This document shows positions 1 through 44,612 of a stretch of DNA of 44,612 nucleotides, one piece after another; the first letter of the stretch is position 1, and each line of letters starts with the position of its first letter. The notes below the pieces were generated by a model. The model saw only the letters and a program-made list of their open reading frames with translations, did no database searches and was not told the origin of the DNA. The position numbers and the translations under genes were made by a program. Origin of the DNA: a virus; the IMG/VR virus record IMGVR_UViG_3300000651_000001, positions 1 through 44,612 of that record. One strand, given 5' to 3'.

Positions 1-63
1 GCCCTGCTGACAGCCCTGATAACACTTCAAGTGCGGGTTTTCGAAGCGTTGGCGGTCCGCTTC
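1..63. repeat. Terminal overlap, left copy
   Basis: These 63 bases are identical to 44550-44612. The match makes the contig circular, with a unit length of 44,549 bp. An exact repeat this short looks like a k-mer overlap left by assembly of a circular or circularly permuted molecule rather than a biological terminal repeat, but a true short direct terminal repeat is not excluded. Confidence 0.93.
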
Positions 64-201
64 CACGGGCGAAAAAGTTCCAGAGATTTGACCCGCCTTC
101 CCACTTTTCAGAAATGTTTTCAGCCCAGAAAGTGGCCATCCCACTTTTGCTTTTGGCTTTGGCCTTTGCCACCACTGTGCACATGTGCCTTGATTGATCA
201 C
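1..201 (-). CDS. Junction-spanning hypothetical protein, N-terminal part
   Basis: This is the first part of a gene that crosses the ends of the contig. A GTG start at 201-199 overlaps the TGA stop of the 48-residue membrane protein (198-200) as GTGA. The frame stays open to base 1, continues at 44549, and stops at 44388, giving 120 codons plus stop. The translation begins MINQGTCAQWWQRPKPK and is rich in Lys, Trp and Gly. No family is recognised. Support comes from the open frame and from short stop/start overlaps at both ends. An alternative frame starting near 185 is also open across the junction, so coding is probable, not certain. Confidence 0.5.
   Translation of the reverse strand, partial: MINQGTCAQWWQRPKPKAKVGWPLSGLKTFLKSGKAGQISGTFSPVEADRQRFENPHLKCYQGCQQG
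100..149. repeat. CCCACTTTT repeats, left side of junction
   Basis: The motif CCCACTTTT (AAAAGTGGG on the minus strand) occurs at 100-108 and 140-148. Related copies lie at 44418-44427, 44450-44459 and 44459-44468 on the other side of the circular junction. Together they form a cluster of five within about 250 bp just upstream of the terminase genes. A packaging-site or origin role is possible but is inference. Confidence 0.55.
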
Positions 202-344
202 ACTGTTACACATGTAGACAATGCCCAGAGGAACAGGCCCCAGCCTAGGAACCTGATGCGTGGTTGGTCTGGTACACCAAGGCCAGCCAGCAAGAACAGC
301 ACCATTGCCAGAACTAAAAGGAACAGATGCACTGATGGTTTCAT
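198..344 (-). CDS. Small two-segment membrane protein (48 aa)
   Basis: A 48-residue protein starting at ATG 344, preceded by the strong ribosome site AAGGAG four bases upstream. Residues 5-24 (VHLFLLVLAMVLFLLAGLGV) form one hydrophobic segment and residues 32-48 a second, with a short charged loop PDQPRIR between. It heads the operon leading into the junction-spanning gene and the terminase genes, whose starts overlap successive stops. The function is unknown. Its place next to packaging genes and its two membrane segments allow a holin or small membrane-effector role, but no family is recognised. Confidence 0.7.
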   Translation of the reverse strand: MKPSVHLFLLVLAMVLFLLAGLGVPDQPRIRFLGWGLFLWALSTCVTV

Positions 345-381
345 GTTGCTCCTTGTGTTGCAGGGCAGTTAGTCTGTCAGG

Positions 382-401
382 CACAGCACCCCACTGCTGT
401 G
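382..401. promoter_or_regulatory. Inverted repeat between divergent genes
   Basis: CACAGCA and TGCTGTG form 7-bp arms around a 6-base spacer. The site sits between the minus-strand gene starting at 344 and the plus-strand gene starting at 436. This is the position expected for an operator controlling both. No clear -35/-10 pair was found around it. Confidence 0.35.
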
Positions 402-435
402 TGCCACTTCTCTCACTTGTGTGAAAGGAGTAAGC

Positions 436-672
436 ATGAAGCCTAGTGGTACTTTGAAGGAAGTGCTTCGGTCATTAGGCACTGAGATAGACAGAAGGAA
501 CAGAGAACTGGAACAGCTGACTGCAGCAAGGCAGGCCCTAACTACCTTGGCACATCCCCGATCTGGAAACCATGGCAGCAGAAGACACATGATGTCTGCT
601 GCTGCTCGGGCCAGAATTTCAGCTGCACAGAAGGCAAGGTGGGCAGTGTGGAAGAAGAAGCACAAACACTGA
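436..672 (+). CDS. Small basic coiled-coil protein, ARISAAQKARWA type
   Basis: A 78-residue protein with ATG at 436 and the ribosome site AAAGGAG at 424-430. An upstream in-frame GTG at 421 lies before that site and is unlikely. Residues 6-40 are heptad-like (LKEVLRSLGTEIDRRNRELEQL). The basic C terminus contains ARARISAAQKARWAVWKKK. I know this tail from short hypothetical proteins common in Acidobacteriota and some proteobacteria, where DNA or RNA binding is suspected but unproven. It is one of very few plus-strand genes, converges on the HNH gene with a 1-base gap, and diverges from the 48-aa membrane gene, as an independently controlled gene would. Confidence 0.75.
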   Translation: MKPSGTLKEVLRSLGTEIDRRNRELEQLTAARQALTTLAHPRSGNHGSRRHMMSAAARARISAAQKARWAVWKKKHKH

Positions 673-673
673 T

Positions 674-1036
674 TCACTTTTGCCTTTTCTGATTTCCCAT
701 TCCACCATCTTCCATCGCAGTCTTTGAAGCATGGCAACTGCTGCATAGACTGCGATGGTTTTTTTCATCCCAAAACAATTTCATATTGCCTCTGTGGGCA
801 ATGATGTGATCCACATGGGAAGCAAGGTGCCTGAGTGGGGCATGCTTCTTGTAGGGGTCAGCACACCATGGATGCCTGTGCAGGAAGGCCTTGGCATACA
901 GTTCCCACTGCTTGGTGTAGCCCAGTCTTCGGGCTGAAGGCTGGGGTGGTTCCAGTGCCCGGTGTGTGGGGCAGAGTCGTTCTGTGGTGAGTGCCCTGCA
1001 GCCTAATTTTCTGCAAGGCTTTTTTGGTGCCTGCAT
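674..1036 (-). CDS. HNH endonuclease
   Basis: A protein of about 120 residues. A zinc-binding N terminus (C-x4-C...LCPTH) is followed by the HNH core: RLGYTKQWELYAKAFL, HPWC, VDHIIAHRG, LFWDEKNHRSLCSSCHASKT. The VDHI and H-R-S-L-C-x2-CH elements carry the metal and catalytic residues of the HNH fold. Phage HNH proteins of this kind usually lie beside terminase genes and take part in genome packaging cleavage; here the gene is about 1.2 kb upstream of the small terminase across the circular junction. ATG at 1036 is preferred over a TTG at 1069 because it reduces overlap with the preceding gene, although neither has a strong ribosome site. Confidence 0.9.
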   Translation of the reverse strand: MQAPKKPCRKLGCRALTTERLCPTHRALEPPQPSARRLGYTKQWELYAKAFLHRHPWCADPYKKHAPLRHLASHVDHIIAHRGNMKLFWDEKNHRSLCSSCHASKTAMEDGGMGNQKRQK

Positions 1037-1374
1037 GTGGTGGCTTGCTGATCCCAGATGAAAGGCCAAAGCAGGATTTTTTTTCTGGCTGCTTCAATTT
1101 CAAATTGGGTGGGGTCAACCTGGTGGATGGGCAGGCCGACATTCAGCAACATTTCTGCAAGGCTGATGGAACTTTGTGAAGGCCTGAGTGCAGTGGGATC
1201 TGACTTCTGAAAATGTTCCCTTAGCCTGTAGCCTGTGGCTTCACCTGTCACCGGGTGCACGGCAAGATCCAGTTCACCCCGATTGAATTTTTCTGCCGCA
1301 TCAAGTGGATCAATCCAGCACTTGAAGGTGTAGCCATCTGCTTCAAACAGTCTGGTATTGCTTCTTCGCTTCAT
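1003..1374 (-). CDS. Hypothetical protein (123 aa)
   Basis: A soluble, mixed alpha/beta-looking protein beginning MKRRSNTRLFEADGYTFKCW. No family is recognised. The ATG at 1374 has no good ribosome site. It follows a 167-base gap holding direct and inverted repeats and overlaps the HNH gene at its 3' end. The region with PVTGEATGYRLREHF resembles nothing I can name. Confidence 0.6.
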   Translation of the reverse strand: MKRRSNTRLFEADGYTFKCWIDPLDAAEKFNRGELDLAVHPVTGEATGYRLREHFQKSDPTALRPSQSSISLAEMLLNVGLPIHQVDPTQFEIEAARKKILLWPFIWDQQATTCRHQKSLAEN

Positions 1375-1423
1375 GATTTTTTTGGTAGGGAATCAAAAGC
1401 TGTGGTGCATCCCCTCTGTCACT

Positions 1424-1473
1424 GGGGCGTGCCTTTTCGGGGCGTGTTCACCTGCCACTGGTGTGCAGGTGAA
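1424..1473. promoter_or_regulatory. Direct plus inverted repeats in intergenic gap
   Basis: The 8-mer GGGGCGTG occurs at 1424-1431 and 1439-1446, 15 bases apart. It is followed directly by a perfect inverted repeat with 9-bp arms TTCACCTGC (1447-1455) and GCAGGTGAA (1465-1473). The block lies between the genes ending at 1542 and starting at 1374. It has no U-tract, so it looks more like an operator or processing hairpin than a terminator. Confidence 0.45.
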
Positions 1474-1541
1474 GCTGATTGTGTGGAGCAGGTATTACTT
1501 GGCAGGAATTCTTGCACCAATGGAAGTCAAAATCAAGCCCA

Positions 1542-1805
1542 TCAGTGTTTTGTCCGGTGGTGGTGGATCAGCTGCACATCCACCTTGTGATTGTGAAACA
1601 GATCCCGCGCCACTTTCATCACCAGCTTCAGGTCTTCCGGATCAGTGGCATGGAAGCCAGCATCAGGGTAGATCACCTGCATGTAGGCCAGCACTTCATC
1701 AGGGAAGACATGCCCATGGCCAGCTGGGTCCACATACAAACCCGGCTGGATCATCTGCCAGCTGGCATCCCTTCGGGCTGGGTCATAAGCATGCTTTTCT
1801 GTCAT
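1542..1805 (-). CDS. Hypothetical protein (87 aa)
   Basis: It starts at ATG 1805, overlapping the stop of the zinc-ribbon gene as ATGA, which is the reason for rejecting an upstream in-frame start at 1859. The product begins MTEKHAYDPARRDASWQM and ends in a His-rich segment (FHNHKVDVQLIHHHRTKH) that could bind metal. No family is recognised. It is part of the leftward operon of short accessory genes. Confidence 0.65.
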   Translation of the reverse strand: MTEKHAYDPARRDASWQMIQPGLYVDPAGHGHVFPDEVLAYMQVIYPDAGFHATDPEDLKLVMKVARDLFHNHKVDVQLIHHHRTKH

Positions 1806-2035
1806 ATTTTCAGATCCAGTCTGAATCCACCCTTTGTGATCGTGGTCAGCTTGCCACAATCACCACATTCACCCCGTTCATAGAGCCTGTTGGCATCAGC
1901 CAGTGTGCACCGGGCACCACAGTGAGTGCAAGTGAACTTGAAATGGATTTCACTGCCCGGATATTTTCGCAGAGTTTCTGCAGCCAGTTCCATCAGTTCT
2001 TGTCTGGGCAGATCCTTGGGCTTCTTGTCAGTCAT
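1802..2035 (-). CDS. Zinc-ribbon protein (77 aa)
   Basis: A small protein with two Cys knuckles, CTHCGARC at about residues 36-43 and CGDCG near residue 57, as in zinc ribbons that bind nucleic acid or proteins. The N terminus (LPRQELMELAAETLRKYPG) looks helical. The stop overlaps the next gene as ATGA, while 3 bases separate it from the preceding gene. The specific role is unknown. Confidence 0.75.
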   Translation of the reverse strand: MTDKKPKDLPRQELMELAAETLRKYPGSEIHFKFTCTHCGARCTLADANRLYERGECGDCGKLTTITKGGFRLDLKI

Positions 2036-2038
2036 TTT

Positions 2039-2380
2039 TCATTTTCTCCCCGCGTGGTGTCTCACAAAATCATCAAGGCTCTGGAACACTGGCTGCATTT
2101 TGTCCAGCTGCTTCACTGTGATCAGCTTGAAAGCTAGGGCCAGTCTCATTGCCAGGTTTGGGTTGCCTTCGTTCCACAGCACACCCATGGCACCCGCACA
2201 GTGTGATTGATCTGCTGGCTTGATCCGTTTGCCGTTCTTCACTCCAGTGGTTTCATGGCAGGCGAACCAGTTCTGATCATTTCTCAGCTGGTGTCTAAGC
2301 TGTGGTGCCCTTCTGAGGAATGGATTGGAATCAGTCCGGAAAGGACAGTCTGCACACGGGGTCTTGATTTTGAATTTCAT
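2039..2380 (-). CDS. DUF6283-like cysteine-rich phage protein
   Basis: A 113-residue protein with the spaced motifs PCADCPFRTDSNPFL at the N terminus, NWFACHETTG near residue 40 and HCAGAMGVLW near residue 62. This CxxCPFR ... ACH ... CAG arrangement is the signature I associate with phage and actinobacterial DUF6283 proteins, likely metal-binding and of unknown function. The family assignment is from memory of the motif, without a search. Confidence 0.7.
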   Translation of the reverse strand: MKFKIKTPCADCPFRTDSNPFLRRAPQLRHQLRNDQNWFACHETTGVKNGKRIKPADQSHCAGAMGVLWNEGNPNLAMRLALAFKLITVKQLDKMQPVFQSLDDFVRHHAGRK

Positions 2381-2430
2381 CCGGGGGGATCTGCTCCATG
2401 AAAGACATCAGGCCACCCGATGCCCTTCAT

Positions 2431-2450
2431 GCAGCAGACTTGGCTGCTGC
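2431..2450. other. Perfect hairpin between two accessory genes
   Basis: GCAGCAG and CTGCTGC form a perfect 7-bp stem around a 6-base loop. It lies in the gap between the stop at 2466 and the start at 2380. No U-run follows on the minus strand, so it is not a standard terminator; an attenuator or mRNA-stabilising stem is possible. Confidence 0.35.
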
Positions 2451-2465
2451 ATTGCTGCTTTTATA

Positions 2466-2606
2466 TCAGAAGCACCTTTTCTTCCTGCAGATGGGCATAG
2501 GGTCTGACCCATCTGAAGGCATGCTTTTGGGGTGGATGGTTTCTGCTATGCCATAGACGGTCATGGCCAGCAGGCAAGCAATCACAACTGTTCTGACTTT
2601 CAGCAT
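2466..2606 (-). CDS. Small membrane-anchored or secreted peptide (46 aa)
   Basis: A 46-residue product from ATG 2606 with a strong AAAGGAG site about 8 bases upstream. The N terminus MLKVRTVVIACLLAMTVYG is a positively charged, hydrophobic signal or anchor; the remainder is short, polar and ends ICRKKRCF. The sequence VIAC resembles a lipobox, but the hydrophobic run before it is very short. It lies in a run of four small membrane proteins, so a lysis role such as an outer-membrane spanin is conceivable but unproven. Confidence 0.6.
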   Translation of the reverse strand: MLKVRTVVIACLLAMTVYGIAETIHPKSMPSDGSDPMPICRKKRCF

Positions 2607-2620
2607 TGATGCTGCTCCTT

Positions 2621-2779
2621 TCATTTGTGTTGGGGGAAATCGAGTGAACCATGGTCTGGTTCGATACGGTACACAGTGTGATCCACCGAAGCCTTCACCT
2701 GTGTGCCCACCAGCTTGGCAGTGGCCACTGCAAGAATGACCACTGCTGCCAGAATCGCTGCATACTGGGTGAAGGTCAT
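2621..2779 (-). CDS. Small single-span membrane protein (52 aa)
   Basis: ATG at 2779 overlaps the upstream stop as ATGA and has GGGAAGG seven bases before it. Residues 5-24 (QYAAILAAVVILAVATAKLV) form one membrane span, followed by a polar tail of about 30 residues. An in-frame start at 2824 would overlap the upstream gene more and is rejected. The function is unknown. It is translationally coupled to the two-span protein upstream. Confidence 0.65.
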   Translation of the reverse strand: MTFTQYAAILAAVVILAVATAKLVGTQVKASVDHTVYRIEPDHGSLDFPQHK

Positions 2780-3000
2780 GGCTGTGCCTTCCCTGTGAAT
2801 GGCCACACAGTCACCAGTGCCCATGCCAGCAGAAGCAGGATGGCAATGACTGGGGAAAATGTTAGGGCTGACAGGGCAGCAGAAAGCAGCAAGGTGATCC
2901 GGGCTGCATTCAGGGAAGCATTCTGACTTTTGATGGCCTGTTGTGTCAGAAGTTCTCGCTGCTCTGTGATGAAAGCAGTGTGATCTTCAAATGGGGACAT
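2776..3000 (-). CDS. Small two-span membrane protein, holin candidate
   Basis: 74 residues from ATG 3000. After a polar N terminus (MSPFEDHTAFITEQREL) come two adjacent hydrophobic segments, about residues 33-47 and 49-67 (ITLLLSAALSALTFSPVIAILLLLAW). The topology and size fit a holin-like protein, but no holin family is recognised and no endolysin gene lies beside it. The start at 3000 follows the upstream stop (3008), so the longer frame from 3075 is not used. Confidence 0.6.
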   Translation of the reverse strand: MSPFEDHTAFITEQRELLTQQAIKSQNASLNAARITLLLSAALSALTFSPVIAILLLLAWALVTVWPFTGKAQP

Positions 3001-3007
3001 GTTGTGC

Positions 3008-3373
3008 TTACCAGTGTTTCCTTTCCTGTTCCAGTTTGTCATCAAGTTCCTGAACCAGCTTTTGCACTTCTTCACAGCGCCGGATGTTGTCCGGGTTATG
3101 GGGTGGATCTGCCTTGCACTTCTGGTACTCCAGTGCAGTCAGTTCACCCAGCTTCATGGTGATGACCTTCATGTGGGCTTCAAGGGTCTGCTGCTTGGCT
3201 TCAGCAAGGGCTTCGGTCTGCTTCAGGTGAATGTCAGCCAAGCCCTGCTTCAGTTCCATCTGGCTGTCATGGTGCCACTGCCAGACCTGCACAGCAATGA
3301 TCAGCAGCACTGGGATCAGGGCCAGCACTCCCAGCACAATCTTCTGTTCCTTGTTCAGCCATGGTTCTTTCAT
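3008..3373 (-). CDS. Membrane-anchored coiled-coil protein, spanin-like topology
   Basis: 121 residues with a single N-terminal span (IVLGVLALIPVLLIIAVQVW, about residues 12-31) followed by a long, highly charged alpha-helical region (MELKQGLADIHLKQTEALAEAK...VQKLVQELDDKLEQERK). That layout is typical of Rz-type inner-membrane spanins but also of many other membrane-tethered coiled coils. Its start overlaps the upstream stop as ATGA. Neighbouring small membrane proteins make a lysis role worth testing; it is inference only. Confidence 0.65.
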   Translation of the reverse strand: MKEPWLNKEQKIVLGVLALIPVLLIIAVQVWQWHHDSQMELKQGLADIHLKQTEALAEAKQQTLEAHMKVITMKLGELTALEYQKCKADPPHNPDNIRRCEEVQKLVQELDDKLEQERKHW

Positions 3374-3588
3374 CGGATCACTTCTCCAGTTCTCTGGGCC
3401 TTCAGGCCCAGCATTGTCCGGATGTCCATCAGCTGGTTCTGATAGTCATCTTCATTGAAGATCTGCATGGCCCGGACTGCATAGCCCAGCTTTCTGGCCA
3501 GCTGGGGCATCAGCTGCCCGTCCACATCACACAGATCAATCAGCAAGTGGGCCATTACTTCATGCTTGAACCTATGCTGCTTTTCCAC
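3370..3588 (-). CDS. Hypothetical helical protein (72 aa)
   Basis: A compact, probably helical protein beginning MEKQHRFKHEVMAHLLIDLC. Its start lies 17 bases inside the AbrB/SymE-like gene, and its stop overlaps the next start as ATGA, so it is tightly coupled on both sides. No family is recognised. Confidence 0.6.
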   Translation of the reverse strand: MEKQHRFKHEVMAHLLIDLCDVDGQLMPQLARKLGYAVRAMQIFNEDDYQNQLMDIRTMLGLKAQRTGEVIR

Positions 3589-3886
3589 GTTCCTGCTCCT
3601 TGGCTGGCACCAGTCGGATGGTGCCTTGGGTTTTGTTATAGATCAGAAGGCTGGTGCCGATGGGGCCAAGTTCCAGCAGCTTGCTGGTGGCAATGTCAAT
3701 GATGGCAATTCCCGGCTTGCCACTGACATGCCTGTCACCATCCTTGTCCAGTTCAATGAGCAGTTCACCGGGCAGGATCTGGGCTGTGAACTTCATGCCC
3801 TTCTTGAAGCCAGCTTCCTTCAGCACTGCACCCTGCAGCCACACTCTGGGCTTGCCTCTGTTTGATCCAATCTTGGTCAGCTTCAT
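3572..3886 (-). CDS. AbrB/SymE-like two-part protein (104 aa)
   Basis: ATG 3886 follows the upstream stop by one base, with AGGAG about 10 bases before it; a longer frame from 4030 overlaps the neighbour fully and is rejected. The first half (MKLTKIGSNRGKPRVWLQG, AGFKKGMKFTAQI, GELLIELD) has the R-x-W-L-x-G...AGF-x-x-G pattern of SymE/AbrB-type swapped-hairpin proteins. The second half (GIAIIDIATSKLLELG...TQGTIRLVPA) could be a second, divergent half-domain. Such proteins bind DNA or RNA. The assignment rests on motif recognition alone. Confidence 0.6.
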   Translation of the reverse strand: MKLTKIGSNRGKPRVWLQGAVLKEAGFKKGMKFTAQILPGELLIELDKDGDRHVSGKPGIAIIDIATSKLLELGPIGTSLLIYNKTQGTIRLVPAKEQERGKAA

Positions 3887-3887
3887 T

Positions 3888-4121
3888 TCAGTTCTTCTCC
3901 TTTTTGGTTGGTGTTTTGGTTCTGGGTTTGTAGCCACATGGGCACTTCCCTGTCTTGGGACTGAACACATGGCCCGGATACTTGGGGCAGGGTGGATACT
4001 TCCTAGGCCTGCCACCAGTCTTGGGAACAAACTGTGCCCGGTCCTTCTTGGGGATGCTGGCCCACCGGGCTTTCATTGCTCTGGACACAGCCTTGGCAAA
4101 TTCGCTTTTCTTCTCAGCCAT
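3888..4121 (-). CDS. Small basic protein with zinc-binding C terminus
   Basis: 77 residues from ATG 4121, with AGGGGTG upstream. The N terminus contains EFAKAVSRAMKARWASIPK, reminiscent of the ARWA motif in the plus-strand protein at 436-672. The C terminus has GGRPRKYPPCPKYPGHVF and KTGKCPCGYK, a likely C...H...C-x-C metal site. A DNA-binding role is plausible; the family is not recognised. Confidence 0.65.
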   Translation of the reverse strand: MAEKKSEFAKAVSRAMKARWASIPKKDRAQFVPKTGGRPRKYPPCPKYPGHVFSPKTGKCPCGYKPRTKTPTKKEKN

Positions 4122-4135
4122 CACTTCACCCCTGA

Positions 4136-4477
4136 CTAGATTTTTTCTCTGATGGTCTTGGCCAGTTGTCTCAGCAGCAGCACTTCATGGCTGAAGCCAT
4201 GCTGGGCATCATTCCTCTGGATATTGGCAGACATGTTTTCAATCAGGCCAGCCCACTTGGCCAGATCTTCCACCTTCACCAGCAAGTGGTCAGGCTGCTT
4301 GTCTGCTGCACCACAGCTGCAGTCCAGCTTTGGATTCAGGTTCACCACACATCGCAGTTCATGCCTGACAGCTGGTTTCATTTGCCTCTGCTCTTTGGCT
4401 TCCTGCTGCTGCTTCCGGATCTTCAGGAAGTTTGCTTCTTGTTCCTTGGTGAAGGTGCCCACAATCCTTTTGACCAT
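4136..4477 (-). CDS. Hypothetical protein with cysteine cluster (113 aa)
   Basis: It begins MVKRIVGTFTKEQEANFLKI with a charged helical region rich in Gln and Lys, then LRCVVNLNPKLDCSCGAAD, a three-cysteine cluster. The ATG at 4477 overlaps the upstream TAA as TAATG, showing coupling. The function is unknown. Confidence 0.6.
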   Translation of the reverse strand: MVKRIVGTFTKEQEANFLKIRKQQQEAKEQRQMKPAVRHELRCVVNLNPKLDCSCGAADKQPDHLLVKVEDLAKWAGLIENMSANIQRNDAQHGFSHEVLLLRQLAKTIREKI

Positions 4478-5304
4478 TACTGGTTCACCTGTGCCTTCAG
4501 TTTGAAATCTTCAAAGGCCTTCATGGCTTCGGTGATGTCATCAGTGCAGAACGTTTCAGGGTCATCCAGATCCCGGTGAAAGGTCACACAGAACCTGCTG
4601 GCCTTCTCATATTCCCTGTCTTCTGGCTTCACCGCATCCCACCACAGTTCCACTTCAGCTTCACGCATGCCCCGGTCGTCTGCCTTCGGATAGAAGCCAA
4701 GGTGTGGGGTGACATCGTTGTGCCATGAGTCATCAGTGATGGTGCCATCGCTGGTGGCCAGCAGGGCCAGCACTTCAGCTGGTGGCTGGAACTTCGCGCC
4801 AAATTCAGCCAGCCAGTATTCAGGCAGGGCAGCTGGCTTGGGCTGCTCCAGTTCCACCATCTGGGACTGCAGTTCTGCTGGGGTGCACTTGCAGAAGTCC
4901 ATCCAAGTGCCATCAGGCATCAGACCCTGTGTGTAAAGGTTCATGGTGCCCGGTGCTGGGTAGTCACCCACATAAGACTTCTGTTCACTGATCCGGAATT
5001 TCCTACCGGGGAAGGCCTTCAGGCCAAACTCTGCTGGGAACTGGTTCATGGCTTCCTTCACTGGGGAAGCAGCAGGCACTTTTGAAAGGCGATACTCACG
5101 CAGCATGAACCACTTGCCATCCATCCCTTGCACGTAGACTGTATTTCGGTAGATTTTTGCACCAAGGATCTGATACCAGTCCACATCACCATGGGTGGAG
5201 CACAATGTCTGGTTCTGTGCTTCGATTTTTTCAGTGGGACCACATGCCTTCACAAGTTCTCTGATGTCAGCTGCCATCTGCTTCAGGTGGTTTGGGGTTT
5301 TCAT
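4477..5304 (-). CDS. Hypothetical protein (275 aa), largest in this operon
   Basis: A soluble protein beginning MKTPNHLKQMAADIREL. It is rich in Trp and acidic residues and has no signal peptide or membrane span. Recognisable pieces such as HGDVDWYQILGAKIYRNTVYVQG and EVELWWDAVKPEDREYEK do not match any family I know; in particular it has no lysozyme, amidase or peptidase motif. The leader before its ATG closely repeats the leader of the next upstream gene (AAAAAGGAGCA then AAAGCAAT), suggesting a small duplication of translation signals. Confidence 0.65.
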   Translation of the reverse strand: MKTPNHLKQMAADIRELVKACGPTEKIEAQNQTLCSTHGDVDWYQILGAKIYRNTVYVQGMDGKWFMLREYRLSKVPAASPVKEAMNQFPAEFGLKAFPGRKFRISEQKSYVGDYPAPGTMNLYTQGLMPDGTWMDFCKCTPAELQSQMVELEQPKPAALPEYWLAEFGAKFQPPAEVLALLATSDGTITDDSWHNDVTPHLGFYPKADDRGMREAEVELWWDAVKPEDREYEKASRFCVTFHRDLDDPETFCTDDITEAMKAFEDFKLKAQVNQ

Positions 5305-5363
5305 GATTGCTTTGCTGCTCCTTTTTCTGTCAGCTGTGCTGACTCGTTTTGAAAGTCTGGTGA

Positions 5364-5555
5364 TCAGGCCCTGCAGCCAGTTCCGGGTGCACAGTCACAG
5401 GTCAATCCACACTGTGCTGCTTCCGGTGCTTCGGGCCAGTTTGCTGCACGTTCACGTTTGATGGCCTTGGCTCTGTTGATGGCTGCGATGCACTTCTCAC
5501 AAGTGAAACCACTGGTGACATGTTCCGTGCAGTTGTCACATGCTGCTGTGTTCAT
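5364..5555 (-). CDS. Small zinc-ribbon protein (63 aa)
   Basis: It starts at the second of two adjacent ATGs (5555), aligned with the start of the next gene by their shared leader, with AAGGAG 13 bases before. The N terminus has CDNCTEHVTSGFTCEKC, a compact C-x2-C...C-x2-C knuckle; the C terminus has CGLTCDCAPGTGC, possibly a second metal site. It is the first gene after the promoter at 5612-5639. The function is unknown. Confidence 0.65.
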   Translation of the reverse strand: MNTAACDNCTEHVTSGFTCEKCIAAINRAKAIKRERAANWPEAPEAAQCGLTCDCAPGTGCRA

Positions 5556-5611
5556 CATTGCTTTGGTGCTCCTTTTTCTTCCAGCCTGCCGACCAACCAA
5601 GCTGAAACTCC

Positions 5612-5639
5612 ATTTTAATATCGTAATAGGCTTTTTCAA
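5612..5639 (-). promoter_or_regulatory. Candidate sigma-70 promoter of leftward accessory operon
   Basis: On the minus strand, TTGAAA (5639-5634) is followed after 16 bases by TAAAAT (5617-5612), five of six matches in each box. It lies just downstream of a strong terminator and about 55 bases before the first gene of the operon that runs to 674, the expected position for a new transcript start. Confidence 0.55.
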
Positions 5640-5693
5640 GGGAAATCGGACAGGCTGCAACCTGCTGATTCTGGGCTGCATGCAGGTGGGGTG

Positions 5694-5725
5694 TGCAAAA
5701 GAAAACCAGCCCGGAATCGGGCTGG
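5694..5725 (-). terminator. Rho-independent terminator
   Basis: The stem CCAGCCCG/CGGGCTGG (8 bp, 5706-5725) with a 4-base loop is followed on the minus strand by TTTTCTTTTGC. It ends the long recombination and DNA-metabolism transcript after the gene at 5753. Confidence 0.88.
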
Positions 5726-5752
5726 CTTCACAGGGTGAGTTTTGAGCAGGGG

Positions 5753-5920
5753 TCAGGTCTTCAGGGATGACTTCACCAGCACACCAAGCCAGTAGGCCCC
5801 GAGTGACAAGAAGGCAATGGCTGGGCTGGCAGTCCAGATCCAGATCAGGATGCAGACAGTCAGGCCAATGATCAGCTTGGCCCCGGTGAAGGCCAGCCAG
5901 ATCTTGTCATCAGTTTGCAT
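5753..5920 (-). CDS. Small two-span membrane protein (55 aa)
   Basis: From ATG 5920 (overlapping the upstream stop) it reads MQTDDKIWLAFTGAKLII, with two hydrophobic segments at about residues 13-27 and 32-48. An alternative ATG at 5959 adds 13 polar residues and has a GGTGG upstream, so the start is uncertain. Its second half (AYWLGVLVKSS) resembles the end of the plus-strand membrane protein at 16407-16679 (AFWMGMLASSW); the two may be distant paralogues. The function is unknown. Confidence 0.6.
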   Translation of the reverse strand: MQTDDKIWLAFTGAKLIIGLTVCILIWIWTASPAIAFLSLGAYWLGVLVKSSLKT

Positions 5921-6776
5921 TGGCTGGTTCAGTCCATTCAGGCAGCACCAGCTTCCCATCAATTTCCACCAGCACCCCAGTCTTGATCAGACTGTGCACA
6001 GCTGGGTAAACAATCGTCAGGGTGCCTTCTTCTTTGCCCAGAATTTTCTGCAGTTCTGTTCTCAGCATGGGCTGGCCTGTTCTGTTCAGCACTGATTTCA
6101 CTTTGCTGGCCCAGTAGCCACGTTCCCTTTTTTCCCCAGTCTTGGGCTTGGGCATGCTGACTTCACCCATGGTCAGCTTGATGGCAGATTTCAGATTGCC
6201 TGCCACCTGTCGCCACCGTTCTGCTTCCTGTGTGTTGCGTCTGATTTCATTTTCAAAGAATGCCACCTTCAATTCAGCATCCTTCAGTGCAGCTGTGATG
6301 GCCCCATCGACTGGCTGTGGTGCTTCATGTTCTCTGGTTAACTTTTCTGCAAGCTGGCTATGCATGGTTTGGCTGTCCCTTTCCTTAAGGCTGGCTAGAT
6401 ATTGATCCACTGCCTTCTGTGCTTCGATAGCATTCAGGCATTGTTTGCGTAACACATTGATGTGCTGAATGACTTCTGGTGAGTATTGCAGGCAGGGTGT
6501 CTTGGGCCTTGGACCTTCCCTTGGCTTCTTCAAGGCAACTGGAACAGTGATGTGCAGCTGATCACTGGTTGAAAGTCTGGGTGCACCTTCAATGTGATCT
6601 TCCCTTGGAATGTAATGTGGATTGGCTGCAAGGTTTGGCTGGTTCAGATCCGGATCAAGGGTCAACCTGGTGGATGCTTTCCTGCCTGATCTGATGTGTG
6701 TGGGTTTCGGCTGGCCAAGGACTTTTCTGGCTTTGGCCTTGACTGCTTTCACTACGGAGAATTTCTTTTGCTTCAT
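5910..6776 (-). CDS. Protein with C-terminal winged helix (about 288 aa)
   Basis: A basic N terminus (MKQKKFSVVKAVKAKARKVLG) and a long charged middle with coiled-coil character (AALKDAELKVAFFENEIRRN...) lead to a C-terminal domain GYWASKVKSVLNRTGQPMLRTELQKILG...SLIKTGVLVEIDGKLVL. The last looks like a winged helix, with the final hairpin as the wing. It lies at the end of the DNA-metabolism operon, so DNA binding in replication or control is likely. The start is uncertain: ATGs at 6821 and 6776 and a TTG at 6875 are in frame. I chose 6776 because a possible promoter lies just before it. Confidence 0.65.
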   Translation of the reverse strand: MKQKKFSVVKAVKAKARKVLGQPKPTHIRSGRKASTRLTLDPDLNQPNLAANPHYIPREDHIEGAPRLSTSDQLHITVPVALKKPREGPRPKTPCLQYSPEVIQHINVLRKQCLNAIEAQKAVDQYLASLKERDSQTMHSQLAEKLTREHEAPQPVDGAITAALKDAELKVAFFENEIRRNTQEAERWRQVAGNLKSAIKLTMGEVSMPKPKTGEKRERGYWASKVKSVLNRTGQPMLRTELQKILGKEEGTLTIVYPAVHSLIKTGVLVEIDGKLVLPEWTEPANAN

Positions 6777-6798
6777 GGGGGGAATATCTAGGAACTTA

Positions 6799-6826
6799 AT
6801 TAAGCCAATTGCTAGGGCCATGTCAA
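6799..6826 (-). promoter_or_regulatory. Possible internal promoter
   Basis: A perfect TTGACA (6826-6821, minus strand) is followed after 16 bases by CTTAAT (6804-6799), four of six to the -10 consensus. It sits just before the winged-helix gene in its shorter version. The -10 is weak. Confidence 0.3.
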
Positions 6827-6871
6827 TGGGGATGCCCTTGTGAGTCAACAGAATGTCCGATGCCGTACATT

Positions 6872-7039
6872 TCAATCCGGGGCCTGCTCCAATGCTTCCT
6901 TCACCAGCTGGGCATCACACTCCCTGAAGCACACACAGATCACCTGATCCTTTTCTGCTTCCGGATTGAATGCACCCACAGCCCACACCTCATCAAACAG
7001 CATCTGTAGCACTGGCCCTCTGACCTTGATCCCAAGCAT
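6872..7039 (-). CDS. Hypothetical protein (55 aa)
   Basis: It starts at ATG 7039 with CAGGAG eight bases upstream, inside the end of the preceding gene's stop region, and stops at 6872. The translation begins MLGIKVRGPVLQMLFDEVW and ends in a region with two cysteines (VICVCFRECDAQLV). No family is recognised. It fills what would otherwise be a 170-base gap in a tightly packed operon. Confidence 0.65.
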   Translation of the reverse strand: MLGIKVRGPVLQMLFDEVWAVGAFNPEAEKDQVICVCFRECDAQLVKEALEQAPD

Positions 7040-7044
7040 GCCCT

Positions 7045-7263
7045 TCACTCCTGATGGTGTGCCCGGTATTCATCAACAGCATCATTCCACTTCTGCAGTT
7101 CTTCTGGTTCAAACAGTTCCTTATTGTCTTCAGTCACAATCTTGCCTGTCTTCTTGAAGGCATAGATGACTTCTTCCCTGATGCTGGCTTCACGCATCAT
7201 TTCAACAATCTGCTCTGTCAGTTCATCTGCACTTCTTCCATTGTCTTCTTCTTCGTTCTTCAT
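7045..7263 (-). CDS. Small acidic protein (72 aa)
   Basis: MKNEEEDNGRSADELTEQIV at the start, then an amphipathic helical stretch and GKIVTEDNKELFEPEELQKW. The ATG overlaps the methyltransferase stop as ATGA. It is strongly acidic. The function is unknown; an acidic partner of the adjacent methyltransferase or a DNA-mimic role would be speculation. Confidence 0.6.
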   Translation of the reverse strand: MKNEEEDNGRSADELTEQIVEMMREASIREEVIYAFKKTGKIVTEDNKELFEPEELQKWNDAVDEYRAHHQE

Positions 7264-7844
7264 GGGTTGGCCTCAAAAAATGCTTTGGCAAAACACAGGG
7301 GCGTGGTGCTCCTTAGTGTTTTGGTTTTCTCGGATGATCCACCCAGCAGCTGCAGCCATGAACCTTGGGTGCTGACTCTGACAGGTTCCACTGCTTCAGT
7401 TGAAATCTGGGTGAATAGATCAGTTCTGGGTATATGAAAATTTCCCCACAGGCAGGTCTTCTTGGTGTAGGGGTCACCATAGTCACAAGGGTTGAAGATC
7501 AGTCTTGGTTCACCCAGCCAGTGCTTCAGTCTGCCCACTGGATTTTCCAGTGCCCAGAAGTGTGGCTGATAGAGTGCCACTGCCCTGAGACATGCATCGA
7601 CTAGTGACAAGCCCATCAAGGTTTCACCATTCTGATCTTTCTTGGGCCAGTACTGGGCACCGGATCTGCTGAATGCTCCGCAGGGTGGTGCTGCCAGGAT
7701 GCCCCAGAATTTGATCTTAGAATGCGGAATCAATCTTACATCTGCTCCAGTCTTCAGATCTACCTGCTGAACATAGTACCCAGCTTCCCTGTAGTACTTG
7801 GCCCAGTTGCCTGTGTAATCGCACAGACTAAGGATGGCTTTCAA
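7260..7844 (-). CDS. C5-cytosine DNA methyltransferase-like protein
   Basis: About 194 residues. Motif I-like ILSLCDYTGNW begins the protein, GILAAPPCGAFSRSG carries the PPC catalytic loop (PPC at about residues 53-55), and FWALENPVGRL provides the ENP/ENV motif (about 100-102). NPCDYGDPYTKKTCLWGNF follows, as in the short phage Dcm-like proteins. It lacks a long target-recognition domain. TTG at 7844 with GGAAG six bases upstream is preferred; another TTG at 7874 lies further inside the RusA gene. Modification of phage DNA against restriction is the likely role; the recognition site cannot be read from the sequence. Confidence 0.85.
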   Translation of the reverse strand: MKAILSLCDYTGNWAKYYREAGYYVQQVDLKTGADVRLIPHSKIKFWGILAAPPCGAFSRSGAQYWPKKDQNGETLMGLSLVDACLRAVALYQPHFWALENPVGRLKHWLGEPRLIFNPCDYGDPYTKKTCLWGNFHIPRTDLFTQISTEAVEPVRVSTQGSWLQLLGGSSEKTKTLRSTTPLCFAKAFFEANP

Positions 7845-8241
7845 TCGAGACTTCCATGCGGTTTGGTTCGCCAAAGACTTTAGAAATCACACACCGGACC
7901 ACCTGTGCATCATCCCTGAAAACTATTCCTGATAGTGCATCGCACAATGCCCGGATAAGTTTGTCCAGATCAGGTTTTGTCACCTTATAAAGTGCAGTCT
8001 TCTTTGTAGACTTGGGCTTGGCAAAGATGAATCTGGCTTCAATACTGATGGGGCCTTTGTCCACCAGCTGCTGCTGCTGCTGCTTCATTTCAATCAGTGC
8101 AGTGCCAGCCACTTCCTGCCGCCATGGTTTCAGCTTTTCATTGGTGGTGGTGATTGATGGATACTTCATGCCTTTGTTCATGAAGGCCTTGGCTGATCCC
8201 TGTGGCTGGGGAATTCCGTACACTGTGAAAGTCAGCTTCAT
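7828..8241 (-). CDS. rusA: RusA-family Holliday junction resolvase
   Basis: 137 residues. The N-terminal strand MKLTFTVYGIPQPQGSAKAF is typical. The active-site block KPDLDKLIRALCDALSGIVFRDDAQVV (about residues 89-115) shows the acidic residues D91, D93, D101 and D110/D111 expected to bind magnesium. RusA dimers cut four-way junctions produced by recombination and replication, fitting the Erf and nuclease genes of the same operon. A run of five Gln from CAG repeats near residue 55 is unusual and could vary in length. Confidence 0.92.
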   Translation of the reverse strand: MKLTFTVYGIPQPQGSAKAFMNKGMKYPSITTTNEKLKPWRQEVAGTALIEMKQQQQQLVDKGPISIEARFIFAKPKSTKKTALYKVTKPDLDKLIRALCDALSGIVFRDDAQVVRCVISKVFGEPNRMEVSIESHP

Positions 8242-8432
8242 CACTGCACCACTGCTTCATCAGGCTGTTCATTCAGCAGCAGCTTGGAAGCAATCTGCAG
8301 GGCTTCCACTTCCTTTGCCAGCTTATTCACCTTGGCCTGCAGGTCTTCAGCTTCCTTCAGCTTTTCTGTCAGCACTTGCCTGATGGTCTTCATTTCTGCT
8401 TCTGTCCTTTTGCTGGGTTTTTCCATGCCCAT
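8241..8432 (-). CDS. Small coiled-coil protein (63 aa)
   Basis: MGMEKPSKRTEAEMKTIRQV followed by a clean heptad region (LTEKLKEAEDLQAKVNKLAKEVEALQ). AAGGTG lies before the start, and TGATG links the stop to the RusA start. Oligomerisation is expected; the partner is unknown. Confidence 0.65.
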   Translation of the reverse strand: MGMEKPSKRTEAEMKTIRQVLTEKLKEAEDLQAKVNKLAKEVEALQIASKLLLNEQPDEAVVQ

Positions 8433-8530
8433 GACACCTTGTAAGTCTCAGACCTTTCTATGGCTCTGACTTGCAGTTCCTTCACCAGTCCCTGCAGCCA
8501 TGACTGGGTGCAGAAGATGATCAGCTTCAT
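8390..8530 (-). CDS. Possible overlapping small protein (46 aa)
   Basis: ATG 8530 overlaps the preceding stop as ATGA, with AGGGG about 9 bases upstream. The frame runs MKLIIFCTQSWLQGLVKELQ... to a basic end KNPAKGQKQK and overlaps the coiled-coil gene by 43 bases. It fills the 94-base gap between genes, but the overlap and lack of family make it tentative. Confidence 0.45.
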   Translation of the reverse strand: MKLIIFCTQSWLQGLVKELQVRAIERSETYKVSWAWKNPAKGQKQK

Positions 8531-8925
8531 TCAATCGGACCCCTGATGCACTCCGGGCACCGGACAACTTTGTCGCCTTTATAGATCCAGCCACTGTGAC
8601 AGCCATGTGCCCTATAGGCTGCATCCTGCCGCTTTTCTTTCTCGTATCGGTCCACCGTCTTGGGCCTCACTTCCGTGTAAGTTCCAGACTCGAAAAAGAA
8701 GTAATCCACTTTTATGCCCTGCTCTTTTGCCAGCCTGACTGCCCGTTCCAAGTAGGTGTAGGCCATGGGCAGGGTCAGCTTCTTTGTCTTAGAGACTGCA
8801 GTGATGGACTCGGCAATCAGTTCTATATTTCTTCTGGTGGCAGGCATGGCCAGACTGTTTTCCAGCAGGTGCCTGCTGTATTCCAAGCTGTGCAAACCTT
8901 CAGGTATTGTGGAAAGTTTTTCCAT
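8527..8925 (-). CDS. Hypothetical protein with C-terminal zinc knuckle (132 aa)
   Basis: A helical N-terminal region (MEKLSTIPEGLHSLEYSRHL...) ends in HGCHSGWIYKGDKVVRCPECIRG, a Cys/His cluster (CH...CPEC) like those of short phage zinc-finger proteins. AAGGGATG lies about 10 bases before the ATG. It follows a 244-base gap after the radical SAM gene. The function is unknown. Confidence 0.65.
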   Translation of the reverse strand: MEKLSTIPEGLHSLEYSRHLLENSLAMPATRRNIELIAESITAVSKTKKLTLPMAYTYLERAVRLAKEQGIKVDYFFFESGTYTEVRPKTVDRYEKEKRQDAAYRAHGCHSGWIYKGDKVVRCPECIRGPIE

Positions 8926-9169
8926 GACACAAGCATCCCTTAAGACTTAGACATTGTTCTGCCTGTTCAGTGCCCCTTGAAGTGTAGGAACGGTTTATCT
9001 GTCTGTGGACCGGGGCGTGTGCTTGATGCCAGATCTACCACTGGCCCGTTGCCCGGATTTCACCAGCCTTGCACTTCTTCTTCAGTCCTTTTGTTCACTG
9101 AAGTTCAGGGTGAAGCAGTGGCCCGTTTTTTTCTGGGAAAAGCTGTGCCACGAAGCAACCACCAGCACA
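8926..9169. other. 244-base gap with no convincing gene
   Basis: Only frames under 30 codons were found on the minus strand. At its right edge, overlapping the radical SAM stop, is a perfect hairpin with 7-bp arms CCAGCAC/GTGCTGG (9162-9180). A third copy of the 8-mer GGGGCGTG lies at 9012-9019. No U-tract or good promoter was seen. Confidence 0.4.
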
Positions 9170-10054
9170 TCAAGTGCTGGCAACAGGCATTGGTGGTTCT
9201 TGTTTTGTGCCCATGTAGGCAGCAGGCCTTGACCATTTTTTGTTCACTGCCTTCCACTCTGGGCTGTAGATCTTGCTGGGCATGTCAGCCACTGGTGGCT
9301 GATACAGTTGGGAAAATGGCATGAAGCCCAAGGCGAAAACTTTTTCAATTCTGCTTTCAGCTTCAGCCAGGTTTTCGGTGTCGAAACCAATCATTGTGTA
9401 GCAGCGAAGTTTTTTCTTGGGGATGCCATCCAGCAGTGGCCTGATGGCTTCCAGTCGCTGCAGGCTCTTGTGGTCATCACAGGCAAACCACAGTTCCCCA
9501 ATCTTGATGGAGTCAAACAGCTGCCTGTGCCATGGCTTGAAGTAATCTTTGTCAAGACCACCATTGAAAAAAATGTTGCGGTTCTGTTCTCTCAACATCT
9601 GGAAGACTGCATAGATGTGCTTTTCACTGCAGGCCAGCAGATTGTTGTCTTGAACAATCCAGCCCGGTGCAAAATTGGGGAATTCCCTTAGAGCACCTTC
9701 TGATGCTGGCACCTTGCACCAGCCACATCTTTTGGGGCATCCCCTGCTGGTGATTGTGCAGCCCTGCTTCAAATATCTGCCCGGAATGAATTCCCCACCG
9801 GGGTCATCGTAGGCAGGCCCACCCACCATCACATTCCTGTAGTACATCCCCCATGACTCTGCCAATTGCTGTGCCCTTTTCCTGTGCCATGTGAATGTCA
9901 CACTGATGTGAACTGGTGTGTTCTCTGTGCCCGGTCTGAAGAATGGGGGGAAGCCCACAAAGGCCCATTCATCCACTGGGGTCCAGTGGTTCCTTTCAGG
10001 AAATACCCTGATCAGATCCACTCCGGGCGAGTCAATTTGAATCAGCTGCTGCAT
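9170..10054 (-). CDS. Radical SAM protein
   Basis: 294 residues. TITSRGCPKRCGWCKVP gives the CX3CX2C iron-sulfur motif at C106, C110 and C113. The segment before it (VHISVTFTWHRKRAQQLAESW, MVGGPAYDDPGGEFIPGRYL) resembles the B12-like or Rossmann lead-in of B12-binding-type radical SAM enzymes, and IVQDNNLLACSEKHIYAVF and FNGGLDKDYF follow in the barrel. I have seen relatives of this sequence type in other phages without an assigned substrate. It sits between a Lys-rich protein and the RusA/methyltransferase genes, so a nucleic-acid target is plausible but unproven. Confidence 0.88.
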   Translation of the reverse strand: MQQLIQIDSPGVDLIRVFPERNHWTPVDEWAFVGFPPFFRPGTENTPVHISVTFTWHRKRAQQLAESWGMYYRNVMVGGPAYDDPGGEFIPGRYLKQGCTITSRGCPKRCGWCKVPASEGALREFPNFAPGWIVQDNNLLACSEKHIYAVFQMLREQNRNIFFNGGLDKDYFKPWHRQLFDSIKIGELWFACDDHKSLQRLEAIRPLLDGIPKKKLRCYTMIGFDTENLAEAESRIEKVFALGFMPFSQLYQPPVADMPSKIYSPEWKAVNKKWSRPAAYMGTKQEPPMPVAST

Positions 10055-10055
10055 G

Positions 10056-10427
10056 TCAGTGCTTCTTGGCCTTCTTCTTCTTCTTCCGGTCAGCAGGGAT
10101 CTTCTTCACTGCCTTCTTCTGTGCATCGGGCAGGGTGGGCATGCCATCGCCTTCAGCAGCTGCTTCACCGTCTTCCCCACCTGCATGAACTTTGACTTTC
10201 ACATTTTCCTTTTCATGCACCAGATCCACTTCCACACCATTAAACTTGTAATGCTCCAGCTGGTGCTTCTTCATCAGCTGCAGCAGCGTGGCCTTGGCAT
10301 CCACTTCCGGGCCACTGGCTTCAATCCGGGCATCCCTCAGATCTGCATAGTTCAGGGCTGCTTCATGGATGTCCTTCAGTTTTCTGTCTTCCATACCGGG
10401 CAGGGCTTCTTGTCTGGCTAGTGCCAT
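10056..10427 (-). CDS. Conserved phage protein with lysine-rich tail (123 aa)
   Basis: MALARQEALPGMEDRKLKDI, then AALNYADLRDARIEASGPEV and ATLLQLMKKHQLEHYKFNG, a pattern familiar from small proteins beside phage recombination genes. The end is a basic run (KKAVKKIPADRKKKKKAKKH) that could bind DNA. ATG 10427 is chosen over 10433 because AAAGG is correctly spaced only for the former. The function is unknown. Confidence 0.7.
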   Translation of the reverse strand: MALARQEALPGMEDRKLKDIHEAALNYADLRDARIEASGPEVDAKATLLQLMKKHQLEHYKFNGVEVDLVHEKENVKVKVHAGGEDGEAAAEGDGMPTLPDAQKKAVKKIPADRKKKKKAKKH

Positions 10428-10506
10428 ATTCATCCTTTCGTTTTTGGTTCGCTATAACTCGCGGGAATGCCGGCCGTTTTTCAAATTTATCTTTGAGTGA
10501 ATGGCT

Positions 10507-11169
10507 TCATCTGTGGATGGCACCTTCTTCTGGGTAGACCTTCACGCCCGGAATCTTGGTTGCTCCTTTCAAGGCTCTGACCACACCACCAATCTTCACT
10601 TCATCAGGCCTCAGATATTCCCTTGGGATCAGGTCAGGGTTTTCAATCTTCCAGCGCCAGTGTGTTCTGGTGCTGAAGCCTTCCACCTTGGGTGTGGGCT
10701 GGGGCAGGGCCACCACCGGGGCAGGTGCTGCAATGGCCTGCTTCAGAACTTCTTCTGCCAGTTCTGTGTCACCTTCATTGGCATACTGCTGGGCTTCTTT
10801 CAGGGCCTGTTCTTCTGCCTGCTGCTTCTTCAGTGCTGCCAGTTCTTCTTCCTGCTTCCTTCGGATGGCTTCCCTGTCTGCCTTCCACTTCAGCATCAGG
10901 GCATCAATCTTTTTCTGCCCCAGTTCCAGTGGCATCAGGGCATTCTTCTTCTGCTCCATGGCCACCTTGTATGCATTCCAGTTGGCCTTGATGATGGGGT
11001 CAGCAAAATCTTCAATCTGCTTCCTTGCCCTGCCAATGTTCTGCAGTAGCCTGCCTGCATCCTGATAGGTCTGGTTGTCCCTGATCTGCACTGTGTCAAT
11101 CAGGGTGAGCAGTTGCAGTTGATCCTGCTGCAGCTTGCTGGGAAGAATGATCTGGATTTCATTTGCCAT
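10507..11169 (-). CDS. Conserved recombination-cluster protein (220 aa)
   Basis: ATG 11169 overlaps the nuclease stop as TGATG. The N-terminal half is helical, with a long charged coiled coil (KWKADREAIRRKQEEELAALKKQQ...). The C terminus has the compact pattern STRTHWRWKIENPDLIPREYL...GATKIPGVKVYPEEG. This W-x-W...IP-x-EY...IPGV ending is common in phage proteins encoded next to ssDNA-annealing genes; its biochemical role is not established to my knowledge. Confidence 0.75.
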   Translation of the reverse strand: MANEIQIILPSKLQQDQLQLLTLIDTVQIRDNQTYQDAGRLLQNIGRARKQIEDFADPIIKANWNAYKVAMEQKKNALMPLELGQKKIDALMLKWKADREAIRRKQEEELAALKKQQAEEQALKEAQQYANEGDTELAEEVLKQAIAAPAPVVALPQPTPKVEGFSTRTHWRWKIENPDLIPREYLRPDEVKIGGVVRALKGATKIPGVKVYPEEGAIHR

Positions 11170-11861
11170 CAGAAGTGCCCCAAGTTTTCCTGCTTCCACC
11201 ATGTGAGTCTCAGTGCTGCCAGAAATACTTCTTCATCTCGTCTTTCAATCACCGGATCTGTGTGGTTCCTTCCGCCAGGACAACGTGAAAATTGACCATC
11301 GGGCTTCAGCCAGATGACATCTGCTTCCCACCGGACCACACCAGAAGGCTTGGGCAGGCCCAGCCTGTAACCAGCCAGCTGGATGGGCCAGCTTTTTTCT
11401 TTTGCATGTGTGCACTTCAGATCCAGAATGGTGTGCTTTCTTCCCAGCTTGCCTGCCCTGTCAATCGTCATCCCATACTTCATGCCATTCACTTCAGCCA
11501 CATGCTTCCGTTCAATGAATCCGGGCAGGCACCGGAAGCCTGATTCCTTCATGAACCTTTTCCAGCCCAGTGTGTATCCCAGCAGGTCTTCATGGCTGAC
11601 CTGCAGTGCTGCCATCTGCCCATAAAATTCATCGCGGATCTGTTCAATGGCCAGTTCAGCTTTCAGTCCGTCTTCATCCATGTGGTGGGTGGCCCGGTGC
11701 ACCATGGTTCCAATCAGTGACTTCCTCTGCAGGGTGCGGACTGGAACACCTGAATAGTCAATGACCCCATAGTGCTCCAAGATCCCAGTGACATGGGGCT
11801 GCAGCTGGTTGTCCACCACATAGGCATGCACTGCAGCATCGAAGGTGAAGGCAATGGACAT
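11169..11861 (-). CDS. PD-(D/E)XK family nuclease
   Basis: 230 residues. HAYVVDNQLQPHVTGIL at the start, KSLIGTMVHRATHHMDEDG (H55 region), GMTIDRAGKLG (D134), and the ILDLKCT core (D147 and K149) followed by W-P-I-QLAGYRLGL (Q161) match the RecB/Cas4-like nuclease fold with motifs D...D-x-K...QxxxY. In phages it acts as the exonuclease partner of an annealing protein, here Erf two genes upstream. The start follows the neighbouring stop directly. Confidence 0.85.
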   Translation of the reverse strand: MSIAFTFDAAVHAYVVDNQLQPHVTGILEHYGVIDYSGVPVRTLQRKSLIGTMVHRATHHMDEDGLKAELAIEQIRDEFYGQMAALQVSHEDLLGYTLGWKRFMKESGFRCLPGFIERKHVAEVNGMKYGMTIDRAGKLGRKHTILDLKCTHAKEKSWPIQLAGYRLGLPKPSGVVRWEADVIWLKPDGQFSRCPGGRNHTDPVIERRDEEVFLAALRLTWWKQENLGHF

Positions 11862-12797
11862 CTACTGAGTCACCCTGCAGTGCCGTTTGTGATCCTTGCT
11901 TGGACCCCAGACCCTGTAATCAGAAACAGCTGGCACACCAATGTCACCCCGGACATGGGACTGCCAGAACCAGCTGCCAGCAATCTTTCCGAAAAGTTTG
12001 TTGTGCTCTCCATACTGCTTCACATGGCCTCTGACCATGTGGGCATGCATCACCGTTTCAGTGGCAATGCCCTGCTCATATACATTCCGGACCATGGTTT
12101 TGTGCACTTCAATGACATGGAAGCTCGGCCTGCTAACGTGATAGCGTTTTTGAAATTTCTTTTGGGATCTGGCAGGCCTTATCAGCTGGTTCACAGTAAC
12201 GTTCCTGCAGTTCATGAAGATCAGCAGGGGCAGGAAAGTTTCCAGTGCCCGGACTGCAGCCCAGTCTGAAATGTCAATGCTGGCATCTTCATTCTTTTTG
12301 ATCTTGTCTGGGAGTGAATCACCCACATAGCTTTCATCACTTCTGGCTGGGTCAGGGGAATACACATGATAGGTGCGCCCGTCTTCTTCCCAGTCTTCAT
12401 CCACCTGTGCTGCAATCACATTGCGGCTGCTTATCTGCATGAAGATTGTCAGGTGCTGGCTGTACCAGTCCGGGTGGTCATCATCGTTTTCACTGTCAGT
12501 GCCCCAGCATGGGTCTTCTTCAACCAGCACACCCATGGGATATTGTGTGAAGTGCTGATGCTCTTGCACCATTTCTGTCCACTCCACCCAAATGGTGGGG
12601 AAAGGAATTCTGGGTGGCAGCTGGGGCAGTCGGTCCTTCCATGTGTGCTTGTCAGTCAGCTTCCATTCATGGACATTGGTGGCATCTATGGCCACAGCTG
12701 ACTGCAGTGGCCCGATGATGTCAGGCCTGTTCACTCTGCTGATTTCCGGTGGCACCAAAAACTTCCCTTTCAGAATTTCTTCCAACAGATCCCGCAC
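11862..12797 (-). CDS. Conserved phage protein of unknown function (311 aa)
   Basis: It starts at GTG 12797 with AAGGAAG seven bases upstream. A variable N-terminal half (including an acidic patch EDPCWGTDSENDDDHPDW) leads to a conserved-looking C terminus: NCRNVTVNQLIRPARSQKKF, HVIEVHKTMVRN, MHAHMVRGHVKQYGEHNKLFG and GSWFWQSHVRGD. I recognise the H-x-VRGH...LFGK...FW-x2-HVRG pattern from hypothetical proteins of several phages and plasmids, but not a function. It lies between Erf and the nuclease, implying a role in recombination or replication. Confidence 0.7.
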   Translation of the reverse strand: MRDLLEEILKGKFLVPPEISRVNRPDIIGPLQSAVAIDATNVHEWKLTDKHTWKDRLPQLPPRIPFPTIWVEWTEMVQEHQHFTQYPMGVLVEEDPCWGTDSENDDDHPDWYSQHLTIFMQISSRNVIAAQVDEDWEEDGRTYHVYSPDPARSDESYVGDSLPDKIKKNEDASIDISDWAAVRALETFLPLLIFMNCRNVTVNQLIRPARSQKKFQKRYHVSRPSFHVIEVHKTMVRNVYEQGIATETVMHAHMVRGHVKQYGEHNKLFGKIAGSWFWQSHVRGDIGVPAVSDYRVWGPSKDHKRHCRVTQ

Positions 12798-12800
12798 GTT

Positions 12801-13487
12801 CTAACTTCCTTGGCCTTCCTGCACCGTCTTCAAAAAATCAATGGTGCTGCTGACCTGCTCTGGGGTCATCAGGGCAGTGGATTCAAAACCAAAAGTTTCT
12901 TTCAGGTATTTCCGGAAGTCTTCCTTGGGCATGCCCACTTCACCCACCTTGGCCCACATGGGCTTCAGCAGTTTTTTTTGTTCTTCAGTCAGTTCTGACT
13001 TGGGTGGTGCAGGCTTGGGTGCTGGCTTCTGCTGCTTCTTCTCTGGCTTCCTGTCAGCTGCTGCATTGCCATCATCATCAGCTTCACTGGCCAGATTCAG
13101 CATGGCCCCGTAGGCATACCGTCTCAGGTAGGTGATGGCAGTTCCAATTGTCTGGGCATCAGGATCAAGCACCATGACTTCCTTGGTGTCTTTGTCCTTC
13201 ACCGTCTTCTTGACCGGGCACAGGATGTCATCCCTGAACCACTGGCCAGAGGAATGCATCAGCCAGGTTTCCACCGTCACACCAAGTTCATAGTTGAAAT
13301 TGGGTGACTGGATCATCACCAGCCCGTTATCACTCAGTGCATCCTTGGTGGCTTCCACCAGTTCACCCAGTTCCGCATAGTAGGAATTGAAGTAGGTGTT
13401 GAAGCTGGAACGGAGCACTGGTTTGAATTCCTTTCTGGCCTTGGCCAGTGCTGTCACCAGTTCGCTGAAATTGTCAGAGTGATTCAT
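12801..13487 (-). CDS. erf: Erf-family single-strand annealing protein
   Basis: 228 residues. The N-terminal Erf core shows FNTYFNSYYAELGELVEATKDALSDNGL, VETWLMHSSGQWF and DAQTIGTAITYLRRYAYGAMLNLASEADDDGN, the hallmark run of the ERF superfamily. A Pro/Lys linker (PEKKQQKPAPKPAPP) and a small C-terminal helical domain follow. Erf rings bind and anneal single-stranded DNA, supporting circularisation and recombination of phage DNA, presumably with the PD-(D/E)XK nuclease downstream. The start overlaps the upstream stop as ATGA. Confidence 0.93.
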   Translation of the reverse strand: MNHSDNFSELVTALAKARKEFKPVLRSSFNTYFNSYYAELGELVEATKDALSDNGLVMIQSPNFNYELGVTVETWLMHSSGQWFRDDILCPVKKTVKDKDTKEVMVLDPDAQTIGTAITYLRRYAYGAMLNLASEADDDGNAAADRKPEKKQQKPAPKPAPPKSELTEEQKKLLKPMWAKVGEVGMPKEDFRKYLKETFGFESTALMTPEQVSSTIDFLKTVQEGQGS

Positions 13488-13870
13488 GGATGCCTCTGTC
13501 TGGGCACATAGGGCACCACATCCGGATTGGCTGCAGCGTAGATGTCAGCCACCAGCACCTGTGCCCAGCTGCCTGATGCTGTCTTCCCTTCTCTGCTGGT
13601 GCGGAGCAGTTGCCCATCCCGCTTCAGTTCGCTGCATCGGGCTGATCCTGTCTGTGCTCTTATGCCTAGAGTCTGATAGACAGCTTCAGCTGTGTTGCCC
13701 TGTGGGCCTGCTGCCACAAAGGCCTGATAGATCTGTGCCCGAAGTGCTTTCTTTTTCGGGGCTGCATCCTGATTGGCCCTGACAGAAAATTCATTTCCCT
13801 TGTGGAAGTTTTTGGTGATGTCATCCAGTTCTTTTTTCTGATCGAAGATCTTCATCTGTTCAGAATTCAT
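13484..13870 (-). CDS. Winged-helix-like protein (128 aa)
   Basis: A charged N terminus (MNSEQMKIFDQKKELDDITK) precedes a segment AQIYQAFVAAGPQGNTAEAV-YQTLGIRAQTGSARCSELKR-DGQLLRTSREGKTASGSW that reads as a winged helix with recognition helix (QTGSARCSELKR) and wing. Small phage proteins of this type are encoded near recombination genes and bind DNA or act as regulators. It is coupled to erf by an ATGA overlap. Confidence 0.7.
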   Translation of the reverse strand: MNSEQMKIFDQKKELDDITKNFHKGNEFSVRANQDAAPKKKALRAQIYQAFVAAGPQGNTAEAVYQTLGIRAQTGSARCSELKRDGQLLRTSREGKTASGSWAQVLVADIYAAANPDVVPYVPRQRHP

Positions 13871-14108
13871 AAAGCTGTTCCTGTCCCATGGTTCTCAGCA
13901 CCAGATTGGCAAAGCCCAACTGGTAATGACTGGCCATTGGTTCAGTGCCAAAGTTCATCAGCACCTTGATCTGGCAGATGGGGCACTGCAGAAGATCTGC
14001 TGCCCACAGCTTGTAGGGGTTGCCATCTTCAAACTTTTCCAGCACTGGGGCACCAGTCCGGATCACCTTCATGGCTGCATTGCACCGGGCACACACTGCT
14101 GCTGGCAT
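13860..14108 (-). CDS. Zinc-ribbon protein (82 aa)
   Basis: Two knuckles, CARCNAAM at residues 6-13 and CPICQ about 35 residues later, frame a small zinc ribbon. ATG 14108 overlaps the upstream stop as TGATG. The function is unknown, probably nucleic-acid or protein binding within the recombination operon. Confidence 0.7.
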   Translation of the reverse strand: MPAAVCARCNAAMKVIRTGAPVLEKFEDGNPYKLWAADLLQCPICQIKVLMNFGTEPMASHYQLGFANLVLRTMGQEQLYEF

Positions 14109-14539
14109 CACTGCACCTGCTTTGTGGGTGGTTCAAACAGTGGGCAGGCTGGGCTGCTGCACTTCCGGTTCTGCAGCCAGTGGTCCAGCAAGAAGTGCAG
14201 GGCCTGCCCTTGGGTGATGCCCTTGGCTTCCGGGCCAAACTGGAAGACCAATTCCACCACCAGATCTTCCAGTGGTTCAGTGCAGCTGTCCCTGCAGTCA
14301 GGGCACACCATCACATTCAGAACATCTGCCAAGTTGGCGAACAGTTCTGACTGGGCCTGCAGGGCCAACTTGAAAAACAGCACTGCTGATTTCAGGTCTG
14401 CAGGGGTGTCATGTGTCGAGTGGTCAACAGCTTGGGTGGGCCTGAAAAATAAATGCTGTTCAGGATGGACTAGGTGCAGCCCGGTTTTGGGTTTTTCCCC
14501 GGATAAACGTTTTTCAAGATCTTTGGCCTTGCGCGACAT
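14108..14539 (-). CDS. Hypothetical cysteine-containing protein (143 aa)
   Basis: It begins MSRKAKDLEKRLSGEKPKTG. A helical middle (LKSAVLFFKLALQAQSELFA) leads to CPDCRDSC and, near the end, NRKCSSPACPLF, two possible metal-binding clusters. It is the first clear gene of the leftward recombination operon, starting just after a weak hairpin terminator. One copy of the integrase-adjacent repeat (14446-14461) lies inside it. Confidence 0.65.
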   Translation of the reverse strand: MSRKAKDLEKRLSGEKPKTGLHLVHPEQHLFFRPTQAVDHSTHDTPADLKSAVLFFKLALQAQSELFANLADVLNVMVCPDCRDSCTEPLEDLVVELVFQFGPEAKGITQGQALHFLLDHWLQNRKCSSPACPLFEPPTKQVQ

Positions 14540-14710
14540 ATGAAAACCCCAGTGTTTTTGCTGGGATGATCACAATTCTGGGGTTTTGTCTGGGCCTGAT
14601 CTTGAAAGCCATTCTTCTGGAATAAATGGCTGTCAGAAAAAGTCTGCCCAAAATAAACGCTGTTCAGCTTCAAGCCTTCCCAAACCCTGCTAGGAAAATT
14701 AAATGCTGTC
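14446..14710. repeat. Four dispersed copies of a 16-bp repeat beside integrase
   Basis: Plus-strand copies: AAAATAAATGCTGTTC (14446-14461), GGAATAAATGGCTGTC (14619-14634), AAAATAAACGCTGTTC (14650-14665) and AAAATTAAATGCTGTC (14695-14710). All share AATAAA or ATTAAA followed by GCTGT and have the same orientation. Three lie within 92 bases immediately downstream of the integrase gene, where an attP arm region would be expected. Binding by integrase, a repressor or a replication protein are all possible. Confidence 0.65.
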
Positions 14711-14754
14711 TGCTGTTCAGATCTGTGATCATCCCTTGCATTGGTGTTGGCCAT
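14470..14754 (-). CDS. Doubtful open frame over the repeat region
   Basis: ATG 14754 has GGGAG four bases upstream and the frame runs 94 codons (MANTNARDDHRSEQQTAFNF...). However, it crosses a hairpin, overlaps the next gene by 70 bases, and much of it is dictated by the 16-bp repeats. No family is recognised. It may be a real small gene or simply an open frame across an attachment or control region. Confidence 0.3.
   Translation of the reverse strand: MANTNARDDHRSEQQTAFNFPSRVWEGLKLNSVYFGQTFSDSHLFQKNGFQDQAQTKPQNCDHPSKNTGVFICRARPKILKNVYPGKNPKPGCT
14542..14565 (-). terminator. Weak hairpin terminator
   Basis: CCCAG and CTGGG (plus one wobble pair) enclose an 8-base A-rich loop and are followed on the minus strand by GTTTTC. 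It lies between the integrase region and the recombination operon. The stem is short, so termination would be partial. Confidence 0.4.
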
Positions 14755-14793
14755 CCTGCTCCCACTGGAATCTTCTGTCAATAAGGTTTGCAG

Positions 14794-16218
14794 CTAACTG
14801 ACCTTGCGAAACTTGCCAGGATTTTGCACATTTTTCACAGGGGCGCGTTGCTTCTTCTGTCGCCCTAACTGCAATTGCAGCTGGGCAATCTGTTCCTTCA
14901 GTGCTCTGACATCATCCAGTGATTCTTCTTGCACTGCTTCATCTTCAGCCAGCACAGCTGAAGCCTTCAGCAGTTCATGCTTCCGGGCATGGCCATAACG
15001 TTCTTTCATGTCTGGCCTGATCCAGCCTGCTTGGTGTTCTGCAGTCCGTTCACCAAGTCTGGAATCTTCCAGCAGTCGAGTGATGGCATGGTGCCTGAAA
15101 TCATACGTTCTGAAGTTCTCAATTCCTGCCATGGCCAGAATGCCCTTCATGGCAGTCTTATAGTGGATCTGTGGCCTGCAAGGATTGATGATCAGATCCT
15201 TGGGGTGTCCGGGCATCAGGTAGTGATTGGGCTTGGTGCAGCCCAGCTTCTTGGCCCGTTCCACCAGTCGCTGCATGGCCCAGAGTGCATCCCCATTCAG
15301 GTAGATGGTCCGTGCCCTTGTTCTTCTCTTGGCACCCCGTCTGGGAATTTCAAACCTTGGATTCTTGTCATTCAGGTAGATGTCACCCAGCTGCAGGCTA
15401 AGAAGTTCAGCAGGGCCTGCCGTGGTCTTCATGGAAATCAGGCCACAGCATGCAGCCACTTCAAAGCCTGATCTTTCTGTGGCCAGTTCACGGAACAGTG
15501 CCACCAGCCTTGTGGCTTCTTCCGGTGTCAATGCCCTTCCGGGCAGTTTCACGTTTCTGGGTCTGGGTAGTTTCTTGTAGAAGTCAGACATGTCCTTCCA
15601 GCAGCCTGCCTTCTTCAGCATCATCCGGAGCAGACCACATTCATGATTGATGCCTGCCCACCTTGCATCAGTGTCACCGTTCTGACGGTGCTTCCTGTAT
15701 TGGCAGATGTGGTCAAAGGTGATGGACTTCACCTTGGTGTCCTTGAAGTAGTTCCGCAGTGGCCTCAGATAACGTTCGTAGTTGGTGATGCTGTTGGGTG
15801 CCAGCCCTTGGGTGTGCTGACTGAACCAATAATCAGCAGCAGCGTTGAAGGGCATGGCTGCAAAATTCGGTGTTGGTGCCAAAGTGTTTTCCGTTTCTAC
15901 TGGCAGCACCGGATCTGTGGAAGGAACTTCTTCCTGCTTCTGCTCTGACTTTTTATCCCCATGATCCGGTGATGACAGATTATGGGTTTTATCCTGCAGT
16001 GACAATTCTACCTGTTCATTACGATTTTTCAAGGATGGCCTTCCTTTCACACACTGGTTCCGGGGGAACTTGCACAGATCCCAGATCCAGCCCCTGTGAC
16101 GAAAGGCAGGCCCTGAAGACGCTGGCCAGTCCGCAATTGCTTTCAGTTGCAGATTGTGATCAGTGGTGGATGAAAGGTTCTTCTGCCAGATGCCCCGCGT
16201 GACGGAACAGGGGATCAT
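14794..16218 (-). CDS. int: Tyrosine-type integrase
   Basis: 474 residues in the longest frame from ATG 16218; the first 120 or so are low-complexity and the true start may be later. FNAAADYWFSQHTQGLAPNSITNYERYLRPL is the SAM-like core-binding domain. In the catalytic domain, box II is YDFRHHAITRLL (R375, with Tyr in place of the usual His), the next position is GWI (W399 for His), and the nucleophile is Y408 in KERYGH. Box I reads TTAGPAELLSL, without the expected Arg. A coiled coil (LKEQIAQLQLQLG) ends the protein. It should catalyse site-specific integration and implies a temperate lifestyle. Confidence 0.85.
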   Translation of the reverse strand: MIPCSVTRGIWQKNLSSTTDHNLQLKAIADWPASSGPAFRHRGWIWDLCKFPRNQCVKGRPSLKNRNEQVELSLQDKTHNLSSPDHGDKKSEQKQEEVPSTDPVLPVETENTLAPTPNFAAMPFNAAADYWFSQHTQGLAPNSITNYERYLRPLRNYFKDTKVKSITFDHICQYRKHRQNGDTDARWAGINHECGLLRMMLKKAGCWKDMSDFYKKLPRPRNVKLPGRALTPEEATRLVALFRELATERSGFEVAACCGLISMKTTAGPAELLSLQLGDIYLNDKNPRFEIPRRGAKRRTRARTIYLNGDALWAMQRLVERAKKLGCTKPNHYLMPGHPKDLIINPCRPQIHYKTAMKGILAMAGIENFRTYDFRHHAITRLLEDSRLGERTAEHQAGWIRPDMKERYGHARKHELLKASAVLAEDEAVQEESLDDVRALKEQIAQLQLQLGRQKKQRAPVKNVQNPGKFRKVS

Positions 16219-16406
16219 TCAACCTGCAGAAGTGCAAGCCATGCCCAGATGCTATGGCCTGCCAAGGTGCTACTGTGTTCACTGTGTTGGCCTCACTTCT
16301 TTGGGGGATGCAACCAGCGAACGGTGTCAGACTCTAGACCCGCACCCTGTGGAAGGTCAACCTGTTTTTTCTGACAGTTTGTAAAATTGTGTTACGAATT
16401 TTTCCC

Positions 16407-16679
16407 ATGCCTCACAACTGCTCACAGGGCCAGCATCATCATCAGTGCGGCATTGAAGGAAGGCACAGCCAGTGCCTGTGTGTGCTGTGTGGTGCAGTCT
16501 ACAGAAACAAGGACCACAAGCTGGCTGTGATGAAAGACTGGCTTTTGTTCGCTGCAGCACAGATCTGCTTTGGCATTGCAGTGGCTGGATTGTTCTGGGC
16601 AATCACTGACAGTGGCTGGGTGGCCCTGTGTGCTGCAGTGGCTTTCTGGATGGGAATGCTGGCAAGCAGCTGGATCTAG
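16407..16679 (+). CDS. Membrane protein with Cys/His-rich N terminus (90 aa)
   Basis: From ATG 16407 the product has HNCSQGQHHHQCGIEGRHSQ and CLCVLCGAVYR, a possible zinc site, and then two hydrophobic segments (LLFAAAQICFGIAVAGLFWAI and WVALCAAVAFWMGMLASSW). A shorter version from ATG 16530 would be the two membrane spans alone and would resemble the protein at 5753-5920. No ribosome site supports either start. It is a plus-strand gene divergent from the integrase, in a lysogeny-switch position. Confidence 0.55.
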   Translation: MPHNCSQGQHHHQCGIEGRHSQCLCVLCGAVYRNKDHKLAVMKDWLLFAAAQICFGIAVAGLFWAITDSGWVALCAAVAFWMGMLASSWI

Positions 16680-16903
16680 CCTGCCAGGATTTCACAGTTT
16701 CTGACCCTTCGGTATTCCTTGATTTCATCGGGTGATGCATGCTGGTGCAGCAGGTCCAGTGCTACTTCCCTGCTGATGTGTCCAGCTTTGTAGAACATGG
16801 CAAGGCAATCAATGAAGCCAAAGCACTCCCCCAGTCTGGCTCTGGCAGACAAGTTCCGCCACACCGTCTTCATCCCTTCACGTCTTTGCTGGATGCTGCC
16901 CAT
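16676..16903 (-). CDS. Small hypothetical protein (75 aa), possible leaderless start
   Basis: The ATG at 16903 lies about 7 bases after a good -10 box (CATAAT), so the message may be nearly leaderless; an internal ATG at 16873 is the alternative. The sequence MGSIQQRREGMKTVWRNLSA, ECFGFIDCLAMFYKAGHISR and EVALDLLHQHASPDEIKEYR is all-helical and might contain a helix-turn-helix. It converges on the plus-strand membrane gene with stops overlapping. A regulator is possible; no family is recognised. Confidence 0.5.
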   Translation of the reverse strand: MGSIQQRREGMKTVWRNLSARARLGECFGFIDCLAMFYKAGHISREVALDLLHQHASPDEIKEYRRVRNCEILAG

Positions 16904-16909
16904 GCACTG

Positions 16910-16939
16910 ATTATGGGGCAGGTTTCAGTTCACTTGCAA
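16910..16939 (-). promoter_or_regulatory. Candidate promoter of the 16903 gene
   Basis: Minus strand TTGCAA (16939-16934), 18 bases, then CATAAT (16915-16910), five of six to the -10 consensus. TTGCAA is palindromic and could also serve as the -35 of a weaker rightward promoter for the gene at 16979. Confidence 0.4.
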
Positions 16940-16978
16940 CGCCAACATGTGCCACAAGATCAGAAAAGGAATGTATTC

Positions 16979-17338
16979 ATGGAAAAGAAACAATGGATGG
17001 AACTGACACAGAAGCCATGGTGGGAAGAACAGTGGGAATCACAGGAAGCAGTGATTGATCAGGCCAAGAAGTTTTATCCGGAAGATCAGGTGCAGAAGGC
17101 TGTGAACGTTCTGAACTATCTTGGGGAAATGGCACTGGAAGGGCCAAGGCAGCTGCACATCCTGACCCTTGCCATTCACCTGCTTCTGGCCAGCAGCAAG
17201 AAACTACTGAAGACAGATGATCTGGCTTTGTATGATGTCGCCCGGAAGACCTGTCATGATCTGGGCATGCCATGGGTGGACCCAAGGACGGGCATCACCT
17301 ATGACCCACCCAAGAAAAGGAAGCCCGGAAGGGATTAG
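16979..17338 (+). CDS. Hypothetical protein (119 aa)
   Basis: ATG 16979 has AAAAGGA about 8 bases upstream; the longer frame from 16739 lies over a minus-strand gene and is rejected. The product (MEKKQWMELTQKPWWEEQW...) is mostly helical, with KAVNVLNYLGEMALEGPRQL and LTLAIHLLLASSKKLL, and a basic end PPKKRKPGRD. No family is recognised. It is one of the few rightward genes, diverging from the gene at 16903; such pairs often belong to the lysogeny switch, but nothing in the sequence proves it. Confidence 0.65.
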   Translation: MEKKQWMELTQKPWWEEQWESQEAVIDQAKKFYPEDQVQKAVNVLNYLGEMALEGPRQLHILTLAIHLLLASSKKLLKTDDLALYDVARKTCHDLGMPWVDPRTGITYDPPKKRKPGRD

Positions 17339-17463
17339 GGCTTCAAGGTGTCACAGCAGGGTTTCACCTGACTTCTGGCACAGGGCACAGAGCACTGTGA
17401 AGCACAGGGAACATCCAGAAGCCTGCCTGCCGCCCCAAGAGCGTGGAATGATGCTGTGACTTT

Positions 17464-19170
17464 TTAGGGCTGATCTGTTTCAGGGCCTTCCTGCACACCA
17501 GCAGACTGGGGCAGACCACTCTGGATCTGCTTCAGGTTCGGCCCAGCAGTCTTGGTCACAGTGTTGCCATCAGGCCAGATGATGTTCTTCCCTGCTTCCT
17601 GAGCGAATACCACATTGCCAGTAAAGGATGACTGCCCGGTGAAGCAGGTTTTCCATGTGTCGTTGTAATCCGTGACATGGCCAGTGGCACAATTGTTGGC
17701 ACCACCACCCACTGACCACACTGGATAGGTTCCAGAGTGGAAGACATTATTGGTGAACTGGAAATTTTCAATCTGCTTGATGCCCACAGTGTTGGCTGGT
17801 GGTCCACCAATCAGCAGGAAGCCATAGCCACCAGCCCTTGGCAGATAGCTGGGGGACACCTGCAGCTGGTTCCCATCAATCAGCACATCATGCAGCACAG
17901 GCAGATCCTGCACTGCTGGGTCATATCCGGAAGACACCTGCTGCAGCCAGTGGCCACACTGATCACAAGTTGGGTATTGCAGTTCATCCACCAGATTGTT
18001 CCTGACAGTCCACCTGCCACCATCCTTGGCCCACTTGGCACCGGATGCCTCTGGCACCACTGCCAGCTGCCATGCCTCACCCACTTTGCTGATGTGGTTA
18101 TTTCTAAAGGTGACATCCAGCACAGCACACACCGGGCACTTCCCACCCTGATTCTTGGGAGTGAGTAACAGGCCATACCCAATCTGGCTGAAGCCACCCC
18201 AGCTGCCCCTCAAATTATTGTTTTCGATCAAGACCCTTTGGGCATTCTTCAGTTCAAACAGATTCTTGACAATGAATGCTTTCCCCTTCACCGGATTGTA
18301 GGAAGGGTCTGCCCGGTTCCATGAATCAGGCTTGGTCATGTCATTCTTCCTGACAGTGATGTCCACCGGAGTGAAGGCAGCACCACCACCACCAAACAGA
18401 ACTGTTTCAGCCCCAGCTTCCAATCCATTGTCTTCAATCTTGAAGTTCCCATCCTGCTGCAGCGTGGACATGCCACCAGCAATGGCTTGGCTGTCAGTGC
18501 AGCTGCCCATCTGCAGGCAGTGAAATTCAAACAGCTGGGACTGGACCACAGCAATGTCACTGGTGTTATTCAGCAGGATGCCTCTGACAGTTTCATCCAG
18601 TGGTGTGCCATGGATGCACACCCGGTCAAAGATCACATGGTGGGCACGAAGTGGGGCCTGTGATGGGACTACCAAGTTGTAGATGGTGCCACTGCCCACA
18701 GTCCTTGTGATATTGAAGCCAATCAATCTGACATAGGCGCCACCCTGCACTGATGCAGCAGAACTGTTGATGGTGATGGTGGGCAGCAGGGCACACTGCT
18801 GTCTGGTGATCCGGGTGCCTTCAGTCGGCAGTGGGCCAGCAGTCTGGATCAAGATCCAGTTCTGCTGGGTGCAGTCCGTCCTGGTGGGCAGCTTCAGTGT
18901 GCCTGTGTACTTGTTCGCTGCATCCACCATGTAGTTATCACCACACTGGGCAGTGCTGATGGCAGTCTGCAGATTGTCTGTGGCAGTCACCTTCTTCACC
19001 GGATTGCCTGCAGGGGTGTCAGTCATGGCTGTGGCCATCACCGTTCTGGGCAATTCAGCTGGGCCATCAAAGCCAGCTTTGGGTGTGGAGTCTGGTGCTG
19101 GTTCGTTCTTCTTGCAGCTGGTGAACAGGAGCAGTGAACAGAGCAGGGCAAACTTCAGGAAGGTTTTCAT
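17464..19170 (-). CDS. Beta-helix lipoprotein, Acidobacteriota type
   Basis: 568 residues from ATG 19170 with CGGAG upstream. A lipoprotein signal (MKTFLKFALLCSLLLFTSC, Cys19) is followed by a Pro/Lys linker and a right-handed parallel beta-helix: LQTAISTAQCGDNYMVDAAN, ADHVIFDRV-type rungs (HHVIFDRVCIHGTPLDETVR), VKNLFELKNAQRVLIENNNL, SWGGFSQIGYGLLLTPKNQ, YPVWSVGGG. I know this sequence type as an abundant secreted family of Acidobacteriota, with unknown carbohydrate-related roles. It stands alone after a strong terminator, as a moron gene would, and may alter the lysogen's surface. No pectate-lyase catalytic set is evident. Confidence 0.85.
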   Translation of the reverse strand: MKTFLKFALLCSLLLFTSCKKNEPAPDSTPKAGFDGPAELPRTVMATAMTDTPAGNPVKKVTATDNLQTAISTAQCGDNYMVDAANKYTGTLKLPTRTDCTQQNWILIQTAGPLPTEGTRITRQQCALLPTITINSSAASVQGGAYVRLIGFNITRTVGSGTIYNLVVPSQAPLRAHHVIFDRVCIHGTPLDETVRGILLNNTSDIAVVQSQLFEFHCLQMGSCTDSQAIAGGMSTLQQDGNFKIEDNGLEAGAETVLFGGGGAAFTPVDITVRKNDMTKPDSWNRADPSYNPVKGKAFIVKNLFELKNAQRVLIENNNLRGSWGGFSQIGYGLLLTPKNQGGKCPVCAVLDVTFRNNHISKVGEAWQLAVVPEASGAKWAKDGGRWTVRNNLVDELQYPTCDQCGHWLQQVSSGYDPAVQDLPVLHDVLIDGNQLQVSPSYLPRAGGYGFLLIGGPPANTVGIKQIENFQFTNNVFHSGTYPVWSVGGGANNCATGHVTDYNDTWKTCFTGQSSFTGNVVFAQEAGKNIIWPDGNTVTKTAGPNLKQIQSGLPQSAGVQEGPETDQP

Positions 19171-19214
19171 GGTGTGTGCTCCGGTGCTAAACTGTCTCAG
19201 CTTCCATTGTGAGA

Positions 19215-19260
19215 GAAAAAACAGCCACAGCATCTTTCCGGGGGGAATGTGCTGTGGCTG
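19215..19260 (-). terminator. Strong rho-independent terminator
   Basis: A perfect 11-bp stem, CAGCCACAGCA (19222-19232) with TGCTGTGGCTG (19250-19260), has a 17-base loop and is followed on the minus strand by TTTTTTCTC. It ends the transcript of the gene at 19268 and isolates the beta-helix gene downstream. Confidence 0.9.
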
Positions 19261-19267
19261 TGATGTT

Positions 19268-19693
19268 CTAGGCTGCAGCTGCTTTCCTTCTGGCCAGCCT
19301 TGCCTTCTTCAGTGCGGCTCTGGCCTTCTGCTTCCAGTTGGGGTCTTTCATGAATCCGGGCAGCTGGCCAGATTCCTTCATGGCCTTGGCTCTGGCCCTG
19401 CTGGAATTGGTTCTGGCTCGGGCTGTCAGTGAATCCTTCTGCCGTGCAATGCAGTTGCTGACCTTGGGTGGCAGGATGATCCGTTTCACTCCATCCACAT
19501 CCACAAACTTGATGATGATGGAATCACCTTCTTCAGTTCTCACAGTCTGAATGATGAAGGTTTCAGCTTCCCCGGTGGTCTTCTCAACTTCTTCCATGGT
19601 GGTGGGTTTGGTTCTCAGGCTGTTCCCATCCAGAAGACCACCCACTGCCTTGTCAAACTTACTAATTGTCTTGTAACCATTCTGCTGTTCCAT
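19268..19693 (-). CDS. Conserved small protein with basic C terminus (141 aa)
   Basis: ATG 19693 with AAAGGAG about 11 bases upstream. FIIQTVRTEEGDSIIIKFVD is followed by IILPPKVSNCIARQKDSLTA and then SGQLPGFMKDPNWKQKARAALKKARLARRKAAAA. The VRTEEG...LPPKVxxxIARQxDxL...PGFM pattern is familiar from many short hypothetical proteins in Acidobacteriota, proteobacteria and their phages; DNA binding is suspected because of the Arg/Lys-rich end. It is a single-gene unit with its own candidate promoter and terminator. Confidence 0.75.
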   Translation of the reverse strand: MEQQNGYKTISKFDKAVGGLLDGNSLRTKPTTMEEVEKTTGEAETFIIQTVRTEEGDSIIIKFVDVDGVKRIILPPKVSNCIARQKDSLTARARTNSSRARAKAMKESGQLPGFMKDPNWKQKARAALKKARLARRKAAAA

Positions 19694-19722
19694 TGTGGTG
19701 GCTGCTCCTTTGCAGCTGACCC

Positions 19723-19731
19723 ATACTAGCA
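19723..19731 (-). promoter_or_regulatory. Candidate extended -10 promoter
   Basis: Minus-strand TGCTAGTAT (TGn plus TAGTAT) lies about 30 bases before ATG 19693, with no convincing -35. It fits a promoter for the gene at 19268-19693, which follows a 224-base gap. Confidence 0.35.
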
Positions 19732-19829
19732 AACGGCATCTTGGGATCAGTCAGGAAACAGCCTTCACGTATTCATCTTAGTCAGTGTTCATGCGGGTTT
19801 AACTTTGTTGTTGACATGATTATTACTGG

Positions 19830-19850
19830 GGCAAAAGCATGACTTTCGCC
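19830..19850. other. Imperfect hairpin in intergenic region
   Basis: GGCAAAAG and CTTTCGCC form 8-bp arms with one mismatch around a 5-base loop. It lies between the glycosyltransferase stop (19918) and the gene starting at 19693. No U-run follows. Confidence 0.3.
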
Positions 19851-19904
19851 ATTCCTTCACAGACTAAGTTCCTGCACTGCAACACTTGTAAGTCAGCTTT
19901 TGCC

Positions 19905-19913
19905 TGTGGATAA
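19905..19913 (-). promoter_or_regulatory. Perfect DnaA box
   Basis: Minus-strand TTATCCACA matches the DnaA box consensus exactly. It lies in the largest non-coding gap of the accessory region. One box can occur by chance, but the genome encodes no recognised initiator, so host DnaA could act here. Confidence 0.4.
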
Positions 19914-19917
19914 CTGC

Positions 19918-20586
19918 TCACAGGAAACTGTTCCGATGGCAGGCATACATCCATTCTTCTGAGTAGTTGCCAGTGCCCTGACTCAGATGGGTGGTGGCAG
20001 ATCCTTGGAACAGGTGCCTGCCATGCTTCTGGAATCTGGGATCATGGAACAGTGGGATGCCTGCATAGGCCAGAATGGTGCCATAGCCAAGATCATCAGC
20101 CCAGTGTGGGAAGGCTGTGAAGTTACTTTGCAGGATGGCATGCATGGCCTTGGCACTTAGCCAGATCCCCGCACCACCAGAGGCATACTCTGCAAGGCCC
20201 TTGCCATCGAATTCAATTGGCACCAAGTGGGCCTGCTCACCACCACAGGTCCGGTGCCCTGCATAGTCATGGGCCAGCAGCTGCCCATCCAGCAGCCTTG
20301 ACAGATTGCAGTATGTGTCCCTGTAGCAGAGGAAAATGAAATCAAAGCCCAGCAGCAGACCATGCTTGAACAGTTCCCTGCACTTTTCATATAGGTGGTT
20401 GTAATCATCCGGGGCATTCATCACCAGTTCATCATCTTTGGGATCTTTGAAGCCCACACCTGCAAAGAAGACATGGGGAATGCCTTGGCCTTTCAGCCAT
20501 GTGTCCCTGATGGCCTGATGGGTGTGTCTGTCTGCATTGCAGCTGCAGATGGCAATCAGCACACTAGGTGATTTCAACTGACCCAT
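19918..20586 (-). CDS. GT31-like glycosyltransferase with degenerate DxD
   Basis: 222 residues from ATG 20586, chosen because its N terminus then aligns with the neighbouring enzyme. VLIAICSCNADRHTHQAIRD, APDDYNHLYEKCRELFKHG, YASGGAGIWLSAKAMHAIL and HWADDLGYGTILAYAGIPLF match the galactosyltransferase (GT31-like) half of the gene upstream, so the two are paralogues. Where the neighbour has FKSDDDSY, this one has FLCYRDTY (about residues 85-92), losing two of three metal-binding Asp. It may be inactive, use another metal site, or partner the larger enzyme. Confidence 0.75.
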   Translation of the reverse strand: MGQLKSPSVLIAICSCNADRHTHQAIRDTWLKGQGIPHVFFAGVGFKDPKDDELVMNAPDDYNHLYEKCRELFKHGLLLGFDFIFLCYRDTYCNLSRLLDGQLLAHDYAGHRTCGGEQAHLVPIEFDGKGLAEYASGGAGIWLSAKAMHAILQSNFTAFPHWADDLGYGTILAYAGIPLFHDPRFQKHGRHLFQGSATTHLSQGTGNYSEEWMYACHRNSFL

Positions 20587-22018
20587 CCTGCAGCACCCAC
20601 TTGTCAATGCCGCGCCGTTTCAGTGCAAGCCTGCCAGGTTGCCGTGCCCGGTGTCGGAATTGGGGATACTCTGGATGCATCTGGGAAAAGTTGAATGGAA
20701 TTTCCCTGATGCTGACATCCTGCACCACACACACCTTGAAGCCCAGCTGGAAGGCATCGAAGAAGAAAGCACCATGTTCCCCACCACCAATCTTGATGTC
20801 ATCATCCCAGTGCAGTCTGCTCGGGCCAAGGCACTCCCTTCTGATCAGGGAATAGTTCACTGTCAGATCACAGGTCAGGTAGGTGATGTTATTGAAGGTC
20901 CGCATGTCATGGTATTGGAAGTGCTCCTTCACAGTGCTGCCAGTGATTTCCAGAATGCTTTCATAGGGCTTGTGATCCACCCTGCCTGAAGCAATGTGCA
21001 TGCTGGGATCATGCTTCAGCACAGCCACCAGCTTTTCAATTCCGGATCTGACACTGGGGTGGCTGAAGTCAAAGTCATCCGAACCAATCAGCACATAGGG
21101 CCTGTCACAGTACTTGATGCCTTCATTGGCCTTGGCACCAAAGCCCGAATCAAAAGGAAGCCAAGAACAGGCATGGCCCAGTTCTCTCAGTTCTGCATAC
21201 AGCCTGATCTTCTGGTGGCATTCATAGCCATCATCGACAATCACCAGCTTCACTTCAGGCATGGTCTTCCTGATGCCATCCAGACATCTGAACAGGTATT
21301 CATCCCGTAAAAAGGTTTTGATCAGGATGCAGACATCAGACAGGGAACCTTGTGGCAGCTGTCGCACAGGCAGGGCTTCCTTTCCGGTCATCCAGTCCAG
21401 ATGCACCTGCACCATCTGGGCTGGGGAAAACTCGCACACAGCAATCAGGGAATTGTTCACCCTTGGTGGTTCATTGCAGGATCTGGCACTGACATCAGAA
21501 GAAAGCACACCAAACCTTGGATCATGCACAGGCCTGATGCCAACTTCCAGCAGTGTGTTAGCCACCATCCTGTCTTCAGCCTGATCCCCATTCAGCTTGC
21601 AGTCAGCAATCACAGCAGCAGCCTTGGCACTCAGCCAGTATCCAAAGCCAGAACAATAAGGAGCAGGGAAAGGTCCGGATGGACCCCGGACCCTGCCAGT
21701 GTAGTCATGCTGCTGGAAGCCTGAAGCCATCAGCCTTGCTGGCACCACATAGGAATCATCATCAGACTTGAAGATGAAATCATAATGATGTGCTCTGGCC
21801 CATTGGCACATGGCCTGCATTTTCTGTGGCAGGCTTTGATAGTCATCACCCACATCCAAAATCACTTCATCCTGGTGGTCAGCTGTGCCCCTGCCAAGGA
21901 AGAATTTCAGATCCGCGCCGTTCACATCCTTTCCCCAAGTTGCCCTGACAGCTGTGGCCCTGTCCCTGAATCTGTGACAGGTAAGGACAGCAATCAGAAC
22001 TTTCAAGTGATCACACAC
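20564..22018 (-). CDS. Bifunctional glycosyltransferase (GT31-like plus GT2-like)
   Basis: 484 residues from GTG 22018. Residues 1-175 are GT31-like: KVLIAVLTCHRFRDRATAVR, GDDYQSLPQKM, FIFKSDDDSYVV (DDD at 86-88), GFGYWLSAKAAAV and AEDRMVANTL. Residues 225-484 are GT2-like: CILIKTFLRDEYLFRCLDGI, VIVDDG (262-263), LPFDSGFGAKANEGI, IGSDDFDF (314-315) and WDDDIKIGGGEHGAFF. The second half resembles beta-1,4-GalNAc transferases. Two fused enzymes could add successive sugars to one acceptor. Position after the receptor-binding genes suggests modification of tail proteins or of the host surface; DNA sugar modification is an alternative. Confidence 0.85.
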   Translation of the reverse strand: MCDHLKVLIAVLTCHRFRDRATAVRATWGKDVNGADLKFFLGRGTADHQDEVILDVGDDYQSLPQKMQAMCQWARAHHYDFIFKSDDDSYVVPARLMASGFQQHDYTGRVRGPSGPFPAPYCSGFGYWLSAKAAAVIADCKLNGDQAEDRMVANTLLEVGIRPVHDPRFGVLSSDVSARSCNEPPRVNNSLIAVCEFSPAQMVQVHLDWMTGKEALPVRQLPQGSLSDVCILIKTFLRDEYLFRCLDGIRKTMPEVKLVIVDDGYECHQKIRLYAELRELGHACSWLPFDSGFGAKANEGIKYCDRPYVLIGSDDFDFSHPSVRSGIEKLVAVLKHDPSMHIASGRVDHKPYESILEITGSTVKEHFQYHDMRTFNNITYLTCDLTVNYSLIRRECLGPSRLHWDDDIKIGGGEHGAFFFDAFQLGFKVCVVQDVSIREIPFNFSQMHPEYPQFRHRARQPGRLALKRRGIDKWVLQDGSVEIT

Positions 22019-22164
22019 ACCTGTGGGGCATCATCTGCAGCCAAGGGTGTGGTGATGGTCAAGGATGGCCCCAGCACCAGCAGCACTTCTTGCTGATCTT
22101 TCCCTGTAGGTGGGCCAGTAACTAGGGTCAGCAGAATTTCTTGCTGATCACGATTGTTGGCCAT
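22003..22164 (-). CDS. Small protein with internal repeat (53 aa)
   Basis: ATG 22164 follows the upstream TAG by one base. The product contains DQQEILLTLVTGPPTG and DQQEVLLVLGPS, a tandem repeat of about 20 residues, then a short tail that overlaps the glycosyltransferase start by 16 bases. It is encoded with baseplate genes. The function is unknown; it may be a minor structural peptide. Confidence 0.6.
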   Translation of the reverse strand: MANNRDQQEILLTLVTGPPTGKDQQEVLLVLGPSLTITTPLAADDAPQVCVIT

Positions 22165-22165
22165 G

Positions 22166-23200
22166 CTATGGGGTCTTCACACCATGGGTGGAATTGTTCA
22201 GATTGGTGGCAGTCCATGCAGCAGATGTGTTGGGGTCATTCTCCATCACATCGAAGACATAGCCCGGAGAAGTGCCCAGTGTGACACTGCTTCCGGTGTG
22301 GGTGGTGCCACCACTTTTGCTGTATTGCTGCAGGCTGGCAGTGGCACCCACTTCCTTGGAAACTCTGGAAACATGAATGGCCCCAAGGATGGAACCGCCA
22401 CCGGGCACCGTAACTGACTGGAACTGGAAGTCACTGATGTGCCCGGAAGTGCTGTCAGAAATATAGTCAGTATCATCAGGCCAGCTTCCAGTGTGGGTGA
22501 TGCCATCATCCACACAGGAAACCTGACTGCCAGTGCTGGCTGTCCACTGCTGGCTGGGGCCAGCCAATGCTGGGAACAGCACATTGACAGTGATGTCCCC
22601 ATGCATAGTGGAATCATCCCGCCAGTAGATGTCCTTCCAGTACTGGTTCGTATTGTCCACCACAGGTTCAAGGTAGAAACGATTGGTGAAGGCATTGGCT
22701 GTGCCAGAAGTCTGCACACTGCTGATGGTGATCCAAGTCACTCCATCCACTTTCACCAGCACAGATCCGGTGGCTGTGGTAGCAAACACCACAGTGATTT
22801 CAAAATAATGCCAGCCAGTGGTCAGAACACTTGAAGAAGCTGAACCAATTGCAGTGCCATTTCTGGTGCAGAACAGATGCCCGGTGGCATCTGTCCGGAT
22901 TTCAACTTGGTGGGTGGTGCCATCCTGAAAGGCAAAGATTTCATTATTGTTGACAAAAGATGAAGATGAATTGTAGTTAGCCCAGCCCACTGTCATGGTG
23001 GCCTTGTTTCCAAAGTTTCCTTGGCCCCACCACACTGATGATCCGGTGGAACTGATCCCATAAGTGGTGGCCCTGCCAGATGGTGCGGTATTGGTCAGCA
23101 CCACTTGCTGGGCATCGAAGACAATGCCTTCAGCCAGCTGCTGTGCCAGTGTGCGGCTGAAGTAGTATTCCCCACCCGGATCAGCTTTCAGCAGTCCCAT
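22166..23200 (-). CDS. Minor tail protein with lectin-like domain (344 aa)
   Basis: An all-beta protein beginning MGLLKADPGGEYYFSRTLAQ. The central part (HQVEIRTDATGHLFCTRNGTAIGSA...GWHYFEITVVFATTATGSVLVKVDGVTW) has the pattern of a concanavalin/LamG-type jelly roll seen in phage tail proteins. YWKDIYWRDDSTMHGDITVN and the C-terminal region are also typical of structural virion proteins. It directly follows the repeat-containing tail protein (start one base before that stop's end). A role in receptor or polysaccharide binding is likely. Confidence 0.7.
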   Translation of the reverse strand: MGLLKADPGGEYYFSRTLAQQLAEGIVFDAQQVVLTNTAPSGRATTYGISSTGSSVWWGQGNFGNKATMTVGWANYNSSSSFVNNNEIFAFQDGTTHQVEIRTDATGHLFCTRNGTAIGSASSSVLTTGWHYFEITVVFATTATGSVLVKVDGVTWITISSVQTSGTANAFTNRFYLEPVVDNTNQYWKDIYWRDDSTMHGDITVNVLFPALAGPSQQWTASTGSQVSCVDDGITHTGSWPDDTDYISDSTSGHISDFQFQSVTVPGGGSILGAIHVSRVSKEVGATASLQQYSKSGGTTHTGSSVTLGTSPGYVFDVMENDPNTSAAWTATNLNNSTHGVKTP

Positions 23201-24931
23201 TCAGGTTCGCTTTCCTATCAGGGTGAACCACACACCCTTCAGGGTGGCATCAGCTGTGCCCGGTGCTATGAAGTCGATGATGTCACCGGGTGAAAAGGTG
23301 ACATCAGCTGCCCAGCTGAAGGTCATGGTGGTGGCAGTTGCAGCAATGGCCATGGTTCCCAGCGTGGTGGCACCACGTTTCACTGTGATGGTGACTGATC
23401 CGGTGGGTGCAGTCAGACAGCCACCATAGCTGCCCACCAGATTCTGGGGCAGGGTCATGGATGACACAAAGTTCCCCGGTACTTGATGCCTCAGAATGGT
23501 TTCACTGGCTGTGGGTGCTCTGTTTTGGCCAGCGAAGTAGGGCAATGCATAAGGGGAATTTTCTGGCTGGGTCTGATCTGTGGTTTCTGTGCTGGTGCCA
23601 GCACCGGGTGAAGCTGGGTCAGGTGTGACAGTCGAGTGCTGGGCACCACGCTGGGCCACTGTCACCACATGGATGGTGGAATAGTCATCTGATTCTTCCC
23701 ATGGCCCACCCGGTGGCAGTCGATAGTTTTTTAGTGAGACATGGCCACTGGCTGCAAAGACATCAGCCCACAGTGCCACCACTCTCAGGTGTGTGCCCGT
23801 CTGATTGGTGGTGTCATCCCATTCCCAGATGATGGTGCATTCCTGCCGATTGTAGGCATAGCCATCAATTGGAGACACAGGCAGGGGGATGGTGTTGCTG
23901 TTGTGATAGCTGGCAGGGCCAAAGAATTCACAGCTGCAGGCTGCTTCCCTGATGTTCTTCATCAGCTGCAGACACACAGAAGCCTTCAGCACAGATCCGG
24001 GCATGAACACATCCGGATCAATTTCTGCAAAGTCATCTGCAGTGGGTGACAGGGTGCCAATCAGGTTGCCCCGATCACAGAAGGCAAAGACCTGCACCCT
24101 GCCATGACTGGCCATGGGTGTCATGGTGTCAGTGATGTAATTGATGACCACTGTGACTGCTCCAGTGGTCGGATTGATGGAGCACTGCATTGGCCCTAGC
24201 TGGCCCAATGACTTGTCAGGCAGAGTGAAGGCAGAATTCAGTGTGGTCCATCGCCAGGAAAAGGCAAACTTGACCTGACTATAACTGTATACATAGCCAT
24301 CAGCAGGTGACACAGGCTGGGGAATGGTCACACCATTCCAGCATTCACCCATGTTGATGATTTCCGAATTCAGCACTGCCAGCTTGGCATCCCTGTTCAG
24401 TGCCTGTGCCATGGCCTGATCCAGTGGCGCATCTGTGCTGAAGTCAGCATCAGGAATATCCAGCCAAGTGCTGGCAGGCTTGGCCAGCAGCAAGGTTCTA
24501 TATTGCCTCTGGGCAATGGTGAAGACTCTCAGGATGCCATCATTGGACATAGCAGCCTGATCATTGTCCCCAGACTTTCTGTAGTATTCGATGCACTCAA
24601 CTGCACCAGTGGTCTGATCCACATTCCACACACCACACCACAGGGAATCTGGCCCACTGATCCACATGGTGGAAGGGTTGACTGTGCTCTGGATGGCCCA
24701 CATGTAAGCCAGTTCAGATCTTTGATAGGCATAACCATCCACATCAGAAATGGGCAGCAGAACTGTTTCCCCATGCTTGTAGTCACCATGAAAGATTTCT
24801 GGCCTGACCATGCCAAGGGTGGCATTCAGATTGATCTTGTTGATGACATCAGCAAGGGCTGGGGCATAGGCACCACAGGCAGAGTCAGGCACATCTGCAA
24901 AGCCCGGTGTATTTTCAAGGGTCAGTGGCAT
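23201..24931 (-). CDS. Tail protein with three internal repeats (576 aa)
   Basis: Three repeated modules are visible, each marked by P-x-S-x-x-DGY-x-Y: LLPISDVDGYAYQRSELAYM, IPQPVSPADGYVYSYSQVKF and IPLPVSPIDGYAYNRQECTI, each followed by an aromatic strand and a jelly-roll-like stretch. The C terminus (SVTITVKRGATTLGTMAIAA...VTFSPGDIIDFIAPG) is another beta domain common in tail fibres. Repeated beta modules and position downstream of the baseplate hub suggest a receptor-binding or fibre-like protein. No enzyme motif is seen. Confidence 0.7.
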   Translation of the reverse strand: MPLTLENTPGFADVPDSACGAYAPALADVINKINLNATLGMVRPEIFHGDYKHGETVLLPISDVDGYAYQRSELAYMWAIQSTVNPSTMWISGPDSLWCGVWNVDQTTGAVECIEYYRKSGDNDQAAMSNDGILRVFTIAQRQYRTLLLAKPASTWLDIPDADFSTDAPLDQAMAQALNRDAKLAVLNSEIINMGECWNGVTIPQPVSPADGYVYSYSQVKFAFSWRWTTLNSAFTLPDKSLGQLGPMQCSINPTTGAVTVVINYITDTMTPMASHGRVQVFAFCDRGNLIGTLSPTADDFAEIDPDVFMPGSVLKASVCLQLMKNIREAACSCEFFGPASYHNSNTIPLPVSPIDGYAYNRQECTIIWEWDDTTNQTGTHLRVVALWADVFAASGHVSLKNYRLPPGGPWEESDDYSTIHVVTVAQRGAQHSTVTPDPASPGAGTSTETTDQTQPENSPYALPYFAGQNRAPTASETILRHQVPGNFVSSMTLPQNLVGSYGGCLTAPTGSVTITVKRGATTLGTMAIAATATTMTFSWAADVTFSPGDIIDFIAPGTADATLKGVWFTLIGKRT

Positions 24932-25020
24932 GTTATGGTGTGGTCAGTGCAGTGGTGAAAGGTTGCAGTTACTTCTTGCGCGAAGAACAGACACTGCAGC
25001 TGCCTGTTCCCTGCACTTTG

Positions 25021-26835
25021 TTATCCCAGTGCATGGCCCGGTGTGGTGTCAGAGTACTGGCCCGAATCATTGCAGAGATACATGTAATGATCTTTTTCAT
25101 AAGTGGTGCCCAGCGTGAAATCAGACACACCGTTGGGTGCAATCACATACTGACCAATAGACTGCAGGTAGGTGGCATCCAGCAACTTCACAGTGATCAG
25201 GCACTTTTCAAAGTCCCATTTCCTGTCCAGCACTTCAAACAGCTTGGCAGTGATGCCTATCACTCCAGCCACCCGGTCAGGCACCTTGTCACTGGTGACT
25301 GCTACTAGGTCGCCAGGTTCAAGCACTGCTGCAGTCCAGTGGGCAGTCACTTCTTCAAATTGCAGGGCCTTCAGCCCGTAGCGAAGGAAGATCATCTGGG
25401 CAGTGGCAGAGGCAACTGAAAAGCCTTGGAAGCCTGCCCTTAGCCCTTGCGACTCGATGACCTGAGCACCGAATAATCCATACTTGCTTTGGCTGGTGGT
25501 GTAGTCCCTGATCAGTTCACTGCCCCACTTGTCATCTGCAGTCTTGTCAAAGCGAAAGGTGATCTGGTTCACCAGATCTGCCTGTGTGGCTTCGGGCACG
25601 TCTTCCATGTTGCCATGATCGAAAGACAGATTGGGTGCAGTGACATTCAGTGGGGTGGCAATGGCATATTGCCCCGGTCCATTCACATTGCTTTCATAGC
25701 CCGGAATGCCTGTGGGATCTGTGAAGGGCCAGCCCGGACCCAGACTGACAGTGCCACTGGTATAGCTGATGCTTACCAGAGTGCCAGCTGTGACTGATGC
25801 AGTGGCTGGAGCACTGCTGCTGGCAGTGGTGAAGGGGAAGTCTGCATTCACTCCGGATGTGTTCCAAGGTCTGCACAGCGCCGACACAGCCAGTGCACTA
25901 GCATTCACCAGCAGGTTCCATCCCCCCAGATTGTCAGGCCAGAAGTGGTCATTCACACCAAAGCTGATCTTGGTGGCACCGGGTGGCACTTGCAGTGTCA
26001 GGGTCTGACCCAGTGTGATGCCCACAGAAAATGGGGAACCAATGATGACCCCGGCTGTGTCAGTAAAGCAGGCCAGCAGGCATCCACCCTGCACTGTCAG
26101 TCTCAGATCCCTTCTGAAGAAGTTGAAATCCAGCTGGCCCTTGTTATTGGTCCAGATGTAACCACCCAGTGGCTTCATGATTTCGTTTTCAATGAAATCC
26201 TTGGCCACTGGTGCCGAGTCCAGATCAAAGACAAACTGCACCCCGGTGAAAAGGCCCTGTTCGTACATGCCCAGCTTGGCTTTGTTATAGGCAGTGGAAG
26301 GCAGGCCCAGTTCCGTTTCGAGCAGGGCAGAAAGGATTTCCAAGGGATGACCATTCAGTGTTCTGTGATGATCAGTGTCAGTGGGCCTGCCATCATCAGC
26401 TTCTGTGTAGACAGCCTTCTGCAGCACTGCGGAATTGTCCACACAGATGAACTGGTATTCCTTGTTTTGATTGGCAGATGCTACGGAATCAATCTGCCCG
26501 GTGAACAGCAGGGCAAAATCTGCCTGACTCATGCCCACAAAGCCAGTCTTGATGGTGATGGCCTTGCCTTCAAAGGTGAAGGTGGGAAACTCTGCAGTGA
26601 TGCTGCCAGCATTGTCTTGGACATTGAAAACAAACTGGCCCAGATCTGCACCACCATCCAGATCACTGACACTGATGTCATTGTCTTCAATGGAAGTGAT
26701 CCAGTCATATTGCCCACTCACCCCGGTGGGATAGTTGGTGAAGGCTCGGGTGTAGGTGTCAATCTGGATCAGAAAGATGGGGTGCTTCCGAAGCACGGCA
26801 TTGGCAGTCTGGAAGGCAGTGCTGGTGCTGATCAT
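25021..26835 (-). CDS. Baseplate hub-like tail protein with lectin insertion (604 aa)
   Basis: The N-terminal part (ISVSDLDGGADLGQFVFNVQ, GKAITIKTGFVGMSQADFA, FTGQIDSVASANQNKEYQFI) and the C-terminal part (FRFDKTADDKWGSELIRDYT, AHWTAAVLEPGDLVAVTSDK, VLDRKWDFEKCLITVKLLDA) read as the two halves of a gp27-like tail hub or tip protein. Between them, at about residues 250-320, LTLQVPPGATKISFGVNDHF and WPDNLGGWNLLVN look like a LecA/PA-IL-type carbohydrate-binding domain. The start is linked to the upstream gene by ATGA. It would cap the tail tube and contact host glycans. Confidence 0.75.
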   Translation of the reverse strand: MISTSTAFQTANAVLRKHPIFLIQIDTYTRAFTNYPTGVSGQYDWITSIEDNDISVSDLDGGADLGQFVFNVQDNAGSITAEFPTFTFEGKAITIKTGFVGMSQADFALLFTGQIDSVASANQNKEYQFICVDNSAVLQKAVYTEADDGRPTDTDHHRTLNGHPLEILSALLETELGLPSTAYNKAKLGMYEQGLFTGVQFVFDLDSAPVAKDFIENEIMKPLGGYIWTNNKGQLDFNFFRRDLRLTVQGGCLLACFTDTAGVIIGSPFSVGITLGQTLTLQVPPGATKISFGVNDHFWPDNLGGWNLLVNASALAVSALCRPWNTSGVNADFPFTTASSSAPATASVTAGTLVSISYTSGTVSLGPGWPFTDPTGIPGYESNVNGPGQYAIATPLNVTAPNLSFDHGNMEDVPEATQADLVNQITFRFDKTADDKWGSELIRDYTTSQSKYGLFGAQVIESQGLRAGFQGFSVASATAQMIFLRYGLKALQFEEVTAHWTAAVLEPGDLVAVTSDKVPDRVAGVIGITAKLFEVLDRKWDFEKCLITVKLLDATYLQSIGQYVIAPNGVSDFTLGTTYEKDHYMYLCNDSGQYSDTTPGHALG

Positions 26836-27239
26836 GAACCTGTCTGATCTGCTCCCACCACTTTTCTCAGCTTCAGCTTGAACCTTGAAATTCCGTGGAA
26901 GTTTCTGCTGGGTGCCCAGCTGGAATCATCAAGGGTGTAGGTGGTGTAGTGGGCAATGGTCTTGTCAGGGAAATAATTGAACAGACCACCAGCCAGAGCG
27001 AAGCGCATGAAGTCAGTCCATGCAGGCATGTCTGTGACTGGAACGAAGTCCAGCTGCACCGGAAGGAATTCATCAGTTCTAGTCCACACCGATTGTTTCA
27101 AACCGGACACAGAAATCGAGTCTTCACGCTGGGCTGTCAGATCCGGGGCACCGGACTTCATCACTGGTGGAAATGTGAAGTTTAGAACTACGGTGCCACT
27201 GCCAGGATTGTATTCAATTTTGGGAACTGGGTACGACAT
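26832..27239 (-). CDS. Distal tail or baseplate protein (135 aa)
   Basis: MSYPVPKIEYNPGSGTVVLN, then FTFPPVMKSGAPDLTAQRED, LPVQLDFVPVTDMPAWTDFM and HYTTYTLDDSSWAPSRNFHG. A small beta-rich protein between tape measure and hub is the usual place of a distal tail or hub-adaptor protein. It is coupled to the hub gene by an ATGA overlap. Assignment is mostly by position. Confidence 0.6.
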   Translation of the reverse strand: MSYPVPKIEYNPGSGTVVLNFTFPPVMKSGAPDLTAQREDSISVSGLKQSVWTRTDEFLPVQLDFVPVTDMPAWTDFMRFALAGGLFNYFPDKTIAHYTTYTLDDSSWAPSRNFHGISRFKLKLRKVVGADQTGS

Positions 27240-27258
27240 TCGGGTTTAGACTCGACAC

Positions 27259-27359
27259 TGGCAGGAAGGAAATCAGTCCACCCCTACCCTTGATTCTGAC
27301 TGTAGGGGCACTGATTTGTGATGATGCACTGCAGCCACTGCAGTGTTTCCTTCCTGCCA
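27259..27359. ncRNA. Structured intergenic element, three-way-junction fold
   Basis: A 14-bp perfect outer stem pairs TGGCAGGAAGGAAA (27259-27272) with TTTCCTTCCTGCCA (27346-27359). Inside are two further stems: 27273-27277 with 27310-27314 continued by CCCCTAC (27281-27287) with GTAGGGG (27302-27308), and CACTGCAG (27327-27334) with CTGCAGTG (27338-27345). It begins 5 bases after the tape-measure stop. There is no U-tract on the minus strand, so it looks like an RNA-processing, stabilising or attenuating structure rather than an ordinary terminator. Confidence 0.6.
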
Positions 27360-27363
27360 CTGC

Positions 27364-30300
27364 TCATGACCTTCTGGTGACCCGGAAGGCATCAGTGGCC
27401 AGATTTCTTGCCATGCCTTTCTTCACCAGCCTGTTCTGTTTTCTCAGCAGTGCTCCGTGGTCGATCAGGTCACCCTTGATGTGGTAGTGAGTCTGAAGCA
27501 TGGGCACTTCCCCAAGGATCTGCTGGATGATGGTGCCCAGATCCGGTGGAGCAATGGCACCAAACCTTGTGTCCAGTGTGTCAGCCAGTGCATCAGCGAT
27601 GGCACCCATGGCCCTGCTGTCACTCAGGGGCAGGATGGCTTCCCTTGCTCCTGCAGCCTTGGTCAGAGAATCACCAATCACTGCCAGTGTGGGGGAAGAC
27701 ACCAGCCCACCAGTGGCAAGGTGGGTGACATTCGGACCACCAGAAGAACCACTGCCAGCTGTGGTGGCTGATGTCATGGGTGGCAGGCCCGGACCCGGTG
27801 AAGGATTGCCACCACCACCACTGCCACCGGGCACAGGGATCATGGAACCACCAATGCTGCAGGCAGCTGCCACACCAGTCCACTTCAGTGCAGCTGCAAG
27901 GTGCATGCCTGCAAACTCACCTTTGAGGAATGGATCTGCAAGGCAGGAAAAATACTCAGCCCATTCATGCAGGGCCTTGACTGTGGCAATGCCAGCTTCA
28001 GCAGCCAGAAAACTTTTCAGAAACGTGGTCATGGCAGCAGCCATGCCCTGACTGCCCATCACAGCAGCCTGCACGGATTGCCCAATGGCCTGAGCAGTCA
28101 GAGTCATCAGAGCCTTGATGGCTGTGCCTGACTTCAGTGACCCACTGATCAGCATGGTGAAATAATCATTCCAAGACTTGGTGGCCTGCCGCAGCATGGT
28201 GTGGTCCAGCTTGGTAATCTTGCTGTCAGCATCTGCCTTGATGGTTTCAATTCTGCCTTCTGTTCCATAGACAGCTGCTTCCGCTTCTGCCAGTCTTCGC
28301 TTCAGGTCATTCAGTTCATCTTCACTCAGCAGGCCAGAAGCAATTCCCAATTCCAGCCTTGCTCTCAGTTCCAGCACCTTTTCATTCTGCTGGGCAATCA
28401 GGGAATTCCAATACTGCAGCCTGTCTGCTTCTTCCTGCTGGTAGACGGTCTTCAGATCTTCTCGGGCTTGCTTCTCACTCAGCACACCCATGTCAGCCAG
28501 AAACTGGATCTGTTCTTCCTGCTTGCTGACACTGATCCCTTCACGGACATCATTCAGCTGGGCCTGTGACTGCTTCAGCTTGTCCAGTGCTTCTGCCAGT
28601 TTGTATGCTGACTTGACCTGCTTTTCCCACTCCTTTTCCACATGCAGCTGCAGCATGTGATCCCAGTCCACCATCACCTTGATGATGGCATCATGGTGTG
28701 CCCTGCCTGCTGCACTCAGGTCATCCAGTGCCTTGGCAGCATTCTCCATTTCCTGCTTGGTGGCCTGCAGCTGCAGCTGGTGGGCTTTGTGCAGTTGCCC
28801 CGATGCTGTGTAGATCTGGATTTCAGTCCGGATCAGGTTTTCTTCTTCTGCCCTGATCCCATCGGTGGCCACTTTTTCTGCCAGCAGCCAGTCTGCTGCA
28901 TCAATCCTGTGACTCAGGTAAGCAGCATGGGCCTCTGATGCTTCAAACTTGTAGGCAGCAATTCTGGCATCACTCTGGTTCTTGGCATCTTCAATCTGGG
29001 CATCTGCAATGGCCTTATTGGCTGTCAGCTGGGCCTGCAGCTGTCGGGCTGCATTCAGGGTGGTGTCCGTGGTCAGCTTGGCCTGTGCAGCCTGTGCCTG
29101 CTGGTGGTCATTGATGTTGCTGAAGGTCTGCACCACCACCCGGTCATAATCCAGCTGTGCAGCTGCAGCATCATTGGCTGCTTTCTTCTGGGCTTCAGCC
29201 CACTGGGTGGCATTGATCTTGTCAGCATTGAAGGCTGCTTCCTGCTGGGTCTTCAGCAATTCAATCTGGGCCAGCCTTTGTGACAGTTCTTCCTGTGCTT
29301 CCCTGACTGCGATGGAAGCACCTTTGCCAGCCTTGGCTGCTTCTTTCGCGTCTTCAATTTCCTTGGTGGTGTTCAGCTGCTCCTTCAGCTGCTCATTGAT
29401 GTGCATCAGGGCTTCCAGCTGATTCAGCCAGGATTGCACTGCCGCATCATTCAGCTTCTTGTCTTCAGCAGACATTTCCCCTGCCTGCTGCCTGTAGCGA
29501 AGAATTCTTTCCTGCAGTTCTGTGATGGCCTTGCTGGTGACTTCCAGCTGGGCAGTGAAGACCTTGGTGGGATCATCGGTGCCATCACCCTTGAAGGCTT
29601 TGATGGTGGCATCCCTGACTTCTTTCAGCTTCAGGATGTATTCATCCAGCCCCTGCTTGGCAGCTGCATTGATAGGATTGAAGATGGGGCTGGCCCCAGC
29701 CTTGGTCATCAGATCCTGCACTTCCTTGATCTGACCCTTGATGGACTCGAATGTGTCCCTGCCAGTCTCCTGCAGGTGCTGCATTCGGTAATCCATTGCA
29801 GCCAGTGGCCCGTTGGTCATTTCCAGCAGCTGGGCATGGGCTTCAATGGTTTTGTTCCTCTGATCCACCAAGGCTTCAGTGGCACTCAGCCTGTAATCGG
29901 CCCAGCCTTGCTGCAGTTCTCGCTGCTTCTCCCTGTATTCAATGATCTTGTTAGTGACTTCCACCAGCAGGCCAATGAAGGCAATGATGGCAGCAGCAGG
30001 GAAAGCAGTTTCCAGAGCAGCACTGACACCGGGCAATTCACTGATGACTTTTTTCAGTTCTCTGGGGATGCCAATGCCGATGGATTCAGAAAGCAGATCC
30101 ACTGCACCACGGGATTCATGGAAGCCCTTGATCATGTCTTGGGTGGGCTTGCTGACTGTTCCACCCATCTTCTGAATACTTCTGGTGACATCTTCCAGCT
30201 GCTTCTGCAATGCCTGTGTGTTCTCGCCCAGTGCTGCCCGGTAGGCAATTTCCTTCTGAAGCACTGCAGCTGTGGCCTGCAGCAGTGTGCCTTTGGCTGT

Positions 30301-30597
30301 GACACCAGCATCAGCCAGAGTCTGGAAGGCAATCTTGGCATCATCCAGCTTGTTCTTCAGGTTCTCTGGCCCGGTCACTGCCAAGGTTCTGAAGGCCTGA
30401 CTGAGTGACATGATTTTTTCGCCAGCATAGGCCACACTGTCACCAGTGCCATCCAGTTCTTCATTGAACTTGATGACATACTTGGTGGCTTCCCCGAAGC
30501 TGGCTTGGGCCTTGTCAGGCACAGAGGCAAAGGCTGCATCAAGGTCAGTCTGATCCCCCCTGAAGGTCAGAACTGCATCACCCAGTTCAATTGCCAT
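27364..30597 (-). CDS. Tail tape measure protein
   Basis: 1077 residues, the longest tail gene apart from the fibre. It is overwhelmingly alpha-helical with long coiled coils rich in Ala, Gln and Glu (for example AREDLKTVYQQEEADRLQYW) and hydrophobic spans near residue 200 (AFPAAAIIAFIGLLVEVTNK) and near residue 900. The C terminus is Gly/Pro-rich (PVPGGSGGGGNPSPGPGLPP) and ends in a small conserved-looking domain (LATGGLVSSPTLAVIGD). At roughly 0.15 nm per residue it would set a tail of about 160 nm. It starts 11 bases inside the chaperone gene, the classic siphovirus arrangement. Confidence 0.9.
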   Translation of the reverse strand: MAIELGDAVLTFRGDQTDLDAAFASVPDKAQASFGEATKYVIKFNEELDGTGDSVAYAGEKIMSLSQAFRTLAVTGPENLKNKLDDAKIAFQTLADAGVTAKGTLLQATAAVLQKEIAYRAALGENTQALQKQLEDVTRSIQKMGGTVSKPTQDMIKGFHESRGAVDLLSESIGIGIPRELKKVISELPGVSAALETAFPAAAIIAFIGLLVEVTNKIIEYREKQRELQQGWADYRLSATEALVDQRNKTIEAHAQLLEMTNGPLAAMDYRMQHLQETGRDTFESIKGQIKEVQDLMTKAGASPIFNPINAAAKQGLDEYILKLKEVRDATIKAFKGDGTDDPTKVFTAQLEVTSKAITELQERILRYRQQAGEMSAEDKKLNDAAVQSWLNQLEALMHINEQLKEQLNTTKEIEDAKEAAKAGKGASIAVREAQEELSQRLAQIELLKTQQEAAFNADKINATQWAEAQKKAANDAAAAQLDYDRVVVQTFSNINDHQQAQAAQAKLTTDTTLNAARQLQAQLTANKAIADAQIEDAKNQSDARIAAYKFEASEAHAAYLSHRIDAADWLLAEKVATDGIRAEEENLIRTEIQIYTASGQLHKAHQLQLQATKQEMENAAKALDDLSAAGRAHHDAIIKVMVDWDHMLQLHVEKEWEKQVKSAYKLAEALDKLKQSQAQLNDVREGISVSKQEEQIQFLADMGVLSEKQAREDLKTVYQQEEADRLQYWNSLIAQQNEKVLELRARLELGIASGLLSEDELNDLKRRLAEAEAAVYGTEGRIETIKADADSKITKLDHTMLRQATKSWNDYFTMLISGSLKSGTAIKALMTLTAQAIGQSVQAAVMGSQGMAAAMTTFLKSFLAAEAGIATVKALHEWAEYFSCLADPFLKGEFAGMHLAAALKWTGVAAACSIGGSMIPVPGGSGGGGNPSPGPGLPPMTSATTAGSGSSGGPNVTHLATGGLVSSPTLAVIGDSLTKAAGAREAILPLSDSRAMGAIADALADTLDTRFGAIAPPDLGTIIQQILGEVPMLQTHYHIKGDLIDHGALLRKQNRLVKKGMARNLATDAFRVTRRS

Positions 30598-30834
30598 TAG
30601 TCTTCACCACTGTGTAATCTGCCCCACCCATCCGGAACAGTTCCATGTCAGTCACAAACTTCTTCACCACGGCACCTTCTGACTTGGCAGCTGCTGGCTG
30701 CATGGCTCGGGTCTGGGCTTCAATGTCTTCCGTTCTTTTTCTGAACATCAGTGTGAACAGTTCTTCTGTCCAGTTGTCCAAGATGTATTCAGGAGTCAGG
30801 TGCCATTCTTTTATTGCAATGTAGAAGGCATCCC
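30587..30834 (-). CDS. Tail assembly chaperone T domain, reached by -1 frameshift
   Basis: This frame is open upstream of any proper start and reads ...TIGDAFYIAIKEWHLTPEYI then LDNWTEELFTLMFRKRTED, a pattern typical of GT-type chaperone extensions. It is -1 relative to the upstream G frame and overlaps its end. The two frames share GGGG at 30835-30832 (TCG GGG ATG becoming GGG GAT), a likely slip site. The fusion would be about 230 residues and would bind the tape measure during tail assembly. The TTG at 30781 is not needed as a start. Confidence 0.75.
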
Positions 30835-31272
30835 CGATGGTGGCTTGCTGTTCTTCTTCTCTGCCAGTTCTTCCACCAGTCTCACCTGTTGCGCCAGTGT
30901 CTGATAGCCCTGACGCTGGGCCAGGATAGGGTGCAGGCCAAAGCCCATGATCAGAGTGAAGGCCACATAGAACTGCTGTTCAGAGCCATCCAGCATCAGG
31001 TCTTTTTCTTCATCAGTCAGGTCATGAGTGATCTGCAGATAATCCTGCACAGCAGCAGCCATCTGCAGTGGGGCGTCTATCATGGCCTTCTTGAACTGGC
31101 CCACATCCTGAAACACATCCGGGCAGGCCAGCACTTCACTGAGTGCTGGGCTTAGTCGTTCGCGCCACTTCATGGCCTTTCGCATGGTCAGGGGCTTCAG
31201 TTCGTAGATCCTTTCCCCAATCTGCACAGTGAAGCCTGACTGGGTAACAATCTGATCTTCTGTTCTATCCAT
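30811..31272 (-). CDS. Tail assembly chaperone G
   Basis: 153 residues from ATG 31272, preceded by AAAGGAA. VQIGERIYELKPLTMRKAMK, WRERLSPALSEVL, LPLQM-like helices and EQQFYVAFTLIMGFGL form the helical core. The frame ends shortly after the tape-measure-proximal overlap (KPPSGMPSTLQ, stop at 30811). In siphoviruses this gene lies between major tail protein and tape measure and gives a second, longer product by frameshift. It follows the major-tail terminator, so expression should be lower than that of the tail tube. Confidence 0.8.
   Translation of the reverse strand: MDRTEDQIVTQSGFTVQIGERIYELKPLTMRKAMKWRERLSPALSEVLACPDVFQDVGQFKKAMIDAPLQMAAAVQDYLQITHDLTDEEKDLMLDGSEQQFYVAFTLIMGFGLHPILAQRQGYQTLAQQVRLVEELAEKKNSKPPSGMPSTLQ
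30832..30835 (-). other. Predicted -1 ribosomal frameshift site
   Basis: GGGG read as TCG GGG ATG in the G frame allows the GGG-decoding tRNA to slip back one base onto GGG, after which GAT GCC TTC TAC ATT continues into the open T frame. No canonical XXXYYYZ heptamer was found nearby, so the exact slip point could be a few codons upstream, where GAAGAAGAA repeats occur. Confidence 0.5.
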
Positions 31273-31291
31273 AGTGGTTCCTTTCAAAACC

Positions 31292-31323
31292 AAAAAAGTA
31301 GGGCAGCACTTGGGATGCTGCCC
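31292..31323 (-). terminator. Strong terminator after major tail gene
   Basis: GGGCAGCA (31301-31308) pairs with TGCTGCCC (31316-31323) around a 7-base loop, followed on the minus strand by TACTTTTTTGG. It would uncouple high tail-tube expression from the chaperone and tape-measure genes. Confidence 0.92.
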
Positions 31324-31361
31324 TGCTAGTGGCTGAACCTGCTGTCTGGGTCAGTGTTGGT

Positions 31362-31943
31362 TCAGCTACCTGCTGAATAGTCTGTGATCGAGTAGACATC
31401 CTTGGTGGCAGCTTTGGTGCTGTCACTCAGGGCACTGAAGGTGACATCCAAGGAAGGCACATCTTTCCTCAGATACTTCTGGGTGATGGCACTGATGATC
31501 TGTGCACGCCAGACCACAATGACCCGATTACTGGGTCCACTGGGTGAAGGGCCTTGGAAGCCCAGCACAAACTCAGTCAGCGGGTTGCCACTGCCCACAT
31601 CCAAGGTCTTGGTGCCAGTGCCCGGATTAGTCAGCACTGACATGGCAGTAACGTAGGCAAGATTTTCAATGTGCCGTTCCAGCAGCTTGGCCTTCACTTC
31701 CACTTTCAGGTCAGTGATGATCTGCAGCACCGGGCTGATGACTTCATCAGGCACAATGGGCTTCACACCGGGTGTGGTGGTGAATTCCACACCATCATCT
31801 GTGTAGCCTACAGGCTTGAAGCCTGCAGCAGTCCAAGTGGTGGAAGTGGGTGGCGTGGTCAGGGTAGGTGGTGGAGTCGCAGCAGGGGCCACATACAACA
31901 CAGCAGGCCCTGCAAAGACGTTTGCTGCATTAGGTTCAGCCAT
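31362..31943 (-). CDS. Major tail tube protein
   Basis: 193 residues with AAGGAG before ATG 31943. After a Pro/Thr-rich N terminus (PPTLTTPPTSTTWTAAGFKP) come beta-rich segments: VGYTDDGVEFTTTPGVKPIV, DEVISPVLQIITDLKVEVKA and RVIVVWRAQIISAITQKYL, as in tail-tube proteins of long-tailed phages. Its place between the tail terminator and the chaperones, its strong ribosome site and the strong terminator right after it all support the call. It would polymerise as rings around the tape measure. Confidence 0.85.
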   Translation of the reverse strand: MAEPNAANVFAGPAVLYVAPAATPPPTLTTPPTSTTWTAAGFKPVGYTDDGVEFTTTPGVKPIVPDEVISPVLQIITDLKVEVKAKLLERHIENLAYVTAMSVLTNPGTGTKTLDVGSGNPLTEFVLGFQGPSPSGPSNRVIVVWRAQIISAITQKYLRKDVPSLDVTFSALSDSTKAATKDVYSITDYSAGS

Positions 31944-31963
31944 CTAGTTGCTCCTTGTGTGGA

Positions 31964-32389
31964 CTAACTTCTGAAGTCATTGCTGGTGCACTTCAAGCCA
32001 TAAAAGGAAAGAACAGTGGCATAACCTGTTTCAGGGTCCACCACATCTTGATCTGCCCCTTCTTGCAGGCAGCTGATCACATAACCATCCTGATCAAAGT
32101 CTTTGCTGGTTTGCTGGTGAATCAGATTGAAGACTTCAATGGAACGGGCAGAGGCAACTGGGAACTGTTCCGCATCTGCCCAGACCCGGATCTGCACACT
32201 GGGCATGAAAAGATCTGCTTCCGAGTGGGCCAGCCCACCCCGTCTGCTGATGACAATCCATGGCCCGTCTTTGGGGTTGAAACCATCGAAGGTTTCCGGG
32301 CGCCATTCGGGCAGCACCGGAGCAGACACACGTTCTGTGCCAAGGCCTTCTGCAATCCACCTTCTGAGCAGGGCATTGGCATCAATCAC
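31964..32389 (-). CDS. Tail terminator (tail completion) protein
   Basis: 141 residues from a GTG start. MIDANALLRRWIAEGLGTER, DGPWIVISRRGGLAHSEADL, SVQIRVWADAEQFPVASARS and IEVFNLIHQQT match the DUF3168/gpU-like pattern: a small protein with central strand VQIRVW and a following helix. It precedes the major tail gene, the usual order. It caps the tail tube and joins it to the head. No ribosome site is evident. Confidence 0.75.
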   Translation of the reverse strand: MIDANALLRRWIAEGLGTERVSAPVLPEWRPETFDGFNPKDGPWIVISRRGGLAHSEADLFMPSVQIRVWADAEQFPVASARSIEVFNLIHQQTSKDFDQDGYVISCLQEGADQDVVDPETGYATVLSFYGLKCTSNDFRS

Positions 32390-32395
32390 AGCAGA

Positions 32396-32842
32396 TTATG
32401 GGGCACCAAGCAGATTGTGGGCTTCCAGTGCAGCCTTCATCAGACTGCTGGTGCTTTGTCCACCACGTTTCTTCGATGATCCACCTTGCAGTTGCACTCT
32501 GATCTTGTCTGCCAGTGTGGGCAGATGGGTGGCAGCTGCTGGGTAGATGTAAGGGTGGGCTTCCCTGTGCCTGCCACCAACTTCAATGTATCCACCATAA
32601 CCGGATTCAGTCCAGACTTTGCCACCAATACCATTGGGATAGGCTCTTGACATGTAGCGAATGCTGGCAGCGTTGTAACCTGGTGGGTGATGGTGACTGC
32701 CCGTCAGGCTCTTGGGACTAAGTGCAGCAGCATCCCTTGCAATGGCTTTCATCACTGCATCAAGTTCTTCCAAGGTCACTTCTTTGGTCATGGCCTGTGC
32801 TTCATGAGTCTTCAGAAACAGGGTGAAGCCAGCATCAGCCAT
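32396..32842 (-). CDS. HK97 gp10-like neck/tail component
   Basis: 148 residues. VTLEELDAVMKAIARDAAAL, SPKSLTGSHHHPPGYNAASI and especially YGGYIEVGGRHREAHPYIYPAAATHLPTLADKI match the HK97 gp10 family, whose signature is a G-x-x-VE-x-G...PYI-x-PA motif. These proteins take part in head-tail joining. A helical C terminus follows. The next gene, the tail terminator, begins 7 bases after its stop. Confidence 0.85.
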   Translation of the reverse strand: MADAGFTLFLKTHEAQAMTKEVTLEELDAVMKAIARDAAALSPKSLTGSHHHPPGYNAASIRYMSRAYPNGIGGKVWTESGYGGYIEVGGRHREAHPYIYPAAATHLPTLADKIRVQLQGGSSKKRGGQSTSSLMKAALEAHNLLGAP

Positions 32843-32851
32843 GATCTTTGT

Positions 32852-33292
32852 CTATTGCACAGGTGGTGGGGTGAAGAAGCTGGGCAGCACTTCTTCCACC
32901 CTGCATTCAAGGTGGTGAATGGTGTCATTCAACCGGGCACGTTGGGCATTGACTGACAGGATGTTCAGCCATCTGCTTTCAATCACCAGATACAGGGCAG
33001 GATGCACTTGGAATTCCTGTTCTCTCATGAAGACTTTATAGTGGCCCATGGCCACTTCTTTTGCTGTCTTGTATTCATCACCCGGCGTGGGATTGCTTTT
33101 GCCTTCACTGCTGATCCTGCAGGGCACTGTGGCAGCAATTCGCACGGGAAACTGAACAGGCTGGCCATACTTGTCCACAGAACCACCTGTGATCCGGTAG
33201 ATGTCACAGACATGGTTCAGCAGATTGTCAAAGGGATCTGGGGTGGTAACAAGTGGATCACCCCAGCCTGACTGCCCATAACCGGATGACAT
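32852..33292 (-). CDS. Head closure (stopper)-like protein
   Basis: 146 residues, beta-rich: HVCDIYRITGGSVDKYGQPV, QFPVRIAATVPCRIS, YKVFMREQEFQVHPALYLVI and EVLPSFFTPPP. Small beta-barrel proteins with this layout and the CDIYRxTGxxxDxYGxP opening are head closure proteins that seal the neck under the portal. Position between adaptor-side genes and gp10 fits. The assignment combines pattern and position. Confidence 0.7.
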   Translation of the reverse strand: MSSGYGQSGWGDPLVTTPDPFDNLLNHVCDIYRITGGSVDKYGQPVQFPVRIAATVPCRISSEGKSNPTPGDEYKTAKEVAMGHYKVFMREQEFQVHPALYLVIESRWLNILSVNAQRARLNDTIHHLECRVEEVLPSFFTPPPVQ

Positions 33293-33294
33293 GA

Positions 33295-33615
33295 CTATGC
33301 AGGTGTTTCTGCTGCCTTCTGTTCAGCATCAGCTGGGGCACTGGGCTTGGGAATGAACTGCAGTTTGTCGTTGTCCCAGTTGGTGCTGTTCACATCAATG
33401 CCCAGCCTTTGCATGTATTCCTGCAGCAGTTTGTTATATTCGGCCTGACAGCTGCCAGCCTGCTGCATCAGAATGTTGGCCTGCTCCTGTGCCTGATTCT
33501 TGATGGTGGCAGCATTGGCTTCATATCTGGCCTGTCTGGCTTGGATGGTTCGCAACATCAGCTGCTGTTCTGCAGTCAGCTGTCTGATTTTTCCATTCTT
33601 GTGATTTTTCACCAT
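33295..33615 (-). CDS. Helical hypothetical virion-module protein (106 aa)
   Basis: A Gln/Ala-rich coiled-coil protein (LTAEQQLMLRTIQARQARYE, then ANAATIKNQAQEQANILMQQ) with a Pro/Ala C terminus. It overlaps the previous gene by 7 bases and is followed closely by the head-closure gene. It could be a scaffold-like or minor virion protein; no family is recognised. Confidence 0.6.
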   Translation of the reverse strand: MVKNHKNGKIRQLTAEQQLMLRTIQARQARYEANAATIKNQAQEQANILMQQAGSCQAEYNKLLQEYMQRLGIDVNSTNWDNDKLQFIPKPSAPADAEQKAAETPA

Positions 33616-33998
33616 GGCACTTGCACTCCGGGCATGATCCCTGAAGACCCTGCTGCATACACTTCAGCCTGATTTCTGTCTGCCTTCAGCTGATTCACAA
33701 AGGTGTTCAGGGCACCAGCTGGGGCCTGCCCTGAAAGGTTCATGGGTGTGCCATCGGCAAAGGTGCCTGTGGCAGTCCACTTCCCTGTCAGAAGATCCAT
33801 CACCATGGTGGCAGGGGCAGAGTACACACCTATATTCAGATTGGGTGGTGATCCCTGCACAGCACCCATTTCAAAGTGGAAGGTAGCCACGTTGCCAATC
33901 AGGTCCACTTGGTAACCAGTGCATGCACCTTGGGTATTGTTTTCCTTGGTCTGATCATTCAGTGCAACTTTTCTGGGTGTGGTCAGAGTAATGGACAT
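33609..33998 (-). CDS. Hypothetical beta-rich protein (129 aa)
   Basis: MSITLTTPRKVALNDQTKEN, GYQVDLIGNVATFHFEMGAV, MVMDLLTGKWTATGTFADGT and SGQAPAGALNTFVNQLKADR: alternating strands with a terminal helix. It directly follows the large fibre-like gene (10-base gap). It may be a fibre-associated or head/neck decoration protein; nothing more specific can be supported. Confidence 0.6.
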   Translation of the reverse strand: MSITLTTPRKVALNDQTKENNTQGACTGYQVDLIGNVATFHFEMGAVQGSPPNLNIGVYSAPATMVMDLLTGKWTATGTFADGTPMNLSGQAPAGALNTFVNQLKADRNQAEVYAAGSSGIMPGVQVPW

Positions 33999-34007
33999 GT
34001 GATTGCC

Positions 34008-37000
34008 TCACACAGCGTAGTAAGGAATTTTCCTGTCAGTGCCACCAATGTTCACAATCAGGTAACCAGCCACCTGTGAAGGTGGTGCACCACTGGCCCC
34101 AGCAGTGGCACTGGCTGCAGTGTTAGTGGTCGGCACTTTGATCTTCCCAGTGTTGGTGATGGAAAACTGAGTAACACCACCAGTGACGCCAGCCTGTAGG
34201 TCTAACAGCAGATTGGCAGTTCCCAGTAGAGCAGTTTCGACAATGTTAACCAGAAGACCTGTATAATTGCCAGAGGCTGACCCAGTTTGGTTGACCGCGA
34301 AGTTAACATCTAGGCCATAATATGCCGCAGTCCCAGCAGAAGGTGAAAAGGTGCCACCTATATACGTGCTAATCATATAGCCAGATGTTGCTGTGATGTT
34401 ACCGCCACCACCATATCCCAAGCTGATGCCGATATTATTCGGCTGGTTGGTTGCAAAGGATCGTAACGTGATGCTATTTGATGCAAACGTCATGTTTCCT
34501 GCACCATTGCCGCCAGTGTAAAAATTAAAGCCAGCACCGGAACTTGGCCCGTTCCAGTTCAATGCAGTAGTTGTGCCGTTATTGGGTGAACTTACTGACC
34601 ATGAATTGGACAATAAGATGCCTGCAGTGTTCACTGCAGCTGGTGTGAACACATTGAAGGCCACAGCAGCATTGCCAGCTGTGCCAGTGTGAGTAAAGGT
34701 TAGCGTTGATTGACCATTGGTGCCATTGGCCAGCACATTCTGAATAGTCCACTTATCTTCTGCACTGGCTGACCCATTCCAGTATTGGCCTGACAGTGTA
34801 AGCAGGGGTGAAGACTGGGACACAGAAGAAGTGGCGGCTGTAGCATTCAGCTGCTTCATGTTCCCAACATTGTCCACTGTGAATCTGGACAGGCCACCAG
34901 TGGCACCAGCTTGTAGATCCAACAGCAGCTTGTTAGTGCCACCCACTGCAGTTTCAACCACATTCACCTGAAGTGCAGTGTAGTCACCATTGGCACCACC
35001 AGTCTGATTGATAGTGGGTGCAACATTCAATGCAACCAGTTTGGCAGTGCCACTGGTAGGTGCAAACAACACATTGCCATTGCTGTTTCCACCCAGACCT
35101 ATCTGTACAGCTGTCACAATGCCTGCTGTGGCTGTTAGCCCACCGTTATTACCCAGCGTGACACAGGCATTGCCAGCACCATTTGAAAATGAACCAAGGA
35201 TGGCTGGCCCTGTATTGGGTACTTGTGTGGTGTAGTAAGACCAACCAGAACCATTGAAGCCAATGTTTACAAAGTTTGCCGCCCCCCCATAGAACCTAAC
35301 CAGACCTGCACTAGAATTGTTGCCGATTTGAAAACATGAAGCTGTGGTGGTAGCTTGCCAAAATCCAGTATCCAGACTGCCAAAGCACAGACTGGGCTTC
35401 CCAGCTGCACCTGCTGGAAACACTGCAGCAGCTTGGCCAGTGCTTCCACTATGGGTGAAGGTCAGCAGACTGGTGCCATTGGTGCCATTGGCCAGCACAT
35501 TCTGCAGGGTCCAGAAGTCTTCAGTGTCAACACTCCCATTCCAGTATCTGCCAGACAGTGTGAGCAGTGGACTGCTTTGCGACACACTTGCAGTGGCTGG
35601 TGTGATGTTGGCCCACTTCCATGTGATGGGGCTGGTGAACTGAAAGACAGAACCAAAAGCACCATTGGAAAGGGTCAGTGCTCCAGTGGCATTGCCAATC
35701 TGATTCCATGGGACTGCACCTGATGGAATCTGCCCTGCAGCAATTGACCCTGACAGGTCACTGAAGGCAGGCTGGGCTGCAACAGGCACACCATCAGTGC
35801 CAATGGATGTCAGAAACTTGTTTGCAACAGCAGCAAGGCTCTTGACTCCACCCAAGGTGGAAGCTGTTGGTGTGATTAGCTGGGCAGCTGCAATGCTGCC
35901 AGACAGATCAGTGAAGGCAGGCTGGGCTGCACTGAATAGACCCTGCCCGGTCATGCCAGTTAGAAACTGGTGCAGCACCGCTGCCTTGGCTTGCACAGTG
36001 GTGGAATTTTGATCAGGGATATTGATGGCCCGGATGGCCCCACTGGCCACATTACTCAGATCAATCTCTGCCTGCTTGGTTTGGTCCGTGGGATCTACAA
36101 ACCTCCCAGACAACATGAACTGATCTTGGAATTCCACTGTTCCCTTGGTGACCAAGATGGCCCGATTGTCACCATACAAGTCAGTATTGGTCCAATCATC
36201 AATCTGCAGGCCCACCATGGTGCCAATTTCCCCACCATCAGATGTGTCTGGTGTTTCCAGATGGATGCCAATCAGGCTGGTGATGGTATTGCCATTCAGG
36301 GCCACAGTGAGAAGATCCAGACCTGTGCCTGTGCCGATCAGGCCAGTGCCCGGTGCAGTGGCTGCAGCTGCCACACCCAGATTCAGTGCAACTGCAGTGT
36401 CAGCTGTGCCAATGCCAGTGGAATTGTCCACGCTGGCATCAATATCTGCACCCAGCAGATTGTGCACATGGGCACCACCCACAGCCACACTGGCTGTGCT
36501 GCTGCTGCCTTCCAGTACATCAAGCACCTGTGGGCTGAAGATCTGGGCAGTGATGAAGGCAGAACACAGGGTGCCTGATGGACTGTCAGCTGTGTCTTGG
36601 TATCGGGCATGCAATTCCACCATGTTGGGGAAGTCCACATCAGTGATGGCTGCAGGATAGTTCTGGAACACATGCAGGGCTTCTGCATTGTCACCAAAAT
36701 AGTGGCCATCAATTTCCCCAATGGCCAGCCTTTGAATGCCGGAAGCACCATAACTGAAAATTGATCTATTAGTGGGTGGCCATGCTGCTGCAGATGTTGG
36801 CCCCAGTTTCAAAGTCTTGTTTACGTGATCAAAGGTAAAGAGTGGATCTGCACCTAGGGCGCCCGCCAGGTTAAATTGGACTTCAGTGTCTGCACCAGCC
36901 ACACTGCTTTCACCAGCTTCACCAGTTTCAATGGCTGTGACCCTTGCATCCAGTGCTGTGTCAGCTGCTGCCCTGTCACTGGTTTCAGTGGACAGGCCCA

Positions 37001-37280
37001 ACTGCAGTGCATTCAGATCAGTGGTCAGGTTGGTGATCTTGGATTGGGACAGGTCAGGAATGTCAGCTTCTACCAGTGCTCTAAGGCTGGACACACCTGC
37101 AGCACCATCCGGTGTGGCAATGACCTGATTGGCTGCACCTGAAGGAAGATTCACTGCAGTTTCAAGGGCACCAATGGTGTCATTGATTTCCTGCAGGTTT
37201 TCATTCATCTTCTCGCCCCAGTTATGCTCACCTGTGCTGAACTGCCACAAATCTAATGGGGCACCTGTTTGGAAAGGCAT
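34008..37280 (-). CDS. Large fibre-like protein (1090 aa) inside the head module
   Basis: The N terminus (LDLWQFSTGEHNWGEKMNEN then a coiled coil) and repeats such as PAFTDLSGSIAAAQL/PAFSDLSGSIAAGQI are typical of tail fibres. Two long duplicated blocks are visible: SVSQSSPLLTLSG-x-YWNGS with QNVLANGTNG-x-S-x-LTFTH, encoded near 35440-35610 and again near 34690-34835; and NQTG..NYT..LVN.VETA with LLLDLQAG.TGG, encoded near 34890-35010 and 34170-34300. The end GYLIVNIGGTDRKIPYY is a common fibre C terminus. Such genes normally follow the tail genes, so a head or neck fibre is possible. Part of the C-terminal half differs in base composition. Confidence 0.8.
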   Translation of the reverse strand: MPFQTGAPLDLWQFSTGEHNWGEKMNENLQEINDTIGALETAVNLPSGAANQVIATPDGAAGVSSLRALVEADIPDLSQSKITNLTTDLNALQLGLSTETSDRAAADTALDARVTAIETGEAGESSVAGADTEVQFNLAGALGADPLFTFDHVNKTLKLGPTSAAAWPPTNRSIFSYGASGIQRLAIGEIDGHYFGDNAEALHVFQNYPAAITDVDFPNMVELHARYQDTADSPSGTLCSAFITAQIFSPQVLDVLEGSSSTASVAVGGAHVHNLLGADIDASVDNSTGIGTADTAVALNLGVAAAATAPGTGLIGTGTGLDLLTVALNGNTITSLIGIHLETPDTSDGGEIGTMVGLQIDDWTNTDLYGDNRAILVTKGTVEFQDQFMLSGRFVDPTDQTKQAEIDLSNVASGAIRAINIPDQNSTTVQAKAAVLHQFLTGMTGQGLFSAAQPAFTDLSGSIAAAQLITPTASTLGGVKSLAAVANKFLTSIGTDGVPVAAQPAFSDLSGSIAAGQIPSGAVPWNQIGNATGALTLSNGAFGSVFQFTSPITWKWANITPATASVSQSSPLLTLSGRYWNGSVDTEDFWTLQNVLANGTNGTSLLTFTHSGSTGQAAAVFPAGAAGKPSLCFGSLDTGFWQATTTASCFQIGNNSSAGLVRFYGGAANFVNIGFNGSGWSYYTTQVPNTGPAILGSFSNGAGNACVTLGNNGGLTATAGIVTAVQIGLGGNSNGNVLFAPTSGTAKLVALNVAPTINQTGGANGDYTALQVNVVETAVGGTNKLLLDLQAGATGGLSRFTVDNVGNMKQLNATAATSSVSQSSPLLTLSGQYWNGSASAEDKWTIQNVLANGTNGQSTLTFTHTGTAGNAAVAFNVFTPAAVNTAGILLSNSWSVSSPNNGTTTALNWNGPSSGAGFNFYTGGNGAGNMTFASNSITLRSFATNQPNNIGISLGYGGGGNITATSGYMISTYIGGTFSPSAGTAAYYGLDVNFAVNQTGSASGNYTGLLVNIVETALLGTANLLLDLQAGVTGGVTQFSITNTGKIKVPTTNTAASATAGASGAPPSQVAGYLIVNIGGTDRKIPYYAV

Positions 37281-37282
37281 AG

Positions 37283-37975
37283 CTACACCACAATCCTTTT
37301 GTACTGTTCAATTACATCCATGACCCCTGCAGGGATCTGGATGCCCATGTAGTCAATGGCCAGCCTGCCACTGCCTGCACTTTCTGAGTAATCGCCAATC
37401 TGCACACTGCCAATGCCCGGATTGCCAGCCTGCACCTGTGCCAGATTTCTCTTGAAGGCAATCCACTCCACACAGGCCTGCTGCAAGGCTGGGGGAACGT
37501 TCCCATAACCAGCGTTGTAAGTGACCACCATCTGGGGTGCATTGGAAAAGCAGGTGCAATACGTTATGGGCCAGCCACAGCAGTCACAGCTGGCCACACC
37601 CACCAGTTCAAAGAACTGATTGTTTTCAGGATTCAGATCCTGATAGAACCTGTAGCCAGATGGATTGTCGAATGGCTTACTGTCATCCCACTCCAGAACT
37701 TCCTGCCCACCAATCAGCACTTCTTCAATGGCATTCACCGGATAATGCTTCAGATAGATCTTGGAACATGAAGGCAGAGTGGGAAAGTAATCTGTGAAAT
37801 CCTGAGCAGGCATCAGATCCTGGCGGCAGATAGCATTCAGCAATTGCTGACTTACAGGCAGGATCAGTGAATCAATGGTGGTGTCAGCAGTTTCAGAGTC
37901 AATGCCAAGGAAGGCTTTCACCTGTGCAGCAGTGCAGAGTGTGATGGGCTGATTGCTGGCTCTAGTCTTGGCCAT
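37283..37975 (-). CDS. Head-tail adaptor protein (gp6-like)
   Basis: 230 residues from ATG 37975. LCTAAQVKAFLGIDSETADTTIDSLILPVSQQLLNAICRQ at the start, YLKHYPVNAIEEVLIGGQEV in the middle, and VVTYNAGYGNVPPALQQACVEWIAFKR matches the gp6/DUF-type adaptor pattern (YxAGYxxxPxxLxxAxxxW). A small Cys cluster (CDCCGWPITYCTC) is an unusual insertion that could bind metal. It attaches beneath the portal ring. A longer frame from 38029 overlaps the neighbour more and is not used. Confidence 0.85.
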   Translation of the reverse strand: MAKTRASNQPITLCTAAQVKAFLGIDSETADTTIDSLILPVSQQLLNAICRQDLMPAQDFTDYFPTLPSCSKIYLKHYPVNAIEEVLIGGQEVLEWDDSKPFDNPSGYRFYQDLNPENNQFFELVGVASCDCCGWPITYCTCFSNAPQMVVTYNAGYGNVPPALQQACVEWIAFKRNLAQVQAGNPGIGSVQIGDYSESAGSGRLAIDYMGIQIPAGVMDVIEQYKRIVV

Positions 37976-38159
37976 GGTTCTTCTTCTCTGTCTGCTTGAA
38001 TTCCTTTGGACCCACACCGGATCTGTCACCGGGCAGGATCAGCACCACTGCCACACCATAGCCCAGCAGAATGTCCACCAGATCATCAGGCAGACAATAC
38101 TTCTGGCCCTTCTTCAGCTTTTCAAAATTGGCAGTCATCTTGACCCATTGCCGTTTCAT
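37962..38159 (-). CDS. Small LPD-motif protein (65 aa or shorter)
   Basis: ATGs at 38159 and 38138 are possible; both lie right after a strong terminator hairpin. The core KLKKGQKYCLPDDLVDILLGYGVAVVL resembles the N terminus of the protein at 44062-44391 (KEQDYFLPDAVAQKLISNGTAVSL), so the two share a small LPD module I have seen in other phage head-region proteins. The tail is basic. The function is unknown. Confidence 0.6.
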   Translation of the reverse strand: MKRQWVKMTANFEKLKKGQKYCLPDDLVDILLGYGVAVVLILPGDRSGVGPKEFKQTEKKNHGQD

Positions 38160-38194
38160 AAAAAGGGGAAGCAGGAAAAGTTTCCCTGCTTCCC
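38160..38194 (-). terminator. Strong rho-independent terminator
   Basis: A perfect 10-bp stem, GGGAAGCAGG/CCTGCTTCCC (38166-38175 with 38185-38194), has a 9-base loop and is followed on the minus strand by CTTTTTAT. It ends the capsid and proline-rich gene transcript, and the next ATG overlaps its end. Confidence 0.9.
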
Positions 38195-38220
38195 TAGGCA
38201 CCAGCCCAACAAAGTCAGAC

Positions 38221-38646
38221 TTACTTCACAGGTGGTGGCTGTGGCTTGCCACCTTGCATGGGAAAGTATCCCCAGCCATATTCCGGATGCCATCCCCATC
38301 CCCCACCATCCGGTGGCGGTTTTGGTGTGCCCGGATCAGTGGGTGGATCTACAGGTGCAGGTGGAATCACAGGCCCACCCCAGATGCCGGGTGGCATGCC
38401 CGGTCCGGGTGGATTGAATCCGGGTGGACCCCAGATTGGATGGATTGGCTGACCTCCGGGTGGTGGCTGTGTAGGTGGCTGATCAGGTGGATAGATAGGC
38501 CCACCACCCACATAGGGCAGGAAGGCCTTCCCCACTATGGTGACATCATAAGGGCCATAACCACTGGCTCCAAGTGGATTCACTTGTGGAAGAAATAGCT
38601 TCCCCACAATGGTTACATCAAAACCGCTCTGCATATTTGCACCCAT
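38221..38646 (-). CDS. Proline/glycine-rich virion-type protein (141 aa)
   Basis: GAAGGAG precedes ATG 38646. Residues 7-46 contain a tandem repeat, FDVTIVGKLFLPQV and YDVTIVGKAFLPYV, followed by a low-complexity Pro/Gly/Trp region (PIYPPDQPPTQPPPGGQPIH, GWGWHPEYGWGYFPMQ). I know this composition from small proteins encoded right after the capsid gene in other phages; decoration or capsid stabilisation is possible but unproven. Hairpins before and a terminator after it suggest high, separate expression. Confidence 0.75.
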   Translation of the reverse strand: MGANMQSGFDVTIVGKLFLPQVNPLGASGYGPYDVTIVGKAFLPYVGGGPIYPPDQPPTQPPPGGQPIHPIWGPPGFNPPGPGMPPGIWGGPVIPPAPVDPPTDPGTPKPPPDGGGWGWHPEYGWGYFPMQGGKPQPPPVK

Positions 38647-38682
38647 GAATGTGCTCCTTCAATTAGTGACGGTCAGTGAAAA

Positions 38683-38710
38683 GTCAGGGGCACAGAAGCA
38701 CCTGTGCCCC
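38683..38710 (-). terminator. Hairpin after capsid gene
   Basis: GGGGCACAG and CTGTGCCCC form a 9-bp perfect stem (38687-38710) around a 6-base loop. On the minus strand it is followed by TGACTTTTC, a weak U-run, so it may terminate partially or stabilise the capsid mRNA. Confidence 0.6.
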
Positions 38711-38723
38711 ACTTAGAAGGTGG

Positions 38724-39905
38724 TTAGCTTCCGGGCTGTGGCAGGGTGCCATAGACCAAAGCCAGTGGCCTGAATACAGTCAGGGCCAGTCTTTCTTCAC
38801 ACAAGATTGCCACCATATTCTTGATGAAGAAGTCTTGGTGCTCTCTGGACAGTTCAATGGTGGCATCCCATCTATCCCAGATGGCAGCTGCCATACGGAA
38901 GGCACCCACAAGGAACTTGCCCACAGGAATGGCAGGAGTGGGCACCACATCAAGGCCCCAGAGTCTGGGAACTGCCCCGACCTGGGGCACACTGACCAAG
39001 TAATTGCCAGTGCCTGTGGCCTTGGTCAATTCAATCCGTTCCCAGTCATGTGGGTGGATGATCACGGCATCAGGTTCAAAGAAAGAATCCTGCACCTGAG
39101 TCTTTCCCTTCCTGATGATGTCCACATCCACATCCCCACCTGCTGTGCCTCTGTTGTATGCAGTGGCATTGGTGATTAGCCCGGAAAGGTTCTGGCCTGT
39201 GCCATCACCAGTCAGCAGCTGATCTTCTTCCACCTGCTTCAGACCAAACATCAGACGGGAATTGATGTAATCCTCTAAGGCAGGAGAATCATCCAGCACC
39301 TGCCTTGAAGCACCCAGCCAGTGGGCCAAGGTCTGAACAGGTGCATTGGCCAGTGTGAAGGTGATGTTGCTCTCAGCCTTGGCCACGTTTTCACCAGCCT
39401 GCATGGCTGCAGAATTGGTGAAGACATTTTCCTTGGTGTACTGGATCAAGTTGCTGGTGGTTCTGTTGTTGGGCAGCAGATCCCTGACAGTCAAACGGCG
39501 AAGGCCCGGTCCAATGATTCCGGGCATTCTGAAGTCAGGCACCAAGGGCTGGTTCTGCCCAGTGGCATTGGTGATGGTCTTGGTGTGGAAACTGCCAATT
39601 TTGATCTTGCCACTTTCCTTGGCACCATTCTGCATGGCTTTGTATCCATCACTGCCCACAAAGATTTCACCTAGTGACTTGGGCTGATCCGGAACACCAC
39701 CACCCATTCTGCTCACAATGGACTGCTCCACAGTCAGCAGCCTTGCACTGATTTCCTTCCACTGGGTGCCAAGTTTGTCCAGTGTGGTCTTGGTTTCCTC
39801 ACTGGCCTTGCCCATCAGCAGCAATTCTTCTGCACGTTTTTCCAAGAATTTTCTGATTTCAGCTTCAATGCTTGCCAGCTTGCTTTCAATGTCCTTCAGT
39901 TCCAT
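38724..39905 (-). CDS. Major capsid protein, HK97 fold
   Basis: 393 residues with GGGAG upstream of ATG 39905. Residues 1-70 are a charged coiled coil (ELKDIESKLASIEAEIRKFL...), the delta-domain scaffold removed by the prohead protease. The shell part shows RDLLPNNRTTSNLIQYTKEN (N-arm/E-loop region), ITFTLANAPVQTLAHWLGAS, LEDYINSRLMFGLKQVEEDQ-LLTGDGTGQNLSGL, PDAVIIHPHDWERIELTKAT, GLDVVPTPAIPVGKFLVGAF and VAILCEERLALTVFRPLALV, the standard run of the family. Confidence 0.95.
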   Translation of the reverse strand: MELKDIESKLASIEAEIRKFLEKRAEELLLMGKASEETKTTLDKLGTQWKEISARLLTVEQSIVSRMGGGVPDQPKSLGEIFVGSDGYKAMQNGAKESGKIKIGSFHTKTITNATGQNQPLVPDFRMPGIIGPGLRRLTVRDLLPNNRTTSNLIQYTKENVFTNSAAMQAGENVAKAESNITFTLANAPVQTLAHWLGASRQVLDDSPALEDYINSRLMFGLKQVEEDQLLTGDGTGQNLSGLITNATAYNRGTAGGDVDVDIIRKGKTQVQDSFFEPDAVIIHPHDWERIELTKATGTGNYLVSVPQVGAVPRLWGLDVVPTPAIPVGKFLVGAFRMAAAIWDRWDATIELSREHQDFFIKNMVAILCEERLALTVFRPLALVYGTLPQPGS

Positions 39906-39906
39906 T

Positions 39907-40596
39907 TCAGTTCACTCCCTGAAGCAAAGATGTGAGACCTTCCAATGCCGAGTGGAGTGACTCCGGCTGGGCATTGCCTTGCATAGCGGCTTCAGTTGCC
40001 TGAAGTGCCAAACTTAGTCTTTCCTGAAACTTTTGCAGGCTGGTGATCCGTTCTGCTGACATCTTGCCCTGTCTGGCTTCCACAAATTCAGCAAGGCCCA
40101 GCAGCTGGGCTTCAAACCTGTGCACCTTCACCCCGGTGACCTGTGCTTCCGGATTCATGGGGAAAGCTGTGAAGGAGTATTCCCACAGCTTCACTTCCTT
40201 CAGGGTGCGGACATCGGTGTCATAGTTGTATTCATCAGCCACAGTTTCATAGCCGATGGACAGGCCTGTGACTGCTCCAGCTTTCATCAGGTCATAGGCT
40301 TCCTTGGCCCGTTGCACACTCAGCACCAGCTGACCTTCCACCATCAGCCCATGATCATCTTCCTTGTAACTCTTGTTCACACCCAGCACTTCACCCATCC
40401 GGTGTGACCACAGAATGGGATGGTTCTGCTTGTCCCTGATGGTCTTGGTGAAGGCACCCGGTGCGATGGTGTCACCACCCAGATCCACATTGTTGAAGAC
40501 AGCTGCATACCCGGTGAAGGCACCTTCTTCACTTAATGACTTCCATTCGAAAGGCACAATCTTCTGCTGGATCTTCAGTGGGTCTTCTGTCTTCAT
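39907..40596 (-). CDS. HK97-type prohead protease
   Basis: 229 residues. GAFTGYAAVFNNVDLGGDTIAPGAF is the family opening; the catalytic His lies in ILWSHRMGEVLGV (H65) and Ser in TGLSIGYETV (S113), with the usual VKLWEYSFTAFPMNPEA block after it. It cleaves the capsid scaffold domain and itself during head maturation. The start overlaps the portal stop as ATGA, and the capsid gene starts one base after its stop. Confidence 0.95.
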   Translation of the reverse strand: MKTEDPLKIQQKIVPFEWKSLSEEGAFTGYAAVFNNVDLGGDTIAPGAFTKTIRDKQNHPILWSHRMGEVLGVNKSYKEDDHGLMVEGQLVLSVQRAKEAYDLMKAGAVTGLSIGYETVADEYNYDTDVRTLKEVKLWEYSFTAFPMNPEAQVTGVKVHRFEAQLLGLAEFVEARQGKMSAERITSLQKFQERLSLALQATEAAMQGNAQPESLHSALEGLTSLLQGVN

Positions 40597-41867
40597 GGCT
40601 GTGCTCCTGCTGGTGGTGGCGTCTGGGGTGGGGCTTGTCCTGGTGGAAGTGGTTTGCTGATGTTGGTGGCTTTGCCCAGCTGATCAATCGGAGTCTGGTT
40701 GACCTGCACAGTCAGTTCATCTGCTCCATCCATCTTGGGCAGATTGAATTTCGGCCTGACTTCATTTCTGGTGGCAATGCCACTATTCACCATGGTGCTG
40801 GCATTCTGGGTCTGGGCTGTGGTGTCGCCCCTCTGCAGTTCTTCCAGATCGAATTCACACACAATGTCAGGTTCTGCTGCCAGCAATGCTTTCCGGATGG
40901 CTGCTTCAAACCTTCTGCACTGGGGTGACACTGTGTGCTTGGTGAAGCTGATGTCAAATTGTTCAGCACTGGCATAGGTGGCAGTTTTATCTGACTGCCC
41001 TATCAGGTTCAGGGGCACACCATAGATGGCCCCAGCAATTTCTTCCACAGTGAATCGCATGGTTTCGATGTACTGGGCTTCTTCCGGTGCCACTGAAATG
41101 GGCACATATTCACCTGATTCCCACAGCACTCCAGTCTTCCCAGCATTGGCTGGCCCACCATGAATGCCCTGCCAGTCATTTCTCAGCCTGTTATTGGCTT
41201 CTTCATTGGCTGGCCTTTTGCCTTTGAATTTCAGATAGCCACTGGGCCTGCCCATGTTCTGCAGAAAGTAAGTGCCATAATCCTGTGCAGCACTGGCATG
41301 CTTGATGGCATAACTTCTGATTGGTGAGTCACCCCACCAGCCACCATTGCTGGACATGTTCTTCACATGCAGGATTTCCTTGGGTGAGAATTCCTGCAGC
41401 TTGCCACCAAAGGAATAGTTGTAAGTCAGCTGATCCTTCAGGTAGTCCCATCGGGGCACCACAAAGTCAGGATTCAGGAAGTTCAGTGCCACCACCCTGC
41501 CACCCAGTCTGGCAATGTAGGCATAGGCATTGCCCCAAAGGCAGAATGACTTTTCCATATTTTCGAAGAATTCAAAATTGGACAGGTATTCATTGGCAGC
41601 AACATTCACCAGTGGCCACAGCCAGTGATCCGGGGCCAGTTCCTTGTGGCCATCCTTGGCCACCCGGTAAACCCTGCAGGGCAGGCTTCCCATGGTCTGG
41701 CCTCTGACTCTCATGCAGCCATAAACGGTGGACAGCTGTTCTGCAGCGTAGGTGCCACCACTCAGGCCTTCCACCACACAGCTTGGCCATGGGCCAGCTG
41801 CACCCCATACTGGGAAGCCAGTGGCCTTTTCCAAAGCCCATCTGGCCACCTTCTGGATGGCATTCAC
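40593..41867 (-). CDS. Portal protein, HK97 family
   Basis: 424 residues. ALNFLNPDFVVPRWD, SPKEILHVKNMSSNGGWWGDSPI, AQDYGTYFLQNMGRPSGYLKFKG and FTVEEIAGAIYGVPLNLIGQSDKTATYASAEQFDISF form the standard portal core, and the C terminus is Pro-rich. Twelve copies make the DNA channel at one capsid vertex. It is coupled to both terminase and protease genes by ATGA overlaps. Confidence 0.95.
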   Translation of the reverse strand: MNAIQKVARWALEKATGFPVWGAAGPWPSCVVEGLSGGTYAAEQLSTVYGCMRVRGQTMGSLPCRVYRVAKDGHKELAPDHWLWPLVNVAANEYLSNFEFFENMEKSFCLWGNAYAYIARLGGRVVALNFLNPDFVVPRWDYLKDQLTYNYSFGGKLQEFSPKEILHVKNMSSNGGWWGDSPIRSYAIKHASAAQDYGTYFLQNMGRPSGYLKFKGKRPANEEANNRLRNDWQGIHGGPANAGKTGVLWESGEYVPISVAPEEAQYIETMRFTVEEIAGAIYGVPLNLIGQSDKTATYASAEQFDISFTKHTVSPQCRRFEAAIRKALLAAEPDIVCEFDLEELQRGDTTAQTQNASTMVNSGIATRNEVRPKFNLPKMDGADELTVQVNQTPIDQLGKATNISKPLPPGQAPPQTPPPAGAQP

Positions 41868-43483
41868 CAGCTGTCCACCTGTGCATCACCTGCAGGAACA
41901 GCAAGCATGGCCCTTGCCATGGCGTCTGCCATTGCAGTCAGTCCATCAATCCGGGCTGTGGTCTTTTGTCTTTCCGGTTTGGCAAACATCAGGCAATCAT
42001 TGTTTTCTCTGGTGGCACAGCAGCTGGCATTCCAGCGAAGAATGGGATGGCCACCATGGTGCAACTTGCCTGACACAATCAATTCAAGGATCTTTTTGCA
42101 AGGTTCGCTTAGTGTGGCATAGCCCTGTCTGATTTCCACGCATTCATAGCCTTCATCAATCAGCTGGGTGCTGAGCTGTCTGCTGTTCCATGGGTCCAGA
42201 CAGATTTCCTGCAGATCAAACAGCTGGGCACCCCACACCAGCCTTGCTTTCACATCCCGGTAGTCAATGACATTGCCTTCACACAGTTCAAGGAAGCCCA
42301 CTTCAGCCCATGTTCTGTAAGGCATGCCATCTTTCAGTTCTCGTTTCCTGATGCCAGCTTCGGGCAACCAGAAAAAAGGCAGGAAATCATAACTGTCATC
42401 ATCAGCTTCAAACAGAAAACCTACAGCAGACATGTCCGTGGTCATGGACAGATCCACACCAGCCCAGCACTTTCTGCCAAAGAAGCCAGCCAGGAAGTCA
42501 TGGTCATAGGTTCTGACTTCATCTTCCGGTGCCTTGGGCAGCAGTGGTCTGGCTTGCCATGGCTGTGCACAGGCATCCCATTGCTGCAGGTCAATGGCTC
42601 TGGACTCCTTTTCATCCCACAGGTTCAAGAAGTAGCGCCGGAAGGCCCTTTGTGCATCAGGATCTGACTGGGCTGCAGTGAATTTCTGTTTGATCTTGGC
42701 AATGTCAAGGAAGCCACCGTTCTGCTTCAGACTGGGGTTGGCCTTGATCCAAGTTTCTTCACTGCTCCAGTCATCTTCCGGATCTGCTGCATAGATTCTT
42801 CCGTAAAAGCTGTCATCGGTGATGATTCCCTGCTGCACTCGCTGGGTCTTCTCATGTAGTCGCCATGCCAGTGGACTTTCTTCCCTGACTCCAGCTGTGG
42901 TGATGGCAATGGTCAGGGCCTGCTTCCGTGAAATTCCCCCAAGGCTCAAAACATCAAAGTTTTCCAGCATCTTTCTGGTTTTCCATCGGTGTACTTCGTC
43001 TGCAACTGTCACAGATGGATTCACACCGTCTGTCAGGTCACCATCAGCAGCAATGGCAGCATAGAAACTGTTGGGATCAGATCTTTTTAAGATCCTGTAA
43101 GTGGATGGAAGAATTTTGAAGTATCGCTGCAGTTCCGGTGACAGCTTCACCATGGTGTTAGCAGCCCGGTAGACATTCAGAGCCTGCCTCTGGGCAGCTG
43201 CTGCACCGTACACTTGGGCACCCAGATTGGTGTCCAGATACAAGGCCAGCAGAATGATGCCTGCCACCATTTCAGTCTTTCCTGCTTTCTTGGGCACTTC
43301 CAGATAGGCCATTTCTGTTTGCAGGGTGCCATCATCCTTCAGCTGACCAAAGATGTGTCTGATGGCTTCCTTTTGCCATGGCGCCAGGATGAAGGGCTTT
43401 CCTGTCCACTGATCCTGTGTGTGCTTCAGGATCTTTTCAAAGAAGTTGACGGCAAACCTTGCCCGGTCCTTGTCAAAGCCCAC
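41864..43483 (-). CDS. terL: Terminase large subunit
   Basis: 539 residues from GTG 43483. The ATPase domain has PKKAGKTEMVAG (Walker A, about 64-71) and VTVADEVHRW (Walker B, about 158-165); the nuclease domain begins with the metal-binding Asp in AGVDLSMTTDMSA (about 341-353). It belongs to the Terminase_1-type family and drives DNA into the prohead and cuts it. It overlaps the portal gene by 4 bases. Confidence 0.96.
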   Translation of the reverse strand: MGFDKDRARFAVNFFEKILKHTQDQWTGKPFILAPWQKEAIRHIFGQLKDDGTLQTEMAYLEVPKKAGKTEMVAGIILLALYLDTNLGAQVYGAAAAQRQALNVYRAANTMVKLSPELQRYFKILPSTYRILKRSDPNSFYAAIAADGDLTDGVNPSVTVADEVHRWKTRKMLENFDVLSLGGISRKQALTIAITTAGVREESPLAWRLHEKTQRVQQGIITDDSFYGRIYAADPEDDWSSEETWIKANPSLKQNGGFLDIAKIKQKFTAAQSDPDAQRAFRRYFLNLWDEKESRAIDLQQWDACAQPWQARPLLPKAPEDEVRTYDHDFLAGFFGRKCWAGVDLSMTTDMSAVGFLFEADDDSYDFLPFFWLPEAGIRKRELKDGMPYRTWAEVGFLELCEGNVIDYRDVKARLVWGAQLFDLQEICLDPWNSRQLSTQLIDEGYECVEIRQGYATLSEPCKKILELIVSGKLHHGGHPILRWNASCCATRENNDCLMFAKPERQKTTARIDGLTAMADAMARAMLAVPAGDAQVDSW

Positions 43484-43489
43484 AGCAGT

Positions 43490-43576
43490 TCACAGTTTCT
43501 TCAAAAACAATCCGATGCCCACCCAGATTGCAGTGGCAACAGCCATGCCAGTGAAGAATGCTTCTGCACAATCCAT
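43490..43576 (-). CDS. Tiny membrane peptide between terminase genes (28 aa)
   Basis: ATG 43576 directly follows the small-terminase stop. The product MDCAEAFFTGMAVATAIWVG continues to IGLFLKKL: one hydrophobic span with a Lys-Lys end. It ends 7 bases before the large-terminase start. It may be a real mini-gene or only a coupling frame; size makes it hard to judge. Confidence 0.4.
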   Translation of the reverse strand: MDCAEAFFTGMAVATAIWVGIGLFLKKL

Positions 43577-44065
43577 TCACTGCACCTGCTGCTTCCTCTC
43601 AGCATCAGTCAATTCAGGTCCACTCAGCTTGGCATGCAGATCTGCTTCAGGATTGCTCTTGGGATTGACTTCCACTTTGGATCTGGCAGCAGGAGTCATG
43701 CCGAATTCAATGCAGAAACGTCTGATCTGCTCCAGCGAATGTTCTGCCAGCATCACTGCTGGATTCTTCACCGGACCCTGCCTGCCTTCAATCAGGATGC
43801 CTTCTCGCTGCACTTCCTTTTCTGCCTTCACCCATCGGGAAAATGCCAGACAGTAACCAGCCAGTGGGGCCAGATCCAGTGCAGTGATCAGCCCCAGATC
43901 CAGCAGCAAAGGTGTCACTCTGTTCCATTCATCCCTTGCAATGCTGTCAAAGTGCTTCGGGCAGGGTGGGATTTCCAGCTGTGGATGTGCTTCAAACCTG
44001 TTCAGCTTTCTTTTGCCCGGATTGCCTTCACGTTTCTTGACTGCAGTGGGCTTGCGATGATTCAT
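43577..44065 (-). CDS. terS: Terminase small subunit, P27 family
   Basis: 162 residues. KKREGNPGKRKLNRFEAHPQ is the basic N terminus typical of P27-type small terminases, followed by PPCPKHFDSIARDEWNRVTPLLLDLGLITALDLAPLAGYCLAFSRW and the ..NPAVMLAEHSLEQIRRFCIEFGMTPAARSKV block. It recognises phage DNA at the packaging site and delivers it to the large subunit. The start overlaps the preceding gene as ATGA. Confidence 0.93.
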   Translation of the reverse strand: MNHRKPTAVKKREGNPGKRKLNRFEAHPQLEIPPCPKHFDSIARDEWNRVTPLLLDLGLITALDLAPLAGYCLAFSRWVKAEKEVQREGILIEGRQGPVKNPAVMLAEHSLEQIRRFCIEFGMTPAARSKVEVNPKSNPEADLHAKLSGPELTDAERKQQVQ

Positions 44066-44391
44066 CTGCTTCGATGTGGTGCAGTGTGCTTCTTCTTGGC
44101 TGGTGGTGTGGGCTTGGCTGGTGTGTGCTTCGCTGGAGCAGGGGCAGGCTTCTCTGTTTCTTCTTCCTGCTCTTGTTCTTCTTCACCCTGATCAGGATCT
44201 TGATCAGGCTCTGGGTCCATTACCGTACCTTCTTGATGCATGGCTGGCTTCCTTTCCGGTGGTTTTTCTTCCAAAGACACAGCTGTGCCATTGCTGATCA
44301 GCTTCTGTGCCACTGCATCGGGCAGGAAGTAGTCTTGTTCCTTGACCAATTGGTCAACAGTCTGCAGCATGTGCACTTGGGTCTGTGTCAT
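44062..44391 (-). CDS. LPD-motif protein with acidic-proline-lysine tail (109 aa)
   Basis: The N-terminal module (VDQLVKEQDYFLPDAVAQKL) resembles the small protein at 37962-38159. A disordered, strongly acidic stretch (DPEPDQDPDQGEEEQEQEEE) and then a basic Pro/Lys end (KPTPPAKKKHTAPHRSR) follow. AAGGAAGA lies before ATG 44391, and both ends overlap neighbours as ATGA. The function is unknown; location suggests a packaging accessory. Confidence 0.7.
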   Translation of the reverse strand: MTQTQVHMLQTVDQLVKEQDYFLPDAVAQKLISNGTAVSLEEKPPERKPAMHQEGTVMDPEPDQDPDQGEEEQEQEEETEKPAPAPAKHTPAKPTPPAKKKHTAPHRSR

Positions 44392-44612
44392 TGGATTCTT
44401 CCTTTTTCAGCTGTTTTCCCACTTTCCGATGCCCGATTTTGGCCATTTGGCCACTTTTCCCACTTTTTCAGGGCCTTTTTCGCCTTCTCAGCAGGCCCTG
44501 TGGGTGAAGGCCCTGCCTGCCCGATTGGCCAGCCTAGGGGCTGGGAAGTGCCCTGCTGACAGCCCTGATAACACTTCAAGTGCGGGTTTTCGAAGCGTTG
44601 GCGGTCCGCTTC
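44388..44612 (-). CDS. Junction-spanning hypothetical protein, C-terminal part
   Basis: This is the continuation of the gene that starts at 201 on the other side of the circular join. The unique part is 44388-44549, since 44550-44612 repeats bases 1-63. The residues here include LKCYQGCQQGTSQPLGWPIG and AEKAKKALKKWEKWPNGQNR, basic and Trp/Gly-rich, ending at a TGA that overlaps the next ATG. No family is recognised. Read in the contig alone it looks like a 63-codon frame from a TTG, which understates it. Confidence 0.5.
   Translation of the reverse strand, partial: EADRQRFENPHLKCYQGCQQGTSQPLGWPIGQAGPSPTGPAEKAKKALKKWEKWPNGQNRASESGKTAEKGRIQ
44418..44468. repeat. CCCACTTT repeats, right side of junction
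   Basis: CCCACTTTCC at 44418-44427, GCCACTTTTC at 44450-44459 and CCCACTTTTT at 44459-44468. They match the two copies at 100-149 across the circular join and lie about 360-400 bases before the small terminase start in the direction of transcription. Confidence 0.55.
44550..44612. repeat. Terminal overlap, right copy
   Basis: Exact copy of bases 1-63 (see the left copy). A circular map should keep only one of them. Confidence 0.93.

Follow-up and report, generated by a model that had tools for sequence, protein, structure and literature searches.

Phage T7 carries RNase III processing hairpins between genes at several junctions of its genome, and these have been mapped experimentally. In a REPIN, a REP is paired with an inverted copy of itself, and REPINs are repeated genome-wide. 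Small intergenic insertions that affect transcripts have been described in bacteria. The terminal inverted repeats (TIRs) of Correia elements are cleaved by RNase III when present in mRNA, and transcripts that carry ERIC insertions are changed in stability (PMC10969869, PMC2229807). Here we describe a palindromic element between two tail genes of a phage and compare it with these systems.

The window, that is, the whole stretch of DNA analysed, is the virus record IMGVR_UViG_3300000651_000001 (44,612 bases). The genome is probably complete, either circularly assembled or terminally redundant, because an identical 63-bp direct repeat was observed at both record ends (1-63 and 44550-44612). The large terminase, portal, major head protein and integrase were identified, indicating that this uncultured phage is a temperate HK97-like siphophage, and all identified genes lie on the - strand. 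The tape-measure gene is located transcriptionally upstream of the palindromic element, with the following features at the junction and elsewhere in the genome:

14794-16218, integrase (identified phage gene)
26832-27239, - strand, next tail gene, 135 aa, conserved in relatives
27240-27254, - strand, remainder of the inferred ancestral spacer between the element and the downstream ATG, 15 nt, CGAGTCTAAACCCGA
27257-27361, - strand, inferred palindromic insertion of ~105 bp, limits approximate, delimited from the stems (which span 27259-27359), shuffle tests and absence from relatives
27259-27272, - strand, 3' arm of the outer stem in the sense RNA, TTTCCTTCCTGCCA
27273-27314, - strand, hairpin 2, 5 bp (27273-27277/27310-27314) plus 7 bp (27281-27287/27302-27308)
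27327-27345, - strand, hairpin 1, CACTGCAG-TGG-CTGCAGTG, 8 bp (27327-27334/27338-27345) with a 3-nt loop
27346-27359, - strand, 5' arm of the outer stem in the sense RNA, TGGCAGGAAGGAAA
27364-30597, - strand, tape-measure gene, 1077 aa
41864-43483, large terminase (identified phage gene)

The spacer between the two tail genes (27240-27363, 124 nt) was read directly, and it is mostly filled by the perfect stems of 14, 5+7 and 8 bp given in the initial annotation. Two further remarks made there also held: the pairing starts near the tape-measure stop, the first paired base being base 5 past the stop codon on the sense (-) strand, and no U-run follows the outer stem. The outer stem pairs 27259-27272 with 27346-27359 over 14 perfect base pairs, and its arms can be extended to 27256-27272/27346-27362 (17 nt at 94%). 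Hairpin 1 adjoins the outer stem without a gap, and hairpin 2 contains an asymmetric internal loop and a 14-nt apical loop. No ORF longer than 65 aa overlaps the element, and no overlapping ORF showed evidence of coding. Some short sense-strand ORFs (27-48 aa) cross it, and these were dismissed as being without supporting evidence.

Of the gene labels proposed earlier, "tape measure" was confirmed by a match to phrog_2335 (tail length tape measure protein, E 6e-6) and by the relatives, as tape-measure homologues precede the same downstream gene in two of them (L002 and L003). The label "distal tail" for the downstream gene found no support, since neither PHROG nor Pfam gave any match for 26832-27239. 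The neighbouring protein (P0003) had no match among named phages. Elsewhere in the window, 20564-22018 (- strand), which adjoins the tail genes, matches Galactosyl_T and Glycos_transf_2, with one or two glycosyltransferase domains, and 9170-10054 (- strand) encodes a protein matching the phage radical SAM family phrog_9298 (E 2.6e-17).

Fold strength and search for other copies

The predicted minimum free energy (MFE) of the sense RNA was -58.1 kcal/mol, as opposed to -36.2 ± 3.8 for shuffled sequences (z -5.9). None of 1500 dinucleotide shuffles reached -58.1 (the best was -48.6), and a perfect arm longer than 11 bp appeared in none of 3000. The RNA of the + strand gave an MFE of -55.3 (z -6.3) in a slightly shifted stretch (27254-27377), and the single-stranded DNA fold had a z of -7.1. 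With z values of about -6 for RNA on both strands and -7 for DNA, the pairing is far beyond chance, in agreement with the initial annotation. The proposed three-way junction is both the predicted MFE structure and the centroid structure, so that as a highly significant predicted fold it stands. However, because the antisense strand and the DNA fold about as well, nothing singles out a function as RNA, and three relatives lack the element; support for a distinct RNA element is weak.

In a GC-corrected scan of the genome by 120-nt segments, the element came first for the + strand and fourth for the - strand; the sense-strand segments starting at 2401, 34981 and 701 scored as high as the element. 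At 2381-2480 (- strand), just upstream of the ORF at 2039-2380, there is a hairpin of ~23 bp with one mismatch, a 3-nt loop and no U-run. An inverted repeat at 712-758 has arms of 20 nt that are 90% complementary and enclose a 7-nt loop; it likewise lacks a clear U-tract. In the relative L003 (L183, contig IMGVR_UViG_3300048997_000259), stronger structure than that of the element was found at L183:1961-2100 and 3761-3880. The strong hairpins elsewhere in the genome and the stronger stretches in L003 show that the element is extreme in structure, not unique in kind. The initial annotation set the element apart from the simple terminators elsewhere in the genome; the real-looking terminators do carry the T-runs that it lacks, but comparable hairpins without clear U-runs stand at 2381-2480 and 712-758.

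Searches for other copies of the element yielded no homologous copy in named phages, plasmids, Rfam or the exact-arm scans of viral and species-representative sequences. MITEs occur in multiple copies in a genome, whereas this phage genome contains the element once and its exact arms matched nothing in one genome per species from 84,980 species; the host genome may carry further copies. blastn against plasmids and phages gave no match or chance matches of 22-29 nt. Rfam gave no match at the gathering threshold, hammerhead and pRNA included, and only chance matches at E up to 10 (E 0.69 and above). A paired-arm scan of 2.9 million viral contigs matched three contigs; like the other arm-pattern scans, it depends on arms that are nearly exact, so that diverged copies would escape it. 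Two of the three (L175 and L176) are one sequence in opposite orientation; they and the third (L186) were rejected as chance matches, lying inside ORFs and having different folds. In a single-arm scan of the viral contigs, no fetched locus among the matches listed had the second arm nearby.

The same junction in related phages

Three relatives share the gene pair, with an identity of about 47-56% in the neighbouring protein P0003, and searches using the downstream gene, the tape measure, the terminase and a P0003 alignment gave no phage closer than 56-58%. None of the three carries the element. The spacer is 18 nt in L002 (GCGAGTCTCGACTTTCTC), 2 nt in L124 and 0 nt in L003, so that the site is empty in these relatives, as would be expected for a MITE. 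The motif CGAGTCT is common to the L002 spacer and the remainder of the window's spacer (27240-27254) at nearly equal distance from the ATG, although this 7-nt match was spotted by eye and, in a region this divergent, was not recovered in the MAFFT alignment. Because the relatives have short spacers without the element and this motif is shared, the simplest reading of the sequences is a lineage-specific insertion of ~105 bp into a short ancestral spacer. Loss of the element in the relatives is possible instead, since the neighbouring protein is only 47-56% identical. Inspection of the flanks by eye revealed no clean target-site duplication, and the insertion limits are approximate, the relatives being distant.

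Possible origins and effects

Our tentative explanation (probability roughly 0.45) is that the element is a foldback insertion that is cotranscribed in the late operon and affects mRNA processing or stability between the two cistrons. A near-palindromic sequence of ~105 bp would have been gained in the short gap separating the tape-measure gene from the next gene, as the comparison with the three distant relatives suggests. Since the tail genes run in one direction with little space between them, the late mRNA probably includes the insert, and the transcript is predicted to fold into a branched hairpin five bases past the tape-measure stop. Without a U-tract, this hairpin would not by itself terminate transcription. 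The predicted outer stem and contiguous hairpin 1 together make about two turns of double-stranded RNA, and such an intercistronic site may be cut by RNase III or block exonucleases, by analogy with Correia/NEMIS and ERIC. A candidate RNase III processing or stability site is thus the most likely consequence by this analogy. As a spacer, the insert may in addition free translation of the downstream gene from coupling to that of the tape-measure gene: the downstream gene of L124 has its Shine-Dalgarno-like GAGGAG within the tape-measure end, whereas in the window no Shine-Dalgarno-like sequence precedes the downstream ATG, the 15 nt of CGAGTCTAAACCCGA included. Points against a foldback insertion are the single copy, with none other found, which leaves mobility putative, the lack of a clean target-site duplication and the possibility of loss in relatives only 47-56% identical.

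A serious rival, which we consider possible but on the unlikely side, is a neutral palindrome without selected function, which template switching in replication or the capture of a host repeat would have produced. Of the four phages compared, only this one has the element, and the stems are entirely Watson-Crick, which fits an inverted duplication at the DNA level; the terminators of the genome are likewise perfectly paired. Long-loop inverted repeats of at least 13 bp also occur elsewhere (at least 17, several of them redundant, in 1.8 Mb of viral DNA). However, it would take several events to build three coordinated palindromes within 105 bp in situ, and some effect on expression is likely when a tail operon receives an insertion. 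A conserved functional RNA with a three-way junction, serving as a cis-regulator or as a small RNA released from the operon, appears doubtful. The very stable branched fold, the 8-bp hairpin directly abutting the outer stem and the otherwise tight packing of the surrounding gene junctions are in its favor, as opposed to the chance-level Rfam matches, the lack of any homologue in the collections searched, the absence from three relatives and the equal folding of the antisense strand and the DNA. We regard as quite improbable a previously undescribed branched regulatory RNA of this uncultured lineage, one that would fix how strongly the tape-measure gene is expressed relative to the next tail gene. 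Nothing found marks the element as a new RNA class, and it is probably ordinary.

A role in terminating or attenuating transcription between these tail genes, perhaps in both directions or with help from Rho, is very unlikely because there is no U-tract and the genes continue in the same direction. An intrinsic terminator combines a GC-rich hairpin with a U-tract; here a strong hairpin does lie immediately past the stop codon and the pyrimidine-rich UUUCCUUCC follows hairpin 2 on the sense strand, yet no U-tract follows the outer stem. Moreover, the site was not called by the terminator scan, the real-looking terminators of this genome carry clear T-runs (31300-31324, 38166-38194 and within 38647-38723), and no promoter-like site was found on the - strand between the element and the same-direction tail genes downstream. 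The DNA fold (z -7.1) and the perfect inverted repeat of hairpin 1 would suit a site acting at the DNA level, such as an operator for a dimeric protein, a cruciform, or a recombination or packaging site. Such a role is extremely unlikely, as the element is far from the integrase (14794-16218) and the terminase (41864-43483) and its arm motif recurs in the phage genome no more than by chance.

The element is real, statistically striking, confined to this lineage among those compared, and probably ordinary. If the foldback insertion is functional, it would exemplify a small palindromic insertion that a phage tail operon has put to use in the processing or stability of its mRNA; if not, it would be an ordinary foldback insertion. 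The result serves mainly as a warning: between phage genes, even a highly significant fold of a single sequence is no proof of a conserved RNA element when homologues are lacking.

Comparison with known systems

In form the element is MITE- or ERIC-like, and its membership is putative: with 14-bp perfect arms, a length of ~105 bp and no transposase gene, it has the terminal inverted repeats and size (~100-200 bp) of a MITE. ERIC (127 bp) and RU-3 (103 bp) of enterobacteria are similar to it in size and intergenic position, and their transcripts fold into long stable stem-loops (PMC2229807, PMC10969869), as predicted for the element. They are multi-copy families, whereas the element is single and matched no plasmid or phage record, and ERIC has TA ends and target duplications in contrast to the element, which has no recognised ends. 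Correia/NEMIS of Neisseria, ~107-155 bp with long terminal inverted repeats, form double-stranded RNA that is cut by RNase III when cotranscribed (PMC10969869, PMC2229807). The element differs from them in being single, with no sequence relation shown, and its cleavage by RNase III is putative. REPINs (PMC3116915) are likewise an inverted pair of palindromes of ~100 bp, whereas the two inner hairpins of the element are unrelated in sequence. The T7 sites are several and experimentally mapped, as opposed to the single element known from its sequence; they share with it a strong hairpin placed in the spacer of a phage polycistronic mRNA.
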